Virus record (IMG/VR): IMGVR_UViG_3300021962_000378
Span: 1 to 32,668 of that record
Strand: one strand, 5' to 3'
DNA length: 32,668 nucleotides
Origin: a virus
Below, piece by piece: positions 1 through 32,668 of this stretch. The position numbers were made by a program, and so were the translations under genes. The notes under the pieces were generated by a model. The model was not told where the DNA came from, did no database searches, and saw only the letters and a list, made by a program, of their open reading frames with translations. How positions within the stretch are numbered: the first letter of the stretch is position 1; each line of letters starts with the position of its first letter.

Positions 1-138
1 CCTTTTCTTCGATCTTCCTCTGTTATTTCGCACCGATTAAAATCCCCATGCATACCCGTACAGTCGCCATGCATACCCGTACAGTCGCCACGCAAGTTCG
101 AACAGTCACCACGCAAACCCGAACAGTCCCCCCATAAC
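1..138. repeat. Terminal direct repeat, left copy (circular closure)
   Basis: Bases 1-126 are identical to 32531-32656, and 127-138 match 32657-32668 with three mismatches. The overlap lies inside the heptapeptide-repeat gene, and joining the ends restores one open frame. This fits a circular or circularly permuted genome whose contig was cut inside a repeat, as expected for headful packaging. A physical terminal repeat is less likely because it would interrupt a coding frame. Confidence 0.85.
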
Positions 139-854
139 AGCGAACAGTCCCCCCCCAACTTCGAACAGACTCCGTTCAGCTCCGAACAGTCACCCCTCAA
201 ATCCGAACAGTTCCCCCTCAAATACGTACAGTCACCGCTCAAACCTGAACAGTCGCCACTCAAGTTCGAACAGTTCCCAGCCAGTCCAGTACAGTTTCCC
301 AGAAGATTCGAACAGTCTCCCGTCAACCCCGAACAGTTGCCATGAATCTCCGTACAGTAACCACTCAAATCCGAACAGTGCCCACGCAGCCACGTACAGT
401 CCCCCATCAGCCGCGAACAGCGCCCACGCAAACCCGTACAGTTCCCACGCAGCAACGAACAGTCCCCATTAAGATCCGTACAGTCGCCGCTAATATACGA
501 ACAGTCACCGCTCAGCATCGAACAGTTGCCATGCAATCTCGAACAGTTTCCCCGAAGATTCGAACAGTCCCCCGTCAACATCGAACAGTCCCCACTCAAA
601 TACGTACAGTCACCGCTCAGCCTCGAACAGTCACCACGCAGCCACGTACATCGCCCACGCAACTCCGAACAGTCACCACGCAGCCTCGAACAGTCACCAC
701 TCAAATCCGAACAGTCCCCCATTAATCCCGTACAGTCCCCACGCAGCCACGAACAGTCCCCACGCATGTAATCGTTTTTTCCTTCAACTCTGCAGCTTAA
801 AATGTAATGGAAAAGAAGCTTTTCCCTTTTATTTATCATCAAGTTCTTAATCAT
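1..854 (-). CDS. Heptapeptide-repeat (GDC[ST]xLx) protein, large paralog, N-terminal and central part
   Basis: The frame opens with ATG at 852-854 after a GAGGA ribosome site and runs without a stop to base 1. It continues in frame through the circular junction to a TGA at 32485, giving about 299 residues. The N-terminus (MIKNLMINKREK...) is followed from about residue 30 by roughly 34 tandem 7-residue repeats of consensus G-D-C-[ST]-x-L-x, encoded by degenerate 21-bp repeats over about 42-767. The protein ends in a cap, GDFNRCEITEEDRRKGVNV..., that is shared with the two neighbouring paralogs. Every repeat contributes one Asp, one Cys and one Leu, which suggests a regular solenoid with Cys and Leu ladders and an acidic face. 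The start codon overlaps the stop of the preceding paralog (ATGA), so translation is probably coupled. Function unknown; a DNA-mimic or structural role is only a guess. A complementary + frame (342-725) is also open but is a mirror artefact of the repeat. Confidence 0.8.
   Translation of the reverse strand, partial: MIKNLMINKREKLLFHYILSCRVEGKNDYMRGDCSWLRGDCTGLMGDCSDLSGDCSRLRGDCSELRGRCTWLRGDCSRLSGDCTYLSGDCSMLTGDCSNLRGNCSRLHGNCSMLSGDCSYISGDCTDLNGDCSLLRGNCTGLRGRCSRLMGDCTWLRGHCSDLSGYCTEIHGNCSGLTGDCSNLLGNCTGLAGNCSNLSGDCSGLSGDCTYLRGNCSDLRGDCSELNGVCSKLGGDCSLLWGDCSGLRGDCSNLRGDCTGMHGDCTGMHGDFNRCEITEEDRRK
42..767 (-). repeat. Degenerate 21-bp tandem repeat array (about 34 units)
   Basis: On the + strand the unit reads roughly as acagtcnccacncaanncg, with the invariant core aacagtc/tacagtc. 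It encodes the 7-residue repeat of the large paralog on the - strand. Most variation falls at codon positions that change the residues between Cys and Leu and the one after Leu. One unit near 651-659 lacks the Asp codon but keeps the register. Unit number may be wrong in a short-read assembly. Confidence 0.85.
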
Positions 855-1156
855 TTTTCTTCCTCACTTTTGAAAATTAAATCGTGTATGTGCACCCCTT
901 TTTTTCTTTCATCGTCAGTTATTTCGCATAAATCAAGATTTCCGCTCAAATCACTGCAGTCTCCAAAAATACCAGAACAGTCCCCGCTCAGTTTCGTACA
1001 GTCCAACCATAAACCAGAACAGTCCCCGCTCAGTTTCGTACAGTCCCCCACAAGATCCGTACAGTTGCCCCGCATTCCATTGTTTTTCCCTATAATTTTT
1101 TTTCCGCAATCAAAATGATAAAGTTCCTCTCTAATCTCTTTCAATTTCCTAATCAT
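851..1156 (-). CDS. Heptapeptide-repeat protein, small paralog (about 7 repeats)
   Basis: A 101-residue protein. The N-terminus MIRKLKEIREELYHFD nearly matches that of the paralog at 32141-32488. About seven repeats follow (GNCTDLV, GDCTKLS, GDCSGLW and so on), then the shared cap LDLCEITDDERKKGVHI. I chose the ATG at 1156 because an AGGAG sits upstream of it; the longer ATG at 1174 would place that AGGAG inside the coding sequence. It is the first of three paralogs in the leftward direction, and its TGA overlaps the ATG of the next one. A promoter lies just upstream at 1210-1238. Function unknown. Confidence 0.75.
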   Translation of the reverse strand: MIRKLKEIREELYHFDCGKKIIGKNNGMRGNCTDLVGDCTKLSGDCSGLWLDCTKLSGDCSGIFGDCSDLSGNLDLCEITDDERKKGVHIHDLIFKSEEEK

Positions 1157-1209
1157 TTTATATATTCTCCTCATAAAATTTAAAAAAAATTTAGATTTTC
1201 TTGCAAAAA

Positions 1210-1238
1210 TTTTTAACTCACACGGCCATGTTTGTCAA
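1210..1238 (-). promoter_or_regulatory. Sigma70-type promoter for the heptapeptide-repeat operon
   Basis: Read leftward, a perfect TTGACA (1233-1238) is followed by a 17-bp spacer and TAAAAA (1210-1215; 4 of 6 consensus). The TGA inside the -35 box is the stop codon of the upstream gene. About 55 bp separate the -10 box from the ATG at 1156. Confidence 0.55.
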
Positions 1239-1642
1239 CTGCTACTATTTACACAAGCCCCATGCTTTGAACAACCTGACGTAGAATTATGCGCAATTTT
1301 TTGGGAATCCAAAAGCATTGAGTCAATGACGGCCTTGTCTATCGAATCAAGAAAAAGGCACGCATCAATAGCCTTCGCTATCGTCGCGGATCTTTGGACA
1401 CTGGAGGTCCTTTGACGGCCCTCCCACAAGATAGTCTCTACCGATTCCTCATTATTCAATGTCGTGAGTTTAGAAAGTCGGGTTTGAAACGTGATTTTGT
1501 AGGAACATGTAAGGGATATCGCTGAATACCAACGCCATGTAGCTAGGCACGATTCGTCGTTTTTCCCGAAAACGCCCATGGCATCAGCGGTTACCTCAAA
1601 CCCTGCTTTTTTTAACTTCTTGATTGCATTTGTAATTTTCAT
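1235..1642 (-). CDS. Hypothetical protein, 135 aa
   Basis: Not recognised. The N-terminus is basic (MKITNAIKKLKKAGFEVTADAMG), resembling the small helix-strand start of several phage early proteins. The C-terminus is rich in Ser, Cys and Asn (HNSTSGCSKHGACVNSSS). An ATG at 1648 overlaps the stop of the upstream gene (ATGA), but AAGGG lies directly against it. The ATG at 1642 has a 6-base spacer and is the better start. The stop TGA is embedded in the -35 box of the next promoter. Confidence 0.6.
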   Translation of the reverse strand: MKITNAIKKLKKAGFEVTADAMGVFGKNDESCLATWRWYSAISLTCSYKITFQTRLSKLTTLNNEESVETILWEGRQRTSSVQRSATIAKAIDACLFLDSIDKAVIDSMLLDSQKIAHNSTSGCSKHGACVNSSS

Positions 1643-1644
1643 TT

Positions 1645-1911
1645 TCATCCCTTATTTTTAAGATATTTCTTTACAAAATCGCCAAATTCAACCGGGTTTT
1701 CAAATGTTTTTTTAAATTCACCCAGCCCGCAAAGCGAAAGTCGTCCACTGCTAAACATGCACAGCTCCACATTGTCAAACGAATCAAAAAAAACATTGCC
1801 ACATGGGACTTGATAAATGTGTGCCCCGCCCAAAAATTGATCAAAAATATTTTTTACCATTAAAATATCTGTTTTTTTGTTGTCTATTTTTATTGCAATA
1901 ATTTTTCTCAT
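1645..1911 (-). CDS. Hypothetical protein, 88 aa
   Basis: Not recognised. A small mixed protein (MRKIIAIKIDNKKTDILMV...) with no membrane segment. It lies 7 bases after the preceding leftward gene and its TGA overlaps the first possible ATG of the following gene. The ribosome site is weak, so it may depend on coupling to the upstream gene. Low GC like its neighbours. Confidence 0.6.
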   Translation of the reverse strand: MRKIIAIKIDNKKTDILMVKNIFDQFLGGAHIYQVPCGNVFFDSFDNVELCMFSSGRLSLCGLGEFKKTFENPVEFGDFVKKYLKNKG

Positions 1912-1918
1912 TTTAATT

Positions 1919-2296
1919 TCATCTTATTTCTTCAACTATGGGGTTTCCTATATAACGTCTGTACCACGCGACGACGTCGTCTAGATCCACACCGGCTTCG
2001 CCTGAAATCTGCTTATTGCGCCAGTTATATTTTGGGAATGCCTCATGTTCTTCATTGCCAAGATGTTTAGCGTATCCGATAAGCGGAGATTTTTGTGGGT
2101 GAGCAAGTTGGAGAGCGAAGCAAATATGGGTGTTTTCTGAGCCCTCATATATTTGAACCGCGTTATCACTGCTCTTTATTGTGACTGAGCCCTCATATAT
2201 TTGAATCGTGCTATCACTGCTCTTTATTGTGATTCTGTATCTTTTCCCATCGTCGAAATATTTTACAATTTTTCTATCAGGATCCTGAATTAGCAT
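1919..2296 (-). CDS. Small accessory protein, GYAxHLG/PKxN family, copy A (125 aa)
   Basis: The C-terminal half carries GYAKHLGNEEHEAFPKYN, then QISG and DVVAWYRR, the pattern shared with the proteins at 3652-3915 and 4420-4704. The N-terminal half contains a tandem 16-residue duplication (TIKSSDSTIQIYEGS and TIKSSDNAVQIYEGS) that the other copies lack. ATG at 2296 follows AGGAG in the shared leader. Function unknown; paralogy within the early arm suggests a host-takeover role, which is inference. Confidence 0.7.
   Translation of the reverse strand: MLIQDPDRKIVKYFDDGKRYRITIKSSDSTIQIYEGSVTIKSSDNAVQIYEGSENTHICFALQLAHPQKSPLIGYAKHLGNEEHEAFPKYNWRNKQISGEAGVDLDDVVAWYRRYIGNPIVEEIR
2138..2233 (-). 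repeat. Tandem 48-bp duplication inside copy A
   Basis: Copies 2138-2185 and 2186-2233 are adjacent and differ at only four of 48 bases. They keep the reading frame and add 16 residues. The high identity indicates a recent event. Confidence 0.85.
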
Positions 2297-2337
2297 TTTA
2301 ATATTCTCCTATTTTTTGGTAGACTGCCCAACCCCTT

Positions 2338-2406
2338 CCCCTCGTAGCTCCAACTGGTAGAGTCAGGCCTAGGCCGGTGCTGTGGGTTCAAGTCCCACCG
2401 AGGGGA
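2338..2406 (+). tRNA. tRNA-like element with shortened anticodon arm (degenerate tRNA)
   Basis: A 7-bp acceptor stem CCCCTCG/CGAGGGG (2338-2344 with 2399-2405) is followed by TA, a D-arm GCTC/GAGT with a GG-T loop (2347-2363), and a perfect T-arm GTGGG-TTCAAGT-CCCAC (2382-2398). The discriminator is A, no CCA is encoded, and a T run follows. Only 18 nt (2364-2381) lie between D-arm and T-arm, where about 22 are needed, and no regular 5-bp/7-nt anticodon arm forms. It is the only + strand feature in a leftward arm. It could be a decayed tRNA, a tRNA mimic, or a former attachment-site remnant. No amino acid can be assigned. Confidence 0.55.
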
Positions 2407-2440
2407 TTTTTCTACCTAACGACGTTGTACGAATAGGCCC

Positions 2441-3067
2441 CTAGGTTTGTTGTCCAGCAACGGCAATCACGGTTTCAAAACAAGCTTCAGAGTGATTCAC
2501 GAGAAAAAAGTTTTTTGCAATCGCTACATCCCCGTTGCTCAATTTGACGCATTTTTTCCATTTTGAGAGCAAGGAATCAACCCGTCTGGTCTCGCGCTCA
2601 ATTGATTCCTTTTCGTCAATGAGACGATTCGCTATTCCAGTTATTTCCAACAAATCTGAGTTGTATTTTTTCAATTCTTCGCTAAACGATTCGTTTGTTT
2701 TCTTTATTAAAAGATTTATAGACTTGTTTTTTTCTGCAAGTTTAGACCCCTCTAGTAAATACCGACTATACTTGACGAAGGTGCGCGACGAATAGTCCCC
2801 TAAGTTTAGGGCGTGTACAATTCCCTTGCTTATACCGTATCCCTCGCTATATTGAATTTCTGATGAAATTATTTCTTCAATTTTTCTTCCAGCCTCCTCA
2901 CTAACAATCATGGACGGGATTTCTGCAAATAGCTCACCCCCAAACCCGGAATTTATGCACATAATTTCTGGTTTTTTTTCAGGAAGAATTATGCCTAGAG
3001 TCTCCATCGCTATCTTTTCTGCGCGTTCCCACATAGCTTCTGGAATGTCGTTATCTTTGTTTGTCAT
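2441..3067 (-). CDS. Hypothetical coiled-coil protein, 208 aa
   Basis: Not recognised. The middle to C-terminal part (about residues 100-170) is rich in Lys, Glu, Leu and Ser and looks helical or coiled-coil. ATG at 3067 is preceded by GGGAG with an 8-base spacer; an in-frame TTG at 3082 would put that site inside the gene. It is the first gene after a perfect consensus promoter at 3109-3137, so strong early expression is expected. Soluble, with no signal peptide. Confidence 0.65.
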   Translation of the reverse strand: MTNKDNDIPEAMWERAEKIAMETLGIILPEKKPEIMCINSGFGGELFAEIPSMIVSEEAGRKIEEIISSEIQYSEGYGISKGIVHALNLGDYSSRTFVKYSRYLLEGSKLAEKNKSINLLIKKTNESFSEELKKYNSDLLEITGIANRLIDEKESIERETRRVDSLLSKWKKCVKLSNGDVAIAKNFFLVNHSEACFETVIAVAGQQT

Positions 3068-3108
3068 TTTTATTTCTCCCAATTAAATTTTAAAATTCCG
3101 TCTACCTG

Positions 3109-3137
3109 ATTATAGCCTTTTTTACCCCAACTGTCAA
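3109..3137 (-). promoter_or_regulatory. Perfect-consensus sigma70 promoter
   Basis: Leftward TTGACA (3132-3137), a 17-bp spacer, then TATAAT (3109-3114): both boxes match consensus fully. It lies in the 76-bp gap upstream of the gene starting at 3067. Confidence 0.8.
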
Positions 3138-3143
3138 TCACTT

Positions 3144-3650
3144 CTACACACTGATTGACTGCCTCATTGTCATCACTTTTGCTTCAGACAGAAGAAGGGC
3201 TTCAATTGCGTCCCCGTCATGTGGCTGGTAGGCGCTGATTGAGAAAAAGTCGATTGATATTTTTTTCTTTTTGAGCAATGCCATGATGTCATCCACCACG
3301 GTTTTCGCATTTATTGGGCCAACTTTATCGGTCCCGTCTGTTGATCTAAACAGGCAACATTTTAAAGGGGCCTTGTAGATAAGCGTGGGCCACGACACAC
3401 CGGCCTCACGAACCTCATCGCCGTACGGGCTAACTCTATCAAATAGCTCGATTTTAAATATTGAAAATGTGTAATAATCTGAATTAAAACGATGGGTCAT
3501 GACCTGGAGACTATATTGTGGCGTGTCGCCTGTGTTCATTAGCCCGCCGTTTTTTGCGAGCGCTTTTACGCTGCAATATCGATATTCTTTAACAGTTGTT
3601 ATCCTGTCAAATTGGTATTGTGTCAAGCCGTTCCACTCTGTTTTTTTCAT
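3144..3650 (-). CDS. Hypothetical protein, 168 aa
   Basis: Not recognised. Mixed alpha/beta composition (MKKTEWNGLTQYQFDRI...), no membrane segment, Lys-rich stretch KKKK near residue 130. An upstream in-frame start at 3791 exists, but it would overlap most of the real gene at 3652-3915. ATG at 3650 sits one base beyond that gene's TAA, which supports coupled translation. Last gene of the set transcribed from 4757-4784. Confidence 0.6.
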   Translation of the reverse strand: MKKTEWNGLTQYQFDRITTVKEYRYCSVKALAKNGGLMNTGDTPQYSLQVMTHRFNSDYYTFSIFKIELFDRVSPYGDEVREAGVSWPTLIYKAPLKCCLFRSTDGTDKVGPINAKTVVDDIMALLKKKKISIDFFSISAYQPHDGDAIEALLLSEAKVMTMRQSISV

Positions 3651-3651
3651 T

Positions 3652-3915
3652 TTAATACCACACCATTCTTTCAAATTTAACCAATATCCAGTCGCGTCTA
3701 AACCAAGCGACCAAATCCTCAGTCGTTGGGCATGTTGAGCCGGATACCTGCACGCCATCGTCGTTGAATTTGGGATATGCCTTATGATCACAATCCCCTA
3801 GATGGGACGCATACCCTGCGATATAATAATCCACAAACTGTAGGCCACGATGTCTGTACACTCGTCTCCCGGTCCAAACTGGCTCCTCCTCTGTTTGGAT
3901 CATGTAAGGTTTCAT
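3652..3915 (-). CDS. Small accessory protein, GYAxHLG/PKxN family, copy B (87 aa)
   Basis: Contains IAGYASHLGDCDHKAYPKFN, then VQVSG and EDLVAWFRR, matching copies A and C. ATG at 3915 follows AGGAG in the shared leader. The C-terminus is Trp/Tyr-rich (FERMVWY). The conserved His, Pro-Lys and Ala-Trp positions mark a compact domain of about 55 residues. Function unknown. Confidence 0.7.
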   Translation of the reverse strand: MKPYMIQTEEEPVWTGRRVYRHRGLQFVDYYIAGYASHLGDCDHKAYPKFNDDGVQVSGSTCPTTEDLVAWFRRDWILVKFERMVWY

Positions 3916-3957
3916 TTTTATTTTCTCCTATTTTAAAACTTTATTCGGCAATATCTC

Positions 3958-4236
3958 TTATATAAAACATGTCGCAACTATATATTCGCCGCAGTCTGAA
4001 AACCTAAAAATCACGTCCTCGTCACGGGCCTCAATAAGGATGAACTTTAATGACTTGGCAAGAAACATTGCGCGTTCAGCATGAGGCATTGTGCCGTATG
4101 GGGCCTCTGTAATCAATTCAAAATCTTTTTTCTCTGATACCCAGGCAATAGAGACCCTATCAAAACTTTTTTCGCCTTGCGCGTGTGTGGCGGGGTAGTG
4201 ATTTATTTTAAATACAGCTGTACTTGTAATTTCCAT
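3958..4236 (-). CDS. Hypothetical protein, 92 aa
   Basis: Not recognised. Beta-rich start (MEITSTAVFKINHYPATHAQ), then a helical stretch HAERAMFLAKSLKFILIEA and a closing strand region. ATG at 4236 follows AGGAG of the shared leader. It lies between family copies B and C in the same operon. Confidence 0.6.
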   Translation of the reverse strand: MEITSTAVFKINHYPATHAQGEKSFDRVSIAWVSEKKDFELITEAPYGTMPHAERAMFLAKSLKFILIEARDEDVIFRFSDCGEYIVATCFI

Positions 4237-4247
4237 TTAATTTTCTC

Positions 4248-4418
4248 CTATTTTGAGTATCCCAAAACCTCTATGTGTGTCCCAGGTGAGCACGTCATGA
4301 GCAATTCGGACAATGTTTCAATCGACGCCGGGCAAGTGACAACTTTTCCGCTCAAATACGTAACCCGGCACATTTTAAGGGTTTTGCTTTTCTGAAATAA
4401 TTTTTTAAAAAGTTCCAT
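4248..4418 (-). CDS. Hypothetical protein, 56 aa
   Basis: A small basic N-terminus (MELFKKLFQKSKTLKM) leads into a short beta-like region (CRVTYLSGKVVTC). ATG at 4418 lies next to the TAA of copy C (4420-4422), so coupled translation is likely. A longer in-frame start at 4580 would overlap copy C and is rejected. Function unknown. Confidence 0.5.
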   Translation of the reverse strand: MELFKKLFQKSKTLKMCRVTYLSGKVVTCPASIETLSELLMTCSPGTHIEVLGYSK

Positions 4419-4419
4419 T

Positions 4420-4704
4420 TTATTTTTCCTCAATTTCTTCAACTTTAATTGATTGAACATCGTGCCCAAACCAAGCCACCGCATCCTCAAACGTTGCAAC
4501 CCTTGCCCCGGATATTTGTTCGTCGTCGTCGTTGAATTTTGGATATTCTGCATGGTCATAATCGCCGCGATGATCCTCATATCCCGCTAATTCAATGTCT
4601 TTATCGGCGCATTCTTCTGACGCATAAATGACGTACTCAGCCTCTGTGGCCGTCCAGGTTCTAACAATCCCGCCCCAGTGGCTTTTCGTTGTGATTTTGT
4701 ACAT
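4420..4704 (-). CDS. Small accessory protein, GYAxHLG/PKxN family, copy C (94 aa)
   Basis: Contains LAGYEDHRGDYDHAEYPKFN, then EQISG and EDAVAWFGHD, aligned with copies A and B. The C-terminus ends acidic (VEEIEEK), as in copy A (VEEIR). ATG at 4704 follows AGGAG in the shared leader. It is the first gene after the promoter at 4757-4784. Function unknown. Confidence 0.7.
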   Translation of the reverse strand: MYKITTKSHWGGIVRTWTATEAEYVIYASEECADKDIELAGYEDHRGDYDHAEYPKFNDDDEQISGARVATFEDAVAWFGHDVQSIKVEEIEEK

Positions 4705-4756
4705 TTTATTTTCTCCTATTTTAAACCTTTAAAACTTTAAAAATTCTTGCCCCTTA

Positions 4757-4784
4757 ATTATATCAGTTTTTCCCCTATCGTAAA
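4757..4784 (-). promoter_or_regulatory. Probable sigma70 promoter
   Basis: Leftward TTTACG (4779-4784; 4 of 6), a 16-bp spacer, then TATAAT (4757-4762; perfect). It lies in the 86-bp gap upstream of copy C. Confidence 0.5.
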
Positions 4785-4790
4785 CCACTC

Positions 4791-5516
4791 CTATTCCGTT
4801 AGTTCCTCTTGAATCAGTATCTGACTCACCCTGTTTTTTTGCGTCATGTATCCCTGCCATGCGCCAATAGATGGGGCCCAACGAAACGCGCATTTTTTTA
4901 ACCGTGCGATGGTTTCCCGGTCTGGCTTTCCGTCAAAGAACAGGCGGATGCGGTTATCGGCGGGGCATTCAACTACCCGGACCGAACCGGTCATGTATTC
5001 TGTACCCTCCGTTTTCAACGCCTCAAGGCTTTTTTTAACCCTCTTTATCCTGGCCCGATTATTAGCAAGGCAACAATCACGGAATGGGTCTTCCTTCGCC
5101 GCAATTAATCCCGCGTGTTTGGTTTCTAATTCCTGTATCTTTTTTTCCAGCGCCTCAATTTCTTCATATTTTGTCAATTTTTCAGGCTTTGGCGGCAAAA
5201 ACACCTTGGAAATGTAGGCCTCTAATTCGCTGCATCTTTTCCCCTCCGTTTCAATCCGTTTTCTGTTTTGGTCCACGGGAAACCTTGCCGGGCCTGTTAT
5301 CATTGGAGACATTACCCGTGACTTTGCATGTTGCCACGCAATGAAGAGGTTTTTGAATTTATCAACTGGAATATCTTTTTCGTTTAATTTTAAAACCTGT
5401 GCCTCATAGTACTCAAGCGATGATGCAGCCCTTTTTTCGGGGCTAAACGACGTCCCACAATGTGCGCGGTAGCAAAGCTCATAAAGTTCATGATCTTTAA
5501 TATCTAGATAAAGCAT
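4791..5516 (-). CDS. Phage protein with C-terminal NRIxxFFDGKPD...FRWxPxxGAWQ domain (241 aa)
   Basis: Residues about 115-170 form a Lys/Glu-rich coiled coil. Residues 188-222 carry NRIRLFFDGKPD and FRWAPSIGAWQ, a module I recognise as common at the C-terminus of phage and plasmid proteins, sometimes linked to anti-restriction-like proteins. That function is not shown here. The family usually has FRWSP and AWQR; here the Arg after Gln is Gly. ATG at 5516 follows AGGAG in the shared leader, and a promoter lies upstream at 5561-5589. Confidence 0.65.
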   Translation of the reverse strand: MLYLDIKDHELYELCYRAHCGTSFSPEKRAASSLEYYEAQVLKLNEKDIPVDKFKNLFIAWQHAKSRVMSPMITGPARFPVDQNRKRIETEGKRCSELEAYISKVFLPPKPEKLTKYEEIEALEKKIQELETKHAGLIAAKEDPFRDCCLANNRARIKRVKKSLEALKTEGTEYMTGSVRVVECPADNRIRLFFDGKPDRETIARLKKCAFRWAPSIGAWQGYMTQKNRVSQILIQEELTE

Positions 5517-5560
5517 TTTGATTTTCTCCTATTTTAAAACTTTAAAATTATGTCTATCTA

Positions 5561-5589
5561 ACTATACAGACTTCTTTCATTATCGTCAA
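5561..5589 (-). promoter_or_regulatory. Sigma70 promoter
   Basis: Leftward TTGACG (5584-5589; 5 of 6), a 17-bp spacer, then TATAGT (5561-5566; 5 of 6). The upstream bases ATAGCGATTGAC recur in the promoter at 5913-5941. Confidence 0.65.
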
Positions 5590-5598
5590 TCGCTATCT

Positions 5599-5814
5599 TT
5601 AAACCATTTTAAAACGCTTTAGCATAAGCGACGTGGCCGCCCTTTCGGGTCCCGTCACATAGTCCAGCAAACTTTCCGCATCGTGACCCGTAACTTCTAG
5701 ATAAACGGCTTCAACGCTGATCCCGTAATTCCGGGCAATGTTTCCCAGAATTACATTTTTAGTCATCTTGTCAATTGCACCCAAAAATGCATTGGTATTT
5801 GATCCATTATTCAT
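5599..5814 (-). CDS. Small conserved phage protein, 71 aa
   Basis: Sequence includes NYGISVEAVYLEVTGHDAESLLDYVTGPERAA, split here only for description: a short helical protein with a YGIS-x4-Y and LLDYVTGP signature that I recall from small uncharacterised proteobacterial phage proteins. ATG at 5814 follows AGGAG. It is the first gene of the leftward arm, directly under the divergent-region promoter. Role unknown. Confidence 0.65.
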   Translation of the reverse strand: MNNGSNTNAFLGAIDKMTKNVILGNIARNYGISVEAVYLEVTGHDAESLLDYVTGPERAATSLMLKRFKMV

Positions 5815-5971
5815 CTTAATTTTCTCCTGATTAAAGTTTAAAAGTTTAAAATTCCGGCAAGTAAAACTGTATCGCGTTCTCTATGTATCCCTACCTCAAA
5901 CTTGATACGCCTAGTATACTCCTATTTTGGGAGAGTGTCAATCGCTATTATTTATACAAAAGGAGAATGTC
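5815..5971. promoter_or_regulatory. Divergent intergenic control region
   Basis: Separates the leftward arm from the rightward packaging/virion arm. It contains the leftward promoter, the palindrome AGTATACT (5913-5920) over its -10 box, and a CTCC-N7-GGAG inverted repeat in the spacer, all plausible control sites. I see no convincing rightward sigma70 promoter, so late transcription may start elsewhere or need an activator. Confidence 0.6.
5913..5941 (-). promoter_or_regulatory. Leading leftward sigma70 promoter
   Basis: TTGACA (5936-5941; perfect), a 17-bp spacer, then TATACT (5913-5918; 5 of 6). The -10 box lies in the palindrome AGTATACT, a possible operator. Confidence 0.75.
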
Positions 5972-6394
5972 ATGCCGAAAATTGAAAAACCCGCTACAGA
6001 AAAGCACGACGGAAGACAGGCCAACGGTGGAGCTCGAGAAGGGGCGGGAAGGCCTGCTTTTGAGCCAACAGAGGCCGAACGTAAACAAGTCGAGGTGTTG
6101 TCTGGGCACGGGTTGCCGATTGACCAGATTGGGGCGCTAGTGCGTGAGGGTATCAGCGTCGACACGTTGCGCGCTCATTTCCAAGCCGAACTGGTTGCGG
6201 GTAAAGCGCGGGCTAACTCGCAAATTGGGCAAACTCTTTTTGAGAAAGCAATTAGCGGCGATACAACCGCTATGATTTGGTGGTCCAAAACACAAATGAG
6301 GTGGGCCGAAACGCAGAAACACGAACTCACCGGGGCAGATGGCGCGCCGCTTGAATTTACGAAAATCGAGCGGGTGATTGTGAAGAATGAGTAG
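5972..6394 (+). CDS. terS: Terminase small subunit (140 aa)
   Basis: Recognises packaging DNA and delivers it to the large subunit. The N-terminus is Gly/Arg-rich (GGAREGAGRPAF), followed by a helix-turn-helix-like segment (IDQIGALVREGISVDTLRAHF, residues about 50-71) and an oligomerisation region ending TTAMIWWSKTQMRWAE, typical of small terminases. ATG at 5972 follows AAGGAG by 6 bases; a TTG at 5927 is not needed. It overlaps terL by 8 bases. First gene of the rightward arm; the pac site is likely in or near it. Confidence 0.85.
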   Translation: MPKIEKPATEKHDGRQANGGAREGAGRPAFEPTEAERKQVEVLSGHGLPIDQIGALVREGISVDTLRAHFQAELVAGKARANSQIGQTLFEKAISGDTTAMIWWSKTQMRWAETQKHELTGADGAPLEFTKIERVIVKNE

Positions 6395-7616
6395 CAAAAC
6401 GCTGCAACTCGAGACGCCTGCCTGGGCTGAACCTCTATTGTCGCCCAGCCGATACAAAGGCGCTTGGGGAGGGCGCGGGTCTGGAAAATCGCACTTCTTC
6501 GCGGAACTAATGATTGAGCAACACATTTTGAACCCTAGGCGGCGCAGTGTGTGTGTGCGTGAGATTCAAAAATCCCTCAACCAGTCTGTAAAACGGCTAT
6601 TAGAGACCAAAATTCAGGAGATGAACGCTGGCGCATATTTTGAGGTTCAAGAGGCCGTTATCAAATCCAAACGCGGCGATGGGGCGATCATATTCCAAGG
6701 GATGCAAAACCACACGGCGGACTCAATCAAATCCCTCGAGGGCTATGATTGCGCGTGGGTTGAGGAAGCTCAATCCCTCAGCCAAACGAGTCTGGATCTG
6801 CTACGTCCGACTATCCGCAACCCTGGAAGCGAATTGTGGTTCACGTGGAATCCCCGCCAAGCAAATGACCCGGTGGATTTTCTGCTGCGTGGGCCAACTC
6901 CGCCAAAAGACGCAACGGTGCTCAAAGTCAATTTCACAGATAACCCTTGGTTTCCGCAAGTCCTGCGTGACGAAATGAAGTACGACAAGCGGCGTGACCC
7001 AGACAAGTATCAGCACGTTTGGCAAGGTTCTTACCTGACAAACAGCAGCGCTAGGGTGTTCCGGAACTGGAAGATTGACGAGTTCGAGGCCCCTCCAGAC
7101 GCAATCCATCGGCTTGGTGCTGATTGGGGATTCGCAATTGATCCCACAACCCTAGTACGTTGCCATATTGTTGGGCGCACCCTCTACATCGACTATGAGG
7201 CCTACATGGTTGGTTGCGAGATAGTCAACACCCCCGAATTATTCATGCAGGTCCCAGACGCCGAAAAGTGGCCAATCGTTGCAGATTCAGCCCGCCCCGA
7301 AACTATCAGTCATATGCGTAAGAACGGATTTCCAAAGATAATGACGGCGGTAAAAGGCCCCCGGTCCGTAGAGGAAGGGGTTGAATTCATCAAGGGCTAT
7401 GACATTATAGTTCACCCAAGGTGCACACACACAATTGACGAACTAAGCCTGTATAGCTACAAGCAAGACCCACTCACGGGCAACATCCTGCCTATATTAG
7501 CAGGCAAGAAAAACCACATGATAGACGCCCTTCGCTATGCTTGTGAGGGTGCCCGGCGTTCAATCATTACCCGCGCCGCTGGCGTTGTCCCATTGCCAAC
7601 CGTAAAGCGTTGGTGA
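6387..7616 (+). CDS. terL: Terminase large subunit (409 aa), PBSX-like
   Basis: ATP-driven packaging motor and nuclease. Walker A is GGRGSGKS (28-35), Walker B is DCAWVEEA (121-128) and the coupling motif is WFTWNP (151-156). The nuclease domain shows the three acidic positions of the RNase H-like fold: D246 (GADWGF), D300 (VADSARPE) and D380 (HMIDALRY). Length and motif spacing fit the PBSX-type family, usually linked with headful packaging, which agrees with the circular assembly. Complete and intact. Confidence 0.95.
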   Translation: MSSKTLQLETPAWAEPLLSPSRYKGAWGGRGSGKSHFFAELMIEQHILNPRRRSVCVREIQKSLNQSVKRLLETKIQEMNAGAYFEVQEAVIKSKRGDGAIIFQGMQNHTADSIKSLEGYDCAWVEEAQSLSQTSLDLLRPTIRNPGSELWFTWNPRQANDPVDFLLRGPTPPKDATVLKVNFTDNPWFPQVLRDEMKYDKRRDPDKYQHVWQGSYLTNSSARVFRNWKIDEFEAPPDAIHRLGADWGFAIDPTTLVRCHIVGRTLYIDYEAYMVGCEIVNTPELFMQVPDAEKWPIVADSARPETISHMRKNGFPKIMTAVKGPRSVEEGVEFIKGYDIIVHPRCTHTIDELSLYSYKQDPLTGNILPILAGKKNHMIDALRYACEGARRSIITRAAGVVPLPTVKRW

Positions 7617-7648
7617 GAGACTAGCCCCAAAACAACCAAGGAGACACC

Positions 7649-9727
7649 ATGGCCAGACTCTCTAACGATCAACGACTATCTAACCTACACGCCGATGCAT
7701 TGGCCCAATTCGATGACGTGCAAAGCGCGCTCAGAGACGAGCGGCTACAGTGCCTACAAGACCGGCGCTTCTACTCACTATGTGGTAGCCAATGGGAAGG
7801 CCCGTTGTCGGACCAGTACGAAAACAAACCCAAGTTCGAAGTGAACAAAATAATGTTGGCCGTGATCCGAATCGTGAACGAGTACAGAAACAACCGGATA
7901 ACGGTGGACTTCGTGTCCAAGGACGGCACGGACAATGACAAGTTGGCGGATGTTTGCGACGGGCTGTACAGAGCTGATGAACAAGCGTCTGTAGCTAATG
8001 AGGCGTATGATAACGCATTCGAGGAAGCCGTTGGGGGTGGCATTGGCGCGTGGCGTCTACGTGCGATATATGAGGACGACGAGGACCCAGAGGACGACCG
8101 CCAACGTGTTCGAATAGAGCCTATCTTTGATGCTGATAGCTCAGTGTTTTTCGACCTAGGAGCCAAGAGGCAGGACAAATCAGACGCCAAATTCTGCTTC
8201 GTCGTCACGTCAATGACAACCCAGGCATACAAAGACACGTGGGGCGATGACCCGTCTAGCTGGCCAAAAACAATCCACCAATATGAGTTTGATTGGGCCA
8301 CCCCCGATGTGGTTTACGTGGCAGAGTATTACAAGGTTGAGGAAAAGAGCGAGACGGTCCGAATATTCGAGACACTCACAGGCGAAGAAGAGCGCTACAC
8401 GCAAGCGGATTTTGCGGCCGATGACACATTGGAAGCAACATTGCAGGCAATCGGAACCGTTGAAGTGCGACAAAAGCGCGTTAAGCGTAGAAAAGTCCGC
8501 AAGTATGTTCTGTCCGGGGGCCGGGTACTAGAAGATTCGGGCTATATCGCTGGCAAGTGTATCCCTATCGTAGTTGTCTACGGGAAGCGTTGGTTCGTGG
8601 ATAACATCGAACGCTGTATGGGCGCTGTTAGACTAGCCAAAGATGCTCAACGCCTCAAGAATATGCAGCTATCCAAGTTGGGAGAGATAAGCGCTCTATC
8701 GTCCGTGGAAAAGCCAATACTCACCCCCGAGCAGGTAGCCGGGCACCAAGTCATGTGGGCCGAGGACAATATCAAAGACTACCCGTACTTGCTAATCAAT
8801 CCAATAACAGACCAGAACGGAAACCAGGCTGTAAGCGGCCCCGTGGCATATACGCGTAGCGCCGCTATCCCACCTGCAATGGCTGCACTTCTACAGATAA
8901 CCGAGCAGGACATGCAGGACATCCTAGGCAACCCTCAAGGGGCTGACAAGATGGTGTCGGGAGTGTCTGGCAAGGCGGTGGAGATGATACAGACGCGTGT
9001 GGACATGCAAACGTTTATTTACATGAGCAACTTTGCAAAAGGGATGAAGCGTTGCGGGGAAATCTGGCTATCGATGGCTAAAGATGTCTATATTGAAGAA
9101 AAGCGCAAACTAAAGACAGTCTCTCCCACCGGCGATGCTGGGGTGGTTGAACTAATGAGGCCCACGATTGACCAAGAGACTGGGGCAATTGTCATGGAAA
9201 ACGATCTATCAAGGGCCACATTCGACGTCGTCTCAGACGTGGGCCCATCTAGCAGCAGCAAGCGAGCAGCCACGGTCCGCGCATTAACGGGGATGCTACA
9301 GATCACACAGGACCCAGAGACGGCGCAGGTGATAACCGCAATGGCGATGATGAACATGGAAGGCGAAGGGATTGGAGATGCAAATGCTTATTTCCGCAAG
9401 AAACTATTAAGAATGGGGGTTGTTAAACCAACCGAGAAAGAAGCCCAGGAACTTATGGCGGAGATGCAGGGAACCACTCAAGATCCAAATTCTATGTATT
9501 TGCAAGCAGCAGCCGAGGAAGCCACCGCAAAAGCCGCCAAAGCCAGAGCCGACACCGTGGAGACTATTGCGAGTTCAGAACTTAAACGGGCTCAGACAAT
9601 GAAGACGCTGTCAGAAGTAGATATGGATTCGCAGGACCACGCGGTTCGGATGATGGAGTCAATAATTCCACAAGAGCAAATGGAGCAGCCCCAATTCCAA
9701 CCCCAAGTCCAACCCCTTCAGGGGTAA
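7649..9727 (+). CDS. P22-like portal protein (692 aa)
   Basis: Dodecameric ring at the packaging vertex. Size is close to P22 gp1 (about 725 aa). Recognisable parts are the N-terminal RRFYSLCGSQWEG/NKIMLAVIRIVNEYRNNR region, an internal GGIGAWRLRAIYED segment, and the C-terminal helical barrel region rich in Ala, Glu and Gln. The C-terminus ends in a Gln/Pro repeat (QPQFQPQVQPLQG). A clear AAGGAG precedes ATG at 7649. It lies between terL and the scaffold as in P22-like genomes. Confidence 0.92.
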   Translation: MARLSNDQRLSNLHADALAQFDDVQSALRDERLQCLQDRRFYSLCGSQWEGPLSDQYENKPKFEVNKIMLAVIRIVNEYRNNRITVDFVSKDGTDNDKLADVCDGLYRADEQASVANEAYDNAFEEAVGGGIGAWRLRAIYEDDEDPEDDRQRVRIEPIFDADSSVFFDLGAKRQDKSDAKFCFVVTSMTTQAYKDTWGDDPSSWPKTIHQYEFDWATPDVVYVAEYYKVEEKSETVRIFETLTGEEERYTQADFAADDTLEATLQAIGTVEVRQKRVKRRKVRKYVLSGGRVLEDSGYIAGKCIPIVVVYGKRWFVDNIERCMGAVRLAKDAQRLKNMQLSKLGEISALSSVEKPILTPEQVAGHQVMWAEDNIKDYPYLLINPITDQNGNQAVSGPVAYTRSAAIPPAMAALLQITEQDMQDILGNPQGADKMVSGVSGKAVEMIQTRVDMQTFIYMSNFAKGMKRCGEIWLSMAKDVYIEEKRKLKTVSPTGDAGVVELMRPTIDQETGAIVMENDLSRATFDVVSDVGPSSSSKRAATVRALTGMLQITQDPETAQVITAMAMMNMEGEGIGDANAYFRKKLLRMGVVKPTEKEAQELMAEMQGTTQDPNSMYLQAAAEEATAKAAKARADTVETIASSELKRAQTMKTLSEVDMDSQDHAVRMMESIIPQEQMEQPQFQPQVQPLQG

Positions 9728-9871
9728 CCCTTATTCATGTTTTGAACTGTCAGTGAAAGGTTGACAGTTCACTCCATTAAAGGCAGGTGTTGCTAAAAGT
9801 AAAAAAGCAGGTAAGAATAGGCTGACGGATTCCACCCGCCGTTAAACTGGGTGAGTTGATAGGAAACGCAC
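9728..9871. other. Portal-scaffold intergenic region with hairpin
   Basis: A 9-bp inverted repeat GAACTGTCA/TGACAGTTC (9744-9752 and 9762-9770, 9-nt loop) has no T run, so it is not a classical terminator. A weaker CACCC...GGGTG pair lies near 9837-9853. These may be RNA control or processing sites ahead of the scaffold and coat genes. No clear promoter. Confidence 0.5.
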
Positions 9872-10714
9872 ATGAATGAATTGGCAGTAGTTGAAGACGA
9901 TCAAATCGAAGTAGCCGAAGAAGAAGTCGAAGTCCCCGAAATCGTGGATGAGGAAGACCCCGAGGATACCGAAGACGATGTCGTCGTTAGCATTGGTGAG
10001 GACGCGCCGCCTCAAGAGGAACAGACCCCAGCCCCAAAATGGTTGCGCGAGTTGCGTAAGACGAACAGGGAGCTACAACGTCAAAACCGTGAACTGAAAA
10101 GCAAGGTGGAAAGCGCCGCACAGACTGAGACCAAGCCGGTCTTGCTAGGCAAGAAACCAACACTCGAAGATCACGACTATGACCCCGAGCCCTACGAAGC
10201 TGCGTTATCGGATTGGTTTACTCGTAAGCGACAATCTGACGATGCCCAAGCACAGCAAGAAGTTGAAGCTATGAATCAGCAGAAAGCGTGGAAAGCTAAG
10301 TTGGACGGTTACGGCAAAGCAAGGTCCGAGTTGCGGGTGAGGGACTTTGAAGAAGCGGAAGCCGTTGTCCAAGAAGCTTTTAATGTAACCCAGCAGGGAG
10401 TAGTTCTGCAGGGAGCAGAGAATCCGGCTCTAGTCATTTATGCAATTGGCAAAAACCAAAAGAAGCTAAAAGAGTTATCAGATATTAAGGACCCCGTGAA
10501 ATTCGCGTTTGCGGTAGCAAGACTGGAGAAAGAATTGAAAGTTACAAGCCGTAAGTCAGCAGCCCCCCAGCCCGAAAGAATCGTGTCAGGCACTGGCCGA
10601 GTATCCGGGGCCGTAGATTCAACCCTAGAGCGACTCCGCGAAGAAGCAGCGAAGACCGGAAACATGACAAAAGTCATCCAGTACAAGCAGCAGAAACGCG
10701 CGTCCTCAAAATAA
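9872..10714 (+). CDS. Scaffolding protein (280 aa), P22-like
   Basis: Directs coat assembly and is lost on DNA packaging. The first 50 residues are very acidic (EEEVEVPEIVDEEDPEDTEDD). A helical charged region follows (LRELRKTNRELQRQNRELKSKVE), and the C-terminus is basic (KQQKRASSK), like the coat-binding helix-turn-helix of P22 gp8. It sits directly before the coat gene, and size and position match gp8 (about 303 aa). Confidence 0.85.
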   Translation: MNELAVVEDDQIEVAEEEVEVPEIVDEEDPEDTEDDVVVSIGEDAPPQEEQTPAPKWLRELRKTNRELQRQNRELKSKVESAAQTETKPVLLGKKPTLEDHDYDPEPYEAALSDWFTRKRQSDDAQAQQEVEAMNQQKAWKAKLDGYGKARSELRVRDFEEAEAVVQEAFNVTQQGVVLQGAENPALVIYAIGKNQKKLKELSDIKDPVKFAFAVARLEKELKVTSRKSAAPQPERIVSGTGRVSGAVDSTLERLREEAAKTGNMTKVIQYKQQKRASSK

Positions 10715-10738
10715 TCATAAAACAAGGAGTCCATCACC

Positions 10739-12010
10739 ATGGCTAATAGTTTTTCCAAAGAAGAACGCGTCGCATTCGAAGATATTCTAGAGGGGTTTCA
10801 AGACCTTTTGGTCCTATCCCGTCACGTATCTGTATACAACACAGACCAAACCATGATGGCACGCACAAACAACGTTATCTGGCGTCCAATGCCCTACATG
10901 GCCCAATCGATCAATAGCACCCCAGGCACTTCAATTGCCGGTTCTTACCAAAACATGACTCAGTTGTCCGTTCCATCAACGATTGGATTCAGCAAGACTG
11001 TTCCATGGACAATGACCACGTTTGACCTCCGCGATGCCTTGCAAGAAGGTCGTTTGGGTGAGTCCGCTAAACAAAAGCTTGCTTCTGATATCAACGTGGC
11101 TATCATGAACACAGCCGCAGCTCAAGGTACGTTGGTTGTTCCAATTTCAACGGCTTCCGGTGACTATGATGACATCGCCCTTTGTGACAGCATCATGAAC
11201 GAGCAAGGCGTTCCAGATTATGACCGCTTTTTAGGCTTATCTAGCCGTGACTACAACGGACTAGCCGGAAACTTGTCAACCGCCAGCCGGTCATTTGGCA
11301 ACTCTAAATCTGACAAAGCCTACGAGCGTAGCTTCGTTGGGATGGTTGCCGGATTTGACACATACAAATTCGACTACGCAAACCGCATCACAGCAGCAGC
11401 TGGGGGCGTTACCACAATTGATACACAGAACGCGGCTGTAAACTACTTAGTGCCACAAGCCACCTCAACGTCTGTTGGCGGCCAAATAAACGTGGACAAC
11501 AGATACCAAACGGTTACTGTTTCTAACACAGTTGGCGTAGTAGCTGGCGATGCCTTTACTATCGACGGAGTAGTCGCTGTTCACCACATCACGAAGCAGT
11601 CTACAGGCCAGTTGAAAACATTCCGTGTCATCAGCGTGACCAACGGCACACAAATGGTAATCAGCCCTGGGATCATCTCAAACCAAGTAGCAAGTGATGC
11701 GTCAGCTCAGTACAAAAACGTTATTGTAACGCCAGCCGCTGCAGCCCCAATCAACTGGCTAAACACAGCAGCCTCCAACATCAACGTATTTTGGCAGCGT
11801 GATTCGTTGGAAATATTGCCTGGCCGCTATGCCGTTCCCTCAGATGCAGGTACCGCAGTAATGCGCGCGACTACGGATCAGGGCGTGGAATTGGTCATGC
11901 AGAAGTTCTACGACATCGACAGCATGACGATTAAATATCGCCTCGACACATTGTTCGGCGTCGTCAACAAACAGCCAGAAATGTCTGGGATCTTATTGTT
12001 CAACCAATAA
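10739..12010 (+). CDS. Major coat protein (423 aa), P22 gp5-like HK97 fold
   Basis: Forms the icosahedral capsid. Length is near P22 coat (430 aa). The N-terminal arm is MANSFSKEERVAFEDILEGFQDLLVLSRHV-like. An inserted beta-rich stretch (about residues 230-330: VGVVAGDAFTIDGVVAVH and TFRVISVTNGTQMVISP) corresponds to the telokin-like I-domain of P22-type coats. CAAGGAG precedes ATG at 10739. It is followed directly by an intrinsic terminator. Confidence 0.92.
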   Translation: MANSFSKEERVAFEDILEGFQDLLVLSRHVSVYNTDQTMMARTNNVIWRPMPYMAQSINSTPGTSIAGSYQNMTQLSVPSTIGFSKTVPWTMTTFDLRDALQEGRLGESAKQKLASDINVAIMNTAAAQGTLVVPISTASGDYDDIALCDSIMNEQGVPDYDRFLGLSSRDYNGLAGNLSTASRSFGNSKSDKAYERSFVGMVAGFDTYKFDYANRITAAAGGVTTIDTQNAAVNYLVPQATSTSVGGQINVDNRYQTVTVSNTVGVVAGDAFTIDGVVAVHHITKQSTGQLKTFRVISVTNGTQMVISPGIISNQVASDASAQYKNVIVTPAAAAPINWLNTAASNINVFWQRDSLEILPGRYAVPSDAGTAVMRATTDQGVELVMQKFYDIDSMTIKYRLDTLFGVVNKQPEMSGILLFNQ

Positions 12011-12021
12011 ACGAACAAAGG

Positions 12022-12045
12022 GGAGGGGCTTCGGCCCCTTCTTTT
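12022..12045 (+). terminator. Intrinsic terminator after the coat gene
   Basis: Stem GGAGGGGC (12022-12029), TTCG tetraloop, GCCCCTTC (12034-12041) and a short T run (12042-12045). It probably lowers read-through so that coat is made in excess over the tail genes. The T run is short, so termination may be partial. Confidence 0.85.
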
Positions 12046-12064
12046 GGTTAAGAAGGAGGCTGTT

Positions 12065-12250
12065 ATGCCATTAAAAAAAGGTTATTCAAGCAAGGCTGTC
12101 GGGGAAAATATTGGTACTGAAATGAGTTCAGGAAAGCCCAAAAAGCAGGCCGTGGCTATCGCATTAAATATGGCGACCAAAGCAGCCAAAACAGCCAAAG
12201 CAGCCAAAGCAGCCGGTAAGCCAAGCAAAGCGCCAAAGGGCAAAAAATGA
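12065..12250 (+). CDS. Small basic protein (61 aa), DUF6496-like
   Basis: Starts MPLKKGYSSKAVGENI and has the SGKPKKQAVAIAL core typical of this small phage family. The C-terminus is a Lys/Ala-rich tail (TKAAKTAKAAKAAGKPSK). ATG at 12065 follows GGAGG by 5 bases; the TTG at 12044 lies in the terminator. Its stop overlaps the next start (ATGA). Probably nucleic-acid-binding; role unknown. Confidence 0.75.
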   Translation: MPLKKGYSSKAVGENIGTEMSSGKPKKQAVAIALNMATKAAKTAKAAKAAGKPSKAPKGKK

Positions 12251-12420
12251 AGACCGGTCTATACGCCAACATTAACGCAAAGCGGAAACGCATTGAAGAA
12301 CAGAAGGCTGCTGGCGTAAAAACTGAAAGCATGCGGAAACCTGGAACCAAAGGTGCCCCGACAAAAGCGGCCTTTGTTGCCTCTGCAAAAACAGCAAAGC
12401 CAAGGAAAGGAAAAAAATGA
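12247..12420 (+). CDS. Small basic protein (57 aa)
   Basis: Sequence MKTGLYANINAKRKRIEEQK, then MRKPGTKGAP and TAKPRKGKK at the end. The YANIxAKRKRI and MRKPGxKGAPT motifs recur in small phage proteins next to head genes. It is joined on both sides by ATGA overlaps (12247-12250 and 12417-12420), strong evidence that it is translated. Strongly positive charge; perhaps a DNA-associated virion protein. Confidence 0.75.
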   Translation: MKTGLYANINAKRKRIEEQKAAGVKTESMRKPGTKGAPTKAAFVASAKTAKPRKGKK

Positions 12421-12854
12421 GCATCTTACTACCCGCCATGATTTACAAAAGCCCTGGAATAAACAAGAAGCCCGGCGGCGGAACATACGATTATATCTGT
12501 GTTGAAACGCAAGATGTCCTAGATGAAAAGCTGGCCGAGGGTTGGTTCCTTTCTTCGTCCGAGGCCGTTGATTATGCCGGAAACAAAGCAAACGGCATAA
12601 AAAAGCTAAAACAAAAACTAGCAATAAAACCAACTAAAGAGAAAAAGGCGTCAAAGCCACTATCCCGGCGCCATAACGTCAGATATGAGACAGACCCAGA
12701 TCTAGACCCAGATCTAGAGACAGATAGACCTACCCGTGACGAACTCAAAGCAAAAGCCGCCGAGCTTGGGATTAAATTTCATCATCGCCTAACAGATAAA
12801 AATCTGGGAGAATTGATCGACGACAAACTAATGGCCGAGAATAAAGAGGATTAA
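12417..12854 (+). CDS. Virion-associated protein with C-terminal HeH/LEM-like domain (145 aa)
   Basis: The N-terminus has MIYKSPG and GGTYDYICVETQDVLDEKLAEGW, a pattern shared by small phage head proteins. A linker with DPDLDPDLETDRP follows. The C-terminus PTRDELKAKAAELGIKFHHRLTDKNLGELI reads as a HeH/LEM-type helix-extension-helix motif (about residues 105-140). It sits between the coat and gp4-like genes, where head-tail factors are normal. Confidence 0.65.
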   Translation: MSILLPAMIYKSPGINKKPGGGTYDYICVETQDVLDEKLAEGWFLSSSEAVDYAGNKANGIKKLKQKLAIKPTKEKKASKPLSRRHNVRYETDPDLDPDLETDRPTRDELKAKAAELGIKFHHRLTDKNLGELIDDKLMAENKED

Positions 12855-12855
12855 C

Positions 12856-13338
12856 ATGGGATGGACAAAGCGCCAATTTGTAACGCAAGCCTTCGAGGAA
12901 ATCGGATTGGCCTCCTATGTCTTTGATCTAACACCAGAGCAATTGCAGTCTGCCCTACGACGCCTAGATACAATGATGGCCGCATGGAATGCCCTTGGTA
13001 TTCGCCTAGGATACCCTCTTCCCTCAAGCCCACAGGATAGCGACCTAGATGAAGAGACCAATGTCCCCGACAGTTCAAATGAGGCTATCTATACCAGTCT
13101 GGCAATCAAGCTGGCTCCCAGCTACGGTAAACAGGTCATGCCAGATACTAAAGTAACCGCAAAGGAATCCTATAACACTCTGCTATCCCTTGCCGCAATG
13201 CCAATGGAGCAGCAGATGCCAGGCACAATGCCATCTGGTGCCGGAAACAAGCCATGGCGTGTATATGACGACCCATTCTTGACCCGCCCTTATAACCCCG
13301 TATTAGCCGGTCAAGACGGCCCACTTGAATTCAACTAG
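12856..13338 (+). CDS. Tail accessory factor gp4-like (160 aa)
   Basis: P22 gp4 (166 aa) binds the portal and starts tail assembly. This protein shows the matching layout: TKRQFVTQAFEEIGL at the start, SALRRLDTMMAAWNALG helices, then ANVPDSSNEAIYTSLAIKLAP-like NEAI and KVTAKESYNTLL segments. It ends in YDDPFLTRP and an extended tail. Good length match, placed after coat as in P22. Confidence 0.88.
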   Translation: MGWTKRQFVTQAFEEIGLASYVFDLTPEQLQSALRRLDTMMAAWNALGIRLGYPLPSSPQDSDLDEETNVPDSSNEAIYTSLAIKLAPSYGKQVMPDTKVTAKESYNTLLSLAAMPMEQQMPGTMPSGAGNKPWRVYDDPFLTRPYNPVLAGQDGPLEFN

Positions 13339-13350
13339 GAGAGCCACAAA

Positions 13351-14538
13351 ATGCCACAAATAAATCAACTCGCAAGCCTTAGCCAGGTGTCTGGTGCCGA
13401 CCAGATCCCCGTATACAACACAAACAATGGTGACGCTAGGAAGATGTCGGTCAACGCGTTGCTTCAATACTTCCAAACGACGTTTGCAGCCCCAACCGTA
13501 TCCACAAACTTATTCACGCCAGGTGCAGGGTTTAACGTCACAGTGCCAACACCTGTCGCTGACCAACAATGGATGATCCTACAGCCAGCAGGAACCTTGG
13601 CCACGGGAACAGTCACGCTGCCCCTGAATACAGGGGTTCCAGACGGGACCGAGGTATTGATCACCAGCACGCAAACCGTGACCGCATTCACACTAGCCCT
13701 GAATGGTGCCGCCCAAATTTTCGGGAATGTTTCCACGCTTACGTCCGGAGCCGCTATTCGCTATCGTTACTATTTAGCAACAAATAGTTGGTACAACATC
13801 ACAAACGAAACCTCCGGATTTAATGCCGCTATCCAAGCCTTTTTAAATAACCCAACCAGCGCCAATTTGCGTGCAGCAATGAGTGACGAGACAGGTACTG
13901 GGCTATTGGTATTTGCAACGAGCCCAACCTTAATAACTCCGATATTAGGAACGCCAACATCCGGCACATTGACTGCATGCACCGGGCTGCCGATTGCAAC
14001 CGGGGTATCTGGACTCGCCGCAAATATAGCCACTTTTTTAACAACCCCAACAAGCGCAAATTTAGCATTGGCGTTGACAGATGAATCAGGAACAGGGGCC
14101 GCTGTGTTCGCAAACGCTCCGACCCTTATAACTCCGATTTTAGGTGCAGCCACAGGAACAAGCCTATCAACCACGGGCAATCAGGTCGTGACCGGGGCCG
14201 GCAAACAAGGCTACGCAACAGGCGCAGGGGGTGGAGTGCTTCAGGCAACGAGCAAGGCTACAACTGTGGTACTTAATAAGTCATGTGGGCAAATCACAAT
14301 GGATGCTTCAGCGTTAGCCGCATCGACGACCGTGACCTTCACAATGACAAACAGTGTTATTGAATCGGGAGACGTCATCGTAATGAATCACATCACAGGC
14401 GGAACATTAGGGGCCTACACACTGAATGCCTCATGTGGCGTTGGGACGGCTGATATCAACGTTAGAAACGTAACGCTAGGAGCCCTTTCAGAGGCCGTCG
14501 TTTTGCGGTTCGCCGTGATTAAAGTTGTCGATGCGTAA
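13351..14538 (+). CDS. Phage fibre/virion surface protein with TSANL...SPTLITPILG repeats (395 aa)
   Basis: The N-terminus MPQINQLASLSQVSGADQIPVY is a common phage virion start. Two repeated modules follow: NPTSANLRAAMSDETGTGLLVF with ATSPTLITPILG, and TPTSANLALALTDESGTGAAVF with ANAPTLITPILG. The C-terminal part GYATGAGGGVLQATSKATTV...CGQITM is a beta-rich domain seen in other phage surface proteins. Probably a fibre or decoration protein; receptor role inferred. Confidence 0.75.
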   Translation: MPQINQLASLSQVSGADQIPVYNTNNGDARKMSVNALLQYFQTTFAAPTVSTNLFTPGAGFNVTVPTPVADQQWMILQPAGTLATGTVTLPLNTGVPDGTEVLITSTQTVTAFTLALNGAAQIFGNVSTLTSGAAIRYRYYLATNSWYNITNETSGFNAAIQAFLNNPTSANLRAAMSDETGTGLLVFATSPTLITPILGTPTSGTLTACTGLPIATGVSGLAANIATFLTTPTSANLALALTDESGTGAAVFANAPTLITPILGAATGTSLSTTGNQVVTGAGKQGYATGAGGGVLQATSKATTVVLNKSCGQITMDASALAASTTVTFTMTNSVIESGDVIVMNHITGGTLGAYTLNASCGVGTADINVRNVTLGALSEAVVLRFAVIKVVDA

Positions 14539-14825
14539 TGGAAAAAAAGGACTCAAGACTTGCGCGTGTTGGTGTAGAGGGCTTCAATAAGCCAAAACGA
14601 ACGCCAGCACATCCGACCAAAAGCCACGTAGTAGTGGCCAAGTCCGGTGACGAAGTGAAAACGATTCGCTTTGGGCAACAAGGTGTATCTGGCTCGCCAA
14701 AAAAGGAAGGTGAATCCAAAGCGGAAAAAACGCGGCGGGAATCCTTTAAGGCTAGGCACGCTGATAATATTTCAAAAGGCAAAATGTCAGCAGCTTATTG
14801 GGCAGATCGCGTTAAGTGGACATGA
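14538..14825 (+). CDS. Small conserved phage protein with SAAYWADRVKW ending (95 aa)
   Basis: Basic protein with KSHVVVAKSGDEVKTIRFGQQGVSG and a C-terminal SFKARHADNISKGKMSAAYWADRVKW pattern that I recognise from small uncharacterised phage proteins (DUF5872-like). The ATG overlaps the upstream TAA (TAATG), so translation is coupled. Role unknown. Confidence 0.7.
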   Translation: MEKKDSRLARVGVEGFNKPKRTPAHPTKSHVVVAKSGDEVKTIRFGQQGVSGSPKKEGESKAEKTRRESFKARHADNISKGKMSAAYWADRVKWT

Positions 14826-14832
14826 CGATGTG

Positions 14833-14841
14833 TGTTATAAT
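14833..14841 (+). promoter_or_regulatory. Extended -10 promoter before the lysis genes
   Basis: TGTTATAAT is a perfect extended -10 (TGn plus TATAAT). No good -35 box lies at the usual distance, which such promoters tolerate. It lies 35 bp upstream of the peptidase gene. Confidence 0.55.
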
Positions 14842-14875
14842 AAAAAAAAATAGGAATTTAGGATTCGGTGATTAA

Positions 14876-15373
14876 ATGAAAATGACAAAGAACTTTAAGC
14901 TTCAAGAGTTTGTTCCTGCCTCTATTTATGAAAAATACGGGGAAAATAGCATGTGGTTTATAGATGACATGCTCCCTACTGGTGCACAAATGGTAAGAGA
15001 CGAACTCTATACACAGCTAATAAAGCCTCTTGGAGAGTACGTTGATATCCGAATGGTAATCAATGGGAAAGACCGCGATGAAAGCGGGTTCAGGGTCCCA
15101 TCAACTGAAACAGGCAAACTTTTGAGCCAACACCGTTTTGGTCGGGCCATTGATTTCCAGATCCTTGGAAAAAGAAACGACGGGAAATGGGAACACATCC
15201 CGAGTTTAGAAATTCAACGAATAATAGCAATGCCAACTGTCTGGGAGAAGTTGCGGTTTATTTGGACGACAATGGAGGGAGGGACGCTTGGGTGGACGCA
15301 CTTAGATATGCGTTATAGACCCGCGTCTGAATATTCTAAAGGGCCGGCAATTGTTGCTATTCCGGCAAAATGA
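14876..15373 (+). CDS. M15-type peptidase endolysin (165 aa)
   Basis: Zinc peptidase expected to cut peptidoglycan peptide bridges. The catalytic pattern is visible: SQHRFGRAID (H86, D93) and GWTHLD (H142, D144), as in M15/VanY-like endolysins. No signal peptide, so it needs a holin or similar. ATG at 14876 (or 14882) follows GGTGA rather than GGAG. The stop overlaps the next gene (ATGA). Confidence 0.88.
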   Translation: MKMTKNFKLQEFVPASIYEKYGENSMWFIDDMLPTGAQMVRDELYTQLIKPLGEYVDIRMVINGKDRDESGFRVPSTETGKLLSQHRFGRAIDFQILGKRNDGKWEHIPSLEIQRIIAMPTVWEKLRFIWTTMEGGTLGWTHLDMRYRPASEYSKGPAIVAIPAK

Positions 15374-15645
15374 TTACAGAATCGACAACGGTTGAATTGC
15401 TGATTGTTATCGCAGCAAGTGTATCTAGCACGATTGGCGCGATGTACCGGTTATTTGTACCAAGAGGAGAATCCATTGAGTATAGGGCGGGAATAGATGA
15501 CCAGAAAAAACGAATAGAACGACGCATTGACGCGGTTGAGTTTTCTTTATCCCGAATGGTTACACGTGAAACTTTAGACGACGTGCTTGGCCCTGTTAAA
15601 TCTGACCTTACAGAAATAAAACATATATTGAGGGAAAAACGATGA
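15370..15645 (+). CDS. Membrane protein with N-terminal TM and coiled coil, lysis candidate (91 aa)
   Basis: One hydrophobic segment (VELLIVIAASVSSTIGAMY, residues about 8-26) precedes a charged helical tail (KKRIERRIDAVEFSLSRM...). It is coupled to the endolysin gene by ATGA. A holin or an inner-membrane spanin are both possible; one TM plus a coiled tail favours neither clearly. Confidence 0.6.
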   Translation: MITESTTVELLIVIAASVSSTIGAMYRLFVPRGESIEYRAGIDDQKKRIERRIDAVEFSLSRMVTRETLDDVLGPVKSDLTEIKHILREKR

Positions 15646-15995
15646 TTGAGAAGTTACTTGAGCCTGAAGTCCGCGAACTATTATTGACATCATTAATTGG
15701 CTTTCTTTACATAACCGGGCGCATAACGCGAAACCAGTTTATGGCTGAACAAATGAAATCGAAGGGGGTTATTGACAAGCAAGAAGCCAAAGCAACCGCC
15801 GTGGAAGGCGTAACCAAGCCTATTACTGTTATCTTGGACGTTTTGGATTATATTCCTATCTTGAATGCACGCCTCCCATTTGTTAATCAATCGATACCTG
15901 GGATAACAAAGAGTATAATTCAGCTACCAATTGGGTTGATAAGCGACATCCTACATAACTTCCCACTGCTAGGGACACGTGTAAAAACGAAATGA
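15642..15995 (+). CDS. Membrane-associated protein, lysis cassette (117 aa)
   Basis: An N-terminal hydrophobic stretch (RELLLTSLIGFLYITGRI, about residues 11-28) and amphipathic hydrophobic regions further on (IPILNARLPFV, IQLPIGLISDIL). ATGA overlap with the gene before it. Could be a holin partner; not assigned to a family. Confidence 0.5.
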   Translation: MIEKLLEPEVRELLLTSLIGFLYITGRITRNQFMAEQMKSKGVIDKQEAKATAVEGVTKPITVILDVLDYIPILNARLPFVNQSIPGITKSIIQLPIGLISDILHNFPLLGTRVKTK

Positions 15996-16008
15996 ATCGG
16001 TGATACAA

Positions 16009-17418
16009 ATGCAAATCCAAATCATGAATGGAATCTATGCCGACAACACGCCAGAACTGCGCACCAGTTACCCGGTAAACATGGTCCCCGTTCCATTCGT
16101 GTCCGGCATCAGTAATGGGTTTTTGCGCCCAGGCGATGGCATTGTGGCTAACGGCACAGGCCCCGGCATTGATCGTGGCGGAATTGAGTGGAGGGGTGTT
16201 TGTTACCGCGTTATGGGGACGAAGTTAGTATCGGTGGCGAGTAATGGATTCGTGACCGTTTTAGGCGATGTAGGGGGCCCAATAACGGAGCTAGTTACAT
16301 TCGACTACAGCTTTGATTTGCTAGCTATTGCATCGGGGGGTCGGTTGTACTATTGGAATCCCATCGGCTCGACACTAACCCAAGTGACAGATCCAGACCT
16401 GGGAATAGTTTTGGATGTGGTATGGGTAGACGGTTATTTTATGACAACCGACGGCGAGTTCTTGATCGTCACAGAGCTGTCTAATCCCTTGTCGGTAAAC
16501 CCGTTGAAATATGGGTCTTCAGAAGTTGACCCAGATCCAGTCGTGGCGTTGCTTAAACTTCGAAACGAGATTTATGCGCTCAACCGGCACACCATCGAGG
16601 TGTTTGATAACGTGGGCGGGGAGTTATTCCCATTTAAGAGAATTGATGGCGCCCAAATTCAAAAGGGGGCTATTGGAACTCAAGGGTGCTGCGTATTTAT
16701 TGAGCGAATCGCGTTCTTAGGCAGTGGCCGAAACGAAGCGCCAGGAATCTACGTGGGTGCAGCTGCAACTGTTCAAAAAATAAGTACGCAAGAAATCGAC
16801 AATGTATTACTAAACTACACCGAGGCGCAGCTTGCGTTGGTAAAGCTAGAAGCCCGCAACGACAAGGCCCATCAACATCTTTATGTGCATCTCCCGGACC
16901 GCACATTGGTATATGATGCATCCGCATCTGAAGCCCTTGGATCGCCAGTTTGGTTTATATTAACAAGTACGGTCGTCGGGTTCAGCCAATACCGAGCCCG
17001 CAACATCGTGTGGTGTTACGACACATGGCTAGTGGGAGACCCTCAAACCAATGCGATTGGCTATCTAGAGCAGGACACCGGGCATCATTGGGGCCAACAG
17101 GTACGGTGGGAGTTTGGGACGCTTATCGTGTACAACGAAAGTAATGGGGCGATATTTAACAGACTAGAGCTTGTCAGTCTAACCGGGTCTGTGGCCATTG
17201 GGAGCAACCCGCAGATAAGCACCAGTTACAGCGTGGACGGGAAGACCTATAGCCAGGCCCGCAGCATCAGTGTCGGCACTATAGGATCTAACAAAAGGCT
17301 GACTTGGTTCCAGCAAGGCCATATGCGAAACTGGCGCATCCAGCGCTTTCGTGGTGATAGCGACGCTCATATTTCATTTATTCGTCTCGAAGCTCAAATT
17401 GAGCCCTTGGCGTTCTAA
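16009..17418 (+). CDS. gp10-like packaged-DNA stabilisation/tail protein (469 aa)
   Basis: P22 gp10 (472 aa) plugs the head below gp4. This protein starts MQIQIMNGIYADNTPELRT and shows the family pattern YPVNMVPVP, PGDGIVANGTGPGIDRGG, WRGVCYRVMG and LAIASGGRLYYWN, a beta-propeller-like series. I chose ATG at 16009, preceded by GGTGA with a 5-base spacer, over the GTG at 16000. It ends on the first base of the next ATG (TAATG). Confidence 0.88.
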   Translation: MQIQIMNGIYADNTPELRTSYPVNMVPVPFVSGISNGFLRPGDGIVANGTGPGIDRGGIEWRGVCYRVMGTKLVSVASNGFVTVLGDVGGPITELVTFDYSFDLLAIASGGRLYYWNPIGSTLTQVTDPDLGIVLDVVWVDGYFMTTDGEFLIVTELSNPLSVNPLKYGSSEVDPDPVVALLKLRNEIYALNRHTIEVFDNVGGELFPFKRIDGAQIQKGAIGTQGCCVFIERIAFLGSGRNEAPGIYVGAAATVQKISTQEIDNVLLNYTEAQLALVKLEARNDKAHQHLYVHLPDRTLVYDASASEALGSPVWFILTSTVVGFSQYRARNIVWCYDTWLVGDPQTNAIGYLEQDTGHHWGQQVRWEFGTLIVYNESNGAIFNRLELVSLTGSVAIGSNPQISTSYSVDGKTYSQARSISVGTIGSNKRLTWFQQGHMRNWRIQRFRGDSDAHISFIRLEAQIEPLAF

Positions 17419-18212
17419 TGTCACTAGCACCAGTTTCCAGGAAACTTAACTTAACGAGAGACCAACTTGCAGCATTCCTGACCGACCAGCAGCAGATTCG
17501 GCAGTTTGAGCTTCTCTTTTCTACAGTCGATACATTGCAGGTGATCGTTGGAACTGATTTTGAATTTCAAGCAGATAATGCAGCTGCGTCGGCTAATGAG
17601 GCCCTAGCACAAATCTCCGCAATGGCACAAAAAACAGAGGTAGAGGACGCAGCTTTAAATGCAAATGTGAACCAAGCCATGGCCTTGATAGCCGAGCTCA
17701 CCAAAGCCGTAGAAGGATTGCAAATGCAGCCCCCGCCACGCGAATTTAAACGCTCAAGGTATGGGTCTTTCTATGATACAACAACCCAGGCGGCCACGGT
17801 TATCAACACCGCCACAGCCATCACGTTTAATAATACAGACCTGAGCAAGGGCGTTTATCTTGGAGCCCCAACTTCTCGGGTTATTGTTGACACTGAGGGC
17901 GTTTACAATTTCGACACGTCCTTCCAGATTGACAAAACAAGCGGCGGTACGGCAGAGTTCTTTTTTTGGTTTAGACTTAATGGGGTAGATGTAGCCAATA
18001 GTGCGAGTCAAATTAGAATCCAAGGCAACAACGCAGAGATCTTTAGCTCACTGAATTACTTTTTTGATTTAAAATCAAATGACTACATTGAGTTGATGTT
18101 TTCAGTCACAGACCTTAGTTTAGAATTGACAGCATTCCCAGCCGCCGCACCGCATCCAGGAATCCCATCTATAATTTTGACCGTAGCAAATAATATAGGA
18201 GGCATCCAATAA
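17418..18212 (+). CDS. Needle-like trimeric fibre with jelly-roll tip (264 aa), gp26 positional analogue
   Basis: Follows gp10 as the tail needle gp26 does in P22. An N-terminal helical part (residues 1-105, with Ala-rich heptads ASANEALAQISAMAQ) is followed by a linker MQPPPREF and a beta-rich domain YGSFYDTTTQAATVINTATAI with TFNNTDLSKGVYLG, resembling the C1q/TNF-like knobs of phage fibres. A role as plug and penetrating needle is inferred from position and layout. Sequence similarity to gp26 itself is not evident. Confidence 0.65.
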   Translation: MSLAPVSRKLNLTRDQLAAFLTDQQQIRQFELLFSTVDTLQVIVGTDFEFQADNAAASANEALAQISAMAQKTEVEDAALNANVNQAMALIAELTKAVEGLQMQPPPREFKRSRYGSFYDTTTQAATVINTATAITFNNTDLSKGVYLGAPTSRVIVDTEGVYNFDTSFQIDKTSGGTAEFFFWFRLNGVDVANSASQIRIQGNNAEIFSSLNYFFDLKSNDYIELMFSVTDLSLELTAFPAAAPHPGIPSIILTVANNIGGIQ

Positions 18213-18547
18213 TGGCCGTATCGATTAAAGTCCTTATCCCAGCAAAACAGGCAGAGAATGCCCAGACGACGCAGTACACCGCAACCAATTGCAAAGCCAT
18301 CATAGACAAATTTACAGTGACGAATACTACAGCTGGGAATGTAACCATTAGCGTCAATCTAGTAACGGTAACAGGAAGCGCAGCAACTTCGAACTTGATT
18401 ATAGACACAAGGGCCATCGCTCCAGATGAAACCTACACTTGCCCAGAACTTGTAGGCCAAGCGTTAGAACCTGGCGGTTTTATCTCAACCATTGCCAGTG
18501 CAGCGACATCTCTAACAATCCGCGCATCTGGGCGCGAAATAACATAA
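18212..18547 (+). CDS. Small beta-rich virion protein (111 aa)
   Basis: Sequence with TNCKAIIDKFTVTNTTAGNVTISVNLV and a closing SATSLTIRASGREIT region, typical of small Ig-like or head-decoration proteins in phage virion clusters. TAATG coupling to the fibre gene. Position in the virion unknown. Confidence 0.6.
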   Translation: MAVSIKVLIPAKQAENAQTTQYTATNCKAIIDKFTVTNTTAGNVTISVNLVTVTGSAATSNLIIDTRAIAPDETYTCPELVGQALEPGGFISTIASAATSLTIRASGREIT

Positions 18548-18557
18548 GGAGCCTATA

Positions 18558-18965
18558 ATGACCGCATTCATGATGATCCCAAAAGGATTCGCCGGCCTGC
18601 CAATGGATGAGAAATTCATCACCACAACAGAGAATAAGCGCAGCACACAGATGGTGATCGATGATTGGATGCTCGGGCCTGAGAACCCAAGCAACGAACC
18701 AACGGCAAACAAACCCTACTGGCTATCCCTTAGCAAAGCCCTTCAGGTCGACGAAAAAGAAGCACGTCGTCGGCGTTGTTCAAACTGCGAATACTATGAC
18801 AACAGCACAATGACGCAGGCTAAAATGGAACGCATCCCACGCAATGATTGGGACACAGACGCCGGCTTTCGTGGGTACTGCACAAAATTCAATTTCATAT
18901 GCCATGACCTAAGAGTTTGCCAATCATGGGAAGAGCGTGACTTTGAATTTGAAATCGAAAATTGA
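18558..18965 (+). CDS. Cys-rich phage protein (135 aa)
   Basis: The C-terminal half holds CSNCEYYDN, GYCTKFNFICHDLRVCQSWE: five to six Cys in a compact module that I recall from conserved P22-like cluster proteins, probably binding a metal or an iron-sulfur cluster. The position corresponds roughly to P22 gene 14. AAGGAG-like GGAG precedes ATG at 18558. Function unknown. Confidence 0.65.
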   Translation: MTAFMMIPKGFAGLPMDEKFITTTENKRSTQMVIDDWMLGPENPSNEPTANKPYWLSLSKALQVDEKEARRRRCSNCEYYDNSTMTQAKMERIPRNDWDTDAGFRGYCTKFNFICHDLRVCQSWEERDFEFEIEN

Positions 18966-19043
18966 CAAATTACGGAAACATGAGAAACTGAAGGAAATGA
19001 TTCTATCTAGCCTCCAGCCGCCCATAATGAAAAGGAGTGACAC

Positions 19044-19496
19044 ATGACGGGTATTGATTGGATCAAAGAAAACCTGCAACGGGTATTTCTATTGCCTGAG
19101 CCCGCCGTGGAATGGCTTTGCATGGTCTACTCGGCTATCCAATTTTTTGACGATGTGGCGGATGGAGACACGATTGATCGCAAAGATTTAAACGCAACTA
19201 TGTGGAACACCGCGGTGGGTATCCATCAAAACCAATTCTTCATCACAAACAGTCACCATCTTGTACCCTTGCTCGCGGTCGTGATCTTGAAGTGGCAAGC
19301 CTCAGACCAAGCAGAGCGCGCGGGAAATGCCGATGCCAAATCATTCGTGTGGCGTGCCGGCTACTATGGCCTAATCCTAATGGCCGTATCTATTACCCAT
19401 GGCCCGTGCTTTGCTACCGAGAATGCTCATTTGGTCATGTCTTTATATGGCGAAAAATTCGACGACTACATGAAGGAGTTTAATAATAATGCCTGA
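19044..19496 (+). CDS. Conserved phage protein before gp7 (150 aa)
   Basis: Contains LPEPAVEWLCMVYSAIQFFDDVADG and ILKWQASDQAERAG followed by SFVWRAGYYGLILMAV, motifs recurring in a conserved protein encoded before the ejection proteins of P22-like phages. AAAGGAG precedes ATG at 19044. Predicted helical; soluble or membrane-peripheral. It overlaps the next gene by 8 bases. Confidence 0.65.
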   Translation: MTGIDWIKENLQRVFLLPEPAVEWLCMVYSAIQFFDDVADGDTIDRKDLNATMWNTAVGIHQNQFFITNSHHLVPLLAVVILKWQASDQAERAGNADAKSFVWRAGYYGLILMAVSITHGPCFATENAHLVMSLYGEKFDDYMKEFNNNA

Positions 19497-20127
19497 ACCA
19501 ATGACAGCCCTAGCCGTTGGGGGATCCGCCCTTGGTGGAAGCGTCCTACAATCCAACGCGTCTCGCGAAGCCGCCGGAATACAATCCGGGGCAGCTCAAT
19601 CCGGCATAGAAGAACAGCGCCGACAATTCGATGCTATGCGTGAATTGCTAAAACCCTATACCGAGGCCGGCAGACCCGCACTCGAAGCACAGCAGGCCTT
19701 CCTTGGGCTACAAGGCCCAGAAGCAGAACGTGCTGCTATTGAACGCATTAGAAGTGGAGAAACCTTCCAAGCACTTGCAAGACAAGGCGAAGAATCTTTG
19801 CTACAAAATGCGTCAGCAACGGGTGGCCTTCGTGGCGGAAACATTCAAGGGGCGCTAGCACAGTTCCGCCCTCAGATGTTAGCCGGGCTTATTGACCAGC
19901 AATATAGCCGATTAGGGGGAATGACCGCCTTGGGGCAACAGTCAGCCGCCGGGGTTGGGTCTGCGGGTATTCAATCTGGTGAAAGTGTAGCCAATCTAAT
20001 GGCCCAAGCGGCCGCAGCCCAAGCTGGAGGACAACTTGGAAGCGCCAAAGCTTATGGAAATTTTCTCAATCTTCCGGCACAGTTTGTAGGAATGCAAATG
20101 GGTGCAGGTAAAAACCCAGGATTCTAA
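19489..20127 (+). CDS. DNA ejection protein gp7-like (212 aa)
   Basis: Gly/Ala-rich protein like P22 gp7 (229 aa), which is ejected with the DNA into the periplasm. Shows SALGGSVLQSNASREAAGIQSGAAQSG, RELLKPYTEAGRPALEAQQ and LLQNASATGGLRGGNIQGAL. First of three ejection genes, in the P22 order 7-20-16. Confidence 0.85.
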   Translation: MPEPMTALAVGGSALGGSVLQSNASREAAGIQSGAAQSGIEEQRRQFDAMRELLKPYTEAGRPALEAQQAFLGLQGPEAERAAIERIRSGETFQALARQGEESLLQNASATGGLRGGNIQGALAQFRPQMLAGLIDQQYSRLGGMTALGQQSAAGVGSAGIQSGESVANLMAQAAAAQAGGQLGSAKAYGNFLNLPAQFVGMQMGAGKNPGF

Positions 20128-20139
20128 AAGGGAAACAAC

Positions 20140-21426
20140 ATGACACCAATCAACCCACTTCAAGCCCCCATCAATTACGCCGTCGATGTAGAATCTCCCT
20201 TTGAGGCCGCACTCGGTGGCTTTAAAGCTGGGCTAGCAGGTGCAGAATCACAGGCGAGAACACAGGAATCTTCAGCAAGAGAAGCTGAATATTTATCAAA
20301 AATACAGGACAGACAAAATCAAGCGACGAGGCTACAAGCGGCAGTCTCTGTAGGTGCAGATCCTAGGTCAACCCTTACAGACGTAACTAGGGCGACTTCG
20401 GGGCTTGATCCCGCTAATGCAAAACTAATAACCGATGGGTTTAACGCGCTCACAAAAGAAAAACAAGACAGTCAATTGCAGTTCCTTGGGGGCGTTTATT
20501 CAGCATTTAATTCTGGGGCCCCAGAGATTGGGAAAGCGCAATTACAAGCGCAGGCGTTTGCCTACAACAATGCAGGGATGACAAGGGAAGCTCAGGCCAT
20601 AAATGACGCTTTAAAATTTATAGAAATAAATCCCGCAAAAGCCATGGAGGTCGTAGGGCAAATCATTGCCGTACTTCCTAGGGGTAACGACATTCTTGCT
20701 AATATTCAAACGAATCAAGAGACGAGACTATCAAGAGAAAAGTTGTCTCCATCTGTGCAAGAATCAATTGATTATGCAAATCAAACTCCAGAAGTTAGAG
20801 CCATTTTTGATACCCTTAATAAAAAGACTTCTCCGGTAACAAACATAACTGTAGACACGGCAACAAAAGCCACAGGGGTAGAGCTTGGGAAGCTTGTTCC
20901 TGAACTGTACAACCGTATAAATTCAGCCGCAACGCAATTTAATAATATTCCAATATATAGAAATGCTTTGGCTGAAGCAATAACGGGCCCCTTTGCAAAT
21001 AAAAGATTAGGGGCAGAAAGACTTGCTAATCTTTTTGGATTTAGGGGGGACAAAGAACAAAAGATTAATGCAACGCGTGTCCTTATTCAGGGGCTTTCCG
21101 AAATGGCGTTAAATTCAAGAGAAATGCTGACAGGGCAAGGTTCCGTTTCAAATTATGAAGGCGAGCTTCTTCAAAGAGCTAGAGGTGGGGATATCGATTT
21201 TACAGCAGGGGAAATAAGCGCAATCCTAGACGTTTCTTCACGGGCGTCAAAACAACAACATGCTCAAAACTATAAACTATTACTAGCCGCGTCAAAAGAC
21301 AATCCTTCGGCGAAAATATTCCTTGACGCTACAAATAAGCTTAATCTAGGCAACACTAAACCCAAAGGGAAACCTACCACCCCCGCCCCCACCACTAAAC
21401 CCCCTATAATAAAGGTGACATTCTAG
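20140..21426 (+). CDS. DNA ejection protein gp20-like (428 aa)
   Basis: Second ejection gene by position and length (P22 gp20 is 471 aa). Gln/Ala-rich helical start (SQARTQESSAREAEYLSKIQ), and a C-terminal Pro/Thr/Lys tail (TTPAPTTKPPIIKV). Low-complexity sequence makes family assignment rest largely on context. AGGGAAACAAC precedes ATG at 20140. Confidence 0.7.
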   Translation: MTPINPLQAPINYAVDVESPFEAALGGFKAGLAGAESQARTQESSAREAEYLSKIQDRQNQATRLQAAVSVGADPRSTLTDVTRATSGLDPANAKLITDGFNALTKEKQDSQLQFLGGVYSAFNSGAPEIGKAQLQAQAFAYNNAGMTREAQAINDALKFIEINPAKAMEVVGQIIAVLPRGNDILANIQTNQETRLSREKLSPSVQESIDYANQTPEVRAIFDTLNKKTSPVTNITVDTATKATGVELGKLVPELYNRINSAATQFNNIPIYRNALAEAITGPFANKRLGAERLANLFGFRGDKEQKINATRVLIQGLSEMALNSREMLTGQGSVSNYEGELLQRARGGDIDFTAGEISAILDVSSRASKQQHAQNYKLLLAASKDNPSAKIFLDATNKLNLGNTKPKGKPTTPAPTTKPPIIKVTF

Positions 21427-21427
21427 C

Positions 21428-24133
21428 GTGCCATATTCAATCGAAACAGAAGATGGCATCGTTATAGATAGCATTCCAGATGATGTTGCGCCAGATTCTC
21501 AAGTTTTAAAAGATCGGGTGGCTTCCATTCGTGCTAATCGTGGATCTGCACAAACATCAGCCCCGCAAGAAGCACAACAAGTAGACAGCTTGGCCGGCGT
21601 ATCTAAAGACCTAGGCAAGGTAGAGTTTGTAGACAGGTTGGGAGGTGGATTCCGTGACGCTCCGCAACCCACTGGTTTTTTGGGAGGTCTGATTGAGGGC
21701 GCAAAAGATGTAGCAAGAGATGTTCGTGAGGCGGTAACTGGTACAAGACGTTCAGCCGCACCGGATGTAGCCGCAGCCCTTGCTGAAAACAGAACAATCT
21801 ACGATATGCCAGAAGCCAACCAACTTTCGTTTGGCATGTTGAAATCGGCACTAGGAGGCTTGACGGCGGGATCCGAAGAACGTGCCAAAATCTTTGCGGC
21901 CAACTTCCCTGGCTTAACTTATCGCCTAGACGAACAAGGGACCGTGTTTTTGCGCTCGCCTACAGACGGCAAGGAATACGTGATTGAACCCGGTTTAACA
22001 GTTCAAGATGTTCCCCGCGCAGCCCTCATGGCCTCATTATTCACGCCAGCGGGGAGAGCCGTCAGCATCCCCGCCGCAATAAAGGCAGGTGGAGCAACCC
22101 AAGCCGCCATTGAAATGAGCCAGCAGGAAACTGGCGGAGAGTTCAATCCCGGGGAAGTTTTGGCCGCAGCTGCAACGGGGCCCGCAGGTCAGGTCCTCCA
22201 ACGTGTGGGAACTGGTTTAAAAAATGTCGTTCAGAACCTAAGGGGGAAGTTAACTCCGGTTATAGCCAGTGGGGTTCGTTCAGGCGTGCCTACCGTAGCC
22301 ACAAATATTCCTGCAGCCACAAACATTCCCGTGGACAGCTTGGCCGGCGTACCTAGAGACCTACCCCCGATAGAATTTGTAGATAATTTAGGCGGTGGTT
22401 TTCGTGACGCTCCGCGAGTAGTGCCAACGGCCACACCTATTCCAGTGCCTCCAGTGCCTCCAGTGCCTCCAGTGCCTCCAGTGGTTCCGGATATTCCCAT
22501 AGATACAGTTCCACCTATTGTTGGTAAATCTACCTTAATGGACAATCTTGAGAGCGCCAATGCTGGCGATGTTTTGAATCTTGCACGCAAAGCGGCTGGA
22601 TATGGGCCAGGCTCATCCGTTGCAAAAGCGCGCCTAATTGACATGGCACAAGTCAACCCAAAGGCAGCTGACGCAGCTAAACGGATAGGGGTTGAGGTTC
22701 CATTTGATGTGCTATCAGACAATCCGCAGGTGCGAAGTGCTGTAGGCCTAACGAGATCCCAGGTAGGTAGTGAGGCAGAAGCTGCATGGGAAACTACACT
22801 CAGCAAGGCAATCCAGAGGGCAGATGAAATTTCTCAAGAGTTTGATGCCGCCTTTATTGAGGGCAGGCCAGCCACAGGGCTTACATCCCAAAAGATCATG
22901 GATAACCTAACATTAACAAGGGCTCAATTAGTTAAAGAAGCCAAGATACTTTACAACAAAGTTGACGCGGTTATTCCCGCAGATAGTTATGTATCCGCTA
23001 AAAATTTAGAAAAGGCTATTAATGAAATCAAAAAGGATTTAGGGCCATCTATTGGAGATAATCCAGCTATTAGAAAGATTGAAAGATCAATTAAAGAGGG
23101 TATGACGTATGGCGGATTATCTTATGACAAAAGTTTATTAGGCGAACGCAAACGTGCGGGGACGACCAACGAGTACTCACGAAATCTGAATATGGGGTTA
23201 ATGAAAAAACTTGAATCCGCAGCAGCAAATGACCAACTTGATGCTGTTGAATATTTAGGTGGAAAAGAGATTCGCCGGCAACTTCGGGGGGCTCATTTGA
23301 TAACTGCAAAGCAGAAGGCCCTTGAAAAACGCATTATTGGGGCCTTTGGCAAAGAAATTGACGGCAGTGTGGCACAAAATATGCAATCGGCAATATCAAC
23401 AGCCTCAAAAGGAGATGCCGCCGCCTTTAACCGTTTAATGAAAGTTGTCCCAAAAGAGCTGAGACGAGAAACTGTAGCTACGGCATTAGCCTCTGTTACA
23501 TCGGGGAAAACGGCTGGGAGGGCTAGTGTTGGGGAGACTGTCTTTAGTCCAACCGAGTACACAAAAGTTTATCGTGGACTTAGGTCTAATCCCCCTGTTT
23601 ACAGCCAAATAGTTAAGATCATGGGCCCAGAATGGGCTGAAACATCGCTTGATCTTTATGCAATATCCAAAAGACTTGCGGATGCCAATGCCCGTGTACT
23701 AAGCACCGGAAAAGCAAACCAACTTCTAGGGGAAATGGGAGTCAATAGCCTTTTCACTAAAGTAATGTCAAGTGGGCCTATGCAACGCATTGCGACTGGG
23801 GTGGCAAGCGGCCTTCCCGGCGGAGGTTTCATTGCCCCTGATATTATTAAATACATGGCTGGTGCACGGTCGGGCGTTTCCAAAGCTTCCAAGTTATTTT
23901 TGGACCCGGATTTTCAGAAGCTTGCTATCGAACAAGCGACTACCGGAAAATCAAGCGAATCCACAATCCGTAAAGCCGCGATGTCTCAAGCCTTTAAAAA
24001 GTTTTCAGACCAAATCAAACTCCCAAAAACATTAGACGCCCGAATCCAATGGCTACAATCGGCAATGCAAGCAGAGCGGCAACTGTCCCCCGATGAACAG
24101 CCTGAACCTCAAACACAGCCGGTGGGCCAATAA
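21428..24133 (+). CDS. Large ejected virion protein, gp16-like (901 aa)
   Basis: Third ejection gene by position; P22 gp16 is 609 aa, so this one is longer. GTG start at 21428. Two copies of a DSLAGV-x-DL-x-EFVDxLGGGFRDAP module lie near residues 52-79 and 301-328. The second is followed by a (PPVPPV)n linker from a 9-bp repeat at 22442-22486. The region EANQLSFGMLKSALGGLT and FPGLTYRLDEQGTVFLRSPTDGKEY is a pattern common in large ejected phage proteins. No lysozyme motif seen. Stop overlaps the next ATG (TAATG). Confidence 0.75.
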   Translation: MPYSIETEDGIVIDSIPDDVAPDSQVLKDRVASIRANRGSAQTSAPQEAQQVDSLAGVSKDLGKVEFVDRLGGGFRDAPQPTGFLGGLIEGAKDVARDVREAVTGTRRSAAPDVAAALAENRTIYDMPEANQLSFGMLKSALGGLTAGSEERAKIFAANFPGLTYRLDEQGTVFLRSPTDGKEYVIEPGLTVQDVPRAALMASLFTPAGRAVSIPAAIKAGGATQAAIEMSQQETGGEFNPGEVLAAAATGPAGQVLQRVGTGLKNVVQNLRGKLTPVIASGVRSGVPTVATNIPAATNIPVDSLAGVPRDLPPIEFVDNLGGGFRDAPRVVPTATPIPVPPVPPVPPVPPVVPDIPIDTVPPIVGKSTLMDNLESANAGDVLNLARKAAGYGPGSSVAKARLIDMAQVNPKAADAAKRIGVEVPFDVLSDNPQVRSAVGLTRSQVGSEAEAAWETTLSKAIQRADEISQEFDAAFIEGRPATGLTSQKIMDNLTLTRAQLVKEAKILYNKVDAVIPADSYVSAKNLEKAINEIKKDLGPSIGDNPAIRKIERSIKEGMTYGGLSYDKSLLGERKRAGTTNEYSRNLNMGLMKKLESAAANDQLDAVEYLGGKEIRRQLRGAHLITAKQKALEKRIIGAFGKEIDGSVAQNMQSAISTASKGDAAAFNRLMKVVPKELRRETVATALASVTSGKTAGRASVGETVFSPTEYTKVYRGLRSNPPVYSQIVKIMGPEWAETSLDLYAISKRLADANARVLSTGKANQLLGEMGVNSLFTKVMSSGPMQRIATGVASGLPGGGFIAPDIIKYMAGARSGVSKASKLFLDPDFQKLAIEQATTGKSSESTIRKAAMSQAFKKFSDQIKLPKTLDARIQWLQSAMQAERQLSPDEQPEPQTQPVGQ
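22442..22486 (+). repeat. 9-bp tandem repeat (4.5 copies of ccagtgcct)
   Basis: Perfect copies at 22442-22477 followed by a partial copy. It encodes a (PPV)n linker between the second duplicated module and the rest of the ejection protein; prone to slippage. Confidence 0.9.
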
Positions 24134-24255
24134 TGGCTTCCATGAATCTGCATAGGGGGGCTAGTATTCACGGGGAGGCTATGGCACAATGGCTGCACAA
24201 ATTCCGAGGCGTAGCACCCGTCCCAAAAACGTTATCCGATCAGGAAAGTAAATAA
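24133..24255 (+). CDS. Small ORF, 40 aa, coupled between ejection and tailspike genes
   Basis: Reads MASMNLHRGASIHGEAMAQW, then LHKFRGVAPVPKTL to TAA. It is bounded on both sides by TAATG junctions (24131-24135 and 24253-24257), so a ribosome finishing one frame could start the next. That tight fit supports translation. No recognised family and no strong ribosome site; it may only serve to couple translation. Confidence 0.55.
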   Translation: MASMNLHRGASIHGEAMAQWLHKFRGVAPVPKTLSDQESK

Positions 24256-24755
24256 TGTCAGCAACTTCAATCTCTCCACCGTTCCCCATATTTTCAGATA
24301 GCGACGGACAGCCTCTTGAAAATGGCTATATCTGGATTGGCGCAGCGAATCTAAACCCGCAGGTAAATCCCATCAATGTTTATTGGGACGCAGACCTATT
24401 GGTCCCAGCCGCGCAGCCAATTCGCACGCTTGGGGGTTATCCGTCAAACAGTGGAACGCCTGCCCGCATATTTATAAGTGAGGTTGACTCTTCCATTTTG
24501 GTCCAGAATAAAAATGGAAGCACGGTATATAGCGCCCCAGCGTCGACGGAACGATATAGCGGTGCCGATATTTCTTTTACTTCACAAAACGCAACTGGAA
24601 ACGGAATACAGACGGTTTTTGTAGTTACGGCGAAGCCGTCTTTGATTTATATTGGTGGAATATATCAAAACCAGAACACCTACACCGTGAATGGGTTAAA
24701 TGTGACATTCAGTCAATCCCCGCCATTAAATTCAATAATTGAATTTTTGATTTAA
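24255..24755 (+). CDS. Tailspike head-binding domain protein (166 aa)
   Basis: The N-terminal part matches the P22 tailspike head-binding domain: PFPIFSDSDGQPLENGYIWIG, then NPINVYWDADLLVPAAQPIRTLGGYPSNSGTPARIF. Unlike P22 gp9, no beta-helix follows. The last 55 residues form a small beta domain (QTVFVVTAKPSLIYIGGIYQ and so on). It probably anchors the separate receptor-binding proteins encoded next to the virion. Confidence 0.85.
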   Translation: MSATSISPPFPIFSDSDGQPLENGYIWIGAANLNPQVNPINVYWDADLLVPAAQPIRTLGGYPSNSGTPARIFISEVDSSILVQNKNGSTVYSAPASTERYSGADISFTSQNATGNGIQTVFVVTAKPSLIYIGGIYQNQNTYTVNGLNVTFSQSPPLNSIIEFLI

Positions 24756-24766
24756 GGAGCCCTCTC

Positions 24767-25666
24767 ATGTTAAAGACATTTTCATCAACGACAAATGCAA
24801 TCGGTGCTTTAAACTACAAGGGCACGTGGAATGCCAGCACCAACAGCCCAGCATTGGCCTCTGGTGTAGGCACAAAAGGCGACTACTACGTAGTGTCTGT
24901 GGCTGGGGCAACATCATTAGACGGAATTAGCAATTGGGGGGTTGGGGATCTAGCCACTTATAATGGGGCAATCTGGCAAAGGGTTGAGGGTGGGGCGGAT
25001 CTTAATGGCGTCAATTTGTCTGTTTCTGGGACAACAACATTGTCTGGGCTTACTGTATCAACAGCTTTGGCGCTAAACGCGAGTAAAGAAGTTGTGAGCG
25101 TGACTAACACAGGAACAGGAAACAATGTACTGGCAACTTCGCCAACATTTTCCGGGGATGTTGCCCTCTCTACTGGAAATATTGTTCTCAGCACCGCCGG
25201 GAAGGGCATTGATTTTTCCGCAAACCCAGCTTCAGGGGGAATGACAAGCGAGTTATTTGACGACTATGAAGAAGGCACTTGGACCCCGGTCATAAGCGGG
25301 GGTACTGTCGCTGGGACATATCAAATTGGCACAAACGGAAGCACCTACACCAAGGTGGGTCGCTTAGTAACACTCCAGTGCTATATTCAATTTGCGGCGG
25401 TAGTAACGGGTGGAGGCGTCGGAAATCTTAAAATTACAGGGCTTCCCTTCAGTAAGGGTGCAAACTCATATCCTGTAGGGAGCGTTTATTTAGCTATTGG
25501 TGGCTACGCAGGGAATCACCCTACCGTTGTTTTTAACTCATTTTCAACAAGCTCAGATTTAAGCTTACAACAAGATGCCAGTGGCGGCTATGGAACCGCC
25601 GTGGCAATTACGTTTGCCAGTGCCTTAGCGTATCTGGCCTTCACGCTTACCTACGAGGAGGCATAA
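24767..25666 (+). CDS. Tail fibre/adaptor protein (299 aa)
   Basis: The N-terminus has ALNYKGTWNAST and GTKGDYYVVSVAGATSLDGIS, NWGVGDLATYNGAIWQRV, a module widespread in phage tail proteins. The middle has a TSPTFSGDVALST segment, and the C-terminus starts at DYEEGTWTPVISGG with YTKVGRLVTLQ, a beta-rich domain common in fibre tips. Likely a receptor-binding or connecting fibre. RBS AAGGAG at ATG 24767; two bases separate it from the next gene. Confidence 0.75.
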   Translation: MLKTFSSTTNAIGALNYKGTWNASTNSPALASGVGTKGDYYVVSVAGATSLDGISNWGVGDLATYNGAIWQRVEGGADLNGVNLSVSGTTTLSGLTVSTALALNASKEVVSVTNTGTGNNVLATSPTFSGDVALSTGNIVLSTAGKGIDFSANPASGGMTSELFDDYEEGTWTPVISGGTVAGTYQIGTNGSTYTKVGRLVTLQCYIQFAAVVTGGGVGNLKITGLPFSKGANSYPVGSVYLAIGGYAGNHPTVVFNSFSTSSDLSLQQDASGGYGTAVAITFASALAYLAFTLTYEEA

Positions 25667-25667
25667 C

Positions 25668-27227
25668 ATGGCACTGACTAAAGCCAGGTATTCCATGATT
25701 GCTGGGGCCACGGTAAACGTTTTTGATTTTATGAGTGAAATCGAGATTGAGGATGTGACCACAAACACAGCGGCCATTGATGTCACTTCAAAAATTCAAG
25801 CGGCTATTGATTCGGTTGGCACTGGATTGACCGTTTTTTTACCGCGAGGCACTTACAAAACAACCAGCACAATATTTTTGCGCCGCAGCGGTGTTCATAT
25901 AATTGGAACTGGGACAGGGTCGACGCTAATTAAATATGTAAACATTACCGGAGGTATTGTCTTCTCTGGAGACACAAACAAAACGGCCTCTCTTGCCCAG
26001 TACGAAAGTTGTTCACTTGAAAACTTTGAAGTGATCCGATCGAACGTAAGCCAGCCGATTGCGGCAACAACGGACCCCCAGATTGTTGTAGATCTAACAT
26101 CATTTGCCTATAGCTACTTTAATATTGAAATTCAAAGTGTCCGGCCATTCTCTACTTTTTTTTACGGGCAAGGGAATAACGGGAGTTCTCCGTATTACAA
26201 CCACATTGAAAGTACGGGTTTGTTTGGTGGTGTTGACAGAACACAGCGAGCATTTGGATTTGAAGGAGGAGCTTGGGCAGGAGGGAGCAATGGCCCAAAT
26301 GCGAACATTATTGGGCCCATTACCCGTGCCGCTGGGTTAGCTACGGTTATTGACTTGAAATCCGGCCAGGGAAATCTGTTCAGCAACATTACAGCAGAGA
26401 GCGTTGCGGGGACGTGTATACTTCTCGGAGGAAATCCAGCCAACAACAGTGGAACCTCCTCAGGGTTAAATACAGCAGTGACGTTTAATGACACAACCCA
26501 AGCATGGGGAATTAATGACTTTGTAAATGGCGCAGTTCAAATTACGGCTGGGGCTGGGCAAAACCAGATTCGAAGAATTTCATCGAATTCAGCCACTCAG
26601 CTTAATTTAAGATATCCGTGGGCGTCTATTCCTGACGCAACAAGTCAATACCTTGTGTTTAGAGGCAGAACCGCTGACAATAAATTTTTAAACATTCGCC
26701 AAGAGGGGTTGGGCACGTCCGAATTTGTCTTTGCTTGGCCCGACTCTCATTCCACCGAGATTACCCAAACGTCGGTCCAATCTGTTGGCGGCTATCTTAA
26801 TGACAGGAGCTGCGATCCTCGTAATAAATTTTACGGCCAATCCAGAAGCGTACTTCAACATACATTTGTAACACCTGGTGCCGCAGCGAATATTAATGGG
26901 TATACAAGAAACAGCCCATTTGGAGGCGTGAAATTTGCGAATGACTATATTGTTGATTGGGTCTTTGCCGAGTGCACTTCGACGGCTCACGGTGACACTG
27001 CCACAATAACCGTTGATTGCGGAGGAGCTATTGTGGGTGGAGGGTCTCCAAGTTTTTCACTGGTTATTCCAAACGGGGAATCGTCGGCTTCAGCGTTCCC
27101 AGCTTTTTCACGTGTAGATAAAGACGGCGCAAATGCTGCCATTTTTCTGAATCTACAAACCGGCGGCGCATTTTCTGGAGCTGTTAGCGTTTTAGTGACA
27201 ATCGGTATAACAATGACATCTGCTTAA
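25668..27227 (+). CDS. Beta-helix tailspike, pectate-lyase-like (519 aa)
   Basis: The N-terminus MALTKARYSMIAGATVNVFDFM is the usual start of phage spike proteins. Then KIQAAIDSVGTGLTVFLPRGTY with TSTIFLRRSGVHIIGTG is the start of a right-handed beta-helix (pectate-lyase-3-like), running through Asn/Gly-rich rungs to about residue 350. A beta-rich C-terminal domain follows. Likely binds or depolymerises host surface polysaccharide; catalytic residues cannot be assigned by eye. Confidence 0.8.
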   Translation: MALTKARYSMIAGATVNVFDFMSEIEIEDVTTNTAAIDVTSKIQAAIDSVGTGLTVFLPRGTYKTTSTIFLRRSGVHIIGTGTGSTLIKYVNITGGIVFSGDTNKTASLAQYESCSLENFEVIRSNVSQPIAATTDPQIVVDLTSFAYSYFNIEIQSVRPFSTFFYGQGNNGSSPYYNHIESTGLFGGVDRTQRAFGFEGGAWAGGSNGPNANIIGPITRAAGLATVIDLKSGQGNLFSNITAESVAGTCILLGGNPANNSGTSSGLNTAVTFNDTTQAWGINDFVNGAVQITAGAGQNQIRRISSNSATQLNLRYPWASIPDATSQYLVFRGRTADNKFLNIRQEGLGTSEFVFAWPDSHSTEITQTSVQSVGGYLNDRSCDPRNKFYGQSRSVLQHTFVTPGAAANINGYTRNSPFGGVKFANDYIVDWVFAECTSTAHGDTATITVDCGGAIVGGGSPSFSLVIPNGESSASAFPAFSRVDKDGANAAIFLNLQTGGAFSGAVSVLVTIGITMTSA

Positions 27228-27278
27228 TCTAATACAAATAAAGCCTGCCCATCTCAAGGAATAATCAAGGAGCCTAAA

Positions 27279-27632
27279 ATGTCAACTAACTCACAAATCG
27301 CATTCGCCCCCCTCGGAAAAACAATCGTAGTCGCAGCCGCCGCAGCCGCCCCTGCTGGGATCCAGGCCCCGGTAGCCTCGAGCGCTGACCAGCAAAATGC
27401 TGGGCAATATCGGGTAATAAACTCTGGAATTGTTACCGTATTTTTAGGCTTTGGGCCAAGCGCAGCTGAAGCCACGGCCAACGCTGTAGCCCCGATTGCA
27501 GGAACACCTAGGAACTCAATTGTTCTCGTTGCTGGAGCCGTTGAAATCTTAAGGTTTAATCAAACGACTTTTTTCAGCGGATTAGCAAGTTCCGCTACAA
27601 CTGTTTATATCACGCCAGGGCAAGGCCTCTAG
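27279..27632 (+). CDS. Small conserved virion protein (117 aa)
   Basis: Shows SQIAFAPLGKTIVVAAAAAAPAG, QNAGQYRVINSGIVTVFLGFG and TTVYITPGQGL, a pattern I recognise from small proteins in phage virion clusters. Beta-rich, Ala-rich, no signal peptide. AAGGAG precedes ATG at 27279. Possibly a decoration protein. Confidence 0.65.
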   Translation: MSTNSQIAFAPLGKTIVVAAAAAAPAGIQAPVASSADQQNAGQYRVINSGIVTVFLGFGPSAAEATANAVAPIAGTPRNSIVLVAGAVEILRFNQTTFFSGLASSATTVYITPGQGL

Positions 27633-27641
27633 TAAATAAAT

Positions 27642-27857
27642 ATGCCGGGGACTGTACGCACAGAAAGCGAAACGGACAGAGAATGGGTGGCTAATAAAAA
27701 GGCCGATTTATTCCGTTCGGGTATGTCCCCATCTACTATCCTGCTTGCGTGGCTGGCTTTGTTTTTTTGGCTACTTGTCCTGAAAAGCATGCCGGATTCC
27801 GGGCTCTCAAAAATTCATGGCAAATATAGTGAACTATGTTTATTCATGACCAAATAA
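27642..27857 (+). CDS. Small membrane protein (71 aa), last rightward gene
   Basis: One strong hydrophobic segment (TILLAWLALFFWLLVL, residues about 32-47) with a charged N-terminus. No good ribosome site precedes ATG at 27642, so the start is uncertain; ATG at 27723 would leave mostly the membrane segment. Could be a holin or antiholin, but it lies far from the lysis genes. Confidence 0.45.
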   Translation: MPGTVRTESETDREWVANKKADLFRSGMSPSTILLAWLALFFWLLVLKSMPDSGLSKIHGKYSELCLFMTK

Positions 27858-27955
27858 ATCTGCCATTGATTTTGTTTTTTTATTGCGTTTTTTTCTTGTT
27901 CGTATTGTTTATGATTTTGTTTTTTTTTCTTTATTTGGTGCTGTAGTAGCAAGGC
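27858..27955. other. Convergent intergenic region
   Basis: T-rich on the + strand with several runs of 6-9 T, at the meeting point of the two arms. No clear GC stem precedes the runs, so I do not call an intrinsic terminator. Confidence 0.6.
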
Positions 27956-28330
27956 TCATTGCAAGATTAATTCTATTTTTTTTATGCATCCGACGGGGTC
28001 ATCCTGCATTGTTTTGACAGAGAATCTAATCACGCGCCAGCCCATAAGCGCTGCCGTGTTTAGCTTTAGGCGGTCTTCATCAGTGTTGTGACGCCCTCCG
28101 CCAAACATCCATTGGCCGCCGTCTATTTCAACGGCAACCTTCTTTTCAGGCCATGCAAAGTCAAAGCGCCAATCTTGTAACCCAGCAACTTTCAGGCGTT
28201 TTCGCACGCCAGCCCCAATCCCCCCGCAGCATTCCGCACAGAAGCGAAACTCAGGGACCATCCCATTCATTATTGAGGGGTTCAAAATGCTCATGTATTT
28301 TTTAAATTCAATGGCTTTGTCATTACTCAT
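27956..28330 (-). CDS. PD-(D/E)xK-like endonuclease (124 aa)
   Basis: Shows WRFDFAWPEKKVAVEIDGGQW (D57, E68, D70), then GRHNTDEDRLKLNTAALMGWRV, the typical layout of small Vsr/DUF559-like endonucleases carried by many phages as resolvase-like or packaging-linked nucleases. A Cys cluster CAECCGG (31-37) could bind zinc. GAGGG precedes ATG at 28330. Last gene of the leftward arm. Confidence 0.8.
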   Translation of the reverse strand: MSNDKAIEFKKYMSILNPSIMNGMVPEFRFCAECCGGIGAGVRKRLKVAGLQDWRFDFAWPEKKVAVEIDGGQWMFGGGRHNTDEDRLKLNTAALMGWRVIRFSVKTMQDDPVGCIKKIELILQ

Positions 28331-28344
28331 TATGCAGGCCCTCT

Positions 28345-28725
28345 TTATTTTCTCTTTATTTTCCGCGTAATTTTATGATGATGCATTACTATATCCCCAA
28401 GCGGGCAGTCACACGCATAACCCATGTCATAATCAAACACGAATCCATCCCCTTTGCACATCCCCAAATCACACACCCACCGCTTACTGCTTATTCCGAT
28501 GGTCTTCATCCATGCGTTAATATCGCACACGGCAGGAAACTTAAAATTGGTATTTAGCCAATTGTCGATGAAATCTTTCACGTGACTTTTATCAAGTGAC
28601 TCTGACTTGCACATCTTTTCCACGATTGCGGCGATCAGAGCGTCCTTTGGGGGCATCCCTGGGAGCTTATTACCCAATAGCCGCAACTCATTCGAGACGT
28701 ACTCGCGAAGCTCGTGGTCATACAT
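28345..28725 (-). CDS. Hypothetical replication-linked protein with Cys cluster (126 aa)
   Basis: The N-terminal half is helical (MYDHELREYVSNELRLLG...) with FPAVCDINAW near residue 63. The C-terminal half has CDLGMCKGDGFVFDYDMGYACDC, four Cys arranged like a zinc ribbon. Start overlaps the initiator gene by 8 bases, so it is co-translated and probably acts in replication. Could be a helicase-loader partner; unproven. Confidence 0.55.
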   Translation of the reverse strand: MYDHELREYVSNELRLLGNKLPGMPPKDALIAAIVEKMCKSESLDKSHVKDFIDNWLNTNFKFPAVCDINAWMKTIGISSKRWVCDLGMCKGDGFVFDYDMGYACDCPLGDIVMHHHKITRKIKRK

Positions 28726-29716
28726 GCGTTATGTCTCCAGTTATAATTCGTACTATATCCGGCATTTTATCACCCCACACCCATTTCCCCCCATTGCGTT
28801 TTGACCAAGCGGTTTTCATAAACAAAGCAGCATCAGCCGATGGGGGCGGATCACTATCCCCCTGTTTATTTGAGGTCTCATTGATCGCCAGGATCATCGC
28901 ATTGACAGCGCTTACATCCTCGAAGTCCTCCCAGTTGTTAAAAAATGTAGCCCCGTTTTTTGGGAATCGCCCAGTGGTGGCCAGGTACCTCAAATAGTTC
29001 TCAACGGCCACAGCACACCGTCGAAGATCGTCAATCGTTTTGACTGAAGCCAAGAAGTGCTTCATAGCGGCCTTCTTGCCATCCTTCACAGGGTAAGATA
29101 GCCATAGTTTGTTAAATTCAGGCTCAAACTGATTTTTGGGGCCACTCACGGCCAACCCTTTGCTATTCATTGGCCTGTCATCGCTAACACACGACAATCC
29201 ATCAGCATCTGCGACATCCTTTAAATTACGGGCCGCAGCTGTTGAAAGTCCCCAATCTTTCTTCATTGGAAAACCTGAATCAATCTGCTCTTTTTTGTAT
29301 AATTCATCATGTTCTATTGTCTTGTCTTCTCTTCTCTTCTCTTCTCTTCTCTTCTCTGTCCTAGGGACACACTCAACCACGTCCCCAGGGACGTCCCCAG
29401 GGACATTTTCTCTTTTTGAGGGAGAAACGCCTCTTTGAAAGGCTTTTTTTTCCCGGCTTTTACCCCGTTGTAGCCCCAATTTTCTGACGTCTTCCAGCAC
29501 TTTTTCGACAATTAATGGGAGATTTACGCCGGTTTTTTGGAGATTCTTGTCCAGTTTCTCCGCTGTTTTAGGGCGCATGATTGTCGCCATTTCTTCTGGT
29601 GTCGGCGCTCTTTCCTTCAAAGCGGCGAGGGCTTGTATTTTTACAAGCCGCCCAATCTCTTCATCGCTCAAAGCGCTGTTTAGCACGTGCCCCACTTTTA
29701 TTTTGAACCAATCCAT
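28718..29716 (-). CDS. Phage replication initiator / replisome organiser-like (332 aa)
   Basis: The N-terminus MDWFKIKVGHVLNSALSDEE with IGRLVKIQALAALKERAPTP is the winged-helix-like start of many phage replication proteins. A variable linker follows (including EKRREEKRREDK). The C-terminus FNKLWLSYPVKDGKKAAMKHF with AVENYLRYLA and FFNNWEDFED is typical of primosomal phage initiators. The linker DNA holds palindromic repeats and a pyrimidine tract, as in lambda O where the origin lies inside the gene. Confidence 0.75.
   Translation of the reverse strand: MDWFKIKVGHVLNSALSDEEIGRLVKIQALAALKERAPTPEEMATIMRPKTAEKLDKNLQKTGVNLPLIVEKVLEDVRKLGLQRGKSREKKAFQRGVSPSKRENVPGDVPGDVVECVPRTEKRREEKRREDKTIEHDELYKKEQIDSGFPMKKDWGLSTAAARNLKDVADADGLSCVSDDRPMNSKGLAVSGPKNQFEPEFNKLWLSYPVKDGKKAAMKHFLASVKTIDDLRRCAVAVENYLRYLATTGRFPKNGATFFNNWEDFEDVSAVNAMILAINETSNKQGDSDPPPSADAALFMKTAWSKRNGGKWVWGDKMPDIVRIITGDITHV
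29325..29404. repeat. Candidate replication origin: TCTTC tract and palindromic iterons
   Basis: 6.6 copies of TCTTC (29325-29357) abut three related palindromes: GTCCTAGGGAC (29358-29368), then GTCCCCAGGGAC twice in direct tandem (29381-29392 and 29393-29404). They lie in the linker region of the initiator gene. Palindromic iterons beside a homopurine/homopyrimidine tract fit an origin; inferred, not proven. Confidence 0.5.
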
Positions 29717-29757
29717 ATTCGTAAATTCCCCTCTATTAAAACTGAAAAATAATTATT

Positions 29758-29895
29758 TTATATAAAATACAGAACGGCACAAAAAAGGGCCACGCAAAAA
29801 AATACAATCAGGCCCATCGGTTTCTTTGCCTGGAACTTTCCCGTTGTGTTAGCTATTGAACACGCTAGGGACAGAGAATACGCGCTATCCGTCAT
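29758..29895 (-). CDS. Small membrane protein (45 aa)
   Basis: Reads MTDSAYSLSLACSIANTTGK, then FQAKKPMGLIVFFCVALFCA and a VLYFI end; residues 27-45 form one hydrophobic helix. GGAGG lies 7 bases before the ATG, which overlaps the upstream stop by one base (TGATG). Strong translation signals make it credible. Function unknown; perhaps superinfection exclusion or membrane control of replication, purely a guess. Confidence 0.7.
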   Translation of the reverse strand: MTDSAYSLSLACSIANTTGKFQAKKPMGLIVFFCVALFCAVLYFI

Positions 29896-30353
29896 CAAAA
29901 CTCCTCCGAGGTTAAAACGTCTAAAAACTGGTCCTTTCCTTGATAAGCCGCCGACTTAAAGTTTTTCAGGTTCAGATATTGCTTCCCGTCTTTCCCAGGC
30001 TCGCTAAAGAGGGCGTCCGCGATAAAGGTTTGACCCACTAAAAGGCGCTCATCGATAGGTGTGTTTAGCAGTTTTAGACCATGCTCCTCAGTGTACATGT
30101 TGCTGAAACGTGTAAGAAAATATTTTAAAAAGCCATGCCAATCCCCTGTTTCGCGGTTTTTGAAAAACTTTGTTGTAATAACATTCCCAAAATGAGGACC
30201 AGAAACAACTTTGCATGCAATCTCAAACGATTCGCCATAAAACGATGAAACATTCGACACAATACGTGCGTCGGTAATTTCAAAAGTGGTGTCGGTCACA
30301 GCCTCGCGCAGGTATTCAGAAGGGGTATAGGTCGGGTCTTTGAAAGTTAACAT
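29895..30353 (-). CDS. Possible ssDNA-binding OB-like protein (152 aa)
   Basis: Beta-rich (TFEITDARIVSNVSSFYGESF, then VVSGPHFGNVITTKFF), resembling DUF669-type phage proteins thought to bind single-stranded DNA. Placed between exonuclease and initiator genes, which suits such a role. The C-terminus is acidic (LTSEEF), as in SSB tails. No direct motif proof. Confidence 0.5.
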   Translation of the reverse strand: MLTFKDPTYTPSEYLREAVTDTTFEITDARIVSNVSSFYGESFEIACKVVSGPHFGNVITTKFFKNRETGDWHGFLKYFLTRFSNMYTEEHGLKLLNTPIDERLLVGQTFIADALFSEPGKDGKQYLNLKNFKSAAYQGKDQFLDVLTSEEF

Positions 30354-30402
30354 TTTTTTATCTCCATTTTTTTATTTTATACAATTTTTTAAAAGTCTAG
30401 AT

Positions 30403-30990
30403 CTAGATCAGGTTAGAAATATATTCGCGGCATTTTATAACGCGCTCTCTTATTTTATCACCAACGGATTCATCCAGGTCAATAGCGAAAGCTTTGACGC
30501 GGTATTTTTTTTCTACAAGGGCATATGACGCATCATCTTCGCCGTCTTCAGTGTCCATCAGCACATGCACCACCTCAGCCCGATTCTTCCCAGTGAGCAG
30601 CATATATCCGTGGACCTGCCACCAGTAAGCTTTTTCAGGTTCAGATTCAAACAGTGGGAATGTAAAACAGTCCCATGAGGACTTTATATCGATGATACTT
30701 TTTTCGGTTACAATGTCCGGGGTCCCGGTGATAAAGTCGTTTTCAAAGTGGATTTCGTTTTTGACATAAAACTCGCCGCGAAAATCAGATAGGAAGTCTA
30801 TAGCTTCATCTTCAACCGCAACACCTTTTTCTGTATACTTGTTTGAGAATTCCTTCTTTTTTGAGTAAATTTGTTCTTTTACCCAGTTCTCACAATAGCT
30901 TTTAGCGGTCTGGCTTAAACCATCTCCAGACCGGCCATTAGTCATGATCTGACCAATGGCGCTGCATCTAATTTTGAACTCATTTTGCAT
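30403..30990 (-). CDS. YqaJ-like viral recombination exonuclease (195 aa)
   Basis: Lambda-exonuclease-like PD-(D/E)xK enzyme that resects DNA ends for recombination. Motifs: KGVAVEDEAI (E60), TGTPDIV (D92), SIIDIKSSW (D101, K103), followed by WWQVHGYMLLTG, the usual Gln/Tyr helix of the family. It overlaps the preceding gene by 11 bases. No clear annealase was found in the genome. Confidence 0.88.
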   Translation of the reverse strand: MQNEFKIRCSAIGQIMTNGRSGDGLSQTAKSYCENWVKEQIYSKKKEFSNKYTEKGVAVEDEAIDFLSDFRGEFYVKNEIHFENDFITGTPDIVTEKSIIDIKSSWDCFTFPLFESEPEKAYWWQVHGYMLLTGKNRAEVVHVLMDTEDGEDDASYALVEKKYRVKAFAIDLDESVGDKIRERVIKCREYISNLI

Positions 30991-31456
30991 TTTTCAGCTG
31001 CTCCCAAATAGAATCGGAGACGATGAATTTTGTTTCTACATCTTTTCTTGCCATTCCCCCAGCGACAGCGGCTAATACCGCAGCCCATTTCTCGTGCGTC
31101 TTTACAAGTGACGGCAAGAGAACGGGCGACGGGCTAACCCGGATAGCGTCCACTGTTTCCCCAAAAGCTTTGATCTTTGAAATATGCAACGATATCCGCT
31201 TCCCTTCCCAGTCCTCAATGTAGGGAGACCCAAGAGCCTTTGTGATTGCCCTCTTGTTTGTTGCATTCAGTATCATGGGCTTATGCCCAGATATTTTAGC
31301 AACAACGCACTGCTCTGCTTTCCCATCTAACCCCATGACAGGCTCTTGAGAGACAGACACGATAGTCACGACATAACTAGACCCAGGCGGGATGTCCCAA
31401 GATCCAAGATAGTTTGGGTTTGATATTTTCTTCCAGTGCGTCTTATTATTCGTCAT
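30980..31456 (-). CDS. Conserved phage protein beside YqaJ exonuclease (158 aa)
   Basis: Motifs NYLGSWDIPPG, KPMILNATNKRAITKALGSPYIEDWEGK and ISLHISKIKAFGETVDAIRV match a protein often encoded next to YqaJ exonucleases in phages. Beta-rich and OB-like, so binding of single-stranded DNA or of the exonuclease is plausible. The start overlaps the upstream zinc-ribbon gene by 11 bases. Function not established. Confidence 0.6.
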   Translation of the reverse strand: MTNNKTHWKKISNPNYLGSWDIPPGSSYVVTIVSVSQEPVMGLDGKAEQCVVAKISGHKPMILNATNKRAITKALGSPYIEDWEGKRISLHISKIKAFGETVDAIRVSPSPVLLPSLVKTHEKWAAVLAAVAGGMARKDVETKFIVSDSIWEQLKNAK

Positions 31457-31622
31457 TGTCAGGCTCTCCTATGTGTTCAATCTTTCTTGCGGGTCTTCTT
31501 ATCGGGAGGCAGTCCCAGCATGTGAGTGGGACTCCCATGTCTATATCACCGTGACTTCGATACCCACACTCTGGGCAGTGTATAGCTTGCCCCCCATCAG
31601 TAATTGAATCATCTATCTGCAT
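31446..31622 (-). CDS. Small zinc-ribbon protein (58 aa)
   Basis: Reads MQIDDSITDGGQAIHCPECG, then YRSHGDIDMG and TCWDCLP: CxxC...CxxC is a zinc ribbon. AAGGAG precedes the ATG by 7 bases, and the gene overlaps the next start by 11 bases. It is the first gene after a perfect consensus promoter. Possible adaptor or regulator of the recombination module; role unknown. Confidence 0.8.
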   Translation of the reverse strand: MQIDDSITDGGQAIHCPECGYRSHGDIDMGVPLTCWDCLPIRRPARKIEHIGEPDNDE

Positions 31623-31787
31623 TTAAAACTCCTTAAAAAATAAAAATAAAAACAAAAACAAAATTGATAAAAATTCAACCTTATCAGTCCCGGCACGCTT
31701 TTCGTTGTACAGCGGTTTGAATTATATGCCGGGAGTGACAAAGTCGTCTAAAACACATTTAAATTATACGACAAGCAACGACGCCTG
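31623..31787 (-). promoter_or_regulatory. Leader of the replication/recombination operon
   Basis: About 130 nt of untranslated leader follow the promoter. It contains an inverted repeat CCCGGCA/TGCCGGG (about 31689-31695 and 31729-31735) spaced by about 33 nt, a possible operator or RNA switch, and then an A/T-rich tract before AAGGAG. Confidence 0.5.
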
Positions 31788-31791
31788 TCAA
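31763..31791 (-). promoter_or_regulatory. Perfect-consensus sigma70 promoter for the replication operon
   Basis: Leftward TTGACA (31786-31791), a 17-bp spacer, then TATAAT (31763-31768): full consensus. The TGA of the -35 box is also the stop codon of the double-HTH gene. Confidence 0.85.
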
Positions 31792-32144
31792 CTGCTTTTG
31801 CCTAAAGCTTTTTTAATCCGGCAATGAATGTTTTGCCTTGAAGTTCCTATTTTTCTGGCAATGCCAGAGTCCGACATCCCCGATTCTTTTAAAGAAACGA
31901 TATATGCGTCGGTGGTGCCCGTCTTCTTTGTTGGGGACCTGATAAATTCAATTTTATTTCGCCCGCAAATACGGTGAATTACGGCCCAATCAACGTTTAA
32001 TCTCCGCGCCGTTTGGGTCAATGGGAGCCCTTCGCTGATATCGTGTTTTATTTCGATGATAAGCGACGCTTCCTCTCTCTGTTTATTTAATTTTTTAACT
32101 TCCTTTAAAATTTCCAGTTTAATTTTCTCCTCTGATTTTTTCAT
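31788..32144 (-). CDS. Double helix-turn-helix DNA-binding protein (118 aa)
   Basis: Residues 1-35 are a Lys/Glu-rich helix. Two HTH units follow: LPLTQTARRLNVDWAVIHRI (about 40-59) and SGMSDSGIARKIGTSRQNIH (about 88-107). Probably a transcription regulator; the adjoining promoters are natural targets. GAGGA precedes the ATG, which overlaps the stop of the upstream repeat protein (ATGA). Confidence 0.75.
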   Translation of the reverse strand: MKKSEEKIKLEILKEVKKLNKQREEASLIIEIKHDISEGLPLTQTARRLNVDWAVIHRICGRNKIEFIRSPTKKTGTTDAYIVSLKESGMSDSGIARKIGTSRQNIHCRIKKALGKSS

Positions 32145-32488
32145 TTTTCTTCCTCACTTTTAAAAATTAAATCGTAAATGTGCACGCCTTTTTTTCTTTC
32201 ATCGTCAGTTATTTCACACAAATCAAAATCCCCCAATAACCCGGTACATTTCCCCCTCAAACCCGTACAGTCACCACTCAAACCCGAACAGTCGCCGTAC
32301 AAATCCGAACAGTCCCCCCTCAACCCCGTACAATCCCCCTCCAACTCCGTACAGTCCCCCTCCAACTTTGTACAGTCCCCCCATAACCCCGAACAGTCCC
32401 CCCTCATGGAGTTTCTGCTCCATGGCATTTTTTGCCCGAAATCAAAATGATAAAGATCCCTAATACTCTCTTTCAATTTCCTAATCAT
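32141..32488 (-). CDS. Heptapeptide-repeat protein, medium paralog (about 9 repeats)
   Basis: A 115-residue protein. N-terminus MIRKLKESIRDLYHFDFGQK, then repeats GDCSGLW, GDCTKLE, GDCTELE, GDCTGLR, GDCSDLY, GDCSGLS, GDCTGLR, GKCTGLL, and the cap GDFDLCEITDDERKKGVHI. GGAGG lies 7 bases before the ATG. ATGA overlaps on both sides join it to the large paralog and to the HTH gene. Function unknown. Confidence 0.75.
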   Translation of the reverse strand: MIRKLKESIRDLYHFDFGQKMPWSRNSMRGDCSGLWGDCTKLEGDCTELEGDCTGLRGDCSDLYGDCSGLSGDCTGLRGKCTGLLGDFDLCEITDDERKKGVHIYDLIFKSEEEK

Positions 32489-32668
32489 TTCTCTTCCTCC
32501 ATTTTAAAAATTAAATCTTCAACATTGACGCCTTTTCTTCGATCTTCCTCTGTTATTTCGCACCGATTAAAATCCCCATGCATACCCGTACAGTCGCCAT
32601 GCATACCCGTACAGTCGCCACGCAAGTTCGAACAGTCACCACGCAAACCCGAACAGACTCACCATAAC
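32485..32668 (-). CDS. Heptapeptide-repeat protein, large paralog, C-terminal part (continues at base 1)
   Basis: This is the C-terminal end of the gene that starts at 854, split by the window edge. It contains the last repeats, the cap GDFNRCEITEEDRRKGVNV and a tail ending in MEEEK, then TGA at 32485-32487. The TGA overlaps the ATG of the next paralog (ATGA). The last 12 bases (32657-32668) differ from 127-138 at three positions. Read in this frame they would replace an Asp codon by Val and introduce a TGA at 32659-32661, so they are probably an assembly-end artefact or a population variant. Confidence 0.75.
32531..32668. repeat. Terminal direct repeat, right copy
   Basis: This is the second copy of the terminal redundancy. 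The first 126 bases match the window start exactly; the last 12 match at 9 positions. The repeat array around it makes misassembly of the last bases easy. Confidence 0.85.

Follow-up and report, generated by a model that had tools for sequence, protein, structure and literature searches.

Pentapeptide-repeat proteins (PF00805/PF13599) are built from a five-residue unit, A-[DN]-L-x-x, which winds into a right-handed quadrilateral beta-helix; MfpA and Qnr are DNA mimics of this type, and pentapeptide-repeat rods bind gyrase. In phage L, a pentapeptide-repeat gene of the early left operon (orf232) has one repeat, or 15 bp, fewer than that of ST64T (PMC8022706), and the proteins that bind gyrase include beta-solenoid DNA mimics (PMC10886550). 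The heptad-repeat family described here resembles the pentapeptide-repeat proteins in its short tandem repeat, in its solenoid fold (predicted in the heptad case), in the location of its genes in phage early regions and, if L and ST64T are taken as the example, in the gain and loss of whole repeats between near-identical phages, but it also differs from them. The period is seven residues and not five, the A-[DN]-L-x-x motif is lacking, and neither pentapeptide profile of Pfam gives a match for the three proteins of our locus. The caps are different as well, positions 5 and 7 of the unit are hypervariable, the proteins are only moderately acidic, and predicted strands that recur every 7 residues do not fit the four 5-residue faces of the pentapeptide helix.

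The locus lies in a virus record of 32,668 bases (IMGVR_UViG_3300021962_000378), which was analyzed as a whole and is called the window hereafter. All heptad genes are on its minus strand, in the order P1, P2, P3, and are followed by a gene for a small protein of 118 aa; each gene overlaps the next through an ATGA, at 854..851, 32488..32485, and 32144..32141. In each of P1, P2, and P3, units of the form G-[DN]-C-[ST]-x-L-x are flanked by an N-cap and a CEIT-type C-cap (CEITDDERKKGV or CEITEEDRRKGV). P1 (851..1156, minus strand, 101 aa) starts with an ATG at 1156 preceded by GAGGAG, and its six clean units and degenerate last one stand between the N-cap MIRKLKEIREELYHFD and the C-cap CEITDDERKKGV. 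P3 (32141..32488, minus strand, 115 aa) has eight clean units and a degenerate one. Tandem Repeats Finder independently recovers the 21-bp arrays that code for the repeats of P1 (977..1048), P2 (46..766, 34.3 copies), and P3 (32238..32406, 8.0 copies). A preliminary description of this locus, made from the letters of the window, had reported three coupled paralogs with about 7, 34, and 9 repeats; the genes, their positions, and the overlap at all three junctions are borne out, and the clean units number 6, 34, and 8 with degenerate last units, 34 being an assembly value. It had also placed an N-terminal helix in two of the three proteins: the segment is indeed common to P1 and P3, but no helix is predicted there in the alignment-based model discussed below. 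In P1, P2, and P3, the codons of the C-terminal EEEK tail contain the GAGGAAG ribosome-binding site for the gene that follows, and the tail is thus partly a coupling element.

P2, of about 299 aa, reads from 854 through the contig ends to 32485. Its first 284 aa, with 34 contiguous units, are encoded at 3..854 (minus strand), and the remaining 15 C-terminal residues, with the cap CEITEEDRRKGVNVEDLIFKMEEEK, lie at the other contig end (32485..32668, minus strand), where a second copy of the last repeats overlaps positions 2-138 of the window start. The contig ends share 137 nt with three mismatches, all of them within the last 12 nt. P2 is therefore a single gene only if the contig is circular, and because the shared ends fall inside the repeat array, the figure of 34 units depends on the assembly. 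Short-read assemblies often break within repeat arrays. A contig end cuts 17 of 59 heptad loci (L081, L083, L088, L090, L101, and L132 among them), so that these arrays, too, seem to break short-read assemblies and their true lengths are underestimated.

The gene coupled to P3 (31788..32144, minus strand), previously described as a double-HTH gene, does have two HTH-like places, at residues 31-66 and 77-113, although the matches are weak, being sub-threshold in Pfam with a best PHROG E-value of 5e-5. Downstream of the operon, on the same strand, lie genes for a RecE/YqaJ-like phage exonuclease (30403..30990; phrog_5715 exonuclease, E=2e-57) and a replication initiation protein (28718..29716; phrog_270, E=2e-9). 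Elsewhere in the window, three small early genes on the minus strand (1919-2296, 3652-3915, and 4420-4704) resemble paralogs by eye, sharing the motif HLG...H.A[FY]PK[FY]N....[QV][IV]SG followed by [DE]D.VAW[FY]; the 125-aa product of the first carries the peptide TIKSSD..[IV]QIYEGS repeated, through a 48-bp tandem duplication at 2137-2232 (2 copies, 93%). The terminase (6387-7616) is 84-90% identical to that of at least 80 IMG/VR contigs and 68% identical to that of Xanthomonas phage PBR31. The early region of the window, by contrast, is almost unique, so that a mosaic early region is joined here to a conserved structural module.

A search of IMG/VR with the cap and last units gave 66 loci, a second search gave 67, and a cap-based search, which sets no requirement for Cys within the repeats, gave 14; a hand count over the three comes to about 80 distinct contigs of the heptad family. 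Most full-length members begin with the N-cap MKK.LTR...LYH..DGK.IEGPN..M and end in G[DN][LF]D.CEI[ST]DEER..G[VI].I.[DE]LI or in ...IPASARPC[DN]LSDWV.E, and a third set ends in a different domain. Such a domain, LW[IV]W[KR]YPI[IV]KI.GK..I..VGC[LM]RF.KKP.YE.V, closes the proteins of L130 (8698-9540), L119 (8959-9522), L059, and L071, and the heptad genes of L119 and L130 lie near lysis and tail genes, which speaks against the early, host-directed reading given below. Several other phages likewise carry heptad paralogs in tandem, and those of L081 and L083 have the same -4 overlap. Repeat number, for which a count in related phages had been proposed, varies between them.

Beyond these contigs, one true member, MW202691 (metagenomic), was found among 50,697 phage records. 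The 72,556 plasmids gave no close match, only low-identity repeat matches. In 84,980 prokaryote genomes, scanned with the Cys form only, the one hit was a chance match in a Polyangiaceae sequence (L079) that lacks caps. Matches to tail-fibre and minor-head genes of Bacillus, Escherichia, and Mycobacterium phages covered repeat stretches only, ended before the cap, and were rejected. Several profile matches were likewise judged uninformative: the score for the Pneumocystis major surface glycoprotein model (Pfam MSG, PF02349) passes the cut-off, but its best stretches lie in repetitive sequence and cover no more than about 33-37 of the 76 profile positions, and phrog_19577, NCBIfam SlaB and TigB, and the PDB coils reflect repeat composition. 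In the literature, we found no description of a heptapeptide-repeat family. These proteins are an unnamed, almost purely viral family, without an adequate model in Pfam, PHROGs, or NCBIfam; it is nearly missing from catalogued phages and is found almost only in uncultured ones.

Fast-evolving, in-frame amino-acid tandem repeats are also known from Borg elements, where they are selected as protein, mostly disordered, often extracellular, and independently arisen (PMC9879509). Heptad arrays share with them the fast in-frame evolution, the residence on extrachromosomal elements, and selection as protein, but differ in that a single unit, probably ordered and flanked by conserved caps, keeps reappearing in unrelated phages. 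Selection was measured as pN relative to mean pS at each unit position over 57 arrays and 939 units, with bootstrap 95% intervals. The ratio is 0.12 at Gly1, 0.13 at Cys3, and 0.35 at Leu6, about 0.7 at the D/N and S/T positions, 1.21 (1.08-1.54) at position 5, and 1.58 (1.34-1.88) at position 7. The Gly, Cys, and Leu of the unit are under purifying selection, and it is the protein itself that is selected. At positions 5 and 7, variation exceeds that of synonymous sites, which supports diversifying selection there, with the caveat that codon bias may lower pS and so account for part of the excess over 1.

A neutral or selfish 21-bp minisatellite with an incidental open frame, or an element acting at the DNA level such as an origin or recombination site, might also produce arrays of this kind, given that the other frames of the 21-bp repeat stay open too and that unit number is unstable. 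We regard this as very improbable, because the Gly and Cys codons change almost only synonymously and because caps, ribosome-binding sites, and start codons are conserved, the caps persisting across arrays of 36-71% GC. The same silent codon variation, together with the recurrence of unit and C-cap in some 80 other phage contigs, means that the repeat and cap first noticed in the window are real and not chance; their conservation in related phages had been named beforehand as one of two tests, and both are conserved.

The chemistry of the core is less fixed than the window alone would suggest. Position 3 is Cys in 97.6% of units of Cys-type arrays, and the preliminary description had predicted a Cys ladder from the regular spacing of Cys, Leu, and Asp. 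A ladder with metal, redox, or cross-linking function, or a modified, RiPP-like peptide, would accord with that figure and with the weak match to NCBIfam TigB. However, in the arrays selected by their caps, a Val at position 3 is paired with Ile or Leu at position 6, or a Leu at position 3 with Val or Ile, and only one array has Cys with Leu; whole arrays of relatives thus carry Val or Leu throughout, and a metal, redox, or disulphide ladder is not a property of the family. The TigB match is also far under its cut-off (28.6 vs 70), and the neighbour families that were listed include no RiPP enzyme, so that we give the Cys-ladder and RiPP readings very little credence. Across the family, the pairs at positions 3 and 6 are C/L, V/I, V/L, L/V, and L/I, nearly uniform within each array, and position 3 is a core position that accepts alternatives of similar combined size.

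Two folds compete for such a unit. Positions 3 and 6 fit the a and d positions of a hydrophobic heptad, and the 3-4 spacing of C/V/L and L/I/V is that of Lpp, T4 fibritin, P22 gp26, and VP2 of SH1-like viruses. The heptapeptide repeats of halophilic virus VP2 have been read as coiled coil (PMC4958249). The heptad proteins could accordingly be coiled-coil or fibre-like structural proteins whose length variation adjusts a fibre. AF2 without an alignment predicts long helices for P2, and Val-type relatives match coiled-coil models: one passes the cut-off of LPP (53.9 bits, cut-off 29.1), and there are matches to fibritin and gp26 in the PDB. With 22 aligned sequences, however, AF2 places L-x-G-D strands in P3 at 56-59, 63-66, 70-73, 77-80, and 84-87 (pLDDT about 80-88), that is, a beta-solenoid, with a helical C-cap and a pTM of only 0.58. 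In a helical register, moreover, the Gly would occupy the exposed f position, and yet its pN/pS of 0.12 equals the constraint on the core; variability peaks at e and c, the reverse of what a coiled coil shows. Most units contain two Gly, one of them invariant; Gly makes up 23-28% of residues, compared with 3-11% where the solved coils match, and helix propensity is on average worse than in those stretches (0.61-0.65 vs 0.44-0.55 kcal/mol). The neighbours, finally, are mostly early genes and not tail genes. A coiled coil therefore appears improbable to us, and, on account of the invariant Gly, the distribution of variable positions, the Gly content, and the poor helix propensity, a solenoid is preferred.

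The seven-residue beta-roll of the grass ice-recrystallisation protein (PF21300, PDB 3ULT) is a described counterpart on the solenoid side. Two relatives pass the cut-off of 30 of its LbR_Ice_bind model (L087, 33.5; L234, 30.2); P2 stays below it at 23.4 and matches 3ULT with E=0.075, and P1 and P3 give no match. The caps are unrelated, and ice binding in the plant apoplast is no model for a cytosolic phage protein. A Foldseek search with the beta model returned no neighbour in the PDB or BFVD. When periodicity was used to tell two units per coil from three, the excess at lag 2 was only weak (z 3.5 for x7 and 2.4 for x5); lag 3 showed none, and lag 5 showed an unexplained one. Overall, the alignment-based strands, the relatives at the LbR_Ice_bind cut-off, and the invariant Gly agree with the earlier suggestion of a solenoid, which we take to be the probable, model-based fold of the heptad proteins.

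The number of units is not stable even over short evolutionary distances. The L097 and L099 contigs share about 99% identity over 18 kb, and their arrays differ by 126 bp, exactly six units; phages that are nearly identical can thus differ in repeat number by whole units. The gene itself also moves between unrelated phages by horizontal transfer, since the L009/L094 contig has the heptad gene alone in common with the window (89% nucleotide identity, 378 aligned bases). As a control, 80 relatives of the terminase (TerL), 84-90% identical, were considered, 22 of which extend more than 5.5 kb upstream of TerL; within the sequence stretch examined, none of the 80 has a heptad gene. The heptad cluster is a horizontally exchanged accessory cassette.

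In other phages, the neighbours of heptad genes include YqaJ/RecE exonucleases, Erf, Sak4, Mu Gam-like proteins, helicases, and polymerases, and the genes often lie in early recombination or replication regions. Pentapeptide-repeat genes occur in 5 of 67 heptad loci and in 0 of 80 TerL-relative loci (a weak association, Fisher p=0.018, the control being a single phage clade), and in L080 and L085 one directly follows the heptad gene. These neighbours and the one-repeat difference of phage L lend some support to the analogy with pentapeptide-repeat proteins that was drawn at first sight of the locus. PADLOC found no consistent defence system among the heptad-gene neighbours, and no known anti-defence gene is among them.

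From the early-region context, the pentapeptide neighbours, the phage L gene, and the gyrase-binding beta-solenoid mimics, we infer that the heptad proteins may be early-made cytosolic rods directed at the host, a reading to which we assign a probability of roughly 0.45; by this analogy, an anti-host role is plausible. P1, P2, and P3 would be small cytosolic proteins folded as a beta-roll with one strand and turn per seven residues and two units per coil. The turn would be made by the Gly and the core filled by residues 3 and 6, as Cys/Leu, Val/Ile, or Leu/Val pairs that differ between arrays; residues 2, 4, 5, and 7 would face outward, and the N- and C-caps would close the ends of the rod. 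Because 21-bp units can be gained or lost whole without a break in the frame, rod length and surface residues could be reset quickly. Produced early in infection, the rod would bind a host factor, perhaps a defence or DNA-metabolism protein, and serve as its inhibitor or decoy, in a manner comparable to pentapeptide-repeat rods on gyrase. A constant core and constant end caps, combined with quick turnover of length and surface residues, are what would be expected of host-directed tools.

A stricter form of the same analogy would have the rod copy the charge and shape of B-DNA and occupy gyrase, a restriction enzyme, or another DNA-binding host protein. The solenoid prediction, the pentapeptide genes nearby in some contigs, and the recombination and replication context are consistent with this, as are the share of units with Asp or Asn at position 2 (90%) and the pI below 5.5 in 43 of 64 members. 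The preliminary description had predicted an acidic face, but a strongly acidic one finds little support: position 7, which in the predicted strand lies on the same side as the Asp, is most often Arg (40%); P1 (101 aa) and P3 (115 aa) carry net charges of only -5.9 and -9.0; and 9 of 64 members are basic, with a pI above 8. Asn freely replaces Asp (26%), and the surface positions diversify without keeping a charge pattern. Strict DNA mimicry is thus possible but poorly supported, and we consider it improbable. An unlikely alternative of another kind is a modular recognition scaffold, in which each unit would contribute outward residues 5 and 7 under diversifying selection, D/N2 and S/T4 would act as switches, and slippage or recombination would reset the number of units, yielding rods for changing host targets. 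Its logic would be comparable to that of other repeat-based recognition proteins, but with a minimal unit of 21 bp.

Whatever the target, the heptad family offers a clean system with a fixed core, a hypervariable surface, adjustable length, and conserved caps, and with tandem paralogs of different length within one operon. If the early-made rods do bind host factors, they would be a second kind of short-repeat rod in phages beside the pentapeptide proteins, and possibly a scaffold for designed binders.

Other short-repeat genes stand near some heptad genes. In L091, a gene at 9120-9746, which follows three heptad paralogs through the same LGARM overlap, joins a DUF7666-like N-terminal part (sub-threshold) to TGGxGSxL repeats. 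Dense, CxxC-type Cys-repeat genes without a Pfam family are found in L087 (7422-8285, CQDCQGCQDC) and L129 (1494-2093, CMNCGYCMNC), and in L130 (10565-11395, with the same gene in L140) a gene near the heptad gene encodes six-residue CRFGEG repeats with a sub-threshold match to a hexapeptide-transferase profile.
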